Source of the DNA: a virus
IMG/VR virus record: IMGVR_UViG_3300050127_000013
Coordinates: 1 to 61,141 of that record
Reading direction: 5' to 3' (one strand)
DNA: 61,141 nucleotides
Of the stretch, positions 1 to 61,141 are shown in pieces. Both the position numbers and the translations under genes were made by a program. The notes beneath the pieces were generated by a model. That model worked only from the letters and a program-made list of their open reading frames with translations. It made no database searches and was not told the origin of the DNA. Every line of letters begins with the position of its first letter. Positions within the stretch are counted from its first letter, which is position 1.

Positions 1-214
1 AAGGAAGCCCAAACGCAAGGACCAAATAGATAAAAGAAACAAGAATGACGCCCCAGAAAACGTGCGGTCCCGTGGCGTATAAACTAAGCCAATCTGCCCA
101 GTCGGTAAGGCCCCATTTTCGAGCCCACGCCGCATAGTTTTTGGCAAAATCGTCGGGGCCAACCGATCCAAAGAAAATGGTCATTGGGAGAATGATCCCC
201 AATGGAGGCGGCAT
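1..214 (-). CDS. Small membrane protein, cut by the window start
   Basis: Reading leftward from an ATG at 214 there are 71 open codons that run off the window at position 1. The protein begins MPPPLGIILPMTIFFGSVGP and has a hydrophobic helix near its end (GVILVSFIYLVLAFG). The family is not recognised. If the window ends are joined, the frame continues from 61141 for 21 more codons to a TGA at 61077-61079, giving about 93 aa with the membrane helix fully enclosed. It lies 24 bp after the preceding minus gene, so it probably belongs to the leftward early operon. Confidence 0.6.
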   Translation of the reverse strand, partial: MPPPLGIILPMTIFFGSVGPDDFAKNYAAWARKWGLTDWADWLSLYATGPHVFWGVILVSFIYLVLAFGLP

Positions 215-238
215 CGAACCGTCATTGGTTTTTGTTTC

Positions 239-442
239 TCAGGTATCAGCGTGTATTCGGTCGCTCGCGTCGCAGATCACCTCGGCGAGCGCTAGTTTCT
301 CATCGGGGTTGCCCCACACCGTCCCAATCTTGCGGCCGTTCGCATCAAGCAGATAGACAAAACCTTTGCCTTCGTGCTGGCCAATGGGAGCATTGGTTGA
401 ATAGCTCCACGGCGTCGGCGGGAGGTGAGTGCGTTTTGTCAT
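239..442 (-). CDS. Conserved small phage protein, 67 aa
   Basis: The start is the ATG at 442, which overlaps the TGA of the upstream 31-aa gene (ATGA), rather than the in-frame TTG at 448. The sequence contains a compact domain (PIGQHEGKGFVYLLDANGRK) that looks like a small beta-hairpin protein, followed by a helix. Its function is unknown; the overlap implies translational coupling within the leftward early operon. Confidence 0.75.
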   Translation of the reverse strand: MTKRTHLPPTPWSYSTNAPIGQHEGKGFVYLLDANGRKIGTVWGNPDEKLALAEVICDASDRIHADT

Positions 443-534
443 CGACAATGCGTCTTTCCCTTCATCTCCACCAAGTGATTATTGAGGCGGTCACTCAGTG
501 CCACCTTAAGGTTCCGCAATTCAACTTCCGTCAT
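439..534 (-). CDS. Tiny protein, 31 aa
   Basis: A 32-codon frame starting MTEVELRNLKVALSDRLNN. It has a good Shine-Dalgarno (AGGAG about 6 bases before the ATG) and ends in an ATGA overlap with the next gene, which is why it is called despite its size. It is predicted to be one amphipathic helix. No family is recognised. Confidence 0.6.
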   Translation of the reverse strand: MTEVELRNLKVALSDRLNNHLVEMKGKTHCR

Positions 535-552
535 GTTGTTCTCCTGTCTGCG

Positions 553-574
553 GTGACTGACGCAGAGTGAATTA
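553..574. repeat. Intergenic repeat, copy 1
   Basis: 22 bp (plus strand GTGACTGACGCAGAGTGAAT...) matching 856-877 at 19 of 22 positions. In both places it runs from the TAA of one minus gene toward the ribosome binding site of the next. This suggests a duplicated intergenic cassette or a shared leader element. Confidence 0.55.
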
Positions 575-841
575 GCGCGTGACCGCGCAATCTTCTGCGG
601 CGGGCATTAACTCTCTTTCTAACTGTCGGACTAGCGCCTCGATCTGCACCCGCGACATACACTCGTCGCAATCATCTTGCTCACCGCAGTTGCAATCTTC
701 TTTCGCGGCTAGGTCACCTGGGTAGGCTCGGCATAGAGCCACGAACAACGCCTTGGATGATGGATCGAGCGGGTTGCGTTCGATCAGCCATTCCCGTGCG
801 GCGTCAAGCACCTTGCGTTCTAGGTCCACTAAGTTGCTCAT
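572..841 (-). CDS. Hypothetical protein with Cys-rich acidic loop, 89 aa
   Basis: The start ATG is preceded by GAGGAAAAC. The centre carries four cysteines in CNCGEQDDCDEC, spacing that could hold a metal ion, flanked by two predicted amphipathic helices. No family is recognised. It sits in a run of short leftward genes separated by the intergenic repeat seen at both of its ends. Confidence 0.7.
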   Translation of the reverse strand: MSNLVDLERKVLDAAREWLIERNPLDPSSKALFVALCRAYPGDLAAKEDCNCGEQDDCDECMSRVQIEALVRQLERELMPAAEDCAVTR

Positions 842-855
842 GTTTTCCTCGTGTC

Positions 856-877
856 GTGACGGATGCAGAGTGGATTA
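856..877. repeat. Intergenic repeat, copy 2
   Basis: Second copy of the 553-574 repeat (GTGACGGATGCAGAGTGGAT...), again placed between the stop codon of a minus gene and the ribosome binding site of the next. Confidence 0.55.
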
Positions 878-1114
878 TGGTCTATTTTTATCGCGCCACG
901 CGCGCATCCTTTCGGCACAGTCAAGCGCCTCGGCGACCATCACTAGGTCACTTTCCGGCCTCTCGTCGATCAGAACTAGGCCGCGTCGATACTCGGCCCA
1001 TTTCTCGACGGTGGCAGGCGCTGAAATATCTCGCGCGAGTAGAATGAACATCGGCTCATCCGGCTCCGCTTTTGCGTAGCAATCGAATTTTCCGGGGTTG
1101 TTTTTGGTACCCAT
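875..1114 (-). CDS. Conserved hypothetical phage protein, 79 aa
   Basis: It begins MGTKNNPGKFDCYAKAEPDE, a pattern I associate with a small conserved protein of unknown function in proteobacteria and their phages; that is memory, not a search. The C-terminal half is helical (ALDCAERMRAWRDK). There is a fair ribosome binding site (CAGGAGAGA) before the ATG. It is part of the leftward early operon. Confidence 0.8.
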   Translation of the reverse strand: MGTKNNPGKFDCYAKAEPDEPMFILLARDISAPATVEKWAEYRRGLVLIDERPESDLVMVAEALDCAERMRAWRDKNRP

Positions 1115-1130
1115 TCTCGTCTCTCCTGTT

Positions 1131-1340
1131 TTAGTGCGCAGCTTCTATCTGTGCTTTCAGCCAATCATTAATTCTGGCGTCTTGCGACAGACCTAAACTC
1201 GCGGTCATATTGAACCCCCGACTGAGGCGGCAAAGATCATCGCGCGACAGCGCGCCAGTGATGACCGTCGGCGGTTTTCCTAGCGGCTTGTGCATCCTGC
1301 CGCAGCGAGAGCACTGGCAAAGATCATTCACGTCGGTCAC
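1131..1340 (-). CDS. Small putative zinc-ribbon protein, 69 aa
   Basis: The N-terminus has CQCSRCGRMH, a half zinc knuckle (CxxC), and the rest looks helical. No second CxxC pair is visible, so metal binding would need dimerisation or the histidine. Function unknown. It lies 16 bp upstream of the 875-1114 gene and 6 bp downstream of the DUF4326 gene. Confidence 0.65.
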   Translation of the reverse strand: MTDVNDLCQCSRCGRMHKPLGKPPTVITGALSRDDLCRLSRGFNMTASLGLSQDARINDWLKAQIEAAH

Positions 1341-1346
1341 TCCCCA

Positions 1347-1721
1347 TCAGTGCGGTTCGTTCGCGATTTCCAGCAGTACGTCCGCGTGACATGGTTGGCC
1401 TTGCGTGCACCAACAGGCGAGATTTTTACCGCGCAATTTCCTTTTCACGGACGTCAACAGGTCTTGCTGCCGTGGTGCTTTGATCCACGCGCGGTATGCA
1501 TCAATGGCAAGCTTGGTGGCTTCGGCCTTCGTATCTCTGAACCACATGGCCGGACCCTCCCATGTACCGAAGACCCACACGTCGGAGGTCTTACCCATAT
1601 ATGTCGATTTCCCCTTTGAGATTGGGAACGGATTTCCGAAGCCGCTGGACCGATCGACCACGATAGTATTGGGTGGCATCTTCCAACCTTTGGTCCGCTT
1701 ACGTTGGATTCGTCCCGGCAT
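1347..1721 (-). CDS. DUF4326 domain protein, 124 aa
   Basis: The layout fits DUF4326: an N-terminal basic stretch, then VVDRSSGFGNPFP, a central helical part (AIDAYRAWI), and the diagnostic RGKNLACWCTQGQPCHADVL with cysteines and histidine near the C-terminus. The family occurs in phages and bacteria and has no established activity; the CWC...CHAD motif looks like an active or metal site. It is part of the leftward early operon. Confidence 0.85.
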   Translation of the reverse strand: MPGRIQRKRTKGWKMPPNTIVVDRSSGFGNPFPISKGKSTYMGKTSDVWVFGTWEGPAMWFRDTKAEATKLAIDAYRAWIKAPRQQDLLTSVKRKLRGKNLACWCTQGQPCHADVLLEIANEPH

Positions 1722-1741
1722 CGTCGTCCCCTCTCGCCGCG

Positions 1742-1918
1742 TTACTGCGTAAGAAGTTTTTGAAGGATTGGGGCGCGTCTAAGATTAATAAGACAAGGCG
1801 GCTCGCCTAATCTGATCGCAGCCTCGTTAAGCAGCTCACGCGCCCCATAATCCTCGCGCGCAAAAGCCAAGCGCACCTTAAGTGCCAGAAGCTTTGTCGC
1901 CATATCATCGTCAGTCAT
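1742..1918 (-). CDS. Hypothetical protein, 58 aa
   Basis: The start is the ATG at 1918 (MTDDDMATKLLALKVRLAFA), preceded by GAGGAAAC at good spacing; an upstream in-frame start at 1972 would overlap the neighbour and has no better site. It is mostly helical, with a short proline-cysteine segment near the end. The family is not recognised. Confidence 0.6.
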   Translation of the reverse strand: MTDDDMATKLLALKVRLAFAREDYGARELLNEAAIRLGEPPCLINLRRAPILQKLLTQ

Positions 1919-1952
1919 TGTTTCCTCGTCTCGTGGCGGCGCATTAGCGGAT

Positions 1953-2162
1953 TTAATTACAGGGAGTGCCACACACGCCGTTGATACAGCACGTCAGAAC
2001 GGTACCGCTGCTAAGTGTGTATCCAGTACGCGGAGCTTCGACACACTTGCTTTCGATCTTCGCTTCCTTAAGCGTCGCCCCCCGACCTAAGCAGGCTTCT
2101 TTCGTACCGAAGCCCTGAGCGATCAGCGTCCCGCTAACAATCCCAATCAGAATCCAGTCCAT
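1953..2162 (-). CDS. Small exported or membrane protein with cysteines, 69 aa
   Basis: The first 20 residues are hydrophobic (MDWILIGIVSGTLIAQGFG) and could be a signal anchor. The remainder has five more cysteines, including CCINGVCGTPC at the C-terminus, consistent with disulphides outside the cytoplasm. No family is recognised. It lies just downstream of the DNA methyltransferase gene. Confidence 0.65.
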   Translation of the reverse strand: MDWILIGIVSGTLIAQGFGTKEACLGRGATLKEAKIESKCVEAPRTGYTLSSGTVLTCCINGVCGTPCN

Positions 2163-2191
2163 TTCCGTTCTCCGTTATCTGGTGACGACTA

Positions 2192-2893
2192 TTAAATGCG
2201 TTCCGGGTACGGAAATGGCTTGCTCCACATTTCCGCCCATTCGATTTGTTCGCTTGGCTGCTTAGGTTCGGTGAACATATCGGGCTGCAGCGTCGCCTCG
2301 TGGATACGCCTGCAGGCAATGTCAAAGTACGTTTCGACGCGCTCAATCCCGATGAACTTGCGCCCCATGTTCACGCACGCGACGCCCGTGGTCCCAGACC
2401 CCATGAAAGGGTCCACAATCGTCCAGCCGGGCTCCGTGGTGCGGTCAATCAGCTTGAGCATGTAGGCAAGCGGCTTGGGGCTCGGATGATCGGGCTTCGC
2501 CTCTGCGCCGACCGCAAACTCGAAAGCGTCCTGCCCTCTGTGGGGCACGTCGCCGCCGACAACGGCGGGAATCCAGTTATTGAAGCCAATCGGCCCAAAC
2601 GTCATCCCGTTCGTGTTGTGGCCCGCTATGACGGCCTTGTAGCGGTCGCCCATGCCCTTGAGGCAAAGCGGCATCGCCCACATGCCCGGCATAATGACGA
2701 CGGTGCGCGCGGCGGCGAACGCCAAATCTTCAAGCCAATCCGGGTATTTTTCGTCCCAAGCGGCCTTGTTCACGCCATAGGGCGGGTCGGTCACAACCGC
2801 GTCGGCGCGCGCGAGCGTCGGCAGAATAACGCGCGCATCCCCCATATGGAGTATCACGCCTTCCGCCAAGATTTCAGTGCGCGTCGTCAACAT
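2192..2893 (-). CDS. DNA methyltransferase, beta-class N4/N6 type
   Basis: 233 aa. The catalytic motif IV TDPPYG comes first (about residue 35), and the AdoMet-binding motif I DPFMGSGTTGVA comes near residue 162. This order is that of the beta class (N6-adenine or N4-cytosine). A separate target-recognition region is short and central. No restriction endonuclease lies beside it, so it is probably a solitary modification enzyme that protects phage DNA or alters gene expression. Known from the family: AdoMet-dependent base methylation. Inferred: the role in the phage. Confidence 0.92.
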   Translation of the reverse strand: MLTTRTEILAEGVILHMGDARVILPTLARADAVVTDPPYGVNKAAWDEKYPDWLEDLAFAAARTVVIMPGMWAMPLCLKGMGDRYKAVIAGHNTNGMTFGPIGFNNWIPAVVGGDVPHRGQDAFEFAVGAEAKPDHPSPKPLAYMLKLIDRTTEPGWTIVDPFMGSGTTGVACVNMGRKFIGIERVETYFDIACRRIHEATLQPDMFTEPKQPSEQIEWAEMWSKPFPYPERI

Positions 2894-3133
2894 CTAGTAC
2901 CTGTATGCGTCAACCGGAAAGCATGATTCAAATAATTCATGTTTGCAGCCTTCCGTGCAGAGCGCGCCGCAGTTCACACAATCTCCGCTCGGATAGCGTG
3001 GATGCTTATGAATCTCGCCCCTTTGGAAAGGACGCTCGCAAGGCGGCGGTTCGGCGCGATCTCGCCGTGCGCAGCCATCAGCGCCATTGTGGTGCTCTGT
3101 ACGCCAGCGCCGAGTGAAAATAATCCGAAGCAT
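2894..3133 (-). CDS. Small Cys/His-rich protein, 79 aa
   Basis: The start chosen is the ATG at 3133 (MLRIIFTRRWRTEHHNG), with GAGG upstream; a GTG at 3178 would overlap the previous gene. The C-terminal part has CVNCGALCTEGCKHELFESC, a likely zinc site. It abuts the methyltransferase start directly. Function unknown. Confidence 0.6.
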   Translation of the reverse strand: MLRIIFTRRWRTEHHNGADGCARRDRAEPPPCERPFQRGEIHKHPRYPSGDCVNCGALCTEGCKHELFESCFPVDAYRY

Positions 3134-3165
3134 TGCGATCACGTCCTCATTGCTCTTGTGCCGCG

Positions 3166-3744
3166 TTAATGCGGCCACGGTTGTGGGTACAGATCAGCCT
3201 TCATGTAGAGTGGATGGCGCGGCTGTCCATTTTTCGTAATGCCGAGCGCCTTCACGTCGCAGCCATAGCTGCGCACCAATTTATCGACGGCATGAAGTCG
3301 CGAAGTGACGGCATACTTGAGCCGCTTAGGCGGGGATACCGCTCCCCAAGCAAATACAAAAAAGCCGCCGCTCGCCGCTACCTCGCGTGCGACTGCCGCA
3401 ATATGAAAGTCATTCGACGGGCCAACCGGATCGGCCATCTTCCATAAGTCATCCGGATTTGTAGCTCTACCAGCCCACGGATTGACATAGACGAGTTTGC
3501 CGGCGCCCCAGGACCTCGCGTATCCGATGCCGCGCCTCGATGTAGGGTCATCCTGCTCAGCGTCGGCGGTGCTTGGGTTGTGGAGCATGAACGCGATCAC
3601 GCGCGCGAATGGATGTATCGGCCGGTCAAGGCGATAACGATACAGTCCACATGGCGAAATAACGGCGCGGAATCTATTCGGCAATAAGTTGCTCATTTCC
3701 GAAAGCTCCGCACCGCGCGCGCGATTGTTCAACCGTTCCAACAT
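3166..3744 (-). CDS. DUF1643 family protein, 192 aa
   Basis: It has the DUF1643 hallmarks: YRYRLDRP near residue 37, FMLHNPSTADAEQDDPT (residues about 52-68), and the later VYVNPWAGRATNPDDL. DUF1643 proteins are common in phages and plasmids and have no proven function. The first ATG follows directly on the stop of a 30-aa gene; an internal ATG at 3696 (MSNLLPNRF) is an alternative start. Confidence 0.85.
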   Translation of the reverse strand: MLERLNNRARGAELSEMSNLLPNRFRAVISPCGLYRYRLDRPIHPFARVIAFMLHNPSTADAEQDDPTSRRGIGYARSWGAGKLVYVNPWAGRATNPDDLWKMADPVGPSNDFHIAAVAREVAASGGFFVFAWGAVSPPKRLKYAVTSRLHAVDKLVRSYGCDVKALGITKNGQPRHPLYMKADLYPQPWPH

Positions 3745-3837
3745 TTAAGCTCCGTACTTCGAACTCTCTCCGTTTCGGATAAACTGTTGTTTGTGCTCAC
3801 AAGGCTCCGTACCGTTTGGTATATGAATCGCGCTCAT
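3745..3837 (-). CDS. Tiny protein, 30 aa
   Basis: A 31-codon frame starting MSAIHIPNGTEPCEHKQQF, with a strong ribosome binding site (GGGGAGACAGG). Its TAA abuts the ATG of the DUF1643 gene, so the two are probably coupled. No function can be assigned. Confidence 0.55.
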   Translation of the reverse strand: MSAIHIPNGTEPCEHKQQFIRNGESSKYGA

Positions 3838-3915
3838 GTCCTGTCTCCCCTTTCAATATAATAGAAGGACGACTAAGGTTATATACTTCACTGCTTTTCC
3901 TCGTGGTGTGTGCCT

Positions 3916-4161
3916 TTAGAGTAAGCCTTGCGCCAGGTCGTTAAGCAGTACCTGGCTAACCGGTGGTGCATCGCCGCCGTTCACGTAAGCAAGCTCGTTG
4001 ATGACGCGCTCGATTAGTCGTTGAACTTTCGGAGCAGCGAATCGCGGATCGTTCAGAAGTTTTATTAGCGCCTCTGATTCTTGGACAAGTTGTTCGGGTG
4101 TTATCACGACTTTTTCTCGCGTTGAGTGGGAGATAGTTTGTTCATTTGGCCACTGCCTCAC
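3916..4161 (-). CDS. Hypothetical helical protein, 81 aa
   Basis: The frame opens with a GTG at 4161; an internal GTG (VITPEQLVQESEALIKLL) is an equally good start. The core is helical (APKVQRLIERVINELAYV). No family is recognised. It lies just downstream of the membrane-protein gene broken by the IS1595 element, so its transcription may now depend on read-through from that element. Confidence 0.6.
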   Translation of the reverse strand: MRQWPNEQTISHSTREKVVITPEQLVQESEALIKLLNDPRFAAPKVQRLIERVINELAYVNGGDAPPVSQVLLNDLAQGLL

Positions 4162-4164
4162 GGT

Positions 4165-4456
4165 TCAATTTAGCCATGTTGTCATCGAGAATGCCATCCG
4201 CTGTACGTCGCGGAGTTTCAGTTCCGCTACAACAACCGTATGAACGCCGATATTTTCGGAGAAACTATAAGCGGATGCTGAATCCAGTGAAATCAAAAAA
4301 CCAATTAGGCCAATCACGCATAGCCAGAATCCGGTTGCAATTAATCCCAACCCAACTGCAAAATGTTTAAAATACTTGTTTGAGGGGGCAGAAAAACAAT
4401 GAACGATACCCCAAAAACCGATTGCCGCGCCAATAACCCAAAGCGCGATAAATTTG
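4165..4456 (-). pseudogene. 3' part of a membrane-protein gene split by an IS1595 element
   Basis: Reading leftward from the target duplication, the frame runs ATC-GCG-CTT-TGG and encodes two membrane helices (FIALWVIGAAIGFWGIVHCF and GLGLIATGFWLCVIGLIGFL), then a soluble tail ending MAFSMTTWLN. No start codon remains at its beginning. Removing 4457-6574 and one copy of the 8-bp duplication joins it in frame to an ATG at 6593. This gives exactly 303 nt and a 100-aa protein beginning MACVKFIALWVIG. A shortened product from an internal TTG (4350) is possible. Confidence 0.85.
4449..4456. repeat. 8-bp target duplication of IS element A, left copy
   Basis: TAAATTTG, identical to 6575-6582. IS1595-family elements are known to make 8-bp duplications. 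Confidence 0.88.
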
Positions 4457-4479
4457 GGGAATTATATACATGAGTCCAT
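4457..4479 (+). repeat. Left terminal inverted repeat of element A
   Basis: 23 bp beginning GGGAATTATATACATGAGTC; 21 of 23 positions match the inverted copy at 6552-6574. Confidence 0.88.
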
Positions 4480-4486
4480 TTCCGCT

Positions 4487-4690
4487 TCATAGCGCCTTTT
4501 CGCGTTTCCGCCTCGCCCTCTGACGTTTTCGCGCGGGCTTCGTCTTCGCCTTGGGGCGGTAGGCGAGCACCACGTCCGCGATAGCGTCCAGGTGAGATAA
4601 GCGAGCGGCGGGCTGAGCCCCTACGGTCGAACCGTCCCTACTGGTGCTGGGGGCCTCGCGAGCCGTACCAGACCGCTCTGGGGTATTCAT
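4487..4690 (-). CDS. Passenger gene: basic C-terminal protein, 67 aa
   Basis: The start is the ATG at 4690, overlapping the TGA of the preceding gene (ATGA). The N-terminus is low complexity (MNTPERSGTAREAPSTSRDG). The last 20 residues are almost all Lys/Arg/Ala (KTKPARKRQRARRKREKAL), suggesting nucleic-acid binding. It is the last gene of the element A operon, 8 bp from the left terminal repeat. No family is recognised. Confidence 0.6.
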   Translation of the reverse strand: MNTPERSGTAREAPSTSRDGSTVGAQPAARLSHLDAIADVVLAYRPKAKTKPARKRQRARRKREKAL

Positions 4691-4911
4691 GGAACGCATC
4701 CCGCTTTGGAGGCAATTTTCTCACGCGGAAAAGTTCTGTAGTCGAGCGCATTGCATGAATCACAGAGGCGAACATTGCCGTCGCTGTCTTTGGTGGGCGG
4801 ATTAACCGAAACCACCCATGCAGCATCACGAGCGCATCTGACAGGAACGCGGCGGCCTTGAAGAAAATAGGCACCAAGGTCGCTAACCGTATTTTCGCAT
4901 TGCGTGATCAT
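4687..4911 (-). CDS. Passenger gene: small Cys-rich protein, 74 aa
   Basis: It begins MITQCENTVSDLGAYFLQG and carries a CDSCNALD motif plus three other cysteines, perhaps a small zinc fold. It overlaps both neighbours by 4 bp, so it is translationally coupled within the transposase operon. Function unknown. Confidence 0.7.
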   Translation of the reverse strand: MITQCENTVSDLGAYFLQGRRVPVRCARDAAWVVSVNPPTKDSDGNVRLCDSCNALDYRTFPREKIASKAGCVP

Positions 4912-5129
4912 GATTTTTTCCGCGCGCTAGGGTCCATACCACCCAGGCGCTCGATAACGCCCAGCGCATCGATGATCGCCATGTCATAAATATCTTCGTC
5001 GAATTCGTCCCCGACCAGCGCCTTTTCATCGCCAGCCTTGCACTTCAATTCGCTAATTTCCGCCCATACGGCGTCAAGAACATCCATCATGGCACCCTCG
5101 CATTGATCCTGCATGTCTGCATACTTCAC
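4908..5129 (-). CDS. Passenger gene: acidic helical protein, 73 aa
   Basis: A strongly acidic protein (VGDEFDEDIYDMAIIDALGV) with two predicted helices and an MDPSARKKS tail. It overlaps the upstream and downstream genes by 4 bp each. Its charge is opposite to that of the basic last gene of the operon, but any interaction is speculation. No family is recognised. Confidence 0.7.
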   Translation of the reverse strand: MKYADMQDQCEGAMMDVLDAVWAEISELKCKAGDEKALVGDEFDEDIYDMAIIDALGVIERLGGMDPSARKKS

Positions 5130-5308
5130 GCGCCTACTCCGAATTGGCCGTTATCGCGCGCCACAGCCTCGCAGCCGTGACCATCACACTCCGGACATTC
5201 CCCGATATCAGTCTCAAGCGATGGGTCATCCGGCTGCGGATCGTGGCGCATAAGGCGCCCATCAATGCAGCGAGTTGACCGTCCTAGCGTTCTATCGCGC
5301 CTGCTCAT
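5126..5308 (-). CDS. Passenger gene: zinc-knuckle-like protein, 60 aa
   Basis: The N-terminal part is Arg-rich (MSRRDRTLGRSTRC) and the C-terminal part has CPECDGHGCEAV, resembling half of a DnaJ-type or phage zinc knuckle. It starts 9 bp after the previous gene and overlaps the next by 4 bp. Function unknown. Confidence 0.65.
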   Translation of the reverse strand: MSRRDRTLGRSTRCIDGRLMRHDPQPDDPSLETDIGECPECDGHGCEAVARDNGQFGVGA

Positions 5309-5317
5309 GGTGCCGCC

Positions 5318-5584
5318 CTAGCCCGTAAAAGTACGGTGCTGGTGATTTTCGTGGCGAAAGTCCTCGCCACATACAGCGCAGCACCCGCTTTTCAGCCCTA
5401 CCGTTGTCCCAGCGACGTGCGTGTGCCCGGCGGACAAAACCAGCCCAACCTTCTCGTAAGCCGCTTTCACGCGACCCATGATGATCTGGTCGTCGCTCGG
5501 GATTGATTGACGTATTGCCGCACCCAATTCGCCGCGCGCTTCTTCAAGTATTTTCATCTGCCAAGGCTCCATCGGGCGCGTCAT
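5318..5584 (-). CDS. Passenger gene: CxxC/His protein, 88 aa
   Basis: Its ATG overlaps the transposase stop (ATGA), so it is translated from the same mRNA. The first half is helical (MKILEEARGELGAAIRQSI). The second half has GCCAVCGEDFRHENHQH, a likely Cys2His2-type metal site. No family is recognised. Confidence 0.7.
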   Translation of the reverse strand: MTRPMEPWQMKILEEARGELGAAIRQSIPSDDQIIMGRVKAAYEKVGLVLSAGHTHVAGTTVGLKSGCCAVCGEDFRHENHQHRTFTG

Positions 5585-6507
5585 TGCGTCAACTCCTTGT
5601 AAGTGATCCGTTTTCCAGCAACACCAGAGACGAAGCTGTCCAGGCGCTGCATCGTGTGGCGGTTCACGTTCCCATCGTTAAGACGGAAGGCAAACTCATC
5701 GACGTAACGGCCAATGTGCTTCTTGCTAGCGTGGTGGTAGACGCCGATCAGGCCGCGTTTCAGAACGGCGAACACGCTTTCGATGCCGTTTGTCGTGACA
5801 CCATCGCGGACATATTCGCCAGCGCCGTGATTAATCGCCTCGTGCTTGAAGAACAAGCCGTTCAAGCCCTTGTAGGCGGACGCTTCGTCAGTATGGAGCG
5901 TAGAGCCCGCAACCACGCGGCGATGAATGGCCGTGTGGATTGTCGCCATGTCCGCGTTCTCAATCGGCATTGCCAGCGTCTTACCGGTCGCGCGTTCCCG
6001 CATTCCAAGAACCGCGCTCTTGCCGACCGAACCACGCCCAGCCTTGAGCTTTTTGCCTTCGTGCTTGTTCTTCTCGATTCCGCCCACGTAGGTTTCGTCA
6101 ATTTCGATGACGCCTTGGAGCGTTGCCAGATCATCGCCACACGCCTCGCGCAGGCGATGCAGGACAAACCAAGCCGACTTTTGGGTGATACCGATTTCCT
6201 TCGCGAGTTGCAGGCTGGAAATGCCCTTGCGGGCCGTGACCAACAAATACATCGCGTAAACCCATTTATGCAGCGGAACGTGCGAACGCTCAAAAATCGT
6301 GGCCGTGCGAACCGTGAAGTCTTCCTTGCACTGGTTGCATAGGTAGAAGCCCTCCTTGCCCTTCCTGGCCGTCACGCGCTCACCCAGGCCACAGCACGGG
6401 CACTTCGGGCCTTCCGGCCAAAGCCGGGCTTCGAGATACTTGCGCGCCGCTTCCTGGTCTGGGAACATCTTGAACAACTCAAAGGTGGAAATAGTGCTTT
6501 TCGACAT
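5581..6507 (-). CDS. IS1595-family transposase (element A), 308 aa
   Basis: The start is the ATG at 6507 (MSKSTISTFELFKMFPDQEA), with GAGG upstream. The N-terminal zinc ribbon (CPCCGLGERV ... YLCNQCKEDF) is followed by a helix-turn-helix (LQLAKEIGITQKSAWFVLHR). Then comes the ISXO2-like DDE domain: EIDETYVGG, HTDEASAY and GIESVFAVLKRG. The last fits the IS1595 pattern in which the third catalytic residue may be N or E. The gene appears intact. It lies first in the passenger operon. About 45 bp separate the start from the right terminal repeat, which may carry the promoter. Confidence 0.95.
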   Translation of the reverse strand: MSKSTISTFELFKMFPDQEAARKYLEARLWPEGPKCPCCGLGERVTARKGKEGFYLCNQCKEDFTVRTATIFERSHVPLHKWVYAMYLLVTARKGISSLQLAKEIGITQKSAWFVLHRLREACGDDLATLQGVIEIDETYVGGIEKNKHEGKKLKAGRGSVGKSAVLGMRERATGKTLAMPIENADMATIHTAIHRRVVAGSTLHTDEASAYKGLNGLFFKHEAINHGAGEYVRDGVTTNGIESVFAVLKRGLIGVYHHASKKHIGRYVDEFAFRLNDGNVNRHTMQRLDSFVSGVAGKRITYKELTQ

Positions 6508-6551
6508 GACCAATCCCTCAATTTCTGTCGGAAATCTAGTCAAAAATCACG

Positions 6552-6574
6552 ATGGAGTCAAGTATATAATTCCC
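6552..6574 (-). repeat. Right terminal inverted repeat of element A
   Basis: On the plus strand it ends AGTATATAATTCCC. It pairs with 4457-4479 at 21 of 23 positions. Confidence 0.88.
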
Positions 6575-6593
6575 TAAATTTGACACACGCCAT
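6575..6593 (-). pseudogene. 5' stub of the membrane-protein gene split by element A
   Basis: Contains the ATG (6591-6593) and the first six codons (MACVKF) of the split gene; its last 8 bp (6575-6582) are the right target duplication TAAATTTG. It follows the HNH-like gene by 30 bp on the minus strand, so the original gene was the next member of the leftward operon. Confidence 0.8.
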
Positions 6594-6623
6594 GTCGAAT
6601 ATCATGATCCAGTACAGCATAGA

Positions 6624-7049
6624 CTATCCCCGTAGTTTTCTATTTTTCGGCCAAGCGCGCTTTGGCCATTTAGTCTGGTGACGCGATGCCTTCTTGTCCT
6701 TGCGCTTTCGCTTCCGCGCAAGAGCTAGATCGGAATGTTGCCCATGCTGGCCACGAATGCGCGTCTCGATGTCGTGGGCATCCTTCGGCAAATAGACGAG
6801 ATAGGCCGGATCATTCGCTTCGGGCTCATACTTGCCATAGCGTTTGCGAGTACGGTTGACGAGCGCTGGACGATGGTGAAGTTCAACGTGCTCGCCAGCG
6901 AACAAGTCCTCGAGAAGCCATTTAAGGCGCGCGGCATAAGAGCCAACATATTTTGAGTATCGCGGTATCTCTTGGCCAGCTTCGCGCAGTTGCCGCTCAG
7001 CGACTTCGACGCGAATAGCCAGAGGAATATGAGGTCTCCGTAACTTCAT
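6624..7049 (-). CDS. HNH-like protein, 141 aa
   Basis: The start is the ATG at 7049 (MKLRRPHIPLAIRVEVAERQ), which overlaps the previous stop (ATGA). The middle has ELHHRPALVNR and later YLVYLPKDAHDIETRIRGQH. This arrangement of His-His, Asn and Asp-His resembles small phage HNH nucleases. The C-terminal 30 residues are very basic (RKRKRKDKK), consistent with DNA binding. The complete HNH active site cannot be confirmed by eye; it could also be a basic DNA-binding protein without nuclease activity. Confidence 0.65.
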   Translation of the reverse strand: MKLRRPHIPLAIRVEVAERQLREAGQEIPRYSKYVGSYAARLKWLLEDLFAGEHVELHHRPALVNRTRKRYGKYEPEANDPAYLVYLPKDAHDIETRIRGQHGQHSDLALARKRKRKDKKASRHQTKWPKRAWPKNRKLRG

Positions 7050-7369
7050 CGGCCGAACTTCTCTAGTGATCTCTGCAAAATTGCCCAGTGAGCAATGACG
7101 CATTCCGTTACCGCTTGCATATGGCCGAGTTCAAGGTATCCGATCCGCGACTTTGCTTTGAGCGCGACGTTGACTTGGAACGCGAGTGCCTGAAGCGTGC
7201 GGTTCGGTGCCCCACTCATATTGGCGCGGATGTCGGATGCGATCGACTTTAGGATAAGCCACGTTCCATGCTCGGGAACACCGTCATCGTAACGCGCCCA
7301 GCGGTGAGATTCAATCAGATGCTCAACCACTTCTAGTTTCTCGGCGCGGGTGTAGATGCGGTCGGTCAT
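7046..7369 (-). CDS. Hypothetical protein, 107 aa
   Basis: The start is taken as the ATG at 7369 (MTDRIYTRAEKLEVVEHLIE), overlapping the previous gene by 4 bp. The protein is mainly helical; a long helix spans NRTLQALAFQVNVALKAKSR. Both ends overlap neighbours by 4 bp, as is usual in this operon. No family is recognised. Confidence 0.7.
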   Translation of the reverse strand: MTDRIYTRAEKLEVVEHLIESHRWARYDDGVPEHGTWLILKSIASDIRANMSGAPNRTLQALAFQVNVALKAKSRIGYLELGHMQAVTECVIAHWAILQRSLEKFGR

Positions 7370-7689
7370 GTCGCGCGCCAAGCTTTTGCGAGAAGTCCGC
7401 TTTCATTTCTTCGGCGTTCGCCAGTCGGCGTTATTAAGCCGTAGTGCTTTGGGCCTAATTCCGAAAATCTTGGACGAATTGCAAGGACGCTCTCTCCGAG
7501 GATCGTGGCCGTCTCGTCGGGAGTCAATCCTCGCTCGCCCGCAGCGATGACGGCGACCAAGACGCGCTCGCGGAGTAACGCGGCGGTTCCTCCCATTGTG
7601 CGCGCGGCATCCCGCGATGTTGTCGGCTCTTTATGTCCCGGTAAAACACCATACGGGGCAGCGTGTAGAACTTCCGAGATTCGGCTCAT
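7366..7689 (-). CDS. Winged-helix DNA-binding protein, 107 aa
   Basis: The second half fits a winged helix: GLTPDETATILGESVLAIRP forms the helix-turn-helix, and FSELGPKHYGLITPTGERRR forms the wing. Such small phage proteins usually regulate early genes; no target is visible. It is coupled to the gene on each side by 4-bp overlaps. Confidence 0.75.
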   Translation of the reverse strand: MSRISEVLHAAPYGVLPGHKEPTTSRDAARTMGGTAALLRERVLVAVIAAGERGLTPDETATILGESVLAIRPRFSELGPKHYGLITPTGERRRNESGLLAKAWRAT

Positions 7690-8147
7690 GAAACCATGTC
7701 CTCAATTTCCTTGCGAAACTCGCTCGGTTTCATCTGCGGCAAGAGGTCGGCGCAAATAATGTATACAAACCGATCAGCAAGACGGCTAAGAACATCTTTA
7801 CGCTGCTTGCTTAATGACCTTGGCACAATGACTATGCGCCCGCGCTCTTGAGCGAAGCGCGCGAAACGTGCGCGGATTTTCAGATCCTCCATCGCATCGT
7901 CCTTGTCTTGGTAGAGACCGCCGTCCGCAAGCTTCTGAGCGATAGCCCAAAGGTATCGAAGCAGATCAATGTTTTTAGGCGTGGTTATCTCGGCCCATAC
8001 CATTTCATCGTTTGTTAGGCGCTTCAGTTCCTCGTCTGCTACTTGATCGGCACCGTATAGGCCCACTTCGCCCGCAAACTTGGCCTTGCGCTTGATGGCA
8101 GCGACGGCAATCATTTTTCTAGTTCTATGCTTATCCGGTTTAGACAC
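7686..8147 (-). CDS. DUF1367-like phage protein, 153 aa
   Basis: After a basic N-terminus there is WAEITTPKNIDLLRYLWAIA, resembling the DUF1367 pattern in which a short beta segment precedes a conserved Tyr-Trp helix. Later comes IVIVPRSLSKQRKDVLSRLA. DUF1367 genes sit among phage recombination/replication genes, as here next to Bet and YqaJ. The start is a GTG at 8147; an ATG at 8114 is possible. Family assignment is by pattern only. Confidence 0.65.
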   Translation of the reverse strand: MSKPDKHRTRKMIAVAAIKRKAKFAGEVGLYGADQVADEELKRLTNDEMVWAEITTPKNIDLLRYLWAIAQKLADGGLYQDKDDAMEDLKIRARFARFAQERGRIVIVPRSLSKQRKDVLSRLADRFVYIICADLLPQMKPSEFRKEIEDMVS

Positions 8148-8153
8148 ACAGCT

Positions 8154-8762
8154 CTAGATGTTGTGTTTTGTCGGTCTTGATTTCGGCGCGGCTTTGATAA
8201 GCGCGATCAGCTTGTCGGACATCTTGACATACGCCGCGCTCTCCGCGCTCATCGCCGCGCTCCTCGCCGCGCTCCACGCCGCGCTCGCCGCGCTCCACGC
8301 CGCGCTCTCCGCGCTCCTCGCCGCGCCCTTATCTACCGCCTCACCTTTCGTAAGTGGTGCAAGAACATCAGCGCATTGACTGATTGCATCCTTAAACAAA
8401 GGATCAGTAATACCGGGATTGACTTCTTCGTCCGTCAGAAGCCAATGCAAAAATTTCCAACCAACGCGGGATAGATCGGCGCCGGGCTGCACAGCATCCA
8501 TAAATCTCACCGGCCACGCTTTAGCCTTACCGTTTGGCAAACCTTCAAAAATACAATCTTCGAGCCACGCCAACATTTGCGGAATACCGAAGCGGCTCTC
8601 GTATTTGTCGTGGTAGCCAGAATGGAGGGTGCAGCCGACAGCGCATCCCTTTCCACCTTCCCAATATCGACCTTTAACAATCTCATCCGCTGCGGCATGA
8701 GCGCGAAGCTGTTTGAGAATGAAAGGCTTGGTGCAGATAGTATTTTTGAATGCGATCAACAT
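8154..8762 (-). CDS. Protein with C-terminal Ala/Ser/Trp repeats, 202 aa
   Basis: The N-terminal 140 residues form an unrecognised domain (GCAVGCTLHSGYHDKYESRF). Residues about 145-178 are an imperfect repeat built on AAWSAASAAWSAARSAAMSA, encoded by a GC-rich minisatellite. It would form an alanine-rich helix with regularly spaced large residues. Similar repeat tails occur in phage proteins of unknown role. GAGG precedes the ATG at good spacing. Confidence 0.8.
   Translation of the reverse strand: MLIAFKNTICTKPFILKQLRAHAAADEIVKGRYWEGGKGCAVGCTLHSGYHDKYESRFGIPQMLAWLEDCIFEGLPNGKAKAWPVRFMDAVQPGADLSRVGWKFLHWLLTDEEVNPGITDPLFKDAISQCADVLAPLTKGEAVDKGAARSAESAAWSAASAAWSAARSAAMSAESAAYVKMSDKLIALIKAAPKSRPTKHNI
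8230..8331. repeat. GC-rich 9/12-bp minisatellite
   Basis: Tandem copies of CGCCGCGCTC with variable CAC, CTC, ATC or TC spacers encode the Ala/Trp repeat of the gene at 8154-8762. Units alternate between 9 and 12 bp, so changes in copy number keep the frame. Confidence 0.85.
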
Positions 8763-8805
8763 TTAGTGCCTCTCAGCGTTTGTGTGTGGCAACCGGATAA
8801 GCATG

Positions 8806-9855
8806 TCATTTTTCTAGTTCTTTTGCCCGCATTTCGATGAAATGACGCGCGTGATCAGCATCGGGTGGAAATGCAGATTTCAGAATCTCCGCTTGGCTTT
8901 TGGCGAAAGAGTGTAATTCTGACGGCAAAGCAATCTCAGCGCATTTGGCCTTGAGCCACTTTAGATATGCCTCCGGATTGTCGGCCGGCATGGGCTGAGT
9001 GGGGGGCCTCAGCTTGTCGATCGCGTCCATCATGCGTTTGTGGACTTTCGGCGCAGCCTTGGCCATTGCCGCGCATGAATTTGCATTGGTCGTTAGCCAC
9101 TCGTCCGCTCGCTCTGGCACTGCTATGATCGCGGCAATGAGTGACTGGCCAAACTTGATCCAATCGTCGTCTTGAACCGCGATGGCATCCGGCGCTGATG
9201 GTACAATTTCGCCAGTCTCGGGATTGTGCAGCGGCTCTTTCTGTTGTTCGATAATGTTTGCGGCGACTTTTGGTGGCGGCTCTTGCGTCGCCTGCTCCAT
9301 TTCGTCGTTTGTGTACAGCCCTGATAGCTCTTGCGGGAATGCCTTGCGCAGCCCGAGGGCTTCGCTGCATTTAGAAATCATGACGTCGCCCATCGCCTGC
9401 CACATGCGCGTGAACGACCCGTCCTTTTTTTTCTGCGCATAGGACGCAAACCGCGCGACACCCCATACCGGCTCTTTGAAATCCGATCGAAGGATGCCAA
9501 CGCGCGCCGCCGTGGGCGGCTCGGGCTTAACCCATACGTCGACCCATTCGCCATCAGGGCCGCACCAGAACGGACCTACTTGGCCCGCATATTTCCCGCT
9601 GCGCTCCGCAATTAAACGAAAGCCGTCGATCGATGTCTGAATCGACATGACCTCGCGCGACGATTGCGCGTCCCATCGCTTCACGGCATAGATCTGCCGG
9701 GCAAGTGGATCGAGGCCGGTGCGCTCGCATTGGTACATGAACAAGCGCAACTCGTCGTCGGAAGCGCCTTTTGCAATCGTCCGTTTTATCAGGTCGACTT
9801 GATCTGGAGAGAACCGCGAGACGGCATGCTGCGTGGTCGTGGTTAGGGCTTTCAT
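8806..9855 (-). CDS. bet: Phage recombination protein Bet (RecT-like ssDNA annealing protein)
   Basis: The start is the ATG at 9855 ([20 protein letters not shown]), overlapping the exonuclease stop. The Bet core is clear: [20 protein letters not shown] (residues about 35-55), then [20 protein letters not shown] and YAGQVGPFW. The protein has 349 aa, longer than lambda Bet (261 aa), the excess being a C-terminal extension. It anneals complementary single strands made by its partner exonuclease during phage recombination or replication. Confidence 0.93.
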
Positions 9856-10649
9856 TTCTTGTCCTCTCGAAGCGCCAAACTGCCGGCGCGGTTGCGTGTG
9901 ATTGTGATTCCGTGGCCGATAGCCTTGGCGGCGTCCGCAGGAACGAGCGCCTTCAATTTGGTTTCCGCCTCTTTGGCTATCTGCGCCGCTCCATAGGATT
10001 GCACCCATCGTTCCGCTTGTGCTTTCCATTCCGCGTTGCCGTCCATCGGATAGATTTTAGCGGCGATGACTGGCGCGGTAATGGCGGGAAGTGCGACCGG
10101 CGGAGTAAGTGATTCGACGCACGCCATAAACTGCTTGGCGCGCTTCATGAGTTCGGCGGCGTACTCAGCGTCGAATGGCAAAAATTCAACTATAGGCTCG
10201 TTCGCCCCCATGATGACCGACAGGGCGCATTGCTTTGATTCGGTGATCATCATCTGCCAGGTCGTTTGTGGCGCGTAGCGGGCGATGATCGTTTCGAGCG
10301 GTTCGCGGCCACCGACATTCTTCGCCTCGACCGGGCAAGCGTGCTCAATGTCCCAAGCGTCGAGCGTGGCTGCCATCCACGACGGATTGCCCGTAACGAC
10401 CTCGCCCATGCGGGAAATCTTGCCGTGCTTCCGAGAGTACCATTCGAGATTAAGCGCCTCAGTGGCTTCGCCTAGCCTAACTGGCCATACGCCGGACAAA
10501 TCCTCGGCTACGAACGCTGGGTCGCCGATCATTTCTCGCCACAGGTTTAATATTTTGGCCGCGTCGCCGCCCATTAAAGCCGACACGCGGCTAGCAGTGA
10601 GCTTGCCTTCTCGCAATCGGTGCTGTTCTGGAGTTAATGCCATGTCCAT
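9852..10649 (-). CDS. YqaJ-type viral recombinase / exonuclease
   Basis: 265 aa from the ATG at 10649 ([20 protein letters not shown]), with AGAGG upstream; the ATG at 10643 is equally possible. It shows the PD-(D/E)XK pattern of the YqaJ/lambda-Exo group: [30 protein letters not shown], then TLDAWD and PVEAKNVG (Asp and Glu-x-Lys). It makes 3' single-strand tails for Bet, whose gene overlaps it by 4 bp. First gene of the leftward early operon. Confidence 0.92.
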
Positions 10650-10677
10650 CGGTCCTCTTCGGTTCCGAAGCAATTTG

Positions 10678-10706
10678 GTTGTATGTGAAAATCGTCCCGC
10701 TGTAAA
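10678..10706 (-). promoter_or_regulatory. Putative leftward early promoter
   Basis: On the minus strand TTTACA (10701-10706), a 17-bp spacer, then TACAAC (10678-10683), about 30 bp before the exonuclease ATG. Matches to consensus are 5/6 and 4/6. It lies in the only divergent gap of the genome. Confidence 0.5.
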
Positions 10707-10712
10707 GGGGGC

Positions 10713-10742
10713 TTGCGATATAATCTTCACTCGCGCTATAAA
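10713..10742 (+). promoter_or_regulatory. Putative rightward promoter for the HTH regulator
   Basis: TTGCGA (10713-10718), an 18-bp spacer, then TATAAA (10737-10742). The ATG at 10750 lies only 7 bp downstream, so this promoter would make a leaderless mRNA. A second TATAAT (10719-10724) lacks a good -35. Confidence 0.45.
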
Positions 10743-10749
10743 TCCGCCT

Positions 10750-11007
10750 ATGTTTGCGTCTATTTTCAGAGACAACCTTCTCGCCATCGCCAAGGCTTAT
10801 GCGGAGGCCAATGGGGTTAAGCTCGGCAGCGTAAGCCGCAAGGCTTATGGCAACGCCAGCTTTTTCCACCAACTCGCCACCGGTAAGCACTCAATTTCGG
10901 TAAAAAGGGCCGAGGAGATTTTGAATTGGTTCCGCAAGAACTGGCCCGAAGATACGGCGTGGCCACCACTGCGGCCAATTTTCATGGGCCGTAAAGATCA
11001 AAAGTAG
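10750..11007 (+). CDS. Small HTH regulator (Cro/CI-like position), 85 aa
   Basis: The start is the first in-frame ATG after the divergent promoters. Residues about 5-50 form a helix-turn-helix-like region (LLAIAKAYAEANGVKLGSVS ... SFFHQLATGKHSISVKRAEE) and the end is Trp/Pro-rich (NWFRKNWPEDTAWP). This resembles small alphaproteobacterial phage regulators. Its place at the head of the rightward arm suggests that it controls the early/late switch. No ribosome binding site is visible. Confidence 0.75.
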   Translation: MFASIFRDNLLAIAKAYAEANGVKLGSVSRKAYGNASFFHQLATGKHSISVKRAEEILNWFRKNWPEDTAWPPLRPIFMGRKDQK

Positions 11008-11064
11008 GGATAAAAGTCCCCAACCCTCTTGGGCAGACGCGGCGAATCGTGTATCGCCTCCATT

Positions 11065-11253
11065 ATGGACGCGCTTGATGACATCGACGAGAACGTTGAA
11101 GTGGTTCCGCTGGATCTTCCGCTGGACCGCGAGACTGTTCATTGGCTCGCGCGTCTATCCCGCGTGACGGGCGACCACCCGCGCCGGATTGTCGCGTCGA
11201 TGCTGCATGACATCCGTATCGATGACGAGGCCGCGCACCGGCGACCGCACTAA
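11065..11253 (+). CDS. Small ribbon-helix-helix-like protein, 62 aa
   Basis: The start is the ATG at 11065 (MDALDDIDENVEVVPLDLPL). The sequence VVPLDLPLDRETVHWLARLS followed by DHPRRIVASMLHDI has the strand-helix-helix pattern of CopG/Arc-type DNA-binding proteins. It lies between the HTH gene and the GapR-like gene, so a regulatory role is likely. Confidence 0.65.
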   Translation: MDALDDIDENVEVVPLDLPLDRETVHWLARLSRVTGDHPRRIVASMLHDIRIDDEAAHRRPH

Positions 11254-11265
11254 ACTCCAAAGGAG

Positions 11266-11598
11266 ATGATGATGGCAAAGCCAAAGCGTAAATTCGAGCC
11301 AAACGGCGATTCCGCAAAGGCACCTCTGAAGGCTTTTGTGGAGCGCATAGAGCGATTGGAGGAGGATAAGAAAACCGTCGCGGTCGATATTAGCGAGGTC
11401 TACAAAGAAGCCAAAAGCGACGGTTTCGACGTAAAAGCTATCCGCGCCATCATCCGTATGCGCAAGCAGGATACTACGGCGCGGCACGAGCAGGAGGCCA
11501 TAATTGAGGTTTACATGCAGTGTTTGGGCATGCTGGCCGACCTTCCCTTGGGCCAAGCCGCCATTGAGCGAGCTACCGGCGCATTGGCGGCAGGGTAA
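11266..11598 (+). CDS. GapR-like DUF2312 nucleoid protein, 110 aa
   Basis: The DUF2312/GapR pattern is clear: LKAFVERIERLEEDKKTVAV, DISEVYKEAKSDGFDVKAIR, then IIRMRKQDTTARHEQEAIIE. GapR in Caulobacter binds AT-rich overtwisted DNA and helps replication; phage homologues exist. Here it may organise phage DNA or alter host replication. AAAGGAG precedes the ATGs (11266, 11269 or 11272). The TAATG overlap couples it to the next gene. Confidence 0.93.
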   Translation: MMMAKPKRKFEPNGDSAKAPLKAFVERIERLEEDKKTVAVDISEVYKEAKSDGFDVKAIRAIIRMRKQDTTARHEQEAIIEVYMQCLGMLADLPLGQAAIERATGALAAG

Positions 11599-12029
11599 TG
11601 CGCTGGACCTATGAGGAATATCGGGAGTTTATGGCCCGTTCCGGTAATACCGGATTGGTCAATAAGGCTGACCTAATCCCCGCCCCTCCCATTCAGCCAC
11701 AAAGCTTCGCCCATGGCCGTTTGCCGGTAGGGGGCATGAATAAGACCGAGGCGGCTTACGACGCCCACCTATGGCTCCTACGCCATTCCGGGGACATTCT
11801 GTGGCACAAGTTCGAGGGGATTAAGCTTCGGCTGGCACCCGCCACGTTTCTGACGGTTGATTTTGCTGTCCTCTCCGCCAACTGGATTCTTGAGATGCGG
11901 GAGGTCAAGGGCTTCATGCGTGACGACGCCGCGGTGAAGCTCAAGGTAGCCGCTTCGATCTATCCATTCCGCTTCATCCTTGTTCGAGCCAAAAAGGGCG
12001 GTTGGGAGGAGACTGAGATTGCTCGATAA
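11598..12029 (+). CDS. DUF1064 family nuclease-like protein, 143 aa
   Basis: After an N-terminal linker the DUF1064 core follows: NKTEAAYDAHLWLLRHSGDI, HKFEGIKLRLAP, TFLTVDFAVLSANWILEMRE and VKGFMRDDAAVKLKVAASIY. The E...D...E-x-K spacing is that of a PD-(D/E)XK nuclease of Holliday-junction-resolvase type. It would resolve or trim recombination intermediates. The start overlaps the GapR-like stop; the end overlaps the methyltransferase start. Confidence 0.85.
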   Translation: MRWTYEEYREFMARSGNTGLVNKADLIPAPPIQPQSFAHGRLPVGGMNKTEAAYDAHLWLLRHSGDILWHKFEGIKLRLAPATFLTVDFAVLSANWILEMREVKGFMRDDAAVKLKVAASIYPFRFILVRAKKGGWEETEIAR

Positions 12030-12615
12030 ATCCGCACAATCTGGCCGCGCGCCTCTCGCCGAACATCGGGACGATTTCTACGCCACGCCGCCCGAAGCCA
12101 TGCGCGCATTACTAGAAGTGGAAAAGTTCTCCGGTACGATTTGGGAGCCAGCATGCGGAGACGGTGCCATCGTCAAAGTGCTGCGCGATGCTGGCCATCG
12201 GGTCTATGCGACGGATCTGGTCGAGCGCGGATGCCCGGACTCGGAAAGCCGCGTCGATTTCCTGTTCGAGCAGCCGCCAGGCATCCATATCGGGGCGATC
12301 GTGACCAACCCGCCTTATGCGCTCGCCGAGCCTTTCGTGGCTCACGCCATACTGCTGGGAGTTCCAAAGGTTGCGATGCTACTACGGCTAGCGTTTCTTG
12401 AGGGTTCCGGTCGGTCCTCAATCCTCGATACTGGCCTGCTGGCGCGGGTCTACGTCTTCAAAAACCGCCTCCCTAGGATGCATCGGGACGGCTGGACTGG
12501 GAAGAAAAGCTCTTCCTCGATCGCGTTTTGCTGGATGGTTTTGGAGTTGGGCTGGAACAAACCGGCCGAGTTGCATCGGATTTCATGGAAGAAATCTACT
12601 AATAGCGGGTCTTGA
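12019..12615 (+). CDS. DNA adenine methyltransferase-like protein, 198 aa
   Basis: The start is a TTG at 12019 (LLDKSAQSGRAPLAEHRDDF) with GGGAGGAG at ideal spacing; it overlaps the previous gene by 11 bp. WEPACGDGAIVKVLRDAGHR is the AdoMet motif I (about residue 42) and IVTNPPYALAEPFV is motif IV, the order of N6-adenine enzymes without a separate recognition domain. The C-terminal 40 residues are degenerate in look (GKKSSSSIAFCWMVLELGWN) but keep an aromatic pattern seen in this family. It is the second methylase of the phage. Confidence 0.85.
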   Translation: MLDKSAQSGRAPLAEHRDDFYATPPEAMRALLEVEKFSGTIWEPACGDGAIVKVLRDAGHRVYATDLVERGCPDSESRVDFLFEQPPGIHIGAIVTNPPYALAEPFVAHAILLGVPKVAMLLRLAFLEGSGRSSILDTGLLARVYVFKNRLPRMHRDGWTGKKSSSSIAFCWMVLELGWNKPAELHRISWKKSTNSGS

Positions 12616-13147
12616 GGTTATCCCCGCTATCTGTAGTGGCTTCCAGAATCAGCCGAATCGGGCTTACAAAAAGATGCCCGGCGCGATGGTGGCTTTCCCA
12701 TCCGCCGGGCTGATCCGCAAGAGCTCCGAGGAATTGCGGACTGTAACGGGAAAAGACTTAGTAATTCTGCGAGTTCCCGTCAATGTTCCTCAGCCCGGCT
12801 TTCGTGCCGATCGAGCCAGCTCCGCCCTCCGAAGCAGCGTGACGACGTGCTGGACTCGTGTGCTTTCCAGAAAAATAGCGGGCTCCCGTGACCCATAGGA
12901 CCCGCGGCCCTCAGACCCGGCAATACCGGGGACGGTATGAACGGCGATGTTCTGTCACCGGGGATGGCTTCCCGGCCCAGACACCCCCGAGCGAGCGCCG
13001 AAAAAAGCTCGCAGGCGACATTCCGGGGACAACGGGGTGGCCCGAAAGGGCGAGGGAATCGAGTACGCGGGCTAGATGGTCTAGCCTCTGCCTAGCCAGC
13101 GGCCTTGGGCTTAGACCTGAGGGCGGAAAGGGTTAAAGCGTGGAAAA
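12616..13147. other. 532 bp without a confident gene
   Basis: Several frames are open (for example a frame to 12898 and another from 12888 to 13136), but their proteins are rich in Arg/Gly/Pro/Ser, lack good ribosome binding sites and show no family pattern. A perfect 7-bp stem (GGCTAGA-TGG-TCTAGCC, 13070-13086) lies near the end. Possible roles are a leader, an origin region near the replication genes, or decayed genes. Confidence 0.5.
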
Positions 13148-13576
13148 ATGAAAAGTGAGGTCCGGATGAACGGCGCATCACTACCGGAAAATTGGGCTCC
13201 AACGAACGACGACCGAGAATACGGCCATAGGAAATTGCACCTATCTGATTCGCAAATAGACGATATGGCTGAGGACATGCGCTTATGGGCTGGAGCAAAT
13301 GAAAATCGCGCCATCGCTCGCAAAGCTGGAATGAAAGGCTGGTCTATGGCCTTCAAAGGCTGGATGCGCCGCGTGGCGAAGCAACAGGAAACATCAAATG
13401 GCGGACTTCACGGACGAGGACGTAACGGCGGCAGCGCAAGCGCCACGGCGGGGCGACTTGCCGAGCTCGCGGAGCGAGGCGAGTTCAGCTTCGGCCCGCG
13501 CCCCGGTAGCGTATTGCCTGCGGCGGGCGGAGATGATGTTCGCCTGCTACCGGAGGGACGAGGCGGCAAATCCTGA
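13148..13576 (+). CDS. Replication-associated protein, C-terminal-domain-like, 142 aa
   Basis: The first 85 residues (LPENWAPTNDDREYGHRKLH ... GWSMAFKGWMRRVAKQ) resemble the C-terminal segment of phage O-type replication proteins, which end in a Trp-rich helical motif. Here it stands alone without the winged-helix N-terminal domain. The last 55 residues are low complexity and overlap the next gene by 179 bp. An ATG at 13166 with GAGG upstream is an alternative start. Confidence 0.65.
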   Translation: MKSEVRMNGASLPENWAPTNDDREYGHRKLHLSDSQIDDMAEDMRLWAGANENRAIARKAGMKGWSMAFKGWMRRVAKQQETSNGGLHGRGRNGGSASATAGRLAELAERGEFSFGPRPGSVLPAAGGDDVRLLPEGRGGKS

Positions 13577-14036
13577 AATCTACTGCGCTGCGATCGCGAG
13601 CGTGCTCGGCGAATATGTCCAGACCGTTGTCGATGTCGTCACCGACCCGCGCACCGGTATCCCGAGCAAGATTGGATTTTTGCCGAGCGTCAAGGAAGTG
13701 CGAGACGCGTGCGAAGCTGAAGGAGCGAGACAGTGGCGCGCGGCGCATGCCAGCCCGAAGCCGAATCTTAACCGCGACTATGTGCCGCCAGAGAACTTCC
13801 CCGGCTGTCGGGCGAATGTGTTTGTCCCCATCGACGCGCCGCAATATCAAGCGGTCCTGGCGTGGAAGGAAAGCGGCGAGGCGGATCCACGCGATTGGCT
13901 CGAAGGCCGCGCCGGCATCCACGTCGCACTTTCCGCCTTTCAGCAATGCGTCACGCGGCTGCCGAAGACCTGGAAGTCGCCGAACGCAGACGCAAGCCGG
14001 CCGAGGGAGTCTTTCCGGACGGAGCGTGAGATATGA
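13398..14036 (+). CDS. Putative replication-loader-like protein, 212 aa
   Basis: The start ATG (MADFTDEDVTAAAQAPRRGD) follows AGGAAAC. The middle is conserved-looking: YCAAIASVLGEYVQTVVDVV, TDPRTGIPSKIGFLPSVKEV, then a helical C-terminal part. Genes of this type follow O-like genes in alphaproteobacterial phages and may load helicase like lambda P, but I see no definitive motif. Its first 179 bp overlap the previous gene. Confidence 0.7.
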   Translation: MADFTDEDVTAAAQAPRRGDLPSSRSEASSASARAPVAYCLRRAEMMFACYRRDEAANPEIYCAAIASVLGEYVQTVVDVVTDPRTGIPSKIGFLPSVKEVRDACEAEGARQWRAAHASPKPNLNRDYVPPENFPGCRANVFVPIDAPQYQAVLAWKESGEADPRDWLEGRAGIHVALSAFQQCVTRLPKTWKSPNADASRPRESFRTEREI

Positions 14037-14197
14037 CCACTGAACAGCTCGTGCGCGGGAACTTGGGCGTCCCCAGACGTGATGCGGCGGTGCGCGCCGG
14101 CTTCATGCTGGTAGCGCAATACGAAGCCTTTAAGGCTGGCATCTATGGGCTAGTTGGTATGCCGCTTACCGAGGAGGAGATGCGCCGTGGGCGATAA
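14033..14197 (+). CDS. Small protein, 54 aa
   Basis: ATG at 14033 overlaps the preceding TGA (ATGA). The protein runs MTTEQLVRGNLGVPRRDAAV and then MLVAQYEAFKAGIYGL, ending EEEMRRGR. It looks like a genuine coupled gene of the replication cluster, of unknown function. Confidence 0.65.
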   Translation: MTTEQLVRGNLGVPRRDAAVRAGFMLVAQYEAFKAGIYGLVGMPLTEEEMRRGR

Positions 14198-14211
14198 ATC
14201 AGCCTTGGCTG

Positions 14212-14568
14212 CTATGTCGGGACCTTCGGAGCCAAAGACGCATCCACGGTCACGTCTGGGCGATTGTGGGCTGCCGTGGCTCCAGTGACGAACCAATCCG
14301 CTCTATCATCGGCTCGGGCTAACGCATCGGCCCAATCGGCGAGGGCGCGGCAGAGTTCCGAGCGCCCGCTTTCAGTGATTGTCGTTGTGCGTGGGGGTAA
14401 CTTGCCGTCGATCTTTAGCAATCTGCGGTGTAGGAGTGCAGACGTGGTATGCTGCTTCAATGCCAGGTCGCGCGCTTCCATTCCGGAAGCCTCAGTTGCA
14501 TGAATTATAGGAACCTCACGTCCGTCCAGATGGTCAATCAAAACATCTCGCATCTTCCTCGAAATCAT
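14212..14568 (-). CDS. Lone leftward gene, winged-helix-like, 118 aa
   Basis: The start is the ATG at 14568 (MISRKMRDVLIDHLDGREVP) with AGGAG upstream. LALKQHTTSALLHRRLLKID followed by TTTITESGRSELCRALADWA resembles a small winged-helix or MarR-like fold. It is the only ordinary gene on this strand inside the rightward arm (the element B transposase is the other) and converges on the replication cluster, so it may be a separately controlled regulator. Confidence 0.65.
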   Translation of the reverse strand: MISRKMRDVLIDHLDGREVPIIHATEASGMEARDLALKQHTTSALLHRRLLKIDGKLPPRTTTITESGRSELCRALADWADALARADDRADWFVTGATAAHNRPDVTVDASLAPKVPT

Positions 14569-14666
14569 GGTGCGTACTCCTGACTTATCCACAGAGCCTA
14601 CCTCGCCAATACCGCGCCGTCCACTGGCGAGTGGTAAAATTTTCCCCTACGCTCGCATGATTCGAA

Positions 14667-14680
14667 ATGCTTATCCGGTT
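14667..14680 (+). repeat. 14-bp motif ATGCTTATCCGGTT
   Basis: The same 14 bp occur at 8127-8140 (plus) and 8791-8804 (minus), and a near copy lies at 2912-2924 (minus). Here it is intergenic, 43 bp before the next ATG, so it could be a binding site. Confidence 0.4.
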
Positions 14681-14722
14681 GATACCCCCAAAGTCTGAAA
14701 CCCACTAGATAAGAGGCCATAA

Positions 14723-14968
14723 ATGAGCCCAGCCGCCCTACGTGAGATGGCCTACCGTATGTGCAATTGGAGCGCATACGATTTAATTAAGGCTGGCGTG
14801 CTGGTCGCTGACAGCAAGGGCGGAATTATGCACTTCACAAACCGTGCCAGCTGGGAGTTCATGCCGGTTCCGGCCGACGCGGTGCCCTTGCGGCGCGCCT
14901 CGTTTTGTGATTCGATCCTCATCGACGGGGCAAAACGGGAGTTTCCGTCGGCATCGAACGATATTTAG
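14723..14968 (+). CDS. Hypothetical protein, 81 aa, crossed by the end of IS element B
   Basis: The ATG follows AAGAGG. The first 33 residues (MSPAALREMAYRMCNWSAYD and on) look like a phage protein. At 14821 the frame enters the left terminal repeat of element B (GGIMHFTNR is encoded by the repeat) and continues 49 codons to a TAG. It may therefore be a chimera: a truncated phage gene fused to a chance open frame of the element. Confidence 0.5.
   Translation: MSPAALREMAYRMCNWSAYDLIKAGVLVADSKGGIMHFTNRASWEFMPVPADAVPLRRASFCDSILIDGAKREFPSASNDI
14821..14844 (+). repeat. Left terminal inverted repeat of element B
   Basis: 24 bp, matching the inverted copy at 17823-17846 at 23 positions (C/G mismatch at position 16). 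Confidence 0.8.
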
Positions 14969-15093
14969 GGATATGCGTTGTCCCCACAGGCAATCTGTCC
15001 GAAAATTAACCATTTTTGGCTAGATTTTTGCTTGGTTGGTGCGCCCTCGCATAGACCTATGAACATGACTATGTAACGGTCCAGGCAAGAGAC

Positions 15094-15102
15094 AAAGGAG
15101 GT
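15094..15102 (+). promoter_or_regulatory. Perfect Shine-Dalgarno
   Basis: AAAGGAGGT, fully complementary to the 16S 3' end, 5 bp before the ATG of a 12-codon frame. It is the strongest ribosome binding site seen in the window. Confidence 0.6.
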
Positions 15103-15107
15103 AGGCG

Positions 15108-15146
15108 ATGACACAGATTCTCACCCTCGAAGGGGTTGGCGGCTAA
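15108..15146 (+). CDS. 12-aa mini-gene before a terminator
   Basis: ATG to TAA encodes MTQILTLEGVGG. The perfect Shine-Dalgarno in front and the terminator 30 bp behind suggest a separate short transcript: a leader peptide, a small active peptide, or an attenuator for the DUF4760 gene. No codon runs point to amino-acid sensing. Confidence 0.4.
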   Translation: MTQILTLEGVGG

Positions 15147-15176
15147 CAGCTTCCAATTCGCCTTCCAATAAGTTGT

Positions 15177-15218
15177 AATGGGCCGTCTGTACAATTTGCA
15201 GCGGCCCATTAGCTTTTT
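15177..15218 (+). terminator. Rho-independent terminator or attenuator
   Basis: A perfect 9-bp stem AATGGGCCG/CGGCCCATT (15177-15185 with 15202-15210), 16-nt loop, then AGCTTTTT. It separates the mini-gene from the DUF4760 gene. Confidence 0.75.
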
Positions 15219-15237
15219 GGGGCCGGGTGAGGTTGGC

Positions 15238-15897
15238 ATGACTTTGGCAGAATGCATCCATACGGTGCATACTTTGGGGCTTGACGCTGTTTGTTACGGC
15301 GACGAGTCATCGGCGCTGTCTACTATTCAAGCGATCTTTATTATTCTTTCCTCCATCGCAATCATTGTGACCGCTGTATTCGCATGGATGCAGCTTGGAT
15401 CACTGAAAAAACAGATTACTGATGCGAGGGATGGGTTCACGCAGCAAATAGAGACGGCACGTAGTGGAGTGCAGCAACAAATTGAAACCGCCCGTGATGG
15501 CGTTCACAAACAAATAGATTCTAATCGCGAAATTCAACGTCTCACTGCAACTCTACAGATGCTTATTGCGATGCAAACAAATGAGCATTGGGTTGACAGC
15601 CGCAAGGCCTTTATAGAATTGCGAGAGGCCAAGGATGGCTTAAAGAAGCACGCCGGAGGAACTACAAAAGAGGCCTTGGTAATTAGGAAAATCTTGAACC
15701 AGTATGAATTAATTGCGCTGGGCATAGAAAGCGGCATTCTCGACAAGGAGATGTACCGTAATTACTATCGCACAACTGTATTGAAGGATTGGCTGGCGTG
15801 CGCGGAATTTGTCACACACGAAAGGGCCGAAGCCAGTGGTCCAACCTATTGGATTATTTTGGAGCGACTAGCTAACGATTTTAAATCAACGGAATAA
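15238..15897 (+). CDS. DUF4760-like membrane protein, 219 aa
   Basis: The start is the ATG at 15238 (MTLAECIHTVHTLGLDAVCY) with GTGAGG upstream. One membrane helix (IQAIFIILSSIAIIVTAVFA, about residues 29-52) is followed by a coiled coil of glutamine-rich repeats (QQIETARSGVQQQIETARDG). The C-terminal domain is conserved (NEHWVDSRKAFIELREA ... YRNYYRTTVLKDW), the pattern I associate with DUF4760. The gene is AT-richer than its neighbours and has its own terminator upstream, typical of an acquired gene. A membrane-anchored sensor or exclusion function is possible but unproven. Confidence 0.75.
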   Translation: MTLAECIHTVHTLGLDAVCYGDESSALSTIQAIFIILSSIAIIVTAVFAWMQLGSLKKQITDARDGFTQQIETARSGVQQQIETARDGVHKQIDSNREIQRLTATLQMLIAMQTNEHWVDSRKAFIELREAKDGLKKHAGGTTKEALVIRKILNQYELIALGIESGILDKEMYRNYYRTTVLKDWLACAEFVTHERAEASGPTYWIILERLANDFKSTE

Positions 15898-16200
15898 GGC
15901 TGCCCTATCGTCGTTACTTTCTGGTTTGTCTTTCGGCTTTTGCTTCGCCAGCATCCGCAGTACGTCGCGCGCATGGCATACCAATTCATTAAGACTGCCG
16001 CAGATTTAATAGTTTATTAACTCTTTGGGGGTAGCTTACCCGTCTGGAGGGCCGCCCCTAGAGCGGTTTCTAGTGATAGTGGGTACAACGATAGGGCGGT
16101 TTTGCGCTGGTTAGGCCTCTGTCGTTGTTTGCCTTTTTTGGCTTGTGCTAGTTTCGAACTAGCATTACTACTGCGGGTAGATCGATTCTGAGAATGTGCC
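15898..16200. other. 303 bp without a confident gene
   Basis: A short leftward frame near 15900-15990 (RDVLRMLAKQKPKDKPES) has no good start. An 8-bp-arm hairpin TGCTAGTT-TCG-AACTAGCA (16146-16164) lies 36 bp before the next ATG and could be an operator for that gene. Nothing else was identified. Confidence 0.45.
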
Positions 16201-16623
16201 ATGGCCAACACCGAATTAGAGGAACTTCTGCAACAAATCAGGCGGCTTTTCGCTGCTGAATACGCGCGCGGCGACCGCGACGCAATCACTAGAATCATGC
16301 AAGCCGCCCAAGGCGATGCAGTTGCAGAGACTATCAAAAAAACTCCGTTGCGGCGAGTGCGGGTGACGCAGGCGGCTCGACGAGCTCCGAATGGAGCCGT
16401 TGATAGTCTTATCAGGCGCGTTCTTACCGAGCGTCGAATGAAAGGCGCTGGTGCCCTTGAAATCCATGAATCGGCGGTCACGCCGGCGGAAAAGTCGGTT
16501 TCTTATTCCGGTATTCGATTTGCGCTCGACCGAGGCCGTAAGGCCGGTGCGTATAAAAACAAGGAAGGAAAGTGGTTTCTGGTCGAGAGTAGAGCGGCAG
16601 AGCATCAGCGCGCCGCTGAATGA
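16201..16623 (+). CDS. Hypothetical basic protein, 140 aa (cargo of element B)
   Basis: It begins MANTELEELLQQIRRLFAAE, a helical N-terminus. A basic centre (RRVRVTQAARRAPNG) is followed by SYSGIRFALDRGRKAGAYKN, whose pattern (helix, then Gly-x-Tyr and WFLVE strand) resembles a small winged helix. Function unknown. It lies between a hairpin operator candidate and a perfect palindrome that begins at its stop codon. Confidence 0.7.
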   Translation: MANTELEELLQQIRRLFAAEYARGDRDAITRIMQAAQGDAVAETIKKTPLRRVRVTQAARRAPNGAVDSLIRRVLTERRMKGAGALEIHESAVTPAEKSVSYSGIRFALDRGRKAGAYKNKEGKWFLVESRAAEHQRAAE

Positions 16624-16645
16624 TTTCCTAGGCGCGCCTAGGAAA
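16624..16645. repeat. Perfect 22-bp palindrome
   Basis: Starts TTTCCTAGGCG and is its own reverse complement over all 22 bp. It begins the base after a stop codon. The flanking bases run T-before and A-after, the opposite of a terminator on the plus strand, so it looks more like a protein-binding site. Confidence 0.8.
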
Positions 16646-16651
16646 ACCGGC

Positions 16652-16698
16652 GCCGCTCGGTACGGGTTCGGCTGTGGACCGAATACCGACCGAGCGGC
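16652..16698. repeat. Long imperfect hairpin before the tRNA-like gene
   Basis: GCCGCTCGGT (16652-16661) pairs with ACCGAGCGGC (16689-16698). An inner stem (GTTCGG with CCGAAT) extends it almost to the centre. There is no T-run after it, so it is unlikely to be a simple terminator. It may be a cruciform, a processing signal for the tRNA, or a transposon structure. Confidence 0.7.
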
Positions 16699-16706
16699 GT
16701 CACCAC

Positions 16707-16804
16707 GCGGTAGTGGCGAAATTGGCAGACGCGCCCGGTTTGGAACCGGGTGGGAGCCCCTTCAACGGACAAGCCCCTTATCGGTTCGAATCCGGTCTAC
16801 CGCA
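16707..16804 (+). tRNA. tRNA-like gene, leucine-type body with UGG (proline) anticodon
   Basis: All arms fold. The acceptor is GCGGTAG/CTACCGC with discriminator A at 16804. The D arm is GCG/CGC with GG in the loop and the T arm is ATCGG-TTCGAAT-CCGGT. The anticodon stem CCCGG/CCGGG encloses the loop TTTGGAA, so the anticodon is TGG (16741-16743). A 29-nt variable arm makes it class II. The D arm (TGGCGAAATTGGCAGACGCG) is typical of tRNA-Leu, whereas UGG reads proline codons. CCA is not encoded. It may be charged with leucine, because bacterial LeuRS largely ignores the anticodon, or it may be a decayed tRNA. Confidence 0.8.
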
Positions 16805-16848
16805 TCCCTCGCCCGTATCACATTGAAAACGCCTTGTGAATCCGGGCG

Positions 16849-17781
16849 CTAGTTCCCTACTGGCACGCGATACATCAACCGCTTGCCTTCTGCGGCTTTG
16901 ATCGCTTCAACGGTGCGCTCACCGTCTGTTACTTTCCGCAAGTCCCATCGGAACGAAAATTCGTTCAAGTAACGGTCCATGTGCTTTTCGCTGATGTGAT
17001 GGAAACTACCCATCACACCGCGCTTGAACAGACCGAAAAACCCTTCGACCGTGTTGGTCGTCGCGTCGCCGCGCGCGTACTCATACGCGCTGTGATTGAC
17101 GACCTCATGCCCACCGGCGAACTCGCTGCCGAGCCCGAAATAGGCGTGATTTTCGTCCGTCATCAGTCGTGCGCTGGGATCGACGTGCGCCCGAACCGCC
17201 GCCTTCAATGTTGGCGCGGTCAAATCGGGGATGACGTGCGCACGCGCCCTACCGCCGCGCTCCACAAGCCCGACCACGCGGGTTTTCGTGGGAACGGGAC
17301 GTTCGCGGCTGGCACCGGCAACGCGCTTGCTAGCGCGCTTGCGGGGCTTGCCGCCGACCCATGTTTCGTCCGCCTCGACAGTGCCGCCGCCGACGCCTAA
17401 GAGGCCCTTCAATGGCTCGCGGGCCATCGCGTGCCTAATCCGGTGCGCCAAATGCCATGCGCTTCGGTAGCTCCCTAGGCCAAGCTGGCGCTGTAATTGG
17501 AGGGCACTGACGCCCTTTTTCGCCGAACACAGGATCGAGAAAGCCATCAGCCACGTTCGGATCGGGAGGTGGCTATCCTCCAAAATCGTGTTGATGGTCG
17601 CCGTAAACTGGCCATCGCAGCCCGAACACTTATACAGCCCGACGCGGTGAGCCTTGCCCCGTAGCTTCGTGCTTTCGACCGATCCGCAATGGGGGCAAAC
17701 CCGACCATTCGGCCAGCGGGTTTTCTCGAAATACTCGCGGGCTTGATCCTCGGTGAGGCTTGAAATCTCTGACAGGTTCAT
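16849..17781 (-). CDS. IS1595-family transposase (element B), 310 aa
   Basis: The start is taken as the ATG at 17781 (MNLSEISSLTEDQAREYFEK), with GGGAG upstream; an ATG at 17796 is possible. A zinc ribbon (CPHCGSVEST ... YKCSGCDGQF) and helix-turn-helix (LQLQRQLGLGSYRSAWHLAH) precede the DDE domain: VEADETWVGGKPRKR, MTDENHAYFG and TNTVEGFFGLFKRGVMG. It is intact and related to, but clearly different from, the element A enzyme. Its promoter region holds the 12-bp palindrome GAACTATAGTTC (17802-17813). Confidence 0.95.
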   Translation of the reverse strand: MNLSEISSLTEDQAREYFEKTRWPNGRVCPHCGSVESTKLRGKAHRVGLYKCSGCDGQFTATINTILEDSHLPIRTWLMAFSILCSAKKGVSALQLQRQLGLGSYRSAWHLAHRIRHAMAREPLKGLLGVGGGTVEADETWVGGKPRKRASKRVAGASRERPVPTKTRVVGLVERGGRARAHVIPDLTAPTLKAAVRAHVDPSARLMTDENHAYFGLGSEFAGGHEVVNHSAYEYARGDATTNTVEGFFGLFKRGVMGSFHHISEKHMDRYLNEFSFRWDLRKVTDGERTVEAIKAAEGKRLMYRVPVGN

Positions 17782-17822
17782 GTTACCGGCTCCCATGACC
17801 GGAACTATAGTTCATGCGGTTT

Positions 17823-17846
17823 CGGTTTGTCAAGTGCATAATTCCG
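17823..17846 (-). repeat. Right terminal inverted repeat of element B
   Basis: On the plus strand it ends GTGCATAATTCCG. It pairs with 14821-14844 at 23 of 24 positions. Confidence 0.8.
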
Positions 17847-18106
17847 ATTATAGCGCATGAACTATAATGCATTCTGCGGATGACCCGTGGCCGAACCGAC
17901 GGCAAAAGCCCAGCAACCGCAAAAGCCTGCCGCCGCCGCGCGACGCGCCTTGAAGTCCGAGTAGACCATCTGCCGACAAAGGGATTCTCGCGAGCCGCGG
18001 CTTCATCAATTATCGCGACCACGGCGGACGCGGCTTTCGCGGCCTTGCGCTCCGGCAGGGCGGTAGCGGCCGCACCGAGATGGATCTGTAGCCGATGGAC
18101 CCCTGA
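17847..18106. other. 260 bp without a confident gene
   Basis: Between element B and 18107 several frames are open on both strands, none convincing. Two short plus frames have natural composition: a GTG at 17887 giving MAEPTAKAQQPQKPAAAARR to a TAG at 17962, and a following +1 frame (GILASRGFINYRDHGGRGFR) to a TAG near 18093. Together they look like one gene with a frameshift, possibly damaged by the nearby element. Confidence 0.4.
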
Positions 18107-18343
18107 ATGAATGCCAATGAAATCAACGCCGTGACGCATGTGACGGATGTTTTCGTTATCGGCGCCACGCGCGCGCGTGCGCGCCTAACGGGGATACCGA
18201 AAGAACCCGTCACATGCGTCACACGCATTGTGGCGGTCGTCATCGCTTCTCTGACTATAATGGGCGCCCTAGTTACGATAGCCCCGCGCTTGCAAACTTT
18301 GGCGGGGACGGCGCCGACCGCCACTAATCAGCCGGGTCATTGA
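18107..18343 (+). CDS. Possible single-span membrane protein, 78 aa
   Basis: ATG to TGA encodes a soluble start (MNANEINAVTHVTDVFVIGA), one hydrophobic helix (IVAVVIASLTIMGALVTIAP) and a short tail. The ribosome binding site is weak, and the region also forms a 16-bp inverted repeat, so coding is uncertain. Confidence 0.4.
   Translation: MNANEINAVTHVTDVFVIGATRARARLTGIPKEPVTCVTRIVAVVIASLTIMGALVTIAPRLQTLAGTAPTATNQPGH
18131..18146 (+). repeat. 16-bp inverted repeat, left arm
   Basis: GTGACGCATGTGACGG, the exact reverse complement of 18207-18222, with a GC-rich 60-bp spacer. It could form a large hairpin or bind a dimeric protein. Confidence 0.8.
18207..18222 (-). repeat. 16-bp inverted repeat, right arm
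   Basis: CCGTCACATGCGTCAC, exact partner of 18131-18146. Confidence 0.8.
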
Positions 18344-18406
18344 CCTCTAAATTCAAACTGAGACACTACCGACCCGAGCACCTTGCTACACCCGTAACCC
18401 ATTGAG

Positions 18407-18442
18407 TCGGCGGAGCTTTATTGCTCCGCCGATTTACTCTTT
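18407..18442 (+). terminator. Rho-independent terminator
   Basis: A perfect 10-bp stem TCGGCGGAGC/GCTCCGCCGA (18407-18416 with 18423-18432), 6-nt loop TTTATT, then TTTACTCTTT. It insulates the packaging genes from the accessory block. Confidence 0.8.
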
Positions 18443-18478
18443 GTGGACCGCCTATTCCGTGTAATATGGCCAGTAGAG

Positions 18479-18508
18479 TCTGAAACCTCCTGAAACTTTC
18501 TGAAACCA
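18479..18508 (+). repeat. Three 10-bp iterons before the small terminase
   Basis: TCTGAAACCT, CCTGAAACTT and TCTGAAACCA lie in tandem with exact 10-bp period, ending 8 bp before the small-terminase ATG. One face of the helix would show the same bases three times. This is a candidate packaging (pac) or regulatory site. Confidence 0.65.
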
Positions 18509-18516
18509 ATTTCCAC

Positions 18517-18978
18517 ATGGCTACAGGCACGAAGGTACAAAACTCTCCCCCACCTCGAATTAAAAAGCGTCGAGGACCAGCGCCATTCGCCCCTACGAAG
18601 GAACAGCGCGATCAGGTCGAGGCAATGGCGGGCTTCGGCATCCGGCACGAGGAAATTGCGCGCCTCGTCGTCAATCAGGCTACCGGGCAGCGGATCGACG
18701 ATAAAACCCTACGGCTACGCTTCCGCGATGAGCTTGATAAGGGAGTGGCCAAGGCGAACACGGCCATAGTTTCCGCACTCTACAAACTCGCGACCGAATC
18801 CAAGAACGTGACGGCGATGATCTGGTGGACAAAGGCCCGCATGGGCTGGCGCGAGCAGGCGGATGTTAATCTCTCGGGCCACCTCAACTCTACGGTTCGG
18901 TTTGTGATTGAGGCTGCGCCAGGCCCAAAGCCGATGAAGACCATCGAGGCGATTGCGGAACCGGACAAGGTGGCGTAA
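18517..18978 (+). CDS. terS: Terminase small subunit, 153 aa
   Basis: After a basic Pro-rich start there is a helix-turn-helix (PTKEQRDQVEAMAGFGIRHE then EIARLVV), and later TAMIWWTKARMGWREQADVN, a pattern seen in phage small terminases and their neighbours. It would bind the packaging site and recruit the large subunit, which is 2.2 kb downstream. It follows a terminator and three iterons, fitting its role as first gene of the late operon. The start lacks a clear ribosome binding site. Confidence 0.75.
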   Translation: MATGTKVQNSPPPRIKKRRGPAPFAPTKEQRDQVEAMAGFGIRHEEIARLVVNQATGQRIDDKTLRLRFRDELDKGVAKANTAIVSALYKLATESKNVTAMIWWTKARMGWREQADVNLSGHLNSTVRFVIEAAPGPKPMKTIEAIAEPDKVA

Positions 18979-18988
18979 GTTTCTGCTT

Positions 18989-19435
18989 ATGCCGCTCAAA
19001 GGATCTATTCCTAGCCGAATCAAGGAATTTCATTCCGGGCCGACGTATGCTAGAACGGCAGCGAAGTTCGGGGCGGCGCGCGCCAACAAGCAGGCCGAGG
19101 CCGTCGCATTTAGCAGCAAACGAAAGGACCCTCCGATGAAATCCAAGATGAACGAAGACGGCATGGCTGGCGAGAAGGGCATGAGCCCGCGCAAGGCGAT
19201 GGCCTCTAGCTTGATCAAAGGCGGCGGCAACTTCGGTGTCGAGCCATACGGCGAGGCGCACGGCGGGATGGCCCACCCTGACGCTACCGCTCATACCGGG
19301 ATGGACGGAGCGATGGAGGAAGGCGAGCGCGCTACGCCGCCGGCCATTCATCACACGAAGCAGCATCTCCCCGCGCAAGCAGCGCCTCGTCACGGCCCGC
19401 ACATGGACAATTGGCCTCGCGGCGGCAAGGTTTAA
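18989..19435 (+). CDS. Hypothetical basic protein with Gly/Met/His-rich tail, 148 aa
   Basis: The start is the ATG at 18989 (MPLKGSIPSRIKEFHSGPTY); residues 1-45 have the pattern TYARTAAKFGAARANKQAEA seen in small phage proteins near terminases. The remainder is low complexity. An internal ATG at 19135, after AAAGGACC, could give a second shorter product. Function unknown. Confidence 0.7.
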   Translation: MPLKGSIPSRIKEFHSGPTYARTAAKFGAARANKQAEAVAFSSKRKDPPMKSKMNEDGMAGEKGMSPRKAMASSLIKGGGNFGVEPYGEAHGGMAHPDATAHTGMDGAMEEGERATPPAIHHTKQHLPAQAAPRHGPHMDNWPRGGKV

Positions 19436-19523
19436 CGGCCGCGTGAACGAATCATCGGGGCCGTGCGTTATCTGGTTATCAACCCCGGGTTTGCTCGGCC
19501 GACTTTTCCACAGGAGACGCGCG

Positions 19524-19697
19524 ATGGCTCAGACTAAAGACGGCATTGAGGTCGGCGAGTATCAAACCTCCGGCGTCAACGATGAGATGAAAAGCGGCGA
19601 GAGCAAGCCGCGCGGTGGCGAGGGCAGCGCGAAGTACAACATCTACGCCCATCCGCAGACCGAGTTTGCCCACAAGAAGCCGATGACGGAGCGGTGA
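19524..19697 (+). CDS. Hypothetical protein, 57 aa
   Basis: The start is the ATG at 19524 (MAQTKDGIEVGEYQTSGVND) with ACAGGAG at good spacing. The protein is hydrophilic and probably unstructured. Its stop is 2 bp before the parS-like site. Confidence 0.7.
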   Translation: MAQTKDGIEVGEYQTSGVNDEMKSGESKPRGGEGSAKYNIYAHPQTEFAHKKPMTER

Positions 19698-19699
19698 TT

Positions 19700-19715
19700 C
19701 GTTTCACGTGAAACA
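19700..19715. promoter_or_regulatory. parS: parS-like centromere site
   Basis: CGTTTCACGTGAAACA matches the bacterial parS consensus TGTTTCACGTGAAACA at 15 of 16 positions, including the whole 14-bp palindrome. It lies in the short gap between two genes. No parA or parB is visible in the window, so it would be read by the host ParB. Confidence 0.85.
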
Positions 19716-19730
19716 CTCGGAGAAATAGCC

Positions 19731-19922
19731 ATGCCGATTGGTCTCCTGTTCTGGATGTTGATGATATTGTGGTTGATTTTCGGCGGCATTTGGTGGCGCA
19801 ACGGAGCGGCTTGGGCCTATGGCTGGGGCGGCAACATGCTCTTGCTGTTCGTGCTTCTGTTCCTCCTCGGCTGGCATGATTTTGGATTTATCTTGCAGGG
19901 CGGCGGCACACCCTTTCACTGA
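19731..19922 (+). CDS. Small membrane protein, 63 aa
   Basis: Two hydrophobic helices (LLFWMLMILWLIFGGIWW and MLLLFVLLFLLGW) joined by a Gly/Trp loop. CGGAGAAA precedes the ATG. It resembles small membrane proteins of alphaproteobacterial phages. A holin-like role cannot be excluded, but its place among packaging genes is not typical. Confidence 0.75.
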   Translation: MPIGLLFWMLMILWLIFGGIWWRNGAAWAYGWGGNMLLLFVLLFLLGWHDFGFILQGGGTPFH

Positions 19923-19945
19923 CGCGAGAGGATCGGGCGTCCCCG

Positions 19946-20128
19946 ATGAAGGCACCCAAAAAGACTTCGACAAAGCGCCAGCGCCAATCTGCCGCGACTG
20001 TTAACTCGCGCGCTGTCGGCATTGTCATCCTGATTGTGCTGGCGCTTGGGGCTGCCGCGGCATTCACGAGCGGTCACGTCTCCGCGCCTGGCTTAGGGTT
20101 TGGATCACCACGCACCAACGCGCCTTAG
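19946..20128 (+). CDS. Small membrane protein with basic N-terminus, 60 aa
   Basis: A very basic start (MKAPKKTSTKRQRQSAATVN) is followed by one membrane helix (VGIVILIVLALGAAAAF) and a short Gly/Pro tail. Its end touches the next ATG. Function unknown. Confidence 0.65.
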   Translation: MKAPKKTSTKRQRQSAATVNSRAVGIVILIVLALGAAAAFTSGHVSAPGLGFGSPRTNAP

Positions 20129-20371
20129 ATGTCTGACATAGACACAGCTTTCCCCACCCAATCGGCATATGCCTTCTCGCCGCCACAACCCGGCGAGCAA
20201 GACGATGCTGCGGACGCTCAGCAGCGGAACCAACAGATACAATCGGCATTTGACGCACAGCGGTTTCAAAGGGCACAATCGCAGAACGTCTCGAAGGTGA
20301 TAGGGAACCAGAACGCGCAGATAGCCCAGCTTCGGCAAGCGCAGCAACGGAAGGCCAACTCGAATGGCTAA
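20129..20371 (+). CDS. Gln-rich helical protein, 80 aa
   Basis: It begins MSDIDTAFPTQSAYAFSPPQ, and residues 30-78 form a polar helix rich in Gln/Asn/Ala (QRNQQIQSAFDAQRFQRAQS). It starts at the base after the previous stop and overlaps the next gene by 8 bp. Possibly a virion-associated small protein; no family is recognised. Confidence 0.7.
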   Translation: MSDIDTAFPTQSAYAFSPPQPGEQDDAADAQQRNQQIQSAFDAQRFQRAQSQNVSKVIGNQNAQIAQLRQAQQRKANSNG

Positions 20372-20591
20372 ATTGACCGCCTCCAAACGCAATAGCTTGG
20401 CCACTGGTTCGTTTGCGCTGCCGGGGCGACGATACCCCATCCAGGATTCCAACCACGCACGGGCGGCTCTCTCTATGGCGCACAACGCTTCCCCGGCCGA
20501 GCAAGCGACCATCCGGCGCAAGGTACACGCCAAGTATCCAGGGATCGGACAGGACCACCAATTTGCCCACAGTCGCCCTCGTATCGGATGA
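20364..20591 (+). CDS. DUF6582-like small protein, 75 aa
   Basis: The pattern FALPGRRYPIQDSNHARAAL followed by SPAEQATIRRKVHAKYP is that of a small family found near phage head genes (DUF6582-like; name from memory). It overlaps genes on both sides. Confidence 0.75.
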   Translation: MAKLTASKRNSLATGSFALPGRRYPIQDSNHARAALSMAHNASPAEQATIRRKVHAKYPGIGQDHQFAHSRPRIG

Positions 20592-20896
20592 CGCGCCCGC
20601 TTCCGCCAATCATTGCCGCGCTGATCAAACCGGTGCCGGGTGACTTCGCCCCGAGCTTCACTGACCACGGCAAGTTTGTGCGCTGGGCCGATACGCTAAC
20701 GGTCCCCGATCATGGTCCGATCGAAGTGGAACTCGGCTACAGCAAAGCCGGCGGGAAGGCCGACGAGTCCAAGGAAGCCGCCAACCTACGCGCCCGCGTT
20801 TGGCAGACGATGGAGCTAGCGAGACTTGGCCGCGTTGATTTGCTCGGCTATTGTCTCGTATCGCGTCACAAGGGACGCGCAGGCAAAAAGGCATGA
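20588..20896 (+). CDS. Hypothetical protein, 102 aa
   Basis: It begins MTRPLPPIIAALIKPVPGDF, followed by a beta-rich stretch (DTLTVPDHGPIEVELGYSKA), a helix (NLRARVWQTMELARLG) and a basic tail. ATGA overlap with the upstream stop. No family is recognised. Confidence 0.7.
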   Translation: MTRPLPPIIAALIKPVPGDFAPSFTDHGKFVRWADTLTVPDHGPIEVELGYSKAGGKADESKEAANLRARVWQTMELARLGRVDLLGYCLVSRHKGRAGKKA

Positions 20897-20899
20897 GCG

Positions 20900-21151
20900 A
20901 TGAACGACAAGATCGTCAATGTGACGTTTCCGAAGTGCGGCTCCTGCCGATACGCACAGAAGTTTGACGCCAAGGACTTAGCCGATTGCTACGGCGAGCC
21001 GCCTACCGTGATGAATCTTGGGGCCACACAGGACGTGCTCGGGCGTCCAGGATTCGCGATCGAGGCTTTCGTCCCGCGCATCCATAGGGACCGTCCGGCC
21101 TGCTCGCGTCATGTGGCCAAGGTTGATTTTGCGACGCTCGGGAGGTCGTGA
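20900..21151 (+). CDS. Small Cys-motif protein, 83 aa
   Basis: CGSCRYAQKFDAKDLADCYG, PPTV and a later ACSRH give four cysteines and a histidine in a spacing seen in small metal- or Fe-S-binding proteins of unknown function. It overlaps the large terminase start by one base (TGATG). Confidence 0.75.
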   Translation: MNDKIVNVTFPKCGSCRYAQKFDAKDLADCYGEPPTVMNLGATQDVLGRPGFAIEAFVPRIHRDRPACSRHVAKVDFATLGRS

Positions 21152-22571
21152 TGGACATTCGCTACAGCTACGCCCACGTTCCGACAGTCAGGGAGTTCGC
21201 GGCCAGCAATGCCCGCGTTCGTGGGCTATCCGGCCCTTTCGTTCGGGAAAGTCATCGGGGTGCGTCGTTGAAATAGTCCGGCGCGCGCTCGCACAGAAGC
21301 CGGGGATAGACGGAATACGCCGCACGCGCTGGCTTGTTGTACGCAGCACCTATCGCGAGCTTTCCGACACGACGATTCGCACGGTGCATATGTGGCTGCC
21401 GCCGCAGCACTTCGGCCGCTACTACCAGACCGATAATCGCTACGTCGTTAAAGGTTTTGAGAAGTGCGAGTTTGAGATTCTATTCCGCGCCCTCGATAAG
21501 CCAGACGACATTGCCAACCTACTGTCTCTCGAAATCACCGGCGCATGGATCAACGAGGCGCGAGAGATTCCGTGGGCCATCGTTGACGCTATCCAAGGCC
21601 GTATCGAGCAATATCCGACGAAGGCAATGGGCGGCTGCACATGGGCGGGGCTGTTCATGGACACCAATCCACCCGACCAGGATTCGGATTGGTATCGCTT
21701 TTTCGAGGAGAAGCAGCATCCGAAGTGGTTTGCCGAACTATTCAAGCAGCCGTCCGGTCTCGGGCCGAACGCGGAGAACATCCCGAACCTGACAAACCCG
21801 AACTATTACAAGCTATTAGCCGAGGGCAAAAAGCCAGAATGGGTCAAGGTTTACATCCACGGCGAGTACGGCTTTGTTGTCGATGGCAAGCCGGTCTATG
21901 ACGAATACAGTGACCAGCTTCATCGCCGCGAGGTTGATCCAGTTCCGGGACGGCCAATTATGCGTTCGTTCGACTGGGGGCTCACCCCAGCGTGCTGTTT
22001 CTCGCAACTCCTACCCGATGGCCGCTGGTTGGTGTTCGATGAAATGACGTCGAAGAATATGGGCGTCGATCAATTTCTTGACGACGTGTTGGAGCATTGT
22101 CGGCGCTCGTTCCGCGGCGACGCGCAATTTGAAGATTGGGGTGACCCAGCGGGCCAGCAGCGCGCGCAGATCGACAAGCGAACCATATTCGAGATGGCGG
22201 CTACCAAAGGCATCGACATTCAGCCAAGTGAGCAAGACCCTGTGCTCCGCATGGAATCGGTGCGCAAACCACTGCGTACGATCATTGGTGGAGAACCACA
22301 ATTTATTTTGCATCCTCGGTGCCTGACTATTCGCAAGGGCTTTTTGGGGGGCTATAATCTGCGGCGCATCCAGGTTGCTGGACCGGAACGGTATGCCCAA
22401 CGCCCTGATAAGTTTGGTTTTTCCCATATTATGAATGCGTTAGAGTATGGTGCCGCATCGTTATTCGCGCCCGCGCTTACGCAAGGATCATCTGCGGTGC
22501 AGGATGATTGGCCTTCGATCAGCAATAGTGAAGGTAGCGATCAGGGACGTTCCGAAATTACCGGATATTAG
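21151..22571 (+). CDS. terL: Terminase large subunit, frame broken at Walker A
   Basis: ATG 21151 has GGAGG upstream and reads MDIRYSYAHVPTVREFAASN and then RGLSGPF. At 21241-21242 the codon GGN of GPFGSGKS appears as two bases (GT), and the rest lies in the +2 frame: SGKSSGCVVEIVRRAL onward. Walker B-like AWINEAREI is near residue 131. The nuclease motifs are RSFDWGLTP (about 273), EDWGDPAGQ (about 327) and HIMNALEYG (about 425). Adding one base gives a normal protein of about 473 aa. As written the first frame stops at a TAG after 41 codons. A sequencing error is the simplest explanation. Confidence 0.9.
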
Positions 22572-22622
22572 GCAATCAGGAAAGGAATGAACCATGGAAA
22601 TTCGAATCGTCGAGGCGCGCGC

Positions 22623-22850
22623 ATGACCAAAACCCCCGAACTCACTCCCATCAAATCCTCCATGTTTACCGGCCAGCATTACGACGGGAACACACGCAAG
22701 CTCACAGTCCAGTTCACGAATGGTGCCGTGCATGAATACGACGATCTGCCGATCGAGAAGCATGAGGCGTTTGTCGGCAATGCGTCTCCCGGTCGTTACT
22801 TCAACTCTCGGATCAAGCCGAATCACATCGGGCGGAAGGTGAGTGAATGA
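22623..22850 (+). CDS. KTSC domain protein, 75 aa
   Basis: The KTSC fold is evident: SSMFTGQHYDGNTRKLTVQF, TNGAVHEYDDLP, then EAFVGNASPGRYFNSRIK. KTSC proteins occur in phages and with lysyl-tRNA synthetases; their role is unknown. The start at 22623 overlaps the stop of a 10-codon frame from 22594; a start at 22587 is also possible. Confidence 0.88.
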   Translation: MTKTPELTPIKSSMFTGQHYDGNTRKLTVQFTNGAVHEYDDLPIEKHEAFVGNASPGRYFNSRIKPNHIGRKVSE

Positions 22851-23101
22851 CCGTCGTTGATTTCGCCACTGGCGAGCCGATTACCGAGGCTATCGAGAAG
22901 CCGAATCTGCTCAATACGCTTAGGCAATTAGTGGCGCGGGTTGAAAGCGGGGATCTCAACGTAGAAAACTTCTACCTGATCGCTGATTGCGGCACGAAGT
23001 GGATTTCGTTCGACAACGGGATGACCGCCGGCGATGCTATTACCTTGCTAGAACGCGAGAAGTTTCACATCCTTTGCGTGCTACAAGGCATTGAATTATA
23101 G
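22847..23101 (+). CDS. Hypothetical protein, 84 aa
   Basis: It overlaps the KTSC gene by 4 bp (ATGA). A helix (LLNTLRQLVARVESGDL) is followed by a beta-rich part (NFYLIADCGTKWISFDNG). This looks like a compact regulator-like fold but no family is recognised. Confidence 0.7.
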   Translation: MTVVDFATGEPITEAIEKPNLLNTLRQLVARVESGDLNVENFYLIADCGTKWISFDNGMTAGDAITLLEREKFHILCVLQGIEL

Positions 23102-23130
23102 TCCCGGACTGATCTAACGGGGGAACCCGC

Positions 23131-25560
23131 TTGGCCGTCACATCTTCGCTCGGGTCGTCATCGCTCGCTCCCGCGACGGCAACACCCGTTCCACCGCCAG
23201 AATCACCCGATGTCGCGGCCGCCCCCGAGCCGGACAAGCCTCCGGTCGACGATGGCAGCTACGGTCGCGGCCCAGACATTCCCGTTAAGGAGTTTCTTGT
23301 CGGCCAGATCGACCAGATCAACCTAGCGGAGAACTACGCGCCGGATGTACTCGACAAGCTCGGGCAACTCGTCCTCTTCGAGTTCAACATCGACGAGAAC
23401 TCCCGCTCCGATTGGAAGGACAAAGCCGAGAAGGCGATGAAGTTCGCGACGCAGGAGGCGGAGGAGAAGCAATATCCGTGGCCGCACGCCAGCAACATCA
23501 TATTTCCCCTTATAACTCAAGCGTCTATCCAGTTTAACGCCCGCACCTATCCGGCGATTATTCAGAACCGTAACGTTGTGAAAGGTGTGGTGTGGGGAAC
23601 CGATAAGGGCACGCCAGCCACCGAGGACGGCAAGCCAGAGGGCAAGCCGAAGATGCATCCGGACGGCACACCGGTATGGCTGAGTGCGCCTGGCGAGAAG
23701 CGCAAGCGCGCGGATCGTGTCGGCGAGCACATGAGCTGGCAATTGCTTGAGGAAATGAAGGAATGGGAAATGCAGACGGATAGTCTGCTTATGCAGCTTC
23801 CCATCATCGGAGGTGCCTGCCGCAAGACCTATCGTGATCCTACGGAGGAGAGAAACCGGTCGCTGCTAGTGTCCCTCAACAACTTGGTGTGGAATTACCA
23901 CGCACCGAGCTTCGAGGATGCGCCGCGGCACACCGAGATCCTGACGCTTTACCCGCACGAGATTGAGGAATACGAGCGCGGCGAGGTCTTTCTGCCGCAG
24001 ATTTACGGACCTGGTGGCGGGGATGACGAAACTAATTCCGAACAGGCTCAATCCGGCGACGAAGACGCGCCGCATATCTTCCTCGAACAGCATCGCCGCT
24101 ATGACTTAGACGAGGATGGTTATCCGGAACCCTATGTCGTCACCATCCACAAGCGATCGTCGAAGGTAGTCCGGATTGTCGCCCGTTACGACGAGGACGG
24201 CATCCAGACCGGTAAGGGCGAAGATGTCGACGAAGATAGCGAGACCGGTGCGCTGACCGACGAGGAAGGCGACGACCGCGAGGAAATCCTAAAGATCACG
24301 CCGGTTGAGCATTACACGCTCATCCCGTTCCTGCCCAATCCGGATGGAGGTTCATATCCGGTAGGCTTTGGCCATTTGCTGCGTCCGCTCAACGAGGCGA
24401 TTAATACGACGCTAAACCAGATGTTCGACGCCGGCCATTTGCAGAACGCTGGCGGCGGATTTGTGTCGGACCAACTGTCAATCCATTCGGGACCGGTTAA
24501 CTTTCAGGTCGGCAAGTACGTCCGTGTGGGTTCAAAGGGCCAAGCGATTCGCGACGCTGTGTTTCCGATTCCTTTTCCCGGCCCGTCTTCCGTGCTGTTC
24601 CAATTGCTCGGTGCGCTCGTAAAGGTCAGCGAATCGGTGGCTGGCACGCAAGAGATTCTCGCGGGCGGGGCCGAAATGGCGAACGCGCCCCCGACCACGA
24701 TCCTCGCTTTGATCGAACAGGGATTGAAGGTCTACACCGCGATTCACAAGCGAGTATATCGGGCGCTAAAATCCGAGTTCGACAAGATTTATCGGCTTAA
24801 CCGCTTATATCTAAAGGAGAACGAGCGTTACCGCGTCGGCGACGAGTGGCGGGAGGTGACGCCGGAGGATTACCGGCTTGGCGGCGGCGTGGAACCGATC
24901 GCCGACCCGACGATGATCACCGACATGCAGAAACTCGGTCGGGCGGCAATCGGGATGCAGTTCAAAGACGATCCGCTGATCAACCAAAAGGAAATCCGTA
25001 CCAGGCTATTCGAGGCGGCGAACTTCGACCGCATCGAGGAAATGTTCACGCCGCCGCCAGATCCGCAAATGGCGCAGCAGCTTGCGGCGATGGCGATGGA
25101 AGAGAAGCAGGCCGAGCTCGGCCGGTTGCGCGCCGCCGAACTCAAGGATAATTCGCAGGCATATCTCAACATGGCGATGGCGGCCGGCAAGGCGAACGGG
25201 CCGCAAATGGACTGGATTAACGCGCAGTTACGCATTATGGAACTGCATATCGAGGCGACAAATACGCAAGTTCGTGCGGCGGACGTTGAGGCCAAGCACC
25301 GCCTCACGCATCTAAAAATCAACGCTGACCAGACGCGGAAAGATGTGGCGGATACCGGAGACAACATTTCAGCTATGCCGCCGCCGAGTGCGCTACCGCC
25401 GTTCCCCCCGATGCCGCCGGGGCCTGTTACACCGCCAGCGCCAGCCCCTCCTGCAGCGCCTGGACCAGCAGGGCCTGGATTGCCGCCGTTGCCGGGTAAT
25501 GGATTGGCGCGGCTTCCAGGTGCCTTACCTCCCGGACCATCTAGTGGATTGCCGCAATGA
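23131..25560 (+). CDS. Portal (head-tail connector) protein, 809 aa
   Basis: The start is a TTG at 23131 after GGGGGAAC. The body has podovirus portal features: DWKDKAEKAMKFATQEAEEK, YPWPHASNIIFPLITQASIQ, the long central domain, FNIDENSR, and PVGFGHLLRPLNEAINTTLN in the helical stem region. The C-terminal 70 residues are Pro-rich (PPSALPPFPPMPPGPVTPPA). It forms the dodecameric ring through which DNA is packaged. Confidence 0.88.
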   Translation: MAVTSSLGSSSLAPATATPVPPPESPDVAAAPEPDKPPVDDGSYGRGPDIPVKEFLVGQIDQINLAENYAPDVLDKLGQLVLFEFNIDENSRSDWKDKAEKAMKFATQEAEEKQYPWPHASNIIFPLITQASIQFNARTYPAIIQNRNVVKGVVWGTDKGTPATEDGKPEGKPKMHPDGTPVWLSAPGEKRKRADRVGEHMSWQLLEEMKEWEMQTDSLLMQLPIIGGACRKTYRDPTEERNRSLLVSLNNLVWNYHAPSFEDAPRHTEILTLYPHEIEEYERGEVFLPQIYGPGGGDDETNSEQAQSGDEDAPHIFLEQHRRYDLDEDGYPEPYVVTIHKRSSKVVRIVARYDEDGIQTGKGEDVDEDSETGALTDEEGDDREEILKITPVEHYTLIPFLPNPDGGSYPVGFGHLLRPLNEAINTTLNQMFDAGHLQNAGGGFVSDQLSIHSGPVNFQVGKYVRVGSKGQAIRDAVFPIPFPGPSSVLFQLLGALVKVSESVAGTQEILAGGAEMANAPPTTILALIEQGLKVYTAIHKRVYRALKSEFDKIYRLNRLYLKENERYRVGDEWREVTPEDYRLGGGVEPIADPTMITDMQKLGRAAIGMQFKDDPLINQKEIRTRLFEAANFDRIEEMFTPPPDPQMAQQLAAMAMEEKQAELGRLRAAELKDNSQAYLNMAMAAGKANGPQMDWINAQLRIMELHIEATNTQVRAADVEAKHRLTHLKINADQTRKDVADTGDNISAMPPPSALPPFPPMPPGPVTPPAPAPPAAPGPAGPGLPPLPGNGLARLPGALPPGPSSGLPQ

Positions 25561-25853
25561 AGCCGCCGCACGAGACGCTTCTGCTCGGGCTATCGGAGCA
25601 GGAATTTCAACTATTTCGGCATAATCCGATCACCGCGGCGTACCTGCTTTACCTTGGCGACCAAGTAGATGCGTTTCGGACAGCGGTTGGAGATTTGCTA
25701 GAGGCCGGGCAGTTGGACCGGCAGGCCGATGTGATTCGCGGACGCCTATTGACGCTGCGCGAATTGCAAAACCTGGCGCTTGATGATATTCGGAACTTCT
25801 ATAGGCAAGAAGGAACAGATGGAACCGAGACTGATCAAGGGAATCCAGGCTGA
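25557..25853 (+). CDS. Hypothetical protein between portal and GroES-like genes, 98 aa
   Basis: ATG overlaps the portal stop. It is helical throughout (EFQLFRHNPITAAYLLYLGD, LEAGQLDRQADVIRGRLLTL). It may be a head accessory protein. Its 3' end overlaps the GroES-like gene by 35 bp. Confidence 0.75.
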   Translation: MKPPHETLLLGLSEQEFQLFRHNPITAAYLLYLGDQVDAFRTAVGDLLEAGQLDRQADVIRGRLLTLRELQNLALDDIRNFYRQEGTDGTETDQGNPG

Positions 25854-26205
25854 GTACGTCCCGGCCAAATGGTCGGGCCAGGACTCAAGCGGTGTCCGTG
25901 TCGTTGGCAAGACTGTTCTCGTTCTCATGGACGAGTGTTCAACCAAGACCAGCGGCGGCATAGACCTTCCCGAAGACCTCATCGAGCGCATGAGCATGGC
26001 GGCCGAAAGTGGCGTCCTCGTTTCGTGCGCGCCCGGTGCTTTCCTCCTCAACGAAGACATGACGCCTTGGAGCGGTGACAAACCGAAGCCGGGAGATCGC
26101 GTTTATGTCGAGAAATACGCTGGCAAGCAGGTCAAGGGCCGCGACGGCAAGATGTACCGAATCATGGATTACGGCAGCATCGGCGCGACGTATGAGCCGG
26201 AATAA
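25819..26205 (+). CDS. GroES-like co-chaperonin, 128 aa
   Basis: The start is the ATG at 25819 (MEPRLIKGIQAEYVPAKWSG) with AGAAGGAA. GroES-type features are the N-terminal strand VRVVGKTVLVLMDECSTKTS, GGIDLPEDLIERM in the mobile-loop position, ESGVLVSCAPGAF and KPGDRVYVEKYAGKQV. It is longer than bacterial GroES (about 95 aa). As with T4 gp31, it could replace host GroES to fold the capsid protein, encoded 2.5 kb downstream. Confidence 0.85.
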   Translation: MEPRLIKGIQAEYVPAKWSGQDSSGVRVVGKTVLVLMDECSTKTSGGIDLPEDLIERMSMAAESGVLVSCAPGAFLLNEDMTPWSGDKPKPGDRVYVEKYAGKQVKGRDGKMYRIMDYGSIGATYEPE

Positions 26206-26223
26206 AAAAACAGGGGATAACTA

Positions 26224-26331
26224 ATGATACCACATCTAATAGCCGTGGAGATTGAGCTTGCAGCAGTGCTGGCAGCTTTGTGTTGCATTGCATTTTTGCT
26301 CGCCATCCCGTTGCTGAAAAAGGGAAGCTGA
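26224..26331 (+). CDS. Tiny membrane protein, 35 aa
   Basis: ATG after AGGGGATAAC. One hydrophobic helix (LAAVLAALCCIAFLLAIPLL) with a KKGS end. Its TGA is 2 bp before the scaffold start. Confidence 0.6.
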   Translation: MIPHLIAVEIELAAVLAALCCIAFLLAIPLLKKGS

Positions 26332-26333
26332 TC

Positions 26334-27392
26334 ATGGCGCAAGGCGGTACGGTCGAGAGCAGCTTTCCGGCGGATGTCGAATTGCCTGCGGACAACGTTG
26401 AACTCCCGGCAGATGCCGATGCCGAGAATGCGGCCGAAGCCGCCACCGAGGTTCGAGCCCGTGAGATGGGTTGGAAGCCGTTGGTGGAATACCGTGGCCC
26501 TCCTGGTAAATGGCAACCAGCCGCCGACTTCATCGCACGCGGCGAGAACATCCTCCCGATAGTTCGCGACCAGAACCGCCGCCTAACGGAGCGTGTCGGC
26601 AAACTCGAAGGCGAAATTTCCGGCCTGCGGTCAACTTCCGAGGAACAACTACACATCATCAAGGACTTACGCGACATGGGAGCGCGTGCAAACCAAGCCG
26701 GTTACGACCGGGCAATGGCGGAGATTAAGGCCAAGCAGCGCCAGGCGGTAGAGGCGGGCGATACCAAGGCTTTTGATCAGCTTGTCGAGCAGGCGGAGGC
26801 GTTGCAGGAATCCCGGCCGGCGGCTGCGGCCGAACCTGCGGCGCGCACAGCAAACCCAGCACCACGGGCACCAATGGCCCCGGCGATGACACCGACCACG
26901 CGAGCTTTTATCGCCGAGAATCCGTGGTTCAACGCCGACAAGCTTCTATCGGACACGATGGTTTCCTTTCATAATGAAGTGCTCAACGAGCGCAATGCCA
27001 GCCAAGCCACGCTGAACGCTGACCCTGCACTGGACCGTGAACTCCTGGAGGAAGCCAAGAGCCGCGTGGAAGAGCGGTATCCGGAGCGATTCGGTGTCCC
27101 CGCAGCACCGCGCGAACCGGCACAGCCAGCACCGCGACTTGCGGCCCGCGCCCGCGCAGCGTCGGTAGCGCAGCCCACGGCTGATCCTCCGGCACCGCGC
27201 CCCGGTACGGTGGCGACGACAATCAATTCGATCCAAGACCCTGCGGAACGCGCCCAGGCCCGCGCGGCGTTCAACCGAGCTAAACGGCATATGGCGGATT
27301 ACACAGAGGCGGAATACATGGCGCTTTACACCGATCCGCACGGCGACGTGCTATCGCTGCCGAAACCTAGGAGCCAGCCAAATGGTCGATAA
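26334..27392 (+). CDS. Scaffolding-like head protein, 352 aa
   Basis: The start is the ATG at 26334 (MAQGGTVESSFPADVELPAD). The protein is acidic at the start, then coiled coil (RRLTERVGKLEGEISGLRST), Ala/Pro-rich in the middle, and helical and basic at the end (ERAQARAAFNRAKRHMADYT). This composition and its place between portal and capsid fit a capsid scaffold that is lost before DNA packaging. Confidence 0.7.
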   Translation: MAQGGTVESSFPADVELPADNVELPADADAENAAEAATEVRAREMGWKPLVEYRGPPGKWQPAADFIARGENILPIVRDQNRRLTERVGKLEGEISGLRSTSEEQLHIIKDLRDMGARANQAGYDRAMAEIKAKQRQAVEAGDTKAFDQLVEQAEALQESRPAAAAEPAARTANPAPRAPMAPAMTPTTRAFIAENPWFNADKLLSDTMVSFHNEVLNERNASQATLNADPALDRELLEEAKSRVEERYPERFGVPAAPREPAQPAPRLAARARAASVAQPTADPPAPRPGTVATTINSIQDPAERAQARAAFNRAKRHMADYTEAEYMALYTDPHGDVLSLPKPRSQPNGR

Positions 27393-27987
27393 GACCGAGC
27401 CGTTCTACTCGCCGGAAGGGGTGCAAGCCGAGCCCGAAAAGCGAAAGCCGGGTCGGCCACCGAAAGCCGTCGCGCATCCTGCGCTTGAGATCGATAGGGA
27501 CTTGACCGCCGATCACTCGCTGGCTCCAGATTCCACGCCGCACGAAGGCGAATCACTCGAAGACGCCATCGCCAGAATTAGGGCAATTCGGAAACCGTTC
27601 GGCGGGGCAATGCAGCAGAAGCTTGCATTACCTGAACGACAAGGTTATCATCGCCACTGGTTTAATGATGTCGCTGGCCGAATCGACGAGGCATCAGCGT
27701 CTGGTTGGTCTCACATCATGAACCCGCGAGACGGTAAAACGCTCAAGCGTGCAGTAGGTAGTGGACGAGATAACGGAGTCCTCTACGCCTACGCGATGGA
27801 ACTGCCGAACGTGTTCTGGCAAGAGGAAATGGACGCCAGACACGCGAAGGCAACAGCGCAGATTGACGCGATCAAGACGAAGCCGTTTCAGGCGAAGCCA
27901 GGTCAAGCGCAAGCTTCCGATAAAGGCAAGTTCTACGACCCCACGGAAGGCTCGGGGAAAGGCCCGATAAGCGTCACGAAGGGTTAA
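27382..27987 (+). CDS. Head-region protein with AT-hook-like motif, 201 aa
   Basis: EKRKPGRPPKA near residue 20 is an AT-hook-like GRP motif. The centre (GYHRHWFNDVAGRIDEASAS) and VLYAYAMELPNVFWQEEMDA recur in podovirus head clusters as a protein of unknown role. The tail is basic. It could bind packaged DNA or act as a head accessory factor. Confidence 0.75.
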   Translation: MVDKTEPFYSPEGVQAEPEKRKPGRPPKAVAHPALEIDRDLTADHSLAPDSTPHEGESLEDAIARIRAIRKPFGGAMQQKLALPERQGYHRHWFNDVAGRIDEASASGWSHIMNPRDGKTLKRAVGSGRDNGVLYAYAMELPNVFWQEEMDARHAKATAQIDAIKTKPFQAKPGQAQASDKGKFYDPTEGSGKGPISVTKG

Positions 27988-28083
27988 GGGCCGCACTCCG
28001 GCCGAGGTAACTCCAGGCAGCACAGGCAAGCGTGAGGCGCACGGGCGTCTCCGCGCTTTCGTTGCAACCCTCTGGAGGCTGTC

Positions 28084-28683
28084 TTGGCCAATAATAATGC
28101 GCCCTTTGGGCTTTCGCCCATTAACGACAACGGCACCGCCTGGAGCGGCCAAGGCCGTCTGGTATATTTCCCCACTAGCCAAGCCGGCAATATCTTCCGA
28201 GGCGACCCAGTCGTTCCGCTAGGCGGTTCCGACGCATTCGGTGTCCCTGCGGTTGGCATTGCCACGGCGGGCGCGACCAACACCATCCTCGGTGCATTTA
28301 TCGCCCCACAGAACGGTCCGGCCGGCTCGGGCTACACGCTTCTTCAAAGCAACCCGATCTACCGCCAGGCGTCGTTGGCTAACTACGGCTTCATCACGGA
28401 CGACCCGAATCAGCTTTTCACGGTTCAGGAAGATTCGGTCGGCAACTACATCACGGCGGCGAATGCCGGATTCATCAACGGCAATCTCCAAGCCGGAAGC
28501 GGCGGGAGCACGACGACAGGCTTCTCAAGCTGGCAACTCGTCAGTTCGACGGTCGCCACGACCAATACCTTCCAGCTTCGCATTCTCGAACTCACCCGCG
28601 GCCCTGACAACGCGATCGGCAACTACGCTCGCTGGACCGTCCGCCTCAATCTCCCTGCCCTCTGGGCGATCACCGGCTACTAA
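28084..28683 (+). CDS. Putative capsid decoration or head protein, 199 aa
   Basis: The start is a TTG with GGAGG. The protein is rich in Gly/Ser/Asn/Ala and beta-prone (MANNNAPFGLSPINDNGTAW, GDPVVPLGGSDAFGVPAVGI). Its position just before the capsid gene fits a decoration or stabilisation protein. No cysteine is present. Confidence 0.65.
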   Translation: MANNNAPFGLSPINDNGTAWSGQGRLVYFPTSQAGNIFRGDPVVPLGGSDAFGVPAVGIATAGATNTILGAFIAPQNGPAGSGYTLLQSNPIYRQASLANYGFITDDPNQLFTVQEDSVGNYITAANAGFINGNLQAGSGGSTTTGFSSWQLVSSTVATTNTFQLRILELTRGPDNAIGNYARWTVRLNLPALWAITGY

Positions 28684-28716
28684 GCCGACTGACAAAACTC
28701 GTAGGAGAACACGAAC

Positions 28717-29637
28717 ATGGCAACGGTCGGCGGCGTAATCACAACTGGCGCACATCCGAAAGCACTCTGGCCAGGAATCAAGACTTGGTGGGGCCGGCAA
28801 TATGCCGAACACCCGCAGGAGTATCCGGAATGGTTCGACATTGAGACGTCGGATAAGGCTTACGAAGAGGACGTGGAAATCTCCGGCTTCGGCGTGTTGA
28901 GGGAGAAGGACCAAGGGCAGTCTCTCAACTACGATAGCGAAGTCCAGGGTTCGATCACTCGATACACCCACGTCGCGTATGCCGGCGGCTACATCGTCAC
29001 CTTCGAGGAGCTGCGCGACGATCTCTACGAGGTGGTATCGAAGCGCCGCGCGGCCATGCTCGCCTTCGCGGGCCGACAGACCGAAGAGATCATCGGAGCA
29101 AACGTCTTCAATCAGGCGTTCAATACTGCCTATCCAATCGGCGACAATGCGGCATTTATTTCGGCAAGCCATCCGTCATTGGTCGGCAACCAGTCGAACC
29201 TGCTCACCACATCGGCGGACCTTTCCGAAACCGCCATCGAGGATTTGGCGATTCAAGTCATGCAGGCGGTCGATTACCGTGGCAACAAGATCGCGCTGAT
29301 CCCTCAGTCTCTCGGCATCGCGCCGCAGAACTGGTTCGACGCGAATCGCATCATCCACTCGGTGCTGCAAAACGATACCGCTAACAACGCCATCAACGTC
29401 ATCAAGGCGACCGGGATGTTTCCGAAAGGAATCATGGTCAACCATTATCTCCTCTCGGCAACCGCATGGTTTATCCGAACTAACTGCCCGTACGGTGCGC
29501 GGTTTATGTGGCGCGATAAACCTATGTTCGATACTGACAATGAATTTGATACAAAGAACGCTAAGGCTGCGCAGTACATGAGGTTTTCTGCTGGAGTCAC
29601 AGATTTTAGGCAGTATTACGCAACACCGGGAATGTAA
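28717..29637 (+). CDS. Major capsid protein, 306 aa
   Basis: An HK97-fold capsid is likely: an N-terminal arm, YEEDVEISGFGVLREKDQGQ, a helix-rich spine (RDDLYEVVSKRRAAMLAFAG) and AFISASHPSLVGNQSNLLTT. The P-domain-like part contains GNKIALIPQSLGIAPQNWFD, and the protein ends in ARFMWRDKPMFDTDNEFDTK. The pattern resembles Mu gpT-like capsids. AGGAGAAC precedes the ATG. Confidence 0.85.
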   Translation: MATVGGVITTGAHPKALWPGIKTWWGRQYAEHPQEYPEWFDIETSDKAYEEDVEISGFGVLREKDQGQSLNYDSEVQGSITRYTHVAYAGGYIVTFEELRDDLYEVVSKRRAAMLAFAGRQTEEIIGANVFNQAFNTAYPIGDNAAFISASHPSLVGNQSNLLTTSADLSETAIEDLAIQVMQAVDYRGNKIALIPQSLGIAPQNWFDANRIIHSVLQNDTANNAINVIKATGMFPKGIMVNHYLLSATAWFIRTNCPYGARFMWRDKPMFDTDNEFDTKNAKAAQYMRFSAGVTDFRQYYATPGM

Positions 29638-29728
29638 CTGGCTACAGCCGCCACGGGGGTCTAGCCTCCGCTCTGTATAAACCGCCTGCGCATCGTGCGC
29701 TTTGGCGTAGCGAGAAGGAGAGACCATC

Positions 29729-30667
29729 ATGGGCGACGTTACGACTTTCTGGTCACCGACGAATCGCGCGCTTGAGCGGTCCAGCAATCCCAACGATCTC
29801 GGCTTCCCGCTCAACGCGGCACCGAGCATGGACTTCTTGGCGTCCGGTATTCAGGACCATCGCTTTCCCTATAATTCTGGTGGTTCATCGGCCAAGCAGC
29901 CTGGAATTGTCGGTTGGTACGGGGCTGCTGATCCGCTAACTGCTAGCTACGTTCCGAGCGCGATTGCGACGGCGAACATTGCGGCGCTGGCGAATGTGGC
30001 GAGCGGTGTCGCGATGACGCTGGTTAGCACCACGGGCGCTGGCATCACCGTACTCACTACTGCGGCTCCGGCTTTCTTCATGCCGTCATTGCTTACCCTA
30101 AGCGCAGGGGTCGTGATTGACGGCCTTCCGTCGCTCGCGGTATTCGGCTCTGGCGGCAATTTCCAGACCGGCTTTTACAGCCGCTCGACTTATGTCGGGC
30201 GCGGTGTCTCGATCTCTGGGGTGAGCGGAGGCGCTGGCGGCATATTCATCGTCTCTGGCTATGACATCTACGGCTATCCGATGACGCAGAGCGTCACGGT
30301 GGCGGCCGGGGCAAATACGGTGAATACCTTGAAGACCTTCAAGGCTATCGCATCCGTGACGCCGCAATTCACCGATACACACAACTATTCGGTGGGGACC
30401 GCCGACCTCTACGGTTTCGGGATTGTTTCCAGCTATTTCGGTGAGACTTGGATTAATTGGAATAGCACGGCCATCACGGCTAATACCGGATACACGGCAG
30501 CGGTAACGACCGTCCCATCCACTAATTTGCTCGGCGATGTGCGCGGAACCTATGCCACGCAGTCGGCGTCAGACGGCACCAAACGCTTGGTTATGGGAAC
30601 GACGCCGGCGATGGGAGCGCTCGTCACAAACCCGACGACGGGGCTGTTCGGTCAGCCGCAGGTCTAA
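29729..30667 (+). CDS. Putative structural protein, 312 aa
   Basis: Mostly small residues and beta-prone (ITVLTTAAPAFFMPSLLTLS, GGIFIVSGYDIYGYPMTQSV), without signal peptide or cysteines. GAAGGAGAG precedes the ATG. Downstream of the capsid, so probably a minor head, decoration or neck protein. No family is recognised. Confidence 0.75.
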   Translation: MGDVTTFWSPTNRALERSSNPNDLGFPLNAAPSMDFLASGIQDHRFPYNSGGSSAKQPGIVGWYGAADPLTASYVPSAIATANIAALANVASGVAMTLVSTTGAGITVLTTAAPAFFMPSLLTLSAGVVIDGLPSLAVFGSGGNFQTGFYSRSTYVGRGVSISGVSGGAGGIFIVSGYDIYGYPMTQSVTVAAGANTVNTLKTFKAIASVTPQFTDTHNYSVGTADLYGFGIVSSYFGETWINWNSTAITANTGYTAAVTTVPSTNLLGDVRGTYATQSASDGTKRLVMGTTPAMGALVTNPTTGLFGQPQV

Positions 30668-30694
30668 TCACCGTCGGGAGGTTAGGAGAAACCG

Positions 30695-31135
30695 ATGGTT
30701 GATGCGGTCACGTCTCAGCTTATAGAAAATGGCCGAAGGAATTGGGCCTACGTCTTCACCTCGATCTCTGATGGAACCGGCGAAACTGGCGTCGTGAAGG
30801 TGGACGGCTCGGCGGCGGGGCCGCTCGGCATTTTCTTGTACGGGCAGAATTTCTATCCGCTCTCGCACATCAAGATCGTCGAGGTTGAGTTCAACGTCAA
30901 AGGCATGGGGCTTGAGATAATCTGGGACGCGACGACGCCGCAGAACGCGCTTTATATCGGTAGCGATACCGCTGGCCGCCAGAACTATCACAAGATAGGC
31001 GGTCTCGCGGCGGCGTCAGCGGGAACCATCATTACCGGCGCTACTGGCAAAATAAAATTCACCACGGTCAGCGCGCTGCCGAACGGCGGCTATACGGTCT
31101 ACATGCGGGGGACGAAAGGGATTCCACAATCATGA
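30695..31135 (+). CDS. Putative structural protein, 146 aa
   Basis: A beta-sandwich-like sequence (WAYVFTSISDGTGETGVVKV ... KIVEVEFNVKGMGLEIIWD) with Gly-rich turns. It overlaps the next gene by 4 bp. It may be a neck or tail-completion protein; unrecognised. Confidence 0.7.
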   Translation: MVDAVTSQLIENGRRNWAYVFTSISDGTGETGVVKVDGSAAGPLGIFLYGQNFYPLSHIKIVEVEFNVKGMGLEIIWDATTPQNALYIGSDTAGRQNYHKIGGLAAASAGTIITGATGKIKFTTVSALPNGGYTVYMRGTKGIPQS

Positions 31136-33654
31136 GGCAATACCTCAAAGCCCTCATCGTCGTCGCGTTCGCTGCCGTCATCGCATCTGCCGCGCATGCC
31201 CAGCAGACCAACTATCTCGGCACGGTATTCATCGCCGACCCGACGACGCTGACGCACCAGCTCAAGGTCAATTCGGACGGCTCGATCAATGTTGACGGTA
31301 CGTTCTCCTCTACATTAGGCGGTTTCACGCCTGGTGCCCGCGGCACTCCTCTTACCGTCACGACCTCGGATTCCAGCGGCACGTTGCCAGTAGGCGCGGT
31401 AGTAGTCGTTAGCAACGTCGGAACTAATCCGATGTACTGCAACGTCCTTGACGTTGCAGCAACCACGGCCGATCAGCCGGTTACGTCTGGTGGAGGATGG
31501 TTTGCCTTTACGATACCGAGTGGAAGCACGGCGCTTCATTGTATAGCGACGGGCGGGTCAACGACCGCAAACATGCTAGGCGGTACTGGTTTGCCGACTG
31601 GCACTGGCGGCGGTTCCGGTAGTGGCAGCGGCGGTAACGTCAACCTTACGCAGATACTTAGTGCCGCGCCAAGCGCGACCAATCCGCTGTGGGTATCGCC
31701 TGCCACGGGCGCGACGTTTCCTGTTTCGGGTACGTTTTGGCAGGCCACACAGCCCGTCAGCGGGACGTTCTGGCAAACTACGCAACCTGTTTCGCTAACC
31801 TCGACGACAATTACTGGAACGGTAGCCGCGACGGAAAGCGGTGTTTGGACCGTGCAACCCGGCAACACCGCGAATACGGTAGCGTGGTTGGTGACGGGAA
31901 CGGGTGGCACGTTCCCCGTAACCGGAACATTTTGGCAAGCGACGCAGCCCGTATCCAATGCTGGAACCTTTGCCGTTCAGGCTGCCGAGAGCGGGACGTG
32001 GACCGTCGGGCTCAGCGCGGGCGCGGCCACCATCGGCGCGGTCACGCAGGCCTCCGGGCCGTGGACCATCAATCTCACGCAGGTCGACGGAACGGCGCTC
32101 GGAGCGCCGTCGAACTACGGCACCAGTCCCGGCGCCGTCGAGGTTCTCGGGGTCAATGCCTACGTCACTAATATCCCGGCGGTCACGCAGAGTGGGACGT
32201 GGACCAACACGGTCACTCAGGCGACCCCCGCGAACCTCAACGCCACCGTGGTCGGCACCGGCACGTTTGCCGTTCAGGCTACTCTGCAGGCGAGTTCCGC
32301 CACGGCCATCGGCACGGTCAATCCCACGACGATCGCGACGTGGGGTCTCGCTGCGAGTACGCAGAACGTAGCCTCGCCCACGAATGGCATACTGGCTCTG
32401 GGCCAGTTCAACACCACGCCGACGACGATCACGACCGGAAACGTCTCGCCGTTCCAGCTCGACAACGCCGGCAATCTGCTCGTCAACGTGAAGGTCGGTG
32501 GTGGTGCAGGGGGCACGTCGTCCTCGTTCTCGGCCACCTTCCCAGCTACCGGCACCGCAGCCGGTGCGGAATATCTATCCTCGGCACCGTCGCTTACGAC
32601 TGGGCAGATGGTGGCGCTCCAAGTCACATCGGCTGGTTCGCTTCATACGACCGTGGACAATACGAACAACAACGTTACAGATGCGACTAGTGGCATCGCA
32701 ACTTCAACAACGTTCGGTTCTCCTGTCGTCAACCACAACTATTTCTACAACGGGACGACATGGGATCAGGCGCAGGATGATGCGAGCAAAAATCTCAAGG
32801 TCGGCGTCTATACCGTCCCATCTGGCGCTGTAGCATCCGGTGCCTTCGCGTCAGGCTCTCTCGCGGCTGGCTCGATGGTCGATCTCCTGACCATGCGCGG
32901 AGCTGTCGGTGCGGGTACGGCACCAGCCGACGCGCTGATCGGCGGGGCGGTCTACAACTCCACCCCGCTCACGGTCGGCAACACGCAATCGGCGGCGCTG
33001 CAGTCCGACCCCAACGGGTTTCTCAAAGTCAACGTCGCTGCAGGTACGGCTGCGGTGAACCAGACGCAGGTCAACGGCTCTACCTATTCCGTTACCAACC
33101 CCGGATTTACCGAGATAACGGACGGAACGAATGGCGCGGCTGCGGTCAAGCCTGCGAGCACTCCATCGCCAGCTACGGATAAATCGCTCTCGGTCACGAT
33201 CAACGCTGGGAGCAACGGCATTGTCGCACTCGGGCAGGCGACTAAAGCCAATTCGGTTCCAGTTACTTTCGCTTCCGATCAAGACCCATGCAGCTACGCG
33301 CAAAAGTCCAGTGCGCCTATCACAATCACGACAGCAACAACGACACAGCTCGTCGCGGTTTCCGGTTCAACATCAATTTATGTTTGCGGCTTTAGCTTCT
33401 CGGCAAGCAATGTCGTTACAACCGCCAACACTCTGTATTTTGAATATGGGACCAGCACGAATTGCACTGGTACAACCGCGTTAACGGGAACCTATGGCAC
33501 AGGCAGCGTGGTTGCAGCGGCCCCATCGTTCTATTCGATGGGCAATGGGCTAGGCACGGTTTTCAAGACGACAGCAAGTCAGGGGTTGTGTGCGGTGACC
33601 ACGATTGGCGCTACTGCGGCCTTTGAGGGTGTCTTAACTTACGTACAGCAGTAG
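31132..33654 (+). CDS. Exported repeat-rich fibre-like protein, 840 aa
   Basis: It begins with a Sec signal peptide (MRQYLKALIVVAFAAVIASA, then AHAQQ). The body is a long Thr/Gly/Ser-rich beta protein; residues about 195-330 repeat VSGTFWQATQPVSGTFWQ and GTFAVQA units, as in phage fibre proteins. The C-terminal 120 residues form a separate domain with cysteines (CSYAQKSSAPITITTATTTQ). A cleavable signal on a fibre is unusual and implies passage through the host inner membrane. Confidence 0.75.
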   Translation: MRQYLKALIVVAFAAVIASAAHAQQTNYLGTVFIADPTTLTHQLKVNSDGSINVDGTFSSTLGGFTPGARGTPLTVTTSDSSGTLPVGAVVVVSNVGTNPMYCNVLDVAATTADQPVTSGGGWFAFTIPSGSTALHCIATGGSTTANMLGGTGLPTGTGGGSGSGSGGNVNLTQILSAAPSATNPLWVSPATGATFPVSGTFWQATQPVSGTFWQTTQPVSLTSTTITGTVAATESGVWTVQPGNTANTVAWLVTGTGGTFPVTGTFWQATQPVSNAGTFAVQAAESGTWTVGLSAGAATIGAVTQASGPWTINLTQVDGTALGAPSNYGTSPGAVEVLGVNAYVTNIPAVTQSGTWTNTVTQATPANLNATVVGTGTFAVQATLQASSATAIGTVNPTTIATWGLAASTQNVASPTNGILALGQFNTTPTTITTGNVSPFQLDNAGNLLVNVKVGGGAGGTSSSFSATFPATGTAAGAEYLSSAPSLTTGQMVALQVTSAGSLHTTVDNTNNNVTDATSGIATSTTFGSPVVNHNYFYNGTTWDQAQDDASKNLKVGVYTVPSGAVASGAFASGSLAAGSMVDLLTMRGAVGAGTAPADALIGGAVYNSTPLTVGNTQSAALQSDPNGFLKVNVAAGTAAVNQTQVNGSTYSVTNPGFTEITDGTNGAAAVKPASTPSPATDKSLSVTINAGSNGIVALGQATKANSVPVTFASDQDPCSYAQKSSAPITITTATTTQLVAVSGSTSIYVCGFSFSASNVVTTANTLYFEYGTSTNCTGTTALTGTYGTGSVVAAAPSFYSMGNGLGTVFKTTASQGLCAVTTIGATAAFEGVLTYVQQ

Positions 33655-33664
33655 CGGTCCTCCC

Positions 33665-34597
33665 ATGAGACGCCTAGCCCCGTTCCTCTCTGTCGTCATA
33701 TTCTGCGCCGGGCTGTTCTGCCTAGCGCAAGCGCCGACGCGTGCGGCGGGATGGTTGCCGCTCGTTGCGTCTGGTAGAGGCGGCTACACCGGCCCCAATA
33801 ACGTCACCACGGCCCAGCCTGTCAGTTGGTGGAGTTGCTCGCGCGCCGTCAGCTCGTCTTATGCCGCAGCACAGAACCCGCTCTGCGATGTTGTCCTAAC
33901 CTCGACAGGCACAGGAACCTGCACGATCAATGCGGGGACAAACGGTGCTGCGAATATGTCGGCAATCGTCTGTCCGAATAGCGCCCCGGTTTCGAGTGCT
34001 GCATCTTATTGTGCCCCTGGGTGTAGTATTACGAAAAGATACGACCAAGTAGGTAGCAATCCGAAGGTGCAGGCTACATTGGCAAATATGCCACTGCTGG
34101 CGCTGTCATACTTCAACGGATTGCCATGCTCAAAATATGCTAGCGGCCTTAGTGATTCATCGGGTAACGGTACTAATTTCAGCACATTCTCAATTTCCGT
34201 TGTTATGGATCGCACGAGTACAGTTTCTTTCGCTGATATAGAAAACTTTTATTCCGGCAGCGGGCCATTGTTCCAAACGTACAACAATACAGCCAACAGC
34301 GCGCAAATGTATGCTGGCTCCACCTACGTTACTGTTCCGGTCACAGATAACCAACTGAACACAGTCGAGCTAGTATTCAACGGGGCATCGTCATCCTATA
34401 GCGTTGATGGTGCGGCCCCCACAACCGTCAATCCAGGAAGCGGTTCGACGGGGACTGCCCCGATTTCAACTGGCGCGCCAACCGCCACCGCCATGTACGT
34501 CTGCGAGGATGGCTACTATGGCAGCGCGCTCTCGACCGGCGATCAGTCGGCGCTGAACACCAACCAGCGGAGCGCCACTTACGGATACAATTTCTGA
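33665..34597 (+). CDS. Exported LamG-like lectin protein, 310 aa
   Basis: Signal peptide (MRRLAPFLSVVIFCAGLFCL to ARA, about 28 aa). Then a Cys-rich region and ITKRYDQVGSNPKVQA, a pattern at the start of concanavalin/LamG-like domains, which usually end with LSTGDQSALNTNQRS, as here. It probably binds carbohydrate at the cell surface. It overlaps the next gene by one base. Confidence 0.7.
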   Translation: MRRLAPFLSVVIFCAGLFCLAQAPTRAAGWLPLVASGRGGYTGPNNVTTAQPVSWWSCSRAVSSSYAAAQNPLCDVVLTSTGTGTCTINAGTNGAANMSAIVCPNSAPVSSAASYCAPGCSITKRYDQVGSNPKVQATLANMPLLALSYFNGLPCSKYASGLSDSSGNGTNFSTFSISVVMDRTSTVSFADIENFYSGSGPLFQTYNNTANSAQMYAGSTYVTVPVTDNQLNTVELVFNGASSSYSVDGAAPTTVNPGSGSTGTAPISTGAPTATAMYVCEDGYYGSALSTGDQSALNTNQRSATYGYNF

Positions 34598-37500
34598 TGC
34601 GCCGCTCTATTTTCGTAATTCTATTGTTGGTCGCGGGGGCGCTCAAATCTGATGCCGCCGGGACGTTTGGAGCGTTTTGTTGCAACGGCGGTAGCGGAAG
34701 CAGCACACCCGTCGCCAACTCGCTGGTCACTCCGCAATTCATTGGTGCAGGCGGCGAAAATCCGACCGTGAACGTTTTCAAGGGAGCGGCGGGCTGGACC
34801 TATGTTGACGGTAGTGGTCATCCCGCTGTCGGAGAACTGGATAACAACGGTTACCCGCTCTACGGCTCGACCGGGATGGTCAGTCACGGCGGCGATTATT
34901 CACCGACCATTCCAGTTCCATTGCAGGCCGAGAGGCCGGGCCACTACGTTGCGCGCGGTATCGGCAGCGGTGAAGTTTCTCTTTACGACACTAGCGGTAC
35001 AAATGCGGGAGTGCTTTGCACCGGATCAATGGGCGGGTTCGGAAATGCTCAGTGCACTACGTCTGGGTGTTCTTCATTCACAGGTTCGATTACCGGATAT
35101 TATCTCACCGTCACCATAGCTCCAACAGGAACCGGCTGTGGCTTGGTTGTCGGTCAACCTATCTCGGGTGGGTCGATCCTGGTCGGCTTGTTTGGTACGC
35201 CAACCATCATCACCGGGGAGTCTGGGTCGTCCAACTGCCCATCCTGCACCGGGACAGGTGGGGTCGGGACTTATCTGCTCAACTATTCGCAGAGCGTCGG
35301 TAGCGGCAGCATCAATCCAGGCTGGCGCTTCGAGATGAGTGTTACCGGCGAAGGAAGTACAACGGGGGGGGCGTGGGCATTTTCCATCATCGCTACGACC
35401 AGTGGCAACACGATCAAAGACGTTGAGATAGTCCACGTCAACGACGAGGAGATATCGTGGACGGCCCCGCTTGCACTGGGTTCGAGCACTGGGCTCGGCG
35501 GCGTGCTGTGGAAGCAGAGAATAGCGCAGGCGAACTTCAAGATAATCCGCGATCTTAACTGGGGGAACGCGAACAACTCGAACTGTACTATATGGGCGAA
35601 CAGGACACCGAGCGCATTCTATTCTTGGTCCGCAGAACAAGAGCCGTCAGGTCTGACAGCGAGCGCCATCACCTACGCCAGTAGCACCGATACCTATTCG
35701 GTGACATTCGGCTCGGGAAATTTTGCAGACAAAGAAACAATAGTTTTTGTCTGGCCCGTAAGCGGGGTGAGCTTTACAGGTGCGAGCAGCGGCAGCACAG
35801 CCCTAACATCGTCTGGCGTTACGGGCACGATCAATGTCGGCGCGCAAATAACTGGCACCGGGATTCCTGCAAGCACGTACATTATCAGCGGCAGCGGGTC
35901 GTCGTGGGTCACGAACAATGCCACAACGGTCAGCGGTACAGTGACCGTTGTGGGTGGCACGTTGACCAGCAAGATAAGCCTCAACAGTAATGCCTCCGTA
36001 CCTATTTCCAATAGTTTTGGTCAAGCAATAACTAACGGCGGCCAGCCAGCAGGGAACATAAACGACATCATCGTCTACGACGCCATTCTCGGCAGCGCGA
36101 TGCACTTTAGCGGCGGAAGTGACAAGGGGCTGTCATGCGCGGTCCCACCGGAAGCAGAACTTCAACTCGCCTACGAGACTGACACGAATTTGTGGGTCGT
36201 CGCGTTATCTCTCGCCGTCGATCCGATGACGGATTATTACCCGAGCTTCTACAGTCTCGCCAAGAGTACCTTTCCGAGCATGACGTTCATTCAGGAAACT
36301 CCTGACGAGATGGACTTCACGCTCACGCAGTCGTCTTGCTACATGTCCTCCAAGTCGAATGCCTACAAGGCGCTGGACTCGCACTGGACCAATGGTCTTT
36401 TTTACTGCGGTCCCGGTGGAAACAACTTGGCGGAGGAAGGCAAGGTAGCTTCCACGTTAGGTCAGGCACTCGTCGCCAGCGGCTTGAGCAAATACGAACT
36501 CGTTGCTGGCGTACAGACCTCGGCTGGCACGAGTTCTTACGACCTCGCAAATTACTACAATCTCATGATGAGTTCGTATGCCTACGTCAATCAGAACCCA
36601 TCGAACATTCCAACACAGTCCGGCTATACGCAGGCGCCGGCCTACAACTACGTGACGCGACTCGCCGTCGATAATTATTGGGTTGCGGGCGAGGCTTACA
36701 GCCTACAGGAGACCGCCGACGCTTGGTGCTTCTACTATGACGTGGCAAATCCGTCGCTCGCGAGCACGGCTGGTTGCGCCAGCCAATCGACGCTCATGTC
36801 CGCGTACACGGCTACGGCGCTGAGCAGCACATCCAGCCAGGTCACCATATACGAGCGAATCCAGACCTACATTGGCTGGAGTGGTTTTGGTGCTACATGC
36901 GGCCAGGCATCGCGCCCTGGTGGCTGCCCGATGAACGCTTCGCCGCTGTTTGGGTATGAGGGAACTTATTCGTTTAATGCGCAGGCGACTGACAAGACCG
37001 CACCTGTCACCGCAGCGACGAATGCGAGTTCGGCCGTTCTCTCCGTGGCTGGGGTCAATTCCGGTGGCACCCAATCCGAGAATGGTTGTGTCGGTGGGCA
37101 GACGGTTGGACTAACAAGCGTTGTCAGTAGTGGTACTTGGGCCTCGTCTTACTCTAACCTCACTGTCACGGCGACCACGAACAGTACATGCACGGTCAAC
37201 ATCAACAGCACGGGTCTCGGAACGCTCACGAGTGCCACGCTGACCTTTACCGGCTCCGGCGGTGCGAGCGGCTGTACCGCCTCCACGACGTGCTATGTTG
37301 CGGGCTACACTAACTTCCTGCGCACGCAGGCTTACCTGGCTCCGTCGCTCAAGACACTGACGACATACTTCTACGGGCAGTTCGCCGCCAACGGGGGTCA
37401 GTATCCCGCGCTGTTCACACTGGCCGCCAGCTACTTTCCTTGGTTCGGCTGGTTCCCGGACATCTACGGCTACTTTACCGAGGGGAATTGCAGTTCATGC

Positions 37501-37893
37501 ACGATTTCGACAAACACGATGACGCTTGGCGGAACGGTGACAGGCGTCTTCAAGGTAGGCGACACGATATTCGGCAAAGGCGTTACTGGTCCCGGCACCG
37601 GAGCGGGATCGCAGACCACCATCACGCTCATAGCCAGCGGCACTGGGACGCAACCGGGCGACACTCTGGAGTTATCGCAAAACTCGACAGTTGCGAGCGG
37701 CGTGCCGATGAGCAGCAACGTGACGCCCGCCACTAGCCCGAATACGCTCTACACCAACAGCCCAGTCACTCAATGGTCCGCCATCTGCGACTGGAACGGC
37801 GTCGGGGCGAACTGCGGTGGTTATCTTCTCAACCGCGACCTCGATCCCGGCAGCAACGACAACACGCCAGTAGGCTTGGCGGTAGCGGCATAG
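34597..37893 (+). CDS. Large exported protein, 1098 aa
   Basis: It starts with a signal peptide (MRRSIFVILLLVAGALKSDA). Two beta-rich stretches (about 150-260 and 380-480) flank a region of Trp/Tyr-rich helices (SYAYVNQNPSNIPTQSGYTQ), and small Cys pairs suggest disulphides. It may be a polysaccharide-binding or -cleaving adhesin; no catalytic motif could be confirmed. It closes a group of three consecutive exported proteins. Confidence 0.65.
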   Translation: MRRSIFVILLLVAGALKSDAAGTFGAFCCNGGSGSSTPVANSLVTPQFIGAGGENPTVNVFKGAAGWTYVDGSGHPAVGELDNNGYPLYGSTGMVSHGGDYSPTIPVPLQAERPGHYVARGIGSGEVSLYDTSGTNAGVLCTGSMGGFGNAQCTTSGCSSFTGSITGYYLTVTIAPTGTGCGLVVGQPISGGSILVGLFGTPTIITGESGSSNCPSCTGTGGVGTYLLNYSQSVGSGSINPGWRFEMSVTGEGSTTGGAWAFSIIATTSGNTIKDVEIVHVNDEEISWTAPLALGSSTGLGGVLWKQRIAQANFKIIRDLNWGNANNSNCTIWANRTPSAFYSWSAEQEPSGLTASAITYASSTDTYSVTFGSGNFADKETIVFVWPVSGVSFTGASSGSTALTSSGVTGTINVGAQITGTGIPASTYIISGSGSSWVTNNATTVSGTVTVVGGTLTSKISLNSNASVPISNSFGQAITNGGQPAGNINDIIVYDAILGSAMHFSGGSDKGLSCAVPPEAELQLAYETDTNLWVVALSLAVDPMTDYYPSFYSLAKSTFPSMTFIQETPDEMDFTLTQSSCYMSSKSNAYKALDSHWTNGLFYCGPGGNNLAEEGKVASTLGQALVASGLSKYELVAGVQTSAGTSSYDLANYYNLMMSSYAYVNQNPSNIPTQSGYTQAPAYNYVTRLAVDNYWVAGEAYSLQETADAWCFYYDVANPSLASTAGCASQSTLMSAYTATALSSTSSQVTIYERIQTYIGWSGFGATCGQASRPGGCPMNASPLFGYEGTYSFNAQATDKTAPVTAATNASSAVLSVAGVNSGGTQSENGCVGGQTVGLTSVVSSGTWASSYSNLTVTATTNSTCTVNINSTGLGTLTSATLTFTGSGGASGCTASTTCYVAGYTNFLRTQAYLAPSLKTLTTYFYGQFAANGGQYPALFTLAASYFPWFGWFPDIYGYFTEGNCSSCTISTNTMTLGGTVTGVFKVGDTIFGKGVTGPGTGAGSQTTITLIASGTGTQPGDTLELSQNSTVASGVPMSSNVTPATSPNTLYTNSPVTQWSAICDWNGVGANCGGYLLNRDLDPGSNDNTPVGLAVAA

Positions 37894-37961
37894 TGATCTG
37901 TCATGAGTGCGAGTTGCGCGGCGATATGGTATAGGCAACGAATCCGAAGATTGAGAATGAA

Positions 37962-38441
37962 ATGGGCCGTAAACTTCACTTCAAAATGGGGTCGTTCTAC
38001 CGGACAGATGATCGGACCGGATTCCCACAGCGCGCGGAGCGCACGCGGAAAGAGTGGAATAATTTAATCGTCGACGAGAAGGTCTGGGAGCCTCGCCAGC
38101 CGCAGGATCTCGTTAAAGGCGTTCCCGATATTCAGTCGGTTCCTGACGCGCGCCCCCTCGGCCAGAACATCTATGTCGGTCCGATAAGCGTGGCGACCAC
38201 GGCGAATGCCGTGATCGGACAGACCGTGATCCCGGTGCAGACCATCTTCGGCTTTTATAACGGCGCGAAAGTAGGCTGCATGACCGACCAAGATGGCGGA
38301 GCGGTATTCTTCACGACGATTGTGTTAGCCCCTGTGGGCTTCAATCTTGTGCTAGCTACGGGTCTGCCTTACACAATGGCGTCAGGGAATTTGATCACTC
38401 TGTACAAGCCGAGCCCGCCTCCGGAGCCTGGATTGCCATGA
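37962..38441 (+). CDS. Conserved virion protein, 159 aa
   Basis: MGSFYRTDDRTGFPQRAERT and RKEWNNLIVDEKVWEPRQPQ, then GVPDIQSVPDARPLGQNIY, form a highly patterned N-terminal segment that I recall from phage neck clusters with gp4/gp10-like genes. The C-terminal half is a small beta domain. It overlaps the gp4-like gene by 4 bp. Confidence 0.75.
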   Translation: MGRKLHFKMGSFYRTDDRTGFPQRAERTRKEWNNLIVDEKVWEPRQPQDLVKGVPDIQSVPDARPLGQNIYVGPISVATTANAVIGQTVIPVQTIFGFYNGAKVGCMTDQDGGAVFFTTIVLAPVGFNLVLATGLPYTMASGNLITLYKPSPPPEPGLP

Positions 38442-39448
38442 CAACCTCCGGAACGTCAGCATGGAATGCCTCGATAACGTCGATGTTGACTGCGATGTAC
38501 CGAAAACTCGGCGCTATAGCGGAGGATGAAACGCCGACAGCTGGCATGTACAATGACGCGCTGTTCGCGGGGAACGCGATGATTAAGGAATGGATGGCGC
38601 TCGGAATCCACGTTTGGACCGAGGAAGAGGCGATTCTATTCTTTCAGGCCGGCCAGAACCGCTATCTGCTAGGTGGCGCGGGCACTGGCGGCACGGGGCC
38701 GGACAATTGCTGCGACGCCTATTCGTGGGTGCCGATGCAGGTCGCGTTGCCGGTTAGTGGGGGCGATACCACCGTCACGGTCACCAACACGGTCGCGCCA
38801 AACGGATTGGCTGTTACTAACGGAGACAACTTCGGCATCGTTCTCGATAGCGGCGTGGCGTTCTGGACTACCGTTAGCGGTGTTCCAGTCGGGAACGTCG
38901 TTACGCTCGCCACAGCCATCCCGGCGGGGCAGACCGCATCTGCTCAGAACAACGCTTTCGACTACACGACGAAGATCGTGCGCCCGTTGAAGATCCCGAT
39001 GGCGCGGCAGATTTACTACCAAGGTGGCCAAAGCATGGGTCCACACTTGACGCCGATGACCGTCCTTTCGCGGAAGGAATACATGGATTTGCCGAACCCA
39101 CTTGACCCCGGCATCTCGACGCAATTCTTCTATTCGCCGCAGTTGGTCTCCGGCGTGTTCTACCCTTGGCCAAGTCCGCAGAACGCAAACTTCGGCGCGC
39201 GTTTCACTTGGTATCGGCCTCTGATGGACCTCACCACGCCAGCCAACACCGCCGATCTCCCGCAGGAATGGCTAAACGGTTTGATGTGGAACCTTGCCCA
39301 AGAGATGGCTCCGGAGTTTGACGTTCCGCCGCAGCGTTGGCAAATGATTCAACAAATGGCGACGATGAAGTTGGACCTGATCCAGAGCTATGACCGCGAG
39401 CCAGAGCCTATTTTATTCGGTATGGACTTCGACCAGGCGCACAGGTGA
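38438..39448 (+). CDS. P22 gp4-like tail accessory / DNA stabilisation protein, 336 aa
   Basis: The N-terminal helices MLTAMYRKLGAIAEDETPTA and NAMIKEWMALGIHVWTEEEA, then the C-terminal ENGL-type FTWYRPLMDLTTPANTADLP and EWLNGLMWNLAQEMAPEF, follow the gp4 pattern. A beta insertion (about residues 105-180) separates them. It would plug or extend the portal after packaging. Confidence 0.8.
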   Translation: MTTSGTSAWNASITSMLTAMYRKLGAIAEDETPTAGMYNDALFAGNAMIKEWMALGIHVWTEEEAILFFQAGQNRYLLGGAGTGGTGPDNCCDAYSWVPMQVALPVSGGDTTVTVTNTVAPNGLAVTNGDNFGIVLDSGVAFWTTVSGVPVGNVVTLATAIPAGQTASAQNNAFDYTTKIVRPLKIPMARQIYYQGGQSMGPHLTPMTVLSRKEYMDLPNPLDPGISTQFFYSPQLVSGVFYPWPSPQNANFGARFTWYRPLMDLTTPANTADLPQEWLNGLMWNLAQEMAPEFDVPPQRWQMIQQMATMKLDLIQSYDREPEPILFGMDFDQAHR

Positions 39449-39451
39449 TCC

Positions 39452-42406
39452 ATGCCGGACATCCTGTTTGCCGTGGAGTCGGCTGAAAGTCGAAGCCTTC
39501 CCCTAAACGCGCAGCGGCTCGTCAACTTCTTCTCTGAGAAAGAACCACAGGGCGCGAAATCGCAGACGCCGCTATTTGGCGCTCCTGGTCAGTCGGCGTT
39601 TGCTGACACTTCGACCATCGTCGGTGCAATCGCTGCACTCGGCACGATCACGCCTGGTTCTGGTTATGGTTCTGGAACGTACAGTAGTGTTCCCTTGACG
39701 GGCGGCTCTGGCAGCGGCGCTATCGCGACTATCACGATTGGCGGCGGTGCGGTTACCGCGGTTGTCATCACCACGGCCGGCATCAATTATCTGGTCTACG
39801 ACGTGCTCTCGGCGTCAAGCGCGAATATCGGCGGAACTGGATCGGGATTTTCTGTTCCAGTGGCGACGATCGGTAATCAGGGAATAGACAACGCATCGAT
39901 TACGGACGAAGGGGCATATAGAGATCAATTCAATGTTTCGAATATCCCGCTGACGAGCGGCTCTGGGACTGGGGCCACGGCGAATATTGCTAGTACACCC
40001 GTCGGTTTCTACTACTCTGTACTTTCAATCACGATTGTTAATCCAGGCGTCAACTATAAGGTCGGCGATATTGTATCGGCAGACCTTGGGGCTTACAGTC
40101 CGGTAGTAAATTTCACGGCACGGGTGAGCACGCTCGGCGGCGGCAACATAGTCACGCTCGGGGCCATCACCGGCGGTTCCGACTACGTTGATACGACAAG
40201 CTATTTTGCCAATGTGCCGCTGACCGGCGGAACTGGTTCCGGGGCGACCGGTAACATCACGCTCAGCAACGGCTCGGTCAGCACTGTCGCGGTCAATAAT
40301 CCCGGCATCAATTATCTGGTCTACGACACGCTGTCGGCCGCACTCGGCACTGTCGCGACACTCGGCACGATCGCGCCCGGCACCGGTTACGTGGTCGGTT
40401 CCTACACCAACGTCCCGTTGACGAGCGGAACGGGAACTGGTGCAGCGGCCTCCATTACCGTGACCAACGTGATTGCGACGCTCGGTAGCATCACCGGAGG
40501 GTCGAGCTACGTCAACGGTTCCTACACCAACGTGCCGCTTACCGGCGGAACGGGAACGGGAGCAACGGCGAATATCACCGTCGCCGGTAACGCGGTCACT
40601 GTCGTAACAATCGTCAATCGCGGATCCGGCTATGCCGCCTCCGATTCACTCTCTGCTTCAAATTCACATCTCGGCGGTGCCGGTTCTGGATTCGCGGTTC
40701 CAGTCGCGACCGTCACACCCGGCGTCACCACCGTCACTATCACGGCAACCGGCTTTGGCTATGCGGTTAATGACGTTCTGTCGGCTTCCAATGCCAATCT
40801 CGGCGGCACCGGTTCGGGGTTCTCCGCTGTCGTCGCGACCATTGGTGGCGGCTCGGGTTTCGCCGTTCCCGTCGTTGCAATCAACACCGTCGGGCCAATC
40901 CGCGGCTCGTGGGTGCGGCAGGACGTTCCCTACGTCGTCGCCGGCAATTCGCTTTATCAACTCGGTCAAACGACGACCGGGATTTATAACAATGTTCCGC
41001 TGACGGGAGGGATAGGGAGCGGAGCGGCAGCCAATATTACTATCATCGCAGGCGTGGTAACCGCTGTTGCCGTCACGGCGGCGGGCGTCAATTATGAAGT
41101 TGGCGATGTGCTGTCCGCGCCACTTGGCGGAGGTACGGGATTCTCGGTTTCCGTCGTCACGCTCACTGGGACCGGGATTGCAACGCTCGGCGCAATCGCC
41201 GGAGGATTAAACTATCAGGTTGGCACCGTTGCACTTGTAGGAAGCAATATCGGAGACACCGACATCGTCAGCATGTCGGACAACGGCTTCCAGCTTTGCA
41301 TCGTCAGCGCGCAGGCACAGGCTGGATGGATACTCGACACCAATCCGCAATCTGCGACTTATGGATTTCAGCAGATAACCGATCCTGCGTTCTACCCAGC
41401 CGCTACGGTGTCGTTCTTTGACGGCTATTTCGTGTTTGATCGCATGGGGACGAATGAGTTTTTCCTATCGAATCTGTACGACGGGACGACTTACAACGCG
41501 CTCGATTTTGCGTCCGCCGAGTCGCAGCCGGATTTCGTCACCGGGACCATACAAAATCTGCAACTGCTATTTGTCATTTGCCAAGCGCACCTTGAACTCT
41601 GGTACGACGCCGGTGCTTTCCCTTTTCCGTTCGCACGCTATACCGGCGCCGGCATCAGCTATGGATGCGTCTCGCCGCAGACCATCATCAAGCAGGACGG
41701 TGCTATCTTCTTTCTCGGTGCGGACAAGATTTTCTACCGTTTGCAATCGACGGTGCCGATCAGGGTCAGCACGCACGCGATGGAGCACATCATCGCGCAG
41801 GACCGCAACGTTGCGGAGGCGCATTGCTTCACTTTTACGCTGGAGGGTCACAAGATGGTGGTTCTCCAATTGCCAGCCTCACAGCGCACGCTCATATTCG
41901 ACATCTCGACTAACCGTTGGCACGAGCGAGAATCGTGGACATCGACCAATACATCGCTCGGGCTATGGCGTCCTAGCACGGCGTTTGTAGCGTTCAACAA
42001 CACCTATCTCGGTGATGGTTTTAACGAGAAAGTCAATCTGCTTGACTGGACGGTATATACCGAATTGGGCAATACAATCAGGGGGTTAGCCTATTCTATC
42101 CCATACCATCAAGATCGAAAGCGGCTGTTCGTTTCGCGCTTTGAACTTGATATTCAGGCCGGTGTCGGAACGGCGAGTGGTGCGGGTTCTAATCCGCAGA
42201 TCATGCTCAGTTGGTCTGTTGACGGTGCTCAGACGTTCGAGCCGCTTCAATTCTGGCGATCAATGGGCAAGATAGGGCAATACCTGACGCGGCTACGATG
42301 GCTGCGCATGGGGAACGGGAGGCAATTCGTTTTTTGTCTGACGGTGACCGATCCGGTGCCACGCGTTATCATAAGCGCACACGCCGACATCAGCATCGGG
42401 ATGTAA
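39452..42406 (+). CDS. P22 gp10-like tail hub with inserted beta-repeats, 984 aa
   Basis: Residues 1-55 (SRSLPLNAQRLVNFFSEKEP, GAPGQSAFAD) and about 480-505 (GPIRGSWVRQDVPYVVAGNS) match the start of gp10-like hubs, as does everything from about 590 (VSMSDNGFQLCIV, SNLYDGTTYNALDFASAESQ) to the end. Between them are two insertions of tandem repeats, about 60-480 and 507-590, built on YTNVPLTGGTGTGA and YLVYDTLSA units. P22 gp10 has 472 aa, so the excess is these repeats. Confidence 0.8.
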   Translation: MPDILFAVESAESRSLPLNAQRLVNFFSEKEPQGAKSQTPLFGAPGQSAFADTSTIVGAIAALGTITPGSGYGSGTYSSVPLTGGSGSGAIATITIGGGAVTAVVITTAGINYLVYDVLSASSANIGGTGSGFSVPVATIGNQGIDNASITDEGAYRDQFNVSNIPLTSGSGTGATANIASTPVGFYYSVLSITIVNPGVNYKVGDIVSADLGAYSPVVNFTARVSTLGGGNIVTLGAITGGSDYVDTTSYFANVPLTGGTGSGATGNITLSNGSVSTVAVNNPGINYLVYDTLSAALGTVATLGTIAPGTGYVVGSYTNVPLTSGTGTGAAASITVTNVIATLGSITGGSSYVNGSYTNVPLTGGTGTGATANITVAGNAVTVVTIVNRGSGYAASDSLSASNSHLGGAGSGFAVPVATVTPGVTTVTITATGFGYAVNDVLSASNANLGGTGSGFSAVVATIGGGSGFAVPVVAINTVGPIRGSWVRQDVPYVVAGNSLYQLGQTTTGIYNNVPLTGGIGSGAAANITIIAGVVTAVAVTAAGVNYEVGDVLSAPLGGGTGFSVSVVTLTGTGIATLGAIAGGLNYQVGTVALVGSNIGDTDIVSMSDNGFQLCIVSAQAQAGWILDTNPQSATYGFQQITDPAFYPAATVSFFDGYFVFDRMGTNEFFLSNLYDGTTYNALDFASAESQPDFVTGTIQNLQLLFVICQAHLELWYDAGAFPFPFARYTGAGISYGCVSPQTIIKQDGAIFFLGADKIFYRLQSTVPIRVSTHAMEHIIAQDRNVAEAHCFTFTLEGHKMVVLQLPASQRTLIFDISTNRWHERESWTSTNTSLGLWRPSTAFVAFNNTYLGDGFNEKVNLLDWTVYTELGNTIRGLAYSIPYHQDRKRLFVSRFELDIQAGVGTASGAGSNPQIMLSWSVDGAQTFEPLQFWRSMGKIGQYLTRLRWLRMGNGRQFVFCLTVTDPVPRVIISAHADISIGM

Positions 42407-42407
42407 G

Positions 42408-42920
42408 ATGGCCGGGACTCCTCCGACTCTGCCTCCGTTTTCCTTCGGGCCATTCGTTAGCCCAAGCGGTGTATTAACCGCAGCGGCCCTAAACTTCCTT
42501 CAACAATTATGGGCAGCGGCTTTTGCTGGTGGTGGCATCACGCCTGGCATATTTCTACTTGGCTATTCGGATGCGATCAATTTCAACGTTGCTGGGGACA
42601 AACCAATTACCCTGTCGATTCCGGCTGGCGCGATCGGCTGGCACGCTGCGCTCGGCCTGGTCTATGGAACGAGCGGCAGCTTCTCAACGGCGAAGGCTGG
42701 GCTTTATTCGCTCGCGTTTACGCAAGGAACCGTGCTTCTGGGCCAGACGGCACTTTCGGGCATTACCGCGACAGGAATCAACACGCCCGGAGCCACAACG
42801 AACTTAACCCCCGGCACAACAGCCATATGGAACTATTCGACGCTCTATCTCAACGTTGGAACTGCCCAAGGGGCCACGTCTCAAGGAAATTTCTACCTCT
42901 TCGGCTATCCAGCCTACTAG
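42408..42920 (+). CDS. Small virion protein, 170 aa
   Basis: It starts 1 bp after the tail hub (MAGTPPTLPPFSFGPFVSPS). It contains a helix (AAALNFLQQLWAAAFAGGG) and a beta-rich half with Gly/Ser/Thr. It may be a tail hub partner. No family is recognised. Confidence 0.75.
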   Translation: MAGTPPTLPPFSFGPFVSPSGVLTAAALNFLQQLWAAAFAGGGITPGIFLLGYSDAINFNVAGDKPITLSIPAGAIGWHAALGLVYGTSGSFSTAKAGLYSLAFTQGTVLLGQTALSGITATGINTPGATTNLTPGTTAIWNYSTLYLNVGTAQGATSQGNFYLFGYPAY

Positions 42921-42999
42921 CCAATGGCCTCTACCGCGTGGTAAAAGACGACACGGACGAAGGCACGGCGTCCCCTCCGAACAGGAAGTTAGGAACGCT

Positions 43000-44055
43000 G
43001 TGGCCGCGCCGTTCATCGTCTTTTCGCTGCCGAGGTCGCGGTCCGCTTGGATCGCGCGGTTTCTATCCTACGGCGGAAGGCGATGCGGTCATGATCTTGC
43101 GACTGAATGCGCGTCGCTCGACGAACTCACTGGGCACTTCCACGGCGAATATGCTGGGACGGCGGAAACGGGGGCGGTAATCGGATGGCGCGCGCTACGT
43201 CGGCGGTTGCCCGACGCTAGAATTGCCGTCGTTCGACGCCCTGTCGGCTATATTCACGCTAGCCTATCGCGCTTTGGTCTGGGCTCTCAGGCGCTCATGG
43301 ACGAATTGATAAAGCGCGATGCGATGCTTGATGAGTTAGCTCGCGTGCCTGGGGTCAAGTCGTTCACGTTCGCTCAACTCAACGGCATTGAAGCGTGCCG
43401 CGCGCTGTTCGAGCATTGCCTTGGCGTGCCGTTCGATTGGAAATGGTGGCAGGGACTCGCCGACGTGAACGTACAGGTCAATGTTCATGAGCGGTTGCAC
43501 TTCCTCGCGGCAAACCGAAAACGCATCGAAGCCTTAAAGCGGGAGGCGGCTTTTGAAGAAAACAATCACATCTCCCATATCGTCATTGGATCGGAACCGT
43601 GGGATTCGTTGTGGCCAGAGATCGATGCGCTGTTCGCCGAACACTTCAACGAGGTTGAGGGCGACTTAGCGGTGAATCGCCCCTACAAACTCGACGAACC
43701 GGCAATGCGAGCGATGAATACGGCTGGGATGCTCCGCATTATTACGGCCCGCGTCGACGGCATTTTGGCCGGCTATTGCATGTGGCAGGTGACGCCGGAT
43801 GTCGAAAGTGCCGGGATGCTCATCGCGCAGCATGGGCCGTGGTTCGTCCGAAAAGTCCACGCGCACCTGATGCTCGGTCCGAAGCTGTTTAACGCTTCGC
43901 TCGTAGATTTGCGCGCGCTCGGTGTCAAGAACGCCTTCCCGCATCATCGCTTGCAGGGGCGCGGGGCGAAACTCGGTGCGTTTTTCCGGCGTCTCGGTGC
44001 TGTCGAAACTCAGCGAACATATTCGTTATGGCTAGGAGAGACGCAGCATGCCTAG
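43000..44055 (+). CDS. Sulfotransferase-like P-loop and GNAT-like fusion protein, 351 aa
   Basis: A GTG at 43000 gives MAAPFIVFSLPRSRSAWIAR. FSLPRSRSAW resembles the 5'-phosphate loop of sulfotransferases and IAVVRRPVGYIHASLSRFG the 3'-phosphate motif. The C-terminal 130 residues (AMRAMNTAGMLRIITARVDG, ILAGYCMWQVTP, LVDLRALGVKNAFPHHRLQG) look like a GNAT acyltransferase. Location between tail hub and ejection genes is odd for an enzyme. It may modify host surface or virion components. Domain calls are by pattern only. Confidence 0.65.
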   Translation: MAAPFIVFSLPRSRSAWIARFLSYGGRRCGHDLATECASLDELTGHFHGEYAGTAETGAVIGWRALRRRLPDARIAVVRRPVGYIHASLSRFGLGSQALMDELIKRDAMLDELARVPGVKSFTFAQLNGIEACRALFEHCLGVPFDWKWWQGLADVNVQVNVHERLHFLAANRKRIEALKREAAFEENNHISHIVIGSEPWDSLWPEIDALFAEHFNEVEGDLAVNRPYKLDEPAMRAMNTAGMLRIITARVDGILAGYCMWQVTPDVESAGMLIAQHGPWFVRKVHAHLMLGPKLFNASLVDLRALGVKNAFPHHRLQGRGAKLGAFFRRLGAVETQRTYSLWLGETQHA

Positions 44056-44752
44056 TCTTACAATTAGCGCAGCGATTCTCGGTGCTGGTGCGTTAACCGC
44101 AGGGGCTGGCGTAACGGGCTCTGTGCTATCCGCTGACGCGCAGAAGTCGGCAGCGCAGACCGCAGCAAACACCCAACTCAGCATCTTCGGTCAGACGCAG
44201 GCTAATCTTGCTCCTTACAATCAAGTCGGCCAAAGCGCGGTATCTCAATTGGCCTCTCTGTTCGGTCTTGGGACCGGGGGTGCCGCAGGAACTGGGCCGA
44301 CAGCAGCCACCGCTGCTAACGCTACGTCGGCGCTTACGAATTATCCCGGCTACAAGTTCGGCTTGCAACAGGGCAACTTAGCCCAACAGCAAAGTGCAGC
44401 GTCGCAAGGCACTTTGCTTTCCGGCGCTCAACTTCAGGCGGCGCAGCAGTACGGCCAGAACTACGCCATGCAGAATGCGTGGAGTCCGTATGTCTCGCAA
44501 CTCGATACGCTTGCCAATCAGGGTGAGAACGCGGCGGCTACCACCGGTCAAGTTGGTGCCACCACTGGTACGAGCGTAGCAAATAGCCAGCTCGCTTCCG
44601 GGCAGGCGACGGCCAGCGGAATCGCCGGAGCTACTAATCAGGTCACCGGAGGAATCCAGAGCGGATTGCTGGCTTCTCTGCTTGCTAACAGTCAGCAAAA
44701 TCAAAATAACACGGGAATAATACCCGGATCCATCACTGGAGGGTTGTCGTGA
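44048..44752 (+). CDS. Internal virion / DNA ejection protein (P22 gp7-like), 234 aa
   Basis: MPSLTISAAILGAGALTAGA, then an Ala/Gln/Ser-rich body with NYPGYKFGLQQGNLAQQQSA, the hallmark of small ejection proteins of many podophages. It overlaps the previous gene by 8 bp. Known for the class: it is carried in the head and enters the cell envelope with the DNA. Confidence 0.85.
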   Translation: MPSLTISAAILGAGALTAGAGVTGSVLSADAQKSAAQTAANTQLSIFGQTQANLAPYNQVGQSAVSQLASLFGLGTGGAAGTGPTAATAANATSALTNYPGYKFGLQQGNLAQQQSAASQGTLLSGAQLQAAQQYGQNYAMQNAWSPYVSQLDTLANQGENAAATTGQVGATTGTSVANSQLASGQATASGIAGATNQVTGGIQSGLLASLLANSQQNQNNTGIIPGSITGGLS

Positions 44753-44964
44753 AACCAGCAATGCCGAAGGTCAAAAAGGCGATGAGCGTAAAGCCTCGTC
44801 GTCCATTTGGTTTGCGCGCGGCGTTTGGCAGCGGCAAGCAAGCATTCAACGATCCGAAATCGATGGTGGCTCCGGACCAAGCATTCAGTGGCGCTATGGC
44901 GATGCCTCAAGGCGAATCGTCCACCGCGCCAATGACGCCGCCAGTACCGATGCCGCAGGGCTGA
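44749..44964 (+). CDS. Small Pro/Met-rich protein, 71 aa
   Basis: Basic start (MKPAMPKVKKAMSVKPRRPF), Pro/Met-rich end (GESSTAPMTPPVPMPQG). It overlaps the upstream gene by 4 bp and is 14 bp before the next. It may be an ejection co-factor; unrecognised. Confidence 0.65.
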   Translation: MKPAMPKVKKAMSVKPRRPFGLRAAFGSGKQAFNDPKSMVAPDQAFSGAMAMPQGESSTAPMTPPVPMPQG

Positions 44965-44978
44965 CCGGATAATCTGTC

Positions 44979-47132
44979 ATGGCCGATCAATCAGTTGCGC
45001 TTCAAATAAAAACGCCAGATATGGCGACGCCGTTGCGTGAGGCCCAGGATTACGAGGTTGGGCAGACCAATTTGGCGGCCGGTCAGACCAAATTGCAAAT
45101 GCTCAACCGGGAGAACTCCGGACAAGACATTCAGTATCGCAGCCAGCTCATCCGCGACGCGGCTGCACATGCTCTCGACGCCGATAGCTGGGATTCGGCG
45201 ATGAATGCGGCAGCCCAGAAAGGGGCACCAGAGGCTTCCCAGTACGTCGGCCGCTACACGCCGCTCCTTCAGCAACGGTTATTCGACGCCTATGGGGGAG
45301 CGCCGCAGGGCACACCAGGGGGTGTTGGTGCTGCACCTTCTAATGCAGCGGCAACGCCCACCGAAGCACTCGACCGCATGTATCAGAACGTTCCTCCGGC
45401 GCAGATCGCTCAAAGCCTGCAAAAGAACAACATGATCCTTGGTGTGCTGGCTACGGTGAAGGATCAGCAGAGCCAAGATGCGGCAGTCCAGAGGCTGACC
45501 GCTATGGGGATTCCAGCGGCGCAGTTCTTAGGCCAAAATTACAACCCTTTGAATATCGTCAATCTGTATAACCAGACGCAGCAGAGGATGGCGTATCTTC
45601 AGAACCGCGTCGCCGGAGCCTCTACTGGCGCTCCCAATCCGCAAGTCAAAACCGACATGCAAGTCGTCGGCGGTGTCGGTTATGATCCTTACAATGCTGG
45701 AAAACCGCTGACGCCTCCGGTTCAGAAGCCGGTTCCAGATGCGTTTGGACCGAACGGAGAGCCTATCTTCTACACTGAGCAGGGCGGTCTTGTTCGTCCC
45801 GGTTCTGGCACGGTTGGTCCAGACGTCGCCGCCGCGCGTATCGACCGGACGGAGAACGCTACTGGCGATCCAAACGCGAAGAACCCACGATCAACGGCCA
45901 CGGGAAACGGCCAGTTCATTGATTCGACATGGCTCGATACGGTCAAGGAAGCACGCCCGGAGCTTGCAAAATCTCTCAACGATAAGCAATTGCTTGCGCT
46001 GCGTTCCGACCCGCAATTCTCAGCCGATATGACTGCGGCACTTGCGACAAAGAACGCGGGGGCGCTATCAGACGCCAAACTTCCGGTAACGACAGCTTCG
46101 CTCGCGCTTGCCCATAGATTCGGAATGGATGGCGCGACCAAAATATTGAACGCGGCACCGAACACGCCGATGGAGCAACTTGTTTCTCCGGACGTATTGA
46201 AGGCAAACCCTGAACTCAAAGGGCAGACCGCGGGTGGCGTAGCGCAGGGATTGATGCGCCAGGTCGGCAATGATCCGGTGACGACCGACCAACAGCAGAT
46301 TTTCCACAAGGGCCAGTTCGATAAACCGCAGTTGGTCGAAACCGATGATGGGAAAGGCGGTACGAACCGCGTCCTAGCGCAGCAGAACAACCGCACCGGT
46401 CAATGGGTAACTGCGGACGATAAGAGAACGCCGATCGACTCCACCAACATGGTTATCATTCCAGAATCAATGGGTGCCGGCGGTGGCGGCCGCTTCGCTG
46501 GTCAGGTGATCCGCATCATGACCAGTGCCAAGCAAGCGACAGCCGAACTCGGCAATCTTGTGCAACTGCCTCTCGATTCATCGAGCGGCTGGTTCATGGG
46601 CGCTCAGAATCGGACTCCTACATCGATCATCGGCGCGACTAAGCAAGTTCTCGCCCAGAAAGTGACTGATCAAGAAGTCCAGGATTTCAATACGTCCATC
46701 GTTGGCATGGGCAAGGCGCTCGCAAGCTTGGAAAGCGGCGGTATGCAAACCAACCAAGCTTTGATCGGTCAGTTCGACAGACTTGCTCTCCAAACGGGTG
46801 ATACAAATTTCACCAAGATGCGCAAGCTTGCGACCATGCGGCAGGATGCCGAGAACGCTATCGAATCAGTTCTGACGAGTCCGCTGCTAGGCAAACAACA
46901 AAAAGAGTTCGCGCAGGGGCTAATTGCTGATCTTCGCAACGCCGTCCCGTTCTCCCCAAACGACGTGACTATGTTGGAACGGAGCAAAAAGCCCGGCGCT
47001 ACGATGGGCGACTTTGCTAAGAGCCAAGGTCTAGCGCCGCAGTTCGTCGCTGGACAAACCTATACGGACGCGAAGGGAAACACCGCTACTTACGGCGGCA
47101 AGGACAGCTCCGGAAAGGACGTTTGGAAGTAA
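44979..47132 (+). CDS. Ejection protein with lytic transglycosylase-like domain, 717 aa
   Basis: Residues about 285-370 carry RIDRTENATGDPNAKNPRST, TATGNGQFIDSTWLDTV and LALRSDPQFSADMTA, the pattern of virion-associated lysozyme-fold transglycosylases (catalytic Glu in RTEN). Flanking parts are Gln/Ala-rich and helical. It would open peptidoglycan during DNA entry. It is the second of three ejection proteins. Confidence 0.82.
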   Translation: MADQSVALQIKTPDMATPLREAQDYEVGQTNLAAGQTKLQMLNRENSGQDIQYRSQLIRDAAAHALDADSWDSAMNAAAQKGAPEASQYVGRYTPLLQQRLFDAYGGAPQGTPGGVGAAPSNAAATPTEALDRMYQNVPPAQIAQSLQKNNMILGVLATVKDQQSQDAAVQRLTAMGIPAAQFLGQNYNPLNIVNLYNQTQQRMAYLQNRVAGASTGAPNPQVKTDMQVVGGVGYDPYNAGKPLTPPVQKPVPDAFGPNGEPIFYTEQGGLVRPGSGTVGPDVAAARIDRTENATGDPNAKNPRSTATGNGQFIDSTWLDTVKEARPELAKSLNDKQLLALRSDPQFSADMTAALATKNAGALSDAKLPVTTASLALAHRFGMDGATKILNAAPNTPMEQLVSPDVLKANPELKGQTAGGVAQGLMRQVGNDPVTTDQQQIFHKGQFDKPQLVETDDGKGGTNRVLAQQNNRTGQWVTADDKRTPIDSTNMVIIPESMGAGGGGRFAGQVIRIMTSAKQATAELGNLVQLPLDSSSGWFMGAQNRTPTSIIGATKQVLAQKVTDQEVQDFNTSIVGMGKALASLESGGMQTNQALIGQFDRLALQTGDTNFTKMRKLATMRQDAENAIESVLTSPLLGKQQKEFAQGLIADLRNAVPFSPNDVTMLERSKKPGATMGDFAKSQGLAPQFVAGQTYTDAKGNTATYGGKDSSGKDVWK

Positions 47133-47135
47133 CCG

Positions 47136-49964
47136 ATGACCGACTTCGATCCGACCACCGCGCAGCCGTCCGCTGCCCCGTCATTTGACCCGACGACCGC
47201 TCAGCCCGTCGCCGAAAAGACCGGCGGCATCCTGCCAAACTTTGCGGCTGGGTTTGGCGAAGGCGTGACGGGCGGCCTCGATATGCTTGATCGGGCGATC
47301 AATCCCTATCGGACCGTGGCGAGCCTTATAAACGGGGGTCGACAGACCTCAATCACGGCACCTGTTGCCGACCAGGCTTTCTATAATCGGTTATTGGGCC
47401 AAATTGGCATGAACCCAGACGACGTGGCGGCTCGGACGCTGCCGGAGCGGCTTGCCCGCTACGCTGGTCAAGGGGCGACCGCAGTGCTTACCCCCGGGCC
47501 TGGGGAACTCGGCCTTGCGGCTACCGGGGCTAGGGCGCTCACAGGGGCTGTTGCCGGAATGGCCGGCGGAGAGGCTGCGGAAGCCGCCCCAGACCCCATT
47601 AAGCCGCTAGTCGGCATTGTCGCTTCCTTGGCGGCTGGAATCCCGTTTTCGGCTGGAATGTCCGCAGCGGCGCGGTTGCCGGGACAGATCAAGACGGCGA
47701 CAACTTTGGCTCGTGCCGGTACTTCGACCGATGTCGCTGAACAGGCTGCGGGCACGGTGCTGGCGAAAAACGCGACGGACGTTCCCAGCGTCAAGGACAT
47801 GTTGGCGCAGGGCGTCCAGCCAAAAGTTCCCGATTCTGAGCCGACGACGTTCCAGGCCACAGGCGACATGGGCCTCGGGGCGTTGGAACGCGCGACCGCG
47901 ACGAAAAACCCGGAATTGTTTAAGGCCAGAGAGGCCGAGCAGAACGCGGCGCGAATCATGGCACTGCAGGGTGTTCAGACCGGAGCGAACCCGATTGCGG
48001 TCGCCGATTATTTTCGCGGTCAACTCCGTGACCTTGATGCCGGTACGGCGGCTGGCATTGAGAACCGAATTAACACGGCGCGGCAGACCGCGGCGGCGAT
48101 TGGTGGTGACATACCGCCGGAGGCGCTAGGCCAGACCATGCGCGATGCGGTGGCGAGCGCCGAGGCTGGTGTGCGGCAAACGGAACGTGGATTGTGGAAC
48201 GCCGTCGATCCAGAAGGAAATCTCACCGGCAACGTCAAAATGACATCGAGCAAGGCCGACGAACTCGTCGACGCAATGCGTAAGACCGAAAAGCCGATGG
48301 AGGGGGAGGAAGCCGCCGTCTTCAAGCAGGCGAGTGCCATGTCCGATGTAGAACCGGTGGCCGACTTGATCGCACTGCGCAGCCGCGTCTCGACGGCAAT
48401 GCGCGACGAACTCATGACGAACGGGCGCACGCCGAGTTACGCGCGCTTGGTGCAACTCCGGGGTGCCATCCAAGACAATTTGGCGAAGACGATCTCCGAT
48501 CAGGCTGTTGCAGAAGCGCCGAAGGTGGCGTCAGGCGCAATCTCGCCCGATGCAACGATTACCGCGCGCATCGCTCAATGGCGGCAGAATTGGGAGGCTG
48601 AACGTGCCCAACGACAAGCGGCCGGGATTGGCAGCGAAACCGGTGTTCGAGGGCCTGCCAACGACGGAGCAGCTAACCCTCCTGGCACTGGCGGAGCAAC
48701 ACTTCCGCCGGGCGGGGGATCTGTCGGCCCTGCGGGCGATACGGGATTACCGGGAAATGCTCCGACCTTCGATGCTGCCGCCGGCGGTCGCCTAGCTGCC
48801 GCCACCGCCGCCACGAAGGAACGCGCCGCGACGTTCGGCAATGGGCCGGTCGGACAGATCCTGCGGCAGGCTGGTGGCGCTAACCTCTACCGCGTCGCCG
48901 ATGCTGGTGTTCCCGGCAAACTGTTTCATTCCGGCCCCACCGCGTTCCAAGATGCCCAAGGACTTGCCAATGCGGTAGGGCCAGATCGCGCCGCCGCGCT
49001 CTTGACTGATGCTGCGGCCGCTTCCCTGCGCCGGGCCGCGATGAACGAAGACGGCTACCTCGATCCGAAGCGTCTCATGCTGTGGCAGAACAAATACGCC
49101 GACGCCTTGAGGGCACTACCGGACAATGTGCGCGAGCAGTTTACGAGCGCGCGGAACGCTGGGCAGGCAGTCGCCGAAGCGACGCTTGCTCGCGCCGATG
49201 CAATGAAGTCGCTCCAATCCGGCAAGGTCGGCCAACTCCTCGGCGTGACGACACCGGAAGAGGTGACCAACATTGTCGGACAGACGTTCTCCTCGCCTCA
49301 GAGCACCACGTTGATGAAAGGATTGGCCGATGCGGTGCGTAGCGATCCCGATGCTGCGGCCGGACTTCGCCAAGCCATTGCTGACCATATCGCCAAGCGG
49401 TTCATTTCAAATACCGAGGTCGGAACGTCCGGCATCAGCGGCATCAAGGCTGACGCTTTTCAGAGTTTCGTTAAGCAAAACGAACCTGCGCTACGTCAGG
49501 TGTTCACGCCGCCGGAAATGGACACGATAAAGGCCATTGCCGATGATATTCGGCAGGCAAAGCGGTCACAGACGGCTGTTCGTCTTGTCGGCCAGAGCAA
49601 CACGGCGCAGGACATCGCGGCCGTCGGTAAACAATCATCTCTGCTCGGAAAGTTGGTAAAGGACGCTGGGGCTGCTGGCGCAGGTTTTCTCTTTCACGGT
49701 CCGCTTGGTGCCATAGTTGGCGTGATAGGTGCCCGTAGCTTGCAGGCACTTCGAGAAGCAGGCATAGCGAACGTCGATCAGCTTGTCACCAAAGCCATGC
49801 TCGATCCGGTGCTGGCGCGACGACTTCTCGAAAAGGTTCCGGTCGGTGCCGCCGCGGCGACGCCGGCTCAGGACGCAATGCTGGCCAGGGCGATCCGACG
49901 GTCGATTGCGCCATCCTTCGCGGTCTCGGCCAATGCGCGAACCGGAAATGGAGCGACGCGATGA
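47136..49964 (+). CDS. Large ejection / internal virion protein, 942 aa
   Basis: N-terminal repeats FDPTTAQPSAAPSFDPTTAQ, a Gly/Ala membrane-active region (about 125-175), long helices, a Gly/Pro linker near 500-530, then PTFDAAAGGRLAAATAATKE, and a helical end. Size, composition and position match P22 gp16/gp20-type ejection proteins. It overlaps the next gene by 4 bp. Confidence 0.8.
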   Translation: MTDFDPTTAQPSAAPSFDPTTAQPVAEKTGGILPNFAAGFGEGVTGGLDMLDRAINPYRTVASLINGGRQTSITAPVADQAFYNRLLGQIGMNPDDVAARTLPERLARYAGQGATAVLTPGPGELGLAATGARALTGAVAGMAGGEAAEAAPDPIKPLVGIVASLAAGIPFSAGMSAAARLPGQIKTATTLARAGTSTDVAEQAAGTVLAKNATDVPSVKDMLAQGVQPKVPDSEPTTFQATGDMGLGALERATATKNPELFKAREAEQNAARIMALQGVQTGANPIAVADYFRGQLRDLDAGTAAGIENRINTARQTAAAIGGDIPPEALGQTMRDAVASAEAGVRQTERGLWNAVDPEGNLTGNVKMTSSKADELVDAMRKTEKPMEGEEAAVFKQASAMSDVEPVADLIALRSRVSTAMRDELMTNGRTPSYARLVQLRGAIQDNLAKTISDQAVAEAPKVASGAISPDATITARIAQWRQNWEAERAQRQAAGIGSETGVRGPANDGAANPPGTGGATLPPGGGSVGPAGDTGLPGNAPTFDAAAGGRLAAATAATKERAATFGNGPVGQILRQAGGANLYRVADAGVPGKLFHSGPTAFQDAQGLANAVGPDRAAALLTDAAAASLRRAAMNEDGYLDPKRLMLWQNKYADALRALPDNVREQFTSARNAGQAVAEATLARADAMKSLQSGKVGQLLGVTTPEEVTNIVGQTFSSPQSTTLMKGLADAVRSDPDAAAGLRQAIADHIAKRFISNTEVGTSGISGIKADAFQSFVKQNEPALRQVFTPPEMDTIKAIADDIRQAKRSQTAVRLVGQSNTAQDIAAVGKQSSLLGKLVKDAGAAGAGFLFHGPLGAIVGVIGARSLQALREAGIANVDQLVTKAMLDPVLARRLLEKVPVGAAAATPAQDAMLARAIRRSIAPSFAVSANARTGNGATR

Positions 49965-51784
49965 ACTTCAAAAAGTCTTTAGTCGCCCTCATCCTTTTGC
50001 TCGCTGCGTCGCTGCCGGCGTTGGCGCAAACCGTACCGCTCGGGCCGCGGTTCGTGCTGCCATATCAGACGGTAGTTGACAGCAACGGCGTCCCGATTCC
50101 CGGCGCGCTCTTGTATTTCTATTCCTCTGGCACCAATACGCCGCTAACGACCTATTCTGATGCGTTGTTGTCAGTGCCGAATACGAATCCTGTGGTCGCA
50201 AGCGCCGCCGGCGTTTTCCCCAACATTTTCCTTAACGGCAATTACAAGGTCGTCCTGACGGATTCCTTATTCAATCAAATCTGGACGGCTGATCCGGTCT
50301 ATAGCGGGCTATCCGGGAGCGGAGGCGGGACGCCCGGCGGCATCAACACCCAAGTCCAGTACAATACTAACGGCCTTTTCGGTGGCATTTCCGGCGTCAC
50401 TACGAATGGTGCCGGTCTGACCATCGCGGCTAATGATCTTACGCTCTCCGGTGTCATTGGCTCGACGCAATGCCTGCAGGCAAATACCTCGGGCGTAGTT
50501 AGCGGCACTGGCGTCGTTTGCGGCGGTGGTGGCGCTAGCCTCGGCGACCAGATTTTTGCCTCTCCGGGCGCCGTCGACACGCTGACCATCACCAACACAC
50601 CGCTGCCGACAGCGGCAGTCCAGCTCACGATCTATTTCGACGGCATCGCGCAAGCGCAGAATACATGGAGCCTCGCCGCTGGCGTCGTCACGTTCGACGC
50701 CAACATCCCGGCCAATGTCCAGCAAGTCGAAATGAAATGGGCCGCGCCATCGGTATTCACCGGTGTATCGTCGATTGGTGGGGCTACTGGTACGGTACTG
50801 CTCGGTACCGGCCTTTCGATTGTGGGACAGACGATTTCAGCAACGCCGCCTGTCATTGGCCAGCCAGGTGGGCGGCTCGTAGCGCAGGCGAGTAGTTGCT
50901 CCGGTGCATCGCCAGTTCAGAATAACTCGGTCGTTTCCGCAGCGGTGATTTGCTACGTCCCCTATGCAACCGCATCCATCCCGATTAGCGGCACCGGGTA
51001 TTCGTTCGCGACGCTGACGTTGACGCCGACGAATGCGGTGGCGACCAACCTGTACGACATCTTTGCGGTCGTAAGCTCAGGCAGCGCTGCGCTCTGCTAC
51101 GACGTCAACCCATGGACGAATGCTTCGACGCGGGCGGACGGCATCGCGCAAGGAGCGAATGGTTACTTTACCAACGCAAGCACGATCGCGACCTGCGCGA
51201 ATAACGGTAGCACGATCGCCAGTTCAATCACGGCCGGGAATGCAACCTATCTCGGCACGTTCTATGCGTCCGCGACTAGCACGACATCATGGAATCTAAA
51301 CCCCGCGCCGGCCAGCGGAGGCACTAACAACTGCGTCTGTCTCTACAACGCTTACAACCGCGTCAACGTGCAGGCGATCGAGCGCGAAGGTGCTTCGCAG
51401 TGGCCTTACGGCAGCCCCACATGGCGGCCGGAGAACAATTCCACCGGCAACCGCATATCCGTGGTCGACGGGCTCGGCCTTTCTCAAGTGCGCCTAGTCG
51501 AATACATGACTATGAGCTACGGCACGAGCACTGGGCCTCAGGCTGGTTCACCGGGCATCTGTGTCAACTGCATCAGCACGCCCGCAGTCACCAACGGCAA
51601 TCTCTGTCAGGGGTCATATACGGCGGCAGACCAAGGCTCGATGTGCGTTGTCGCCCTCAACTACACCGGCCTCGGTTTCACATTCTATCAAGCCGTTGAG
51701 GCCGGTACCGCACCATCAACTTTCGATGGACCGGACTGGTACGGGAATTATGACAGTGAACTCACACTCGAAATCTCGAACTGA
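49961..51784 (+). CDS. Exported tail-spike-like protein, 607 aa
   Basis: Signal peptide MNFKKSLVALILLLAASLPA-LAQ, then YQTVVDSNGVPIPGALLYFY, SSGTNTPLTTYSDALLS and NYKVVLTDSLFNQIWTADP. These resemble the particle-binding start of tail spikes and fibres. A beta-rich middle and a Cys-containing C-terminal receptor-binding part (NCVCLYNAYNRVNVQAIERE) follow. The signal peptide at the virion-binding end is unexpected. Confidence 0.75.
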   Translation: MNFKKSLVALILLLAASLPALAQTVPLGPRFVLPYQTVVDSNGVPIPGALLYFYSSGTNTPLTTYSDALLSVPNTNPVVASAAGVFPNIFLNGNYKVVLTDSLFNQIWTADPVYSGLSGSGGGTPGGINTQVQYNTNGLFGGISGVTTNGAGLTIAANDLTLSGVIGSTQCLQANTSGVVSGTGVVCGGGGASLGDQIFASPGAVDTLTITNTPLPTAAVQLTIYFDGIAQAQNTWSLAAGVVTFDANIPANVQQVEMKWAAPSVFTGVSSIGGATGTVLLGTGLSIVGQTISATPPVIGQPGGRLVAQASSCSGASPVQNNSVVSAAVICYVPYATASIPISGTGYSFATLTLTPTNAVATNLYDIFAVVSSGSAALCYDVNPWTNASTRADGIAQGANGYFTNASTIATCANNGSTIASSITAGNATYLGTFYASATSTTSWNLNPAPASGGTNNCVCLYNAYNRVNVQAIEREGASQWPYGSPTWRPENNSTGNRISVVDGLGLSQVRLVEYMTMSYGTSTGPQAGSPGICVNCISTPAVTNGNLCQGSYTAADQGSMCVVALNYTGLGFTFYQAVEAGTAPSTFDGPDWYGNYDSELTLEISN

Positions 51785-51797
51785 AAGACAGAGCATA

Positions 51798-53036
51798 ATG
51801 CGCTATCTCCTTTCAATTATCGCACTATTTGCATTGCTGATTTCGGCGAGTGCTTCGCCGCTGACCACGACACCTTATTTGCAAGGGCTGACGCTCTCTA
51901 CTTGCGGCGCGAACTATCCAATCCTTGGCAACGGTTCCGGCAATACGCCAATCTGCGGCTCCGGCGCGCTCGGCGCTGCGGCTTATTCCGTGGCGACGGT
52001 GACGCTCGGCTCCACCACGATGACGTTGGGATCGACCTACGGCACCATCGCCGGGGCTATCAATTTATCGGGCACGCTCAGCTTCGGCGTCCTGTCGCCG
52101 ACGAGCCTCGGTGCCAGCCCGACCACGATTACCGGACTGACCAACGACAGCAGCATTGTCGGCAATAACGACTACCTGATCGTTTACTCGGCTGCGGCCG
52201 GAGCGATCCAGAAGGCGACCATTTCCTCCGTGGTGTCATCGGGCGTGGCCGGCGTCTCCTCCTTGAACGGTCTGACAGGTTCACTCTCGATCATCGCCGG
52301 GACCGACATTGCGGTCAGCGCGGCCGGTTTCGGCGTCACGGTCAACTTCGCCATCCCAGGCAGCTCATCCGGCATAACGACGTTTGCAAGCGCGAATGCA
52401 AGCGCAACCAACTACACGCTTACCGCCCCAGCTGCGAGCGGCACGCTCAGCCTCTTGGGACTGGCGGAAACCTTTACGGCGCTCAAGACCTTCAACAATA
52501 GTGATCTGTGCATCCTCGGCTCCTCGACCGGCTGCACGACGTTCACCAGCGCAAACGCCAGCGCGACGGCCTATACGATCACGCTCCCAGCAGCTTCCGG
52601 AACGCTTAATCTCTATAACAGCGCGACGCTGCAGGCTTCGCCGAGCAATCCGACCGGCACCACGAATACAACCGGCGTGATGATGGGTCTCGGCGGCACT
52701 TGCAAGCTTACGCCGACCTACAGCACTCGCGTCCAGATTTGGTTCATCGGCGACATTGGAAGCAGCGCGGCCGCCGATGGCGGCGTTTTCACGGCCTATT
52801 ACGGGACCAGCACGGCACCGGGCAACGGCGTATCGGTAACTGGCACTGCGGTGAACGGCCCGATTTCGTCCATTGCCCAATCGGCCAATGCCAATCCGCG
52901 CATTCCTTTTACATCAGGCGGCATCATCACCGGACTGACCCCTGGCACTGCATACTGGTTTGATCTCTATCTCGCGGCCAATGGCGGCGGCACTGCAACC
53001 GCACTCAATCTGAACTGCACAGCTTTCGAATTTTAG
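51798..53036 (+). CDS. Exported fibre-like protein, 412 aa
   Basis: The start is the ATG at 51798 (MRYLLSIIALFALLISASAS), a signal peptide. The body contains two repeats (TFASANASATNYTLTAPAAS and TFTSANASATAYTITLPAAS), each followed by GTL, typical of phage fibre shafts. The C-terminal domain is a beta sandwich (YSTRVQIWFIGDIGSSAAAD). It follows the spike gene by 13 bp. Confidence 0.75.
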   Translation: MRYLLSIIALFALLISASASPLTTTPYLQGLTLSTCGANYPILGNGSGNTPICGSGALGAAAYSVATVTLGSTTMTLGSTYGTIAGAINLSGTLSFGVLSPTSLGASPTTITGLTNDSSIVGNNDYLIVYSAAAGAIQKATISSVVSSGVAGVSSLNGLTGSLSIIAGTDIAVSAAGFGVTVNFAIPGSSSGITTFASANASATNYTLTAPAASGTLSLLGLAETFTALKTFNNSDLCILGSSTGCTTFTSANASATAYTITLPAASGTLNLYNSATLQASPSNPTGTTNTTGVMMGLGGTCKLTPTYSTRVQIWFIGDIGSSAAADGGVFTAYYGTSTAPGNGVSVTGTAVNGPISSIAQSANANPRIPFTSGGIITGLTPGTAYWFDLYLAANGGGTATALNLNCTAFEF

Positions 53037-53047
53037 GAGACTTAGCA

Positions 53048-53359
53048 ATGAGGTTGCCACTTTTGTTTGCTGTCTTGGTCGCGGTTCTTGCGGCTGCTCC
53101 AGCGTTGGCACAGCAACAGGCATCGCCGCACGAACAGGCGCTTGGCGACAAGCTGCTTAACGAAATCAACACTGGCCTGATGTGCAATACATCGCTGATT
53201 TCTATGCGCGGCGATGTTGCCGCCAAAAATAAGCAGCTTGAAGACCTCGACAAGCAGGCCACTGAATTAAAGAAGAATATTGAAGATCTGAATAGCCAAG
53301 TCGCGCGCCTCACGAAAGAGCGAGACGACGCGCTCGGCGCAGCAAAATCCGCCAAATAG
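53048..53359 (+). CDS. Exported coiled-coil protein, 103 aa
   Basis: Signal peptide (MRLPLLFAVLVAVLAAAPAL-AQ) followed by one Cys and a long coiled coil (QLEDLDKQATELKKNIEDLN). The shape (periplasmic coiled coil) is spanin-like but there is no lipobox and the signal looks cleavable. GGAGAC precedes the ATG. Confidence 0.75.
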   Translation: MRLPLLFAVLVAVLAAAPALAQQQASPHEQALGDKLLNEINTGLMCNTSLISMRGDVAAKNKQLEDLDKQATELKKNIEDLNSQVARLTKERDDALGAAKSAK

Positions 53360-53379
53360 CAGTTCTGCCTATCTCCCGA

Positions 53380-53469
53380 ATGAAAGATTGGCGCTCTTGG
53401 TTGCTCGTCGCTATGATCTACGGTAGTCTTTTAGCTCTTTTCGTAACCGCCTCGATCTTGGGCGCTTAA
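53380..53469 (+). CDS. Tiny membrane protein, 29 aa
   Basis: MKDWRSWLLVAMIYGSLLAL and then FVTASILGA form one membrane helix with a charged N-terminus. It lies between two exported coiled-coil genes. No strong ribosome binding site (CTCCCGA). Possibly a lysis regulator. Confidence 0.5.
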   Translation: MKDWRSWLLVAMIYGSLLALFVTASILGA

Positions 53470-53483
53470 CAGAGGAACATCAT

Positions 53484-53720
53484 ATGAAGTTTGCTTTAGT
53501 CGCATTTATGCTTGCGTTGCCTTCGGCGGCGTTTGCGCAGCAGCAGCAAATCTCGCCGAGTCAGGCAGCATTGCAGGTCGGTAATATCGTTAGTCAATTA
53601 GCTCAGGGTGCGGAGCAATCCATTGTCTTGCAAGGACAGCTAGCTCAGGCCCAAGCCAAGATCAAACAACTTGAGGAAGAGAAGAAAGCCAAGGAAGCGG
53701 AGCCGAAGAAAACCCCGTGA
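53484..53720 (+). CDS. Exported coiled-coil protein, 78 aa
   Basis: Signal peptide (MKFALVAFMLALPSAAFA) then QQQQ and a Gln/Lys-rich coiled coil (QLAQAQAKIKQLEEEKKAKE). Similar in build to the 53048-53359 protein; the two may pair. AGAGGAAC precedes the ATG. Confidence 0.75.
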   Translation: MKFALVAFMLALPSAAFAQQQQISPSQAALQVGNIVSQLAQGAEQSIVLQGQLAQAQAKIKQLEEEKKAKEAEPKKTP

Positions 53721-53989
53721 GTATCGCGGGCTGGTTTTGTAAATACCATCCGCAGACAATGTTGATTCGCGTTTATAGCGACCGAAATAGAGCGACGCGG
53801 AAAATCTTTTGTCCAGTGTGCGAGAATAAAAAATGGATGGCTTCGATCATCTTGGTTTGGCAGCGCGGGTTGCGTCGGCGTCAGAAAATCGAGGAACAGA
53901 GATGCCACGCAACTTTGGCCTCCCGCAACGCGACTGGTCCAAAGATGAGGACCACGACGCCAATCGCGCTTTCAGGCGCTTTGTTGTAG
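53717..53989 (+). CDS. Small zinc-motif protein, 90 aa
   Basis: A GTG overlaps the previous stop (GTGA). CKYHP (about residue 8) and KIFCPVCENKKW give a likely Cys/His metal site. The last 30 residues overlap the next gene by 88 bp and are low in conserved pattern. Confidence 0.55.
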   Translation: MSIAGWFCKYHPQTMLIRVYSDRNRATRKIFCPVCENKKWMASIILVWQRGLRRRQKIEEQRCHATLASRNATGPKMRTTTPIALSGALL

Positions 53990-54363
53990 CCGTGATCGGA
54001 ATTGTTGGTTCGTTGCTGATTGTCGGCGCGGTGGCGTTTACGACGTGGATTGCCAGCATGACGATCGCGTGGCCGCATGATAACGGCCGCTACGCCAATG
54101 ACGTTTTGAAGCCGTGGTTTGACAGTCTCGCAAGTGGAAAAGGCTTATGCTGCTCATTTACCGATGGCCGTAAGATTGAGAACGCCGAATGGGGGACCGA
54201 GGACGGCCATTATTGGGTAGTTGTTGACGGCCAAAAAATCACCGTCCCCGACGAAGCCATTGTGCATGAGCCGAACCGGGCTGGCCTGGCGTATGTCTGG
54301 CCCTACAAAGGCGATGCCGGCGAGACACTGATTCGATGCTTTTTGAAAGGCACCGAATCATGA
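53902..54363 (+). CDS. Membrane-anchored protein with conserved Cys-Cys domain, 153 aa
   Basis: The start is the ATG at 53902 (MPRNFGLPQRDWSKDEDHDA), after GAGGAAC. One helix (FVVAVIGIVGSLLIVGAVAF) precedes a periplasmic domain with KGLCCSFTDGRKIENAEWGT and a later cysteine (IRCFLKG). I recall this pattern in exported proteins of rhizobial bacteria. Function unknown. Confidence 0.8.
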   Translation: MPRNFGLPQRDWSKDEDHDANRAFRRFVVAVIGIVGSLLIVGAVAFTTWIASMTIAWPHDNGRYANDVLKPWFDSLASGKGLCCSFTDGRKIENAEWGTEDGHYWVVVDGQKITVPDEAIVHEPNRAGLAYVWPYKGDAGETLIRCFLKGTES

Positions 54364-54434
54364 GGGACCCAGTCCTGCTCGCGATTACGGTTTACATGCT
54401 TTGCTGGGCGGTGCGGGAGTTGTGTCGGTTATGA
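54360..54434 (+). CDS. Tiny membrane protein, 24 aa
   Basis: MRDPVLLAITVYMLCWAVRE, then LCRL. It overlaps the preceding stop and the endolysin start by 4 bp on each side, so it would be co-translated. It may be a minimal lysis protein, but it is too short to classify. Confidence 0.5.
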   Translation: MRDPVLLAITVYMLCWAVRELCRL

Positions 54435-55120
54435 CCGCTATTCTCACGCTGGCAACACTTCAAAAACTTTGGCCGCTAGGCGACAGCACGGTCCCCGGCT
54501 TGCTTGAGGGCATTGCGGCTAGCGCGCCGACTGTGTTTGCGAAGTACGGGATCGCGACCGAGCTTGTTGTGGCAATGATGTTTGGCCAGTTTTCGGCTGA
54601 GACGGGGGGCGGTATTGAGCTGGTCGAGAACATAAATTACACGCCGGTTCGTGCTTGCCAAGTATGGCCTTCTAATTTCAGCAGCGTAGCACAAGTCTAT
54701 CAGGTCACCAGATCATTTGCGGGTGATCCTGCGTTTGACGTTAAGCTGATAAATTACATCTACGGGACCGTTCTGGGGTCAGAGTTGGGCAATCGACCGG
54801 GGACGAACGATGGTTCGACGTATATCGGTCGCGGGCTTTCTCAATGCACGGGCCGAGGGGTAGCATCTCCCCCGAGCGGCTACATCGGCGTTGCACAACT
54901 GACCGGTCTCGACGTTCTCGACCATCCTGAAATTCTGACGGCACCAGCGACGACGCTAGAGTGCGGGGTTGCAGACTTCATCCTCTGCGGTTGCCTGCCA
55001 TTCGCCGAGCAAGGCGATATTCTCAGCGTGACCAAAAAACTTAACGGCGGAACTATCGGATTGGCGCAGCGCCAAACATGGACCGCCTCTTGGAAACAAG
55101 CTCTCGGCGTATCAGCATGA
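54431..55120 (+). CDS. Endolysin, GH19 chitinase/muramidase-like, 229 aa
   Basis: The start is the ATG at 54431 (MTAILTLATLQKLWPLGDST). The GH19-type active region shows MMFGQFSAETGGGIELVENI (catalytic Glu) and later NRPGTNDGSTYIGRGLSQCT. Phage endolysins of this type cut the glycan of peptidoglycan. No signal peptide, so release needs a holin; the best candidate lies 1 kb downstream. Confidence 0.88.
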   Translation: MTAILTLATLQKLWPLGDSTVPGLLEGIAASAPTVFAKYGIATELVVAMMFGQFSAETGGGIELVENINYTPVRACQVWPSNFSSVAQVYQVTRSFAGDPAFDVKLINYIYGTVLGSELGNRPGTNDGSTYIGRGLSQCTGRGVASPPSGYIGVAQLTGLDVLDHPEILTAPATTLECGVADFILCGCLPFAEQGDILSVTKKLNGGTIGLAQRQTWTASWKQALGVSA

Positions 55121-55848
55121 GCCTCATCCGACCTTCCGATGTTATTTTGTGCGGTATGCCTTCCGAGTTCTCGCGGCTCAACGTGGCGTTTCCAGACAAT
55201 CTCGTGCTGACCGGAACTGCAAAGAATAATCTGGCGACGCTCGTACCGGAAAATTGTACGCGGATCGTATCGATGGGGCTTTTCGGAGGCCTATTCTACC
55301 CGATGGCTATCGCCGATGTGGTGCTGGCATCTACCGTTGCGGACGGAAAAGGCAACACCTTCACTTGCGATCCGAAATGGAACAACGCGGTTTTACAGTT
55401 GGGCCGTAGCGTGGTGCCGAACTCGCCGGGGCCGGCTGATCCGGTGCCGGTTATGTGGAACAAGAATCTCGGCGTCGTGCCGTGGTGTTCGACGGGCATC
55501 ATGGACCAATCGGATACCCAATTGCAACGCGCTGCGATTCACGCCGCTACTGGCGCGTGGGCAATGGACGACGAGACCTATTCCGTCGCCGTGTTCGCCA
55601 AAGCCAAAGGTCTGCCGTTCAACGTGTTTCGGTCGTGTAGCGATGACGCCAGCGAAACGCTCCCGCTCGCAGCTCGTGGCGCGATCATGTCCGCCGATGG
55701 TTCTGTGGATATGGCCTATCTGATCCAGCAACTCGAAACGGAACCATGGCTGCAAACTCTTGATCTGCCTAAGATAGCGGCGGATTACTATGCGTCGCTA
55801 GACACGTTGCAGAGCGCAGCGCGCGCATTGGAGGATTCAGGTGGCTAG
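55117..55848 (+). CDS. Nucleoside-phosphorylase-like protein, 243 aa
   Basis: ATG overlaps the endolysin stop. VSMGLFGGLFYPMAIADVVL, VDMAYLI near the end, and especially MDDETYSVAVFAKAKGLPF followed by RSCSDDASETLP, match the PNP/MTA-nucleosidase superfamily (Met-x-x-Glu and Ser-Asp motifs). It might act on nucleosides or nucleotide signals. No phage structural role is obvious. Confidence 0.75.
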   Translation: MSLIRPSDVILCGMPSEFSRLNVAFPDNLVLTGTAKNNLATLVPENCTRIVSMGLFGGLFYPMAIADVVLASTVADGKGNTFTCDPKWNNAVLQLGRSVVPNSPGPADPVPVMWNKNLGVVPWCSTGIMDQSDTQLQRAAIHAATGAWAMDDETYSVAVFAKAKGLPFNVFRSCSDDASETLPLAARGAIMSADGSVDMAYLIQQLETEPWLQTLDLPKIAADYYASLDTLQSAARALEDSGG

Positions 55849-56101
55849 GAAATACGGCTTCCCTCTGCCATACCAAATATCTGGCCTACAGGATTCGATA
55901 GGCATTTCGGATTTGCAGAGTGCTGGGCTATGGAACCAGATACCGGCCGATTTGCAGGCAAAATTGCAATCCGGCGCTGGTATTTTCTCCAGCGGCGTGC
56001 TATGTACGCAGGCCGACCTCGATGAGTTGCCCGATCCGGTGTGGGCGTTTATCGCCGAAAAACTTGGTCTGCAATGGCAGGCCGCAACAACGGAGAGTTA
56101 A
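55841..56101 (+). CDS. Hypothetical protein, 86 aa
   Basis: A GTG start overlapping the previous gene by 8 bp (MARKYGFPLPYQISGLQDSI). Mixed alpha/beta, with a helix at the end (DPVWAFIAEKLGLQWQA). No family is recognised. Confidence 0.65.
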   Translation: MARKYGFPLPYQISGLQDSIGISDLQSAGLWNQIPADLQAKLQSGAGIFSSGVLCTQADLDELPDPVWAFIAEKLGLQWQAATTES

Positions 56102-56104
56102 CCC

Positions 56105-56431
56105 ATGCCGACCGTCGATCCGACAATCCGTTTCTGGATCAGCATTGTCATTACCGTAGCAATCGGAATTTCGAGCGGGACATTGGTTTTGACCAATGCC
56201 GTTCCGGCTAATCTCATCCAACCGTTGACCGCATGGTGCGGTATCATCGCTTTCGTCGGGTCAACAATAACGACTATCCTCAATGGAGGCGCTACTACTA
56301 CGGGTAGCCGTCTTGCCAGCGCCTCGGCTATTCCAGAGGTTAAGTCTATTGTGACCTCACAGGCGATGGCCGATGCGACGCCGGCACTTGACAAGGTTGT
56401 AGGGCCGCCTAAAGCGACCGGCGAAAAGTGA
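56105..56431 (+). CDS. Holin candidate, 108 aa
   Basis: Two membrane helices (WISIVITVAIGISSGTLVL and LTAWCGIIAFVGSTITTIL) and a soluble, mixed-charge C-terminal tail, with small size and position after the endolysin, fit a class II holin. It is the best holin candidate in the cassette but no family motif is diagnostic. Confidence 0.6.
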   Translation: MPTVDPTIRFWISIVITVAIGISSGTLVLTNAVPANLIQPLTAWCGIIAFVGSTITTILNGGATTTGSRLASASAIPEVKSIVTSQAMADATPALDKVVGPPKATGEK

Positions 56432-56462
56432 ACGTCCAACCTCGAACCAAAGGAACCTTACC

Positions 56463-56879
56463 ATGCAGAACCTATCACGTAGATCGCTCTTGAGCAGCGC
56501 GGCGGTAGCCATCCCGGCCATCGCCGTTTCCGGCTGCGCCCTCTTTCAGCAGAACGCCAACGGCTCTTATGGACTGAGCGCGGCGGTTCTTACCTTTATC
56601 TCCAACGCGGTGGCGGCTGTAGCCAGTTACATTCCCGCCGCTGAAAGCATCGCAGCCACGGCCGCCAGCCTGTTCGGCCCAGCATACGCGACCATCGTAA
56701 GCATCGGGAGCACCGCGATCAACACGGTGATCTCGTATCTCCAGAACCTCGTGGCGAACCCGCCGACGCTGGGCGCATCGGGAAAGTCAAAGTCGGTATA
56801 TGCCCGTTTCGGACTGCCGTTGCCGTCTAGCGGCGTCGTCGGCTACACGAAGAACGGCATCGCGGTATTTTCTGCGTAA
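56463..56879 (+). CDS. Lipoprotein with Tat-like signal, 138 aa
   Basis: NLSRRSLLSSAAVAIPAIAV-SGC has a twin arginine and a lipobox (VSGC), then Gly/Ala/Ser-rich helices (AAVLTFISNAVAAVASYIPA). It would be anchored to a membrane from the outside. It may be an o-spanin or an exclusion lipoprotein. AAGGAAC precedes the ATG. Confidence 0.75.
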   Translation: MQNLSRRSLLSSAAVAIPAIAVSGCALFQQNANGSYGLSAAVLTFISNAVAAVASYIPAAESIAATAASLFGPAYATIVSIGSTAINTVISYLQNLVANPPTLGASGKSKSVYARFGLPLPSSGVVGYTKNGIAVFSA

Positions 56880-56974
56880 TGGGTCTATCGACCAAAGAGC
56901 GATGGGAGAGGGCCATAGTGGCCTTTCTCCTATCGGCCGCCGTCGTCATCGTTTGGCTGTTGGTGCGCGGATGA
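56879..56974 (+). CDS. Tiny membrane protein, 31 aa
   Basis: MGLSTKERWERAIVAFLLSA and AVVIVWLLVRG: a basic amphipathic start then one membrane helix. It overlaps the stop of the lipoprotein gene (TAATG) and the next start (ATGA). Confidence 0.6.
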   Translation: MGLSTKERWERAIVAFLLSAAVVIVWLLVRG

Positions 56975-57504
56975 TCTCACGAATAAGCAGACTTGAATCG
57001 CGCATCGAAGAATTGGAAGAACTGCTCGGTATGCGCGCGGTGTTACCGAGGATCACTGGTTTCGGCGTCAGAGAATGGAGCCTCCTTGGGCTTTTGGTGC
57101 GGCATCGGTTGGTGACACGCGAGTTTGCGTTTCCAGCGATTTACGGCGAACTCCATGAGGACGAGCAGCCGGCGGGCCTCCGCATCATCGACACGATTAT
57201 TCATCGGCTGAGAGTTTTGCTTAAACCCCGTAACATCGTGATCGAAACGGAAAAACATACCGGATACTACTTCGATGAAGAAAATCGCCGCCGCGCTGCC
57301 GATCTGGTCGGAAGCAAGACCGATCCTCATAGGCCAATTGACGCTGGTCATGGGGGAGGCGGCGATCTTTTGGATCATTCGGGGAAGCGGGAAATGGGCC
57401 ATCATGGGCGCGGCAACGGTTTGGTTGATCGCCCACACCTGGCTATGGCGCGCGACGATATGGCGGCACCAGAGCATAAGCAGACTCATCCGCATCATGC
57501 ATGA
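56971..57504 (+). CDS. Winged-helix (OmpR/PhoB-type) protein, 177 aa
   Basis: The start at 56971 (MISRISRLESRIEELEELLG) gives a coiled coil. The winged helix follows: VREWSLLGLLVRHRLVTREF, IIDTIIHRLRVLLKPRNIVI, ETEKHTGYYFDEENRRR. The last 75 residues are low complexity and overlap the next gene in another frame. A DNA-binding regulator inside the lysis cassette is unexpected; it may switch late genes. Confidence 0.75.
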   Translation: MISRISRLESRIEELEELLGMRAVLPRITGFGVREWSLLGLLVRHRLVTREFAFPAIYGELHEDEQPAGLRIIDTIIHRLRVLLKPRNIVIETEKHTGYYFDEENRRRAADLVGSKTDPHRPIDAGHGGGGDLLDHSGKREMGHHGRGNGLVDRPHLAMARDDMAAPEHKQTHPHHA

Positions 57505-57520
57505 GATAAAAAAATCATGA
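57275..57520 (+). CDS. Membrane protein overlapping the winged-helix gene, 81 aa
   Basis: The ATG at 57275 lies inside the preceding gene, 230 bp before its stop, in another frame. It has two or three hydrophobic stretches (LIGQLTLVMGEAAIFWIIRG, MGAATVWLIAHTWLW). It ends 4 bp past the next start. Its well-formed helices suggest it is real despite the overlap. Confidence 0.6.
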   Translation: MKKIAAALPIWSEARPILIGQLTLVMGEAAIFWIIRGSGKWAIMGAATVWLIAHTWLWRATIWRHQSISRLIRIMHEIKKS

Positions 57521-58320
57521 AGCGAGGAATGCTATTGCCGCAGCCAGGAGCCGTCAGGATTCGCTTGGGCGACTATTTGATTCGCGCCAATCTGCCGGTC
57601 GTGCCCAAGGTGTTTGGCCACGTCGGCAGAGCGCAGCCGCCGGTAGATGGTGGATGGGGAAACGTCGGAAACCGCACGGCTGGAGACTGCCCTATCGCCG
57701 GCGCAAGCCACGAGACGCAAACGTGGTTCTGGGCCACGGGGCGCCCGATCCCTCCTTTCACCGACGCCTCGGGTCTCGCCGACTATTCCCGCGCGCTAGT
57801 CGCTGCCGGCGGCTTACCCTATGACCCGAACAATCCAGCTACCGATACGGGACTCGATCCTGTTGTGCTGGCGTCATGGCGGCAGACGGTCGGCATTACG
57901 GATGCGGTCGGCGTCGTCCACAAGATTGGGCCGTTTGCGTCTATCAACGATCCTGACGAATTGGACTTGGCGGTTGTTCTATTTGGTGCCGCCGCTATCT
58001 GTTGGGTTTTGCCGGACAGTGCCGAGGGTCAATTTAGCCAGGGTGAAGTATGGGACGATACTAGCGCCGTCGGGACCGGAGGCCACTACACGGCGTATGT
58101 CGGACGCAACAGCGCTGGGAATCGGCAAGTCGTCACATGGGGCGCTTTACAGGCCACGAATGACGCCTATCTCGCCAAATACCAATATCCGCAGATGCGA
58201 GGGCTGGCCTATCTCAGCCGTGAGTATTTGATCGCCTCTGGAAATTCACCAGAGGCGATCAACTTCGCTCAGTTGGACGAGGACATGGCGAGCTTCCAAG
58301 AGCAAGGTGCCACATCATGA
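57517..58320 (+). CDS. Papain-like cysteine-protease-fold protein, 267 aa
   Basis: NRTAGDCPIAGASHETQTWF has a Cys at the start of a helix, and GTGGHYTAYVGRNSAG then VVTWGALQATNDAYLAK give a His and a Trp-rich strand, a papain-like order. The last part (LAYLSREYLI) is also typical. It may cleave peptide bonds in host or phage proteins, or be a bound variant without activity. Confidence 0.65.
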   Translation: MKRGMLLPQPGAVRIRLGDYLIRANLPVVPKVFGHVGRAQPPVDGGWGNVGNRTAGDCPIAGASHETQTWFWATGRPIPPFTDASGLADYSRALVAAGGLPYDPNNPATDTGLDPVVLASWRQTVGITDAVGVVHKIGPFASINDPDELDLAVVLFGAAAICWVLPDSAEGQFSQGEVWDDTSAVGTGGHYTAYVGRNSAGNRQVVTWGALQATNDAYLAKYQYPQMRGLAYLSREYLIASGNSPEAINFAQLDEDMASFQEQGATS

Positions 58321-58571
58321 GCGCGCTCCGTCACGCCTTCACCGTCCTCGCTCTTTCGTGCCTCATCGGGCTGGCGGCCCTTTCGGCTGGTGCCGGCGCG
58401 ATCTACCCCTCCGTGCATCAGTTACAGGTCGCGCTTCACATGGAGCCGAATACGCAAGTTCCGCAACTCATCGTCGTGGATGGCAAAGTATTTCATCCGC
58501 GTTACCTGAGAACCGAGGATCACTTCAATGGCGAGTACGCGGTGATCCTCAAATTGGATCGAGAGCGATGA
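58317..58571 (+). CDS. Exported small protein, 84 aa
   Basis: ATG overlaps the previous stop. Signal peptide (MSALRHAFTVLALSCLIGLA then ALSAGAGA) followed by a small beta domain (QVPQLIVVDGKVFHPRYLRT). No family is recognised. Confidence 0.7.
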   Translation: MSALRHAFTVLALSCLIGLAALSAGAGAIYPSVHQLQVALHMEPNTQVPQLIVVDGKVFHPRYLRTEDHFNGEYAVILKLDRER

Positions 58572-58617
58572 GCCTGATAATCTTGATAGTAGATTGATGG
58601 GGAAGGGGCCAACAAAG

Positions 58618-59391
58618 ATGAACAATGACGAGAATCATAATTCTCGACCTATCCCTGATCCGACGTACCTGACAACGCAACAGTTAATCCGCGAGCAGGC
58701 CGGACTAAAGGAATTAGTCCTCAGTGTTGTCGAGGGTAATTTCAAAGTCATCGACACGCGCCTCACCGGAACGGATAGGGCTTTGGAGTTGCTGGCTACT
58801 CAGCAGGGCGAGCGCCAAAGCAATATTGATTCCAGCGTGGCACAGTTACGTGCGCTGCACGACGAGAAGTTTACCAGCCTCCAAACGATCTCAACAGAAA
58901 TCGATAAGCGCCTCGAACAGCGGTTCACCAGCATCGATACTCAGTTTGCCGAAAGAGACAAACGAACCGAACAATTGAGCCTAGCCGACAAAACCGCCAT
59001 CGCCGCCGCGTTGCAAGCGCAGAAGGAAGCCGCCGGCGCCACCAACGAAGCTAACGGCGCGGCCTTGGCCAAGATGGAAGCCAACTTTGCCAAGCTGATC
59101 GAGCAAGGGAGCGCCTTGGTTGCGTCGGTCAGCAAAAACCTTGACGACAAAATCGCTGACCTCAAATCGCGGATGGATCGCGGCGAAGGCAAGACTAGCA
59201 TTGCCGACCCAGCAATATCGGCGCAGCTCCAAATACTCACGGCGCAGATGGCGTCGTTGAGCGCGTCGCGCGATACGCACGCTGGCAGCGAGAAACAGGT
59301 CGCCGATGGCACCGCTCGCATGTGGAGCATAATCGCAATCGTTGTCGCGGCGGCGGTTGGCCTCGGCGAGATTGTTGTCCACCTTCACTAA
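58618..59391 (+). CDS. Coiled-coil protein with C-terminal membrane anchor, 257 aa
   Basis: The start is taken at 58618 (MNNDENHNSRPIPDPTYLTT); 58597 is also possible. Long coiled coil (RALHDEKFTSLQTISTEIDK), Ala-rich centre (AAGATNEANGAALAKMEANF), and a last helix MWSIIAIVVAAAVGLGEIVV that would anchor it in the inner membrane. No family is recognised; an exclusion or spanin-like role is possible. Confidence 0.75.
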   Translation: MNNDENHNSRPIPDPTYLTTQQLIREQAGLKELVLSVVEGNFKVIDTRLTGTDRALELLATQQGERQSNIDSSVAQLRALHDEKFTSLQTISTEIDKRLEQRFTSIDTQFAERDKRTEQLSLADKTAIAAALQAQKEAAGATNEANGAALAKMEANFAKLIEQGSALVASVSKNLDDKIADLKSRMDRGEGKTSIADPAISAQLQILTAQMASLSASRDTHAGSEKQVADGTARMWSIIAIVVAAAVGLGEIVVHLH

Positions 59392-59403
59392 CGGAGAAAC
59401 ACC

Positions 59404-59568
59404 ATGAGTCTCGGTCTAATACTCGTAATCATTTTGGTCATAGTTCTGCTCGGCGGTTTCAGCGGAATCGGCGGCGGCCGGTTTTATGGAACCGGATATT
59501 ACGGCGGCAGCGGGATCGGCCTGATCCTCGTTATCGTCCTAATTTTGGTCTTGATCGGCCGCATCTGA
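59404..59568 (+). CDS. DUF3309 family small membrane protein, 54 aa
   Basis: Two hydrophobic segments, LGLILVIILVIVLLGGF and GIGLILVIVLILVLIG, joined by a Gly/Tyr loop (GGGRFYGTGYYGGSG): the DUF3309 layout. GGAGAAAC precedes the ATG. Function unknown; common in alphaproteobacteria and their phages. Confidence 0.88.
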   Translation: MSLGLILVIILVIVLLGGFSGIGGGRFYGTGYYGGSGIGLILVIVLILVLIGRI

Positions 59569-59665
59569 CGCGCTAGTTTGCCGCCTTCCCCACCATAACC
59601 CCGGCTTTGGAGAACCGTGACCGCGCGCATCAATGCAACCTTGCCACAAAAGGAGAAATCCCAAC

Positions 59666-60217
59666 ATGACAAAGCTCGCAGCAATCCTCGCGATCCTCGG
59701 ACTGACAGCCTTCACGCTACCGGCTCAAGCCTATTGGACTTCCGATCTTGCCATAGGGCAAGCCGCCCATGCGTCTAAACAGCATTGGGGCACCCATACG
59801 GCCCATTACGCTAGAACGCACAGGATGCGATATGCGGGCTATGGCAACGGCCTATCCCAAGCCTGCCGCCAAGCGGCCTCGATGGGCGGCCCTTGCGGCT
59901 GTATAGCGGCTGAAAAGCTACTCGGCACCAGCGCCCATGTCGTCAACGGGGTGAACGTGTGGTTGGCGAACGGCTGGCTCGCCTTCCCCCGGACATCCCC
60001 TGCACCTGGTACGGCAGCAGTCTGGCCCGGTCGCCACGTTGAGGCGGTTGTGGCCGTCAACGGCGACGGCACAGTGTCCACGGACGGCCCCTATGGCACT
60101 CGGCGCGTCAGGATCGGTAGCGTCGTGTTCGTCGATCCGCACGGCGCAGCGCGCACCCGCTACGCCGCCGTGTCCTACCGCCATCGTTACCGGCATCGAC
60201 ACTACGCAGGCGCATGA
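59666..60217 (+). CDS. Exported protein with CHAP-like features, 183 aa
   Basis: The start is the ATG at 59666 (MTKLAAILAILGLTAFTLPA-QA), a signal peptide, after AAAGGAG. GPCGCIAAEKLLG, GRHVEAVVAVNGDGTVST and VRIGSVVFVDPHG form a Cys-His order similar to small NlpC/CHAP-type enzymes, but motifs are weak. The C-terminus is His/Arg/Tyr-rich. It would act outside the cytoplasm. Confidence 0.7.
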   Translation: MTKLAAILAILGLTAFTLPAQAYWTSDLAIGQAAHASKQHWGTHTAHYARTHRMRYAGYGNGLSQACRQAASMGGPCGCIAAEKLLGTSAHVVNGVNVWLANGWLAFPRTSPAPGTAAVWPGRHVEAVVAVNGDGTVSTDGPYGTRRVRIGSVVFVDPHGAARTRYAAVSYRHRYRHRHYAGA

Positions 60218-60321
60218 CACCCGCTGTCTGGCATCTACTCATCATCGGGGCGGCGTGCTCTGGGCTCGCTGCCCTACTTTTCGCGTGGTGGATGATGGTG
60301 GCGGATCGGGAAGGCGATTAG
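60214..60321 (+). CDS. Tiny membrane protein, 35 aa
   Basis: ATG overlaps the previous stop (ATGA). MTPAVWHLLIIGAACSGLAA then LLFAWWMMV form one membrane helix. It is the last gene of the rightward arm; the leftward arm ends 16 bp away. Confidence 0.6.
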   Translation: MTPAVWHLLIIGAACSGLAALLFAWWMMVADREGD

Positions 60322-60337
60322 CACTCATTCGTGGGCA

Positions 60338-60538
60338 TCACCGCACGCAATCGCCATCAGCGAACGTGAAGTCCAAATCATCAATTCGATCACCCCACAC
60401 ATCAACGCGATCCTGAATGTATTGTCTAATGTAATGCCGGACTTCGGATCGGACTTGTTCGATGTTCCTCCCAATCACTCTGGCCACCATCACACCGTCT
60501 TGAAAGATGCGGAAGTCATATTCGTATGGTGCAGTCAT
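60338..60538 (-). CDS. Hypothetical protein, 66 aa
   Basis: MTAPYEYDFRIFQDGVMVAR, a beta hairpin, then a helix (VRSEVRHYIRQYIQDRVDVW) and an acidic end. It looks like a genuine small early protein. It is downstream of the 60610-60915 gene on the minus strand. Confidence 0.75.
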   Translation of the reverse strand: MTAPYEYDFRIFQDGVMVARVIGRNIEQVRSEVRHYIRQYIQDRVDVWGDRIDDLDFTFADGDCVR

Positions 60539-60609
60539 GGCGTTGATCTCTTGTTACTGCGATGTGCTTCGAGCATTTCGAGCGCCGGCCGTTTTGTCAT
60601 CGTGACTGC

Positions 60610-60915
60610 CTAATCTTCCCACTGTGAGCATATGCGATCTACTTCCATGCGATCTGCCGGGCTTAGTTCGTCAATGCCGTACTTCGCCAGCACGGCTATG
60701 AGAACATCCTTGTGCATCGAGACGCGGCAAAGTTCACGACACCGCTTCTTGAGCTTGTCCACAGACCAGTCCTTGTAAGCGTCGTCGAGCGCGCTGGGCA
60801 CAGGTGTAGGGCCTCCATGAAAGCTCGACAACAACGGCGTGCTCTCTTCCTGTTCCTTAAAGCCGAGACAAAATAGATTCTCGTGTGCTGGAGGAGGTGA
60901 TTGCCTGTAGTTCAT
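60610..60915 (-). CDS. Hypothetical protein, 101 aa
   Basis: MNYRQSPPPAHENLFCLGFK, then a helical part (DKLKKRCRELCRVSMHKDVL, IAVLAKYGIDELSPADRMEV). GGGGATGAG precedes the ATG. Function unknown. It has its own promoter candidate upstream, in the gap after the split end gene. Confidence 0.75.
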   Translation of the reverse strand: MNYRQSPPPAHENLFCLGFKEQEESTPLLSSFHGGPTPVPSALDDAYKDWSVDKLKKRCRELCRVSMHKDVLIAVLAKYGIDELSPADRMEVDRICSQWED

Positions 60916-60952
60916 GGCTCATCCCCTGTGATGGCGTGCGTGGGATTGTGCT

Positions 60953-60981
60953 AATCTACAGGCCCCTGGCTTGGTTGACAA
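60953..60981 (-). promoter_or_regulatory. Putative leftward promoter
   Basis: On the minus strand TTGTCA (60976-60981), 17-bp spacer, then TAGATT (60953-60958), 38 bp before the ATG at 60915. The matches to consensus are 5/6 and 4/6. Confidence 0.5.
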
Positions 60982-61076
60982 CTGGTAAATACAGTCACGA
61001 TGAACGGTCAAAAACCCCTATTTCTTCGATATTTCTGTCCTATTGCTGAATATGACGTTGCCAGTATCCGCTAAAA

Positions 61077-61141
61077 TCAACTGCGGCGCTCGAATTGGAC
61101 GGCGTGGCGTTGGATGAGATTTAATAATCCCGTATCGAAAT
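61077..61141 (-). CDS. Continuation of the reading frame cut at position 1
   Basis: Joining position 61141 to position 1, the frame of the 1-214 gene continues for 21 codons to a TGA at 61077-61079 (YFDTGLLNLIQRHAVQFERR then S). It is listed as a partial gene on the assumption that the molecule is circular or permuted. Confidence 0.45.
   Translation of the reverse strand, partial: FDTGLLNLIQRHAVQFERRS

Follow-up and report, generated by a model that had tools for sequence, protein, structure and literature searches.

The window, the whole stretch of 61,141 bases that makes up an IMG/VR virus record, carries terminase, portal, head and RecT genes as well as two IS1595-type transposase genes, and its sole match in Rfam is a tRNA (RF00005) at 16707-16804. 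The second transposase gene and the features around the tRNA are located as follows:

5581-6543, minus strand: second IS1595-type transposase, belonging to another subfamily
16201-16623, plus strand: gene for a 140-aa protein with N-terminal helices and a C-terminal winged helix (AlphaFold2, Foldseek)
16651-16699, plus strand: strong hairpin with arms at 16651-16671 and 16679-16699, 81% complementary over 21 nt
16707-16804, plus strand: Leu-body class II tRNA with anticodon UGG at 16741-16743 (RF00005, family model R1, LeuRS determinants)
16751-16779, plus strand: variable region of the tRNA, 29 nt
16804, plus strand: discriminator A73 of the tRNA; CCA is not encoded
16849-17796, minus strand: IS1595/ISXO2-type DDE transposase with zinc ribbon (PF12762, E 9.5e-41; PF12760, E 4.3e-15)
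17804-17833, minus strand: promoter-like TTGACA-18-TATAGT upstream of the transposase (11/12 in a consensus scan whose matches were no more numerous than in shuffles)

The Rfam model matched exactly 16707-16804 of the plus strand, scoring 52.7 bits (gathering score 29), thereby confirming the class II tRNA with paired stems that had been described in a first-pass annotation; family model R1 gave 86.5 bits. ARAGORN called no tRNA in the window; the length of the variable arm is the presumed cause. The acceptor stem (GCGGTAG/CTACCGC) begins with a G1-C72 pair, the D arm reads TGGCGAAATTGGCAGACGCG, the anticodon arm is CCCGG-TTTGGAA-CCGGG, and the T arm is ATCGG-TTCGAAT-CCGGT. Every stem is paired, with a single G-U in the T stem, and the acceptor branch is of the 7/5 type. 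The leucine-type body and the proline anticodon claimed in the same annotation were both borne out: A73, A14, A15-U48, G18G19 and A20a are present, comprising all of the bacterial LeuRS determinants checked, and the loop TTTGGAA yields UGG, flanked by U33 and A37 and starting with U34. In the minimum-energy fold of the unmodified single strand, the anticodon arm pairs with the T arm rather than forming a perfect cloverleaf; support for the cloverleaf comes from the covariance model and from comparative covariation.

The gene for the 140-aa protein stops 83 nt short of the tRNA. Pfam has no family for this protein, AlphaFold2 gave pLDDT values of 91-98 over the winged helix, and Foldseek returned winged-helix matches with probability up to 1.00 and no E below 0.02, suggesting that this coiled-coil/winged-helix protein is probably a regulator. 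A profile of the protein found it upstream of seven tRNAs with an NGG anticodon, including that of the window (five of the seven had been used to build the profile), and also upstream of one Leu-body UGC tRNA (L377), with no match upstream of any normal Leu tRNA; several other upstream proteins resemble it below significance. Between the gene and the tRNA, the hairpin ends 7 nt ahead of tRNA nucleotide 1, and z was -4.7 for the upstream 60 nt and -3.6 for hairpin and tRNA together. At other loci of the tRNA family, hairpins end 5-16 nt ahead of the tRNA; the mean upstream z was -2.35 for NGG loci versus -0.84 and -0.52 for controls (p = 2e-4), and z was below -2 in 46% of NGG loci, indicating that the hairpin is common but not universal. 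Winged-helix gene, hairpin, tRNA and an IS1595-type transposase on the 3′ side thus constitute a loose module; hairpin, winged-helix gene and transposase linkage were all absent from the first-pass annotation. At L377/L384 (1480-1830), two tandem Leu-body UGC (Ala) tRNAs, each preceded by a hairpin, start 25 nt downstream of a coiled-coil/winged-helix gene, representing the module with a different sense anticodon.

A search of 52 loci from portal-protein relatives of the window phage found other tRNAs in 8 of 50 records (Rfam), and family model R1 had no match of at least 60 bits in the 851 kb of these relatives. The idea that the Leu-body UGG tRNA belongs to the core phage lineage was thus rejected, and given its absence from the portal-protein relatives, the gene is counted as an acquisition by the window phage or its near kin. 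Known phage records contained no DNA match to the tRNA region, and an exact motif search of viral contigs also gave no match.

Relatives of the tRNA were collected by a pattern combining a leucine D arm (AGACRC), YT at positions 32-33, an NGG anticodon, R37 and a T loop (GGTTCRANTCC), applied to viral contigs and to one genome per species from 84,980 species, with pairing of the acceptor, anticodon and T stems as a filter. After removal of duplicates, 35 distinct tRNAs were obtained, including that of the window: 33 with UGG, one with AGG (L083), one with GGG (L280) and none with CGG. The other carriers are 8-9 viral contigs and ~27 bacterial genome contigs, assigned by record titles to Acidobacteriota, Planctomycetota, Alphaproteobacteria, Myxococcota, Chloroflexota, Gammaproteobacteria and others; many of these are MAG contigs, among which mis-binned phage contigs are possible, and a few are from isolates (Roseobacter, Sphingomonas, Ferruginivarius). 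Each of 11 carrier genomes has exactly one stem-checked copy, accompanied in the seven genomes examined further by several other Leu-model tRNAs. Of 31 decided cases, 28 placed the family member nearer to others of the family than to normal tRNA-Leu and 3 did not, and in all seven hosts the family tRNA was nearer to other members than to the host's own tRNA-Leu. The 29-nt variable arm, flagged earlier as abnormal, is indeed long for tRNA-Leu, whose variable regions spanned 11-17 nt in the loci examined, yet it is common in the family: over a third of members have 27-35 nt, and the arm of one transposase-linked member (L314) reaches ~45 nt. A37 was found in 24 of 32 members, in place of the G37 of all 11 tRNA-Leu(UAG) and all Leu(CUN) tRNAs seen. 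Two transposase-linked members (L294 and L345) have C33, for which weaker decoding is expected.

Alignment of 29 members gave standard pairs in 97.8% of pair cells and double changes at 22 of 24 pairs; pairing percentages for the acceptor, anticodon and T stems are inflated by the survey filter. In the variable-arm stem, which was unselected, 89.7% of cells were paired and each of the four pairs showed double changes; such covariation is not attributable to decay. The pseudogene reading was accordingly rejected on the intact stems and double changes, and decay, raised in the first-pass annotation, gains no support from the distant homologues, which share the mismatch across phyla, covary, and retain UGG, AGG or GGG in place of the normal Leu anticodon that would have marked the window copy as a relic. 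Derivation from tRNA-Leu(UAG) by an A35G change, through decay or by chance, would fit the sporadic distribution and the absence from close phage relatives, but it is very improbable: most members also differ from tRNA-Leu(UAG) at position 37, and A35G changes in CAG, GAG and UAG would predict similar numbers of CGG, GGG and UGG, whereas UGG is far more common than CGG, GGG or AGG.

In Escherichia coli, the LeuRS determinants are A73, A15-U48, G18G19 and A20a, and the anticodon is not among them (PMC9976931). Within the pattern set (n = 36), A73 and U48 were each present in 35 members and A14 and A15 in nearly all, with A20a fixed by the pattern; the anticodon was NGG in all 36, by construction, rather than a Leu anticodon (NAG or YAA, with A35). 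The proline acceptor pair C1-G72 occurred in only 3 of 36. A normal tRNA-Pro has C1-G72, G37 and a class I variable loop; the window tRNA has the G35 and G36 of tRNA-Pro and none of these three features. With LeuRS determinants retained and no shift to C1-G72, charging with leucine is the best inference for the family on sequence grounds.

Codon use in the window constrains what such charging could do. CCA codons in 18 conserved ORFs were aligned with Pro in 69% and with Leu in 1.8% of cases, as were other Pro codons alike, and CCA occurs at prolines conserved in relatives, ruling out a global recoding of CCA to Leu. Recoding confined to the transposase was also rejected, since only 9 of 167 Pro residues fell in columns where Leu was at least as common, nearly all of them variable. 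Purging of CCA by the phage was dismissed as well, CCA not being depleted: over identical aligned columns, its share of Pro codons was 16.7% in the window versus 11.4% in relatives lacking the tRNA, and it was higher than in all 16 such relatives listed, although the genomes differ in third-position GC and the comparisons lack independence. Part of the CCA shift is attributable to GC3 differences, as some of the GCA and ACA controls increase as well. The retention of CCA at conserved prolines and its greater frequency speak against leucine being inserted efficiently while structural genes are expressed. Given neither recoding nor avoidance, any leucine insertion would be weak, early, conditional or aimed elsewhere; otherwise the tRNA would be Pro-charged or non-decoding. 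The first of these two alternatives is an ordinary helper tRNA, charged with proline by ProRS through G35/G36 and A73, that would boost CCA decoding by the phage. The raised CCA share and the CCA codons kept at conserved Pro sites are what such a helper would predict, but it is an improbable reading in view of the rarity of C1-G72, the replacement of the tRNA-Pro G37 by A in most members, the class II variable arm and A15-U48, both leucine features, and the contribution of GC3 to the CCA shift.

The window transposase is convergent with the tRNA and lies on its 3′ side. Its acidic and zinc-ribbon residues are invariant across 17 aligned sequences, and the conserved block around it consists of the single gene plus a promoter region of ~45 bp, a similar promoter sequence recurring upstream of transposase relatives. 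An IS1595-type transposase was located within 2 kb of 19 of the 35 NGG tRNAs, on the 3′ side in 18 of the 19 and in mixed orientation, versus 1 of 66 control Leu-body tRNAs (Fisher 4e-10; 1 of 42 with other anticodons and 0 of 24 normal Leu tRNAs), a strong comparison with imperfect matching since control loci differ in flank length. The association was also recovered in a transposase-first search, free of anticodon bias, in which a transposase alignment yielded 80 viral loci that were scanned for tRNAs with ARAGORN, a script and family model R1. Nine class II Leu-like tRNAs were found within ~1.6 kb, eight of them with a Pro-box anticodon (six UGG and two AGG) and the ninth with GGA (L332); this count sets apart a tRNA-rich locus (L304) and L369, where a Leu-like class II tRNA with a UUA anticodon (ochre stop) lies at 5124-5205 on the minus strand, ~0.7 kb from an IS1595-type transposase.

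Both orientations are scattered over the transposase tree, indicating that the adjacency of tRNA and transposase arose repeatedly. Neither repeat search nor local alignment revealed a convincing pair of terminal inverted repeats at ~19 loci, which speaks against a classical insertion sequence with a passenger tRNA. At two pairs of loci (L193/L271 and L231/L253), homology ends 2-41 nt past the tRNA and the transposase is present in only one locus of each pair in the sequence compared, with no clean empty site among them. The linkage may reflect only repeated insertion of IS1595-type transposases 3′ of these tRNAs with no functional relation, an account that is compatible with any reading of the tRNA and has somewhat less than an even chance of being correct. 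Such insertion would explain the 16 of 35 tRNAs that have no transposase, the homology breaks in the two pairs, and the mixed orientation scattered over the tree; it leaves unexplained the near absence of such transposases beside other Leu-body tRNAs and the missing terminal inverted repeats around tRNA-transposase pairs. Family model R1 detected no relic tRNA beside the second transposase of the window. Between the transposase next to the tRNA and the terminase genes there is a 44-nt inverted repeat (18131-18222; 80% complementary, 4-nt loop). In four loci with a same-strand arrangement (L230, L241, L264 and L291), a conserved small ORF of ~50 aa with the motif GPKPxxLKIxGxWxxAVKKSLxKKKPADGWPK directly follows the transposase stop.

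The best explanation, which we hold at even odds, is that the tRNA belongs to a functional, selected family of Leu-body, Pro-box tRNAs that would be charged by LeuRS and serve on mobile DNA as missense suppressors inserting leucine at CCA and possibly other CCN codons, probably at a low or conditional level. By this mechanism, whose steps of charging, decoding and regulation we infer from sequence, the host LeuRS would charge the Leu-body UGG tRNA with leucine, and the product would compete against host tRNA-Pro for CCA codons and perhaps for the rest of the CCN box. The hairpin leader and the winged-helix protein may limit tRNA expression, and the occasional C33 would also lower output; a low or conditional output is proposed since CCA serves as an ordinary proline codon in the phage. 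The module is not confined to the Pro box, as UGC in L377 and GGA in L332 illustrate. A broader role, in which a mobile module spreads a conditional Pro-to-Leu suppressor among phages and many bacterial phyla as controlled mistranslation in phage-host or element-host conflict, is tentative and rather unlikely.

A non-decoding tRNA-like RNA, acting as a decoy for an anticodon-loop nuclease or RNA-binding protein, as a regulator, or as an RNA or DNA signal for the transposase, with the GG of the loop as a recognition motif, is doubtful. It would account for the strong upstream hairpin, the longest variable arms, the two members with C33, the transposase linkage, and a CCA usage that is neither recoded nor avoided. 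Against it, the family retains the LeuRS determinants, a 7-nt loop, a purine at 37 and GG at 35-36 (the counts for U33 and purine 37 being partly forced by the pattern), while nucleotide 34 varies among U, A and G and the anticodon has moved to other sense boxes in L377 and L332, both of which decoding would predict.

The suppressor reading can be compared with known mismatched tRNAs. The tRNA-ProX/ProRSx system of Streptomyces and Kitasatospora combines a tRNA-Pro body with an Ala, Asn or Thr anticodon, A33/A34 and an adjacent ProRSx gene, and its mistranslation has been demonstrated in E. coli (PMC11415595). Like tRNA-ProX, the present family occurs in bacteria, has body and anticodon of different amino acids, is kept in genomes and is predicted to mistranslate, and a few members have an odd nucleotide 33 and A34; unlike it, the family is also viral and pairs a class II Leu body with a Pro anticodon (with U33/U34 in the window), and what adjoins the tRNA is a transposase and a winged-helix gene, no dedicated synthetase gene being seen beside it. 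Nematode nev-tRNAs are class II tRNAs with Gly or Ile anticodons that are charged with leucine in vitro and cause no detectable mistranslation in vivo (PMC4300185); they share the class II body and non-Leu anticodon, with leucine charging demonstrated for them and predicted for the phage family, but are nuclear genes, in contrast to phage and bacterial genes with a Pro-box anticodon and mobile-element linkage. Allo-tRNAs, which are rare bacterial or metagenomic class II tRNAs with an 8/4 or 9/3 acceptor branch and serine identity (PMC7609411), and other metagenomic hybrid-identity tRNAs likewise have an anticodon at odds with the body; the window tRNA differs from allo-tRNAs in its 7/5 branch and A73 leucine identity. 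The neighboring transposase has the zinc ribbon and DDE domain (Pfam) of the IS1595 (ISXO2) family and departs from insertion sequences of that family in its tRNA linkage and the terminal inverted repeats not found. By analogy, the family would work like known mistranslating tRNAs while fully sharing the defining features of none. A literature search, largely without subscription papers, found no report of tRNA-Leu(UGG) or of IS1595-tRNA linkage.

Few lineages are known to have naturally mismatched tRNAs, and a phage-borne family that is widespread, covaries and combines leucine identity with proline anticodons provides a defined, testable gene set for asking whether mistranslation is selected. 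If these tRNAs are charged with leucine, pipelines in which the anticodon decides the name annotate them wrongly as tRNA-Pro, or miss them, as ARAGORN did here. The recurrent association with a single transposase family is a further pattern that calls for explanation. Rare relatives across phyla, often with a transposase, point to a selected and little-studied route to altered protein synthesis rather than to a dead gene.

Large random genome samples also contained Leu bodies with other foreign anticodons; the Pro box therefore characterizes the transposase-linked set without being the sole case. Leu-like class II tRNAs with an Asn GUU anticodon, U1-A72 and G73 occur in many viral contigs (L087, L093, L097, L126, L143, L152 and others), mostly with a variable arm of 28-31 nt, and further viral ones have Gln UUG. 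These phage tRNAs share the D arm of the present family, with G73 throughout and U1-A72 in the Asn and most of the Gln forms. Since G73 and U1-A72 match Asn/Gln identity, their bodies look like conversions to that identity, judged by these nucleotides; the Pro-anticodon family shows no comparable shift toward C1-G72, a contrast that counts in favor of its charging with leucine. In a related phage of the window's portal family (L056, 1403-1495, minus strand, on the contig of L037), a Ser-type class II body with G73 is combined with the glycine anticodon UCC and represents another type of mismatch between body and anticodon. In an alphaproteobacterial genome of 1.7 Mb (G510, contig C1, ~1.515-1.521 Mb), six or more Leu-body tRNAs (L378, L385 and L388-L391) are arrayed in tandem; their anticodons are CGC (Ala) and GCC (Gly), and their variable arms measure 29-30 nt.
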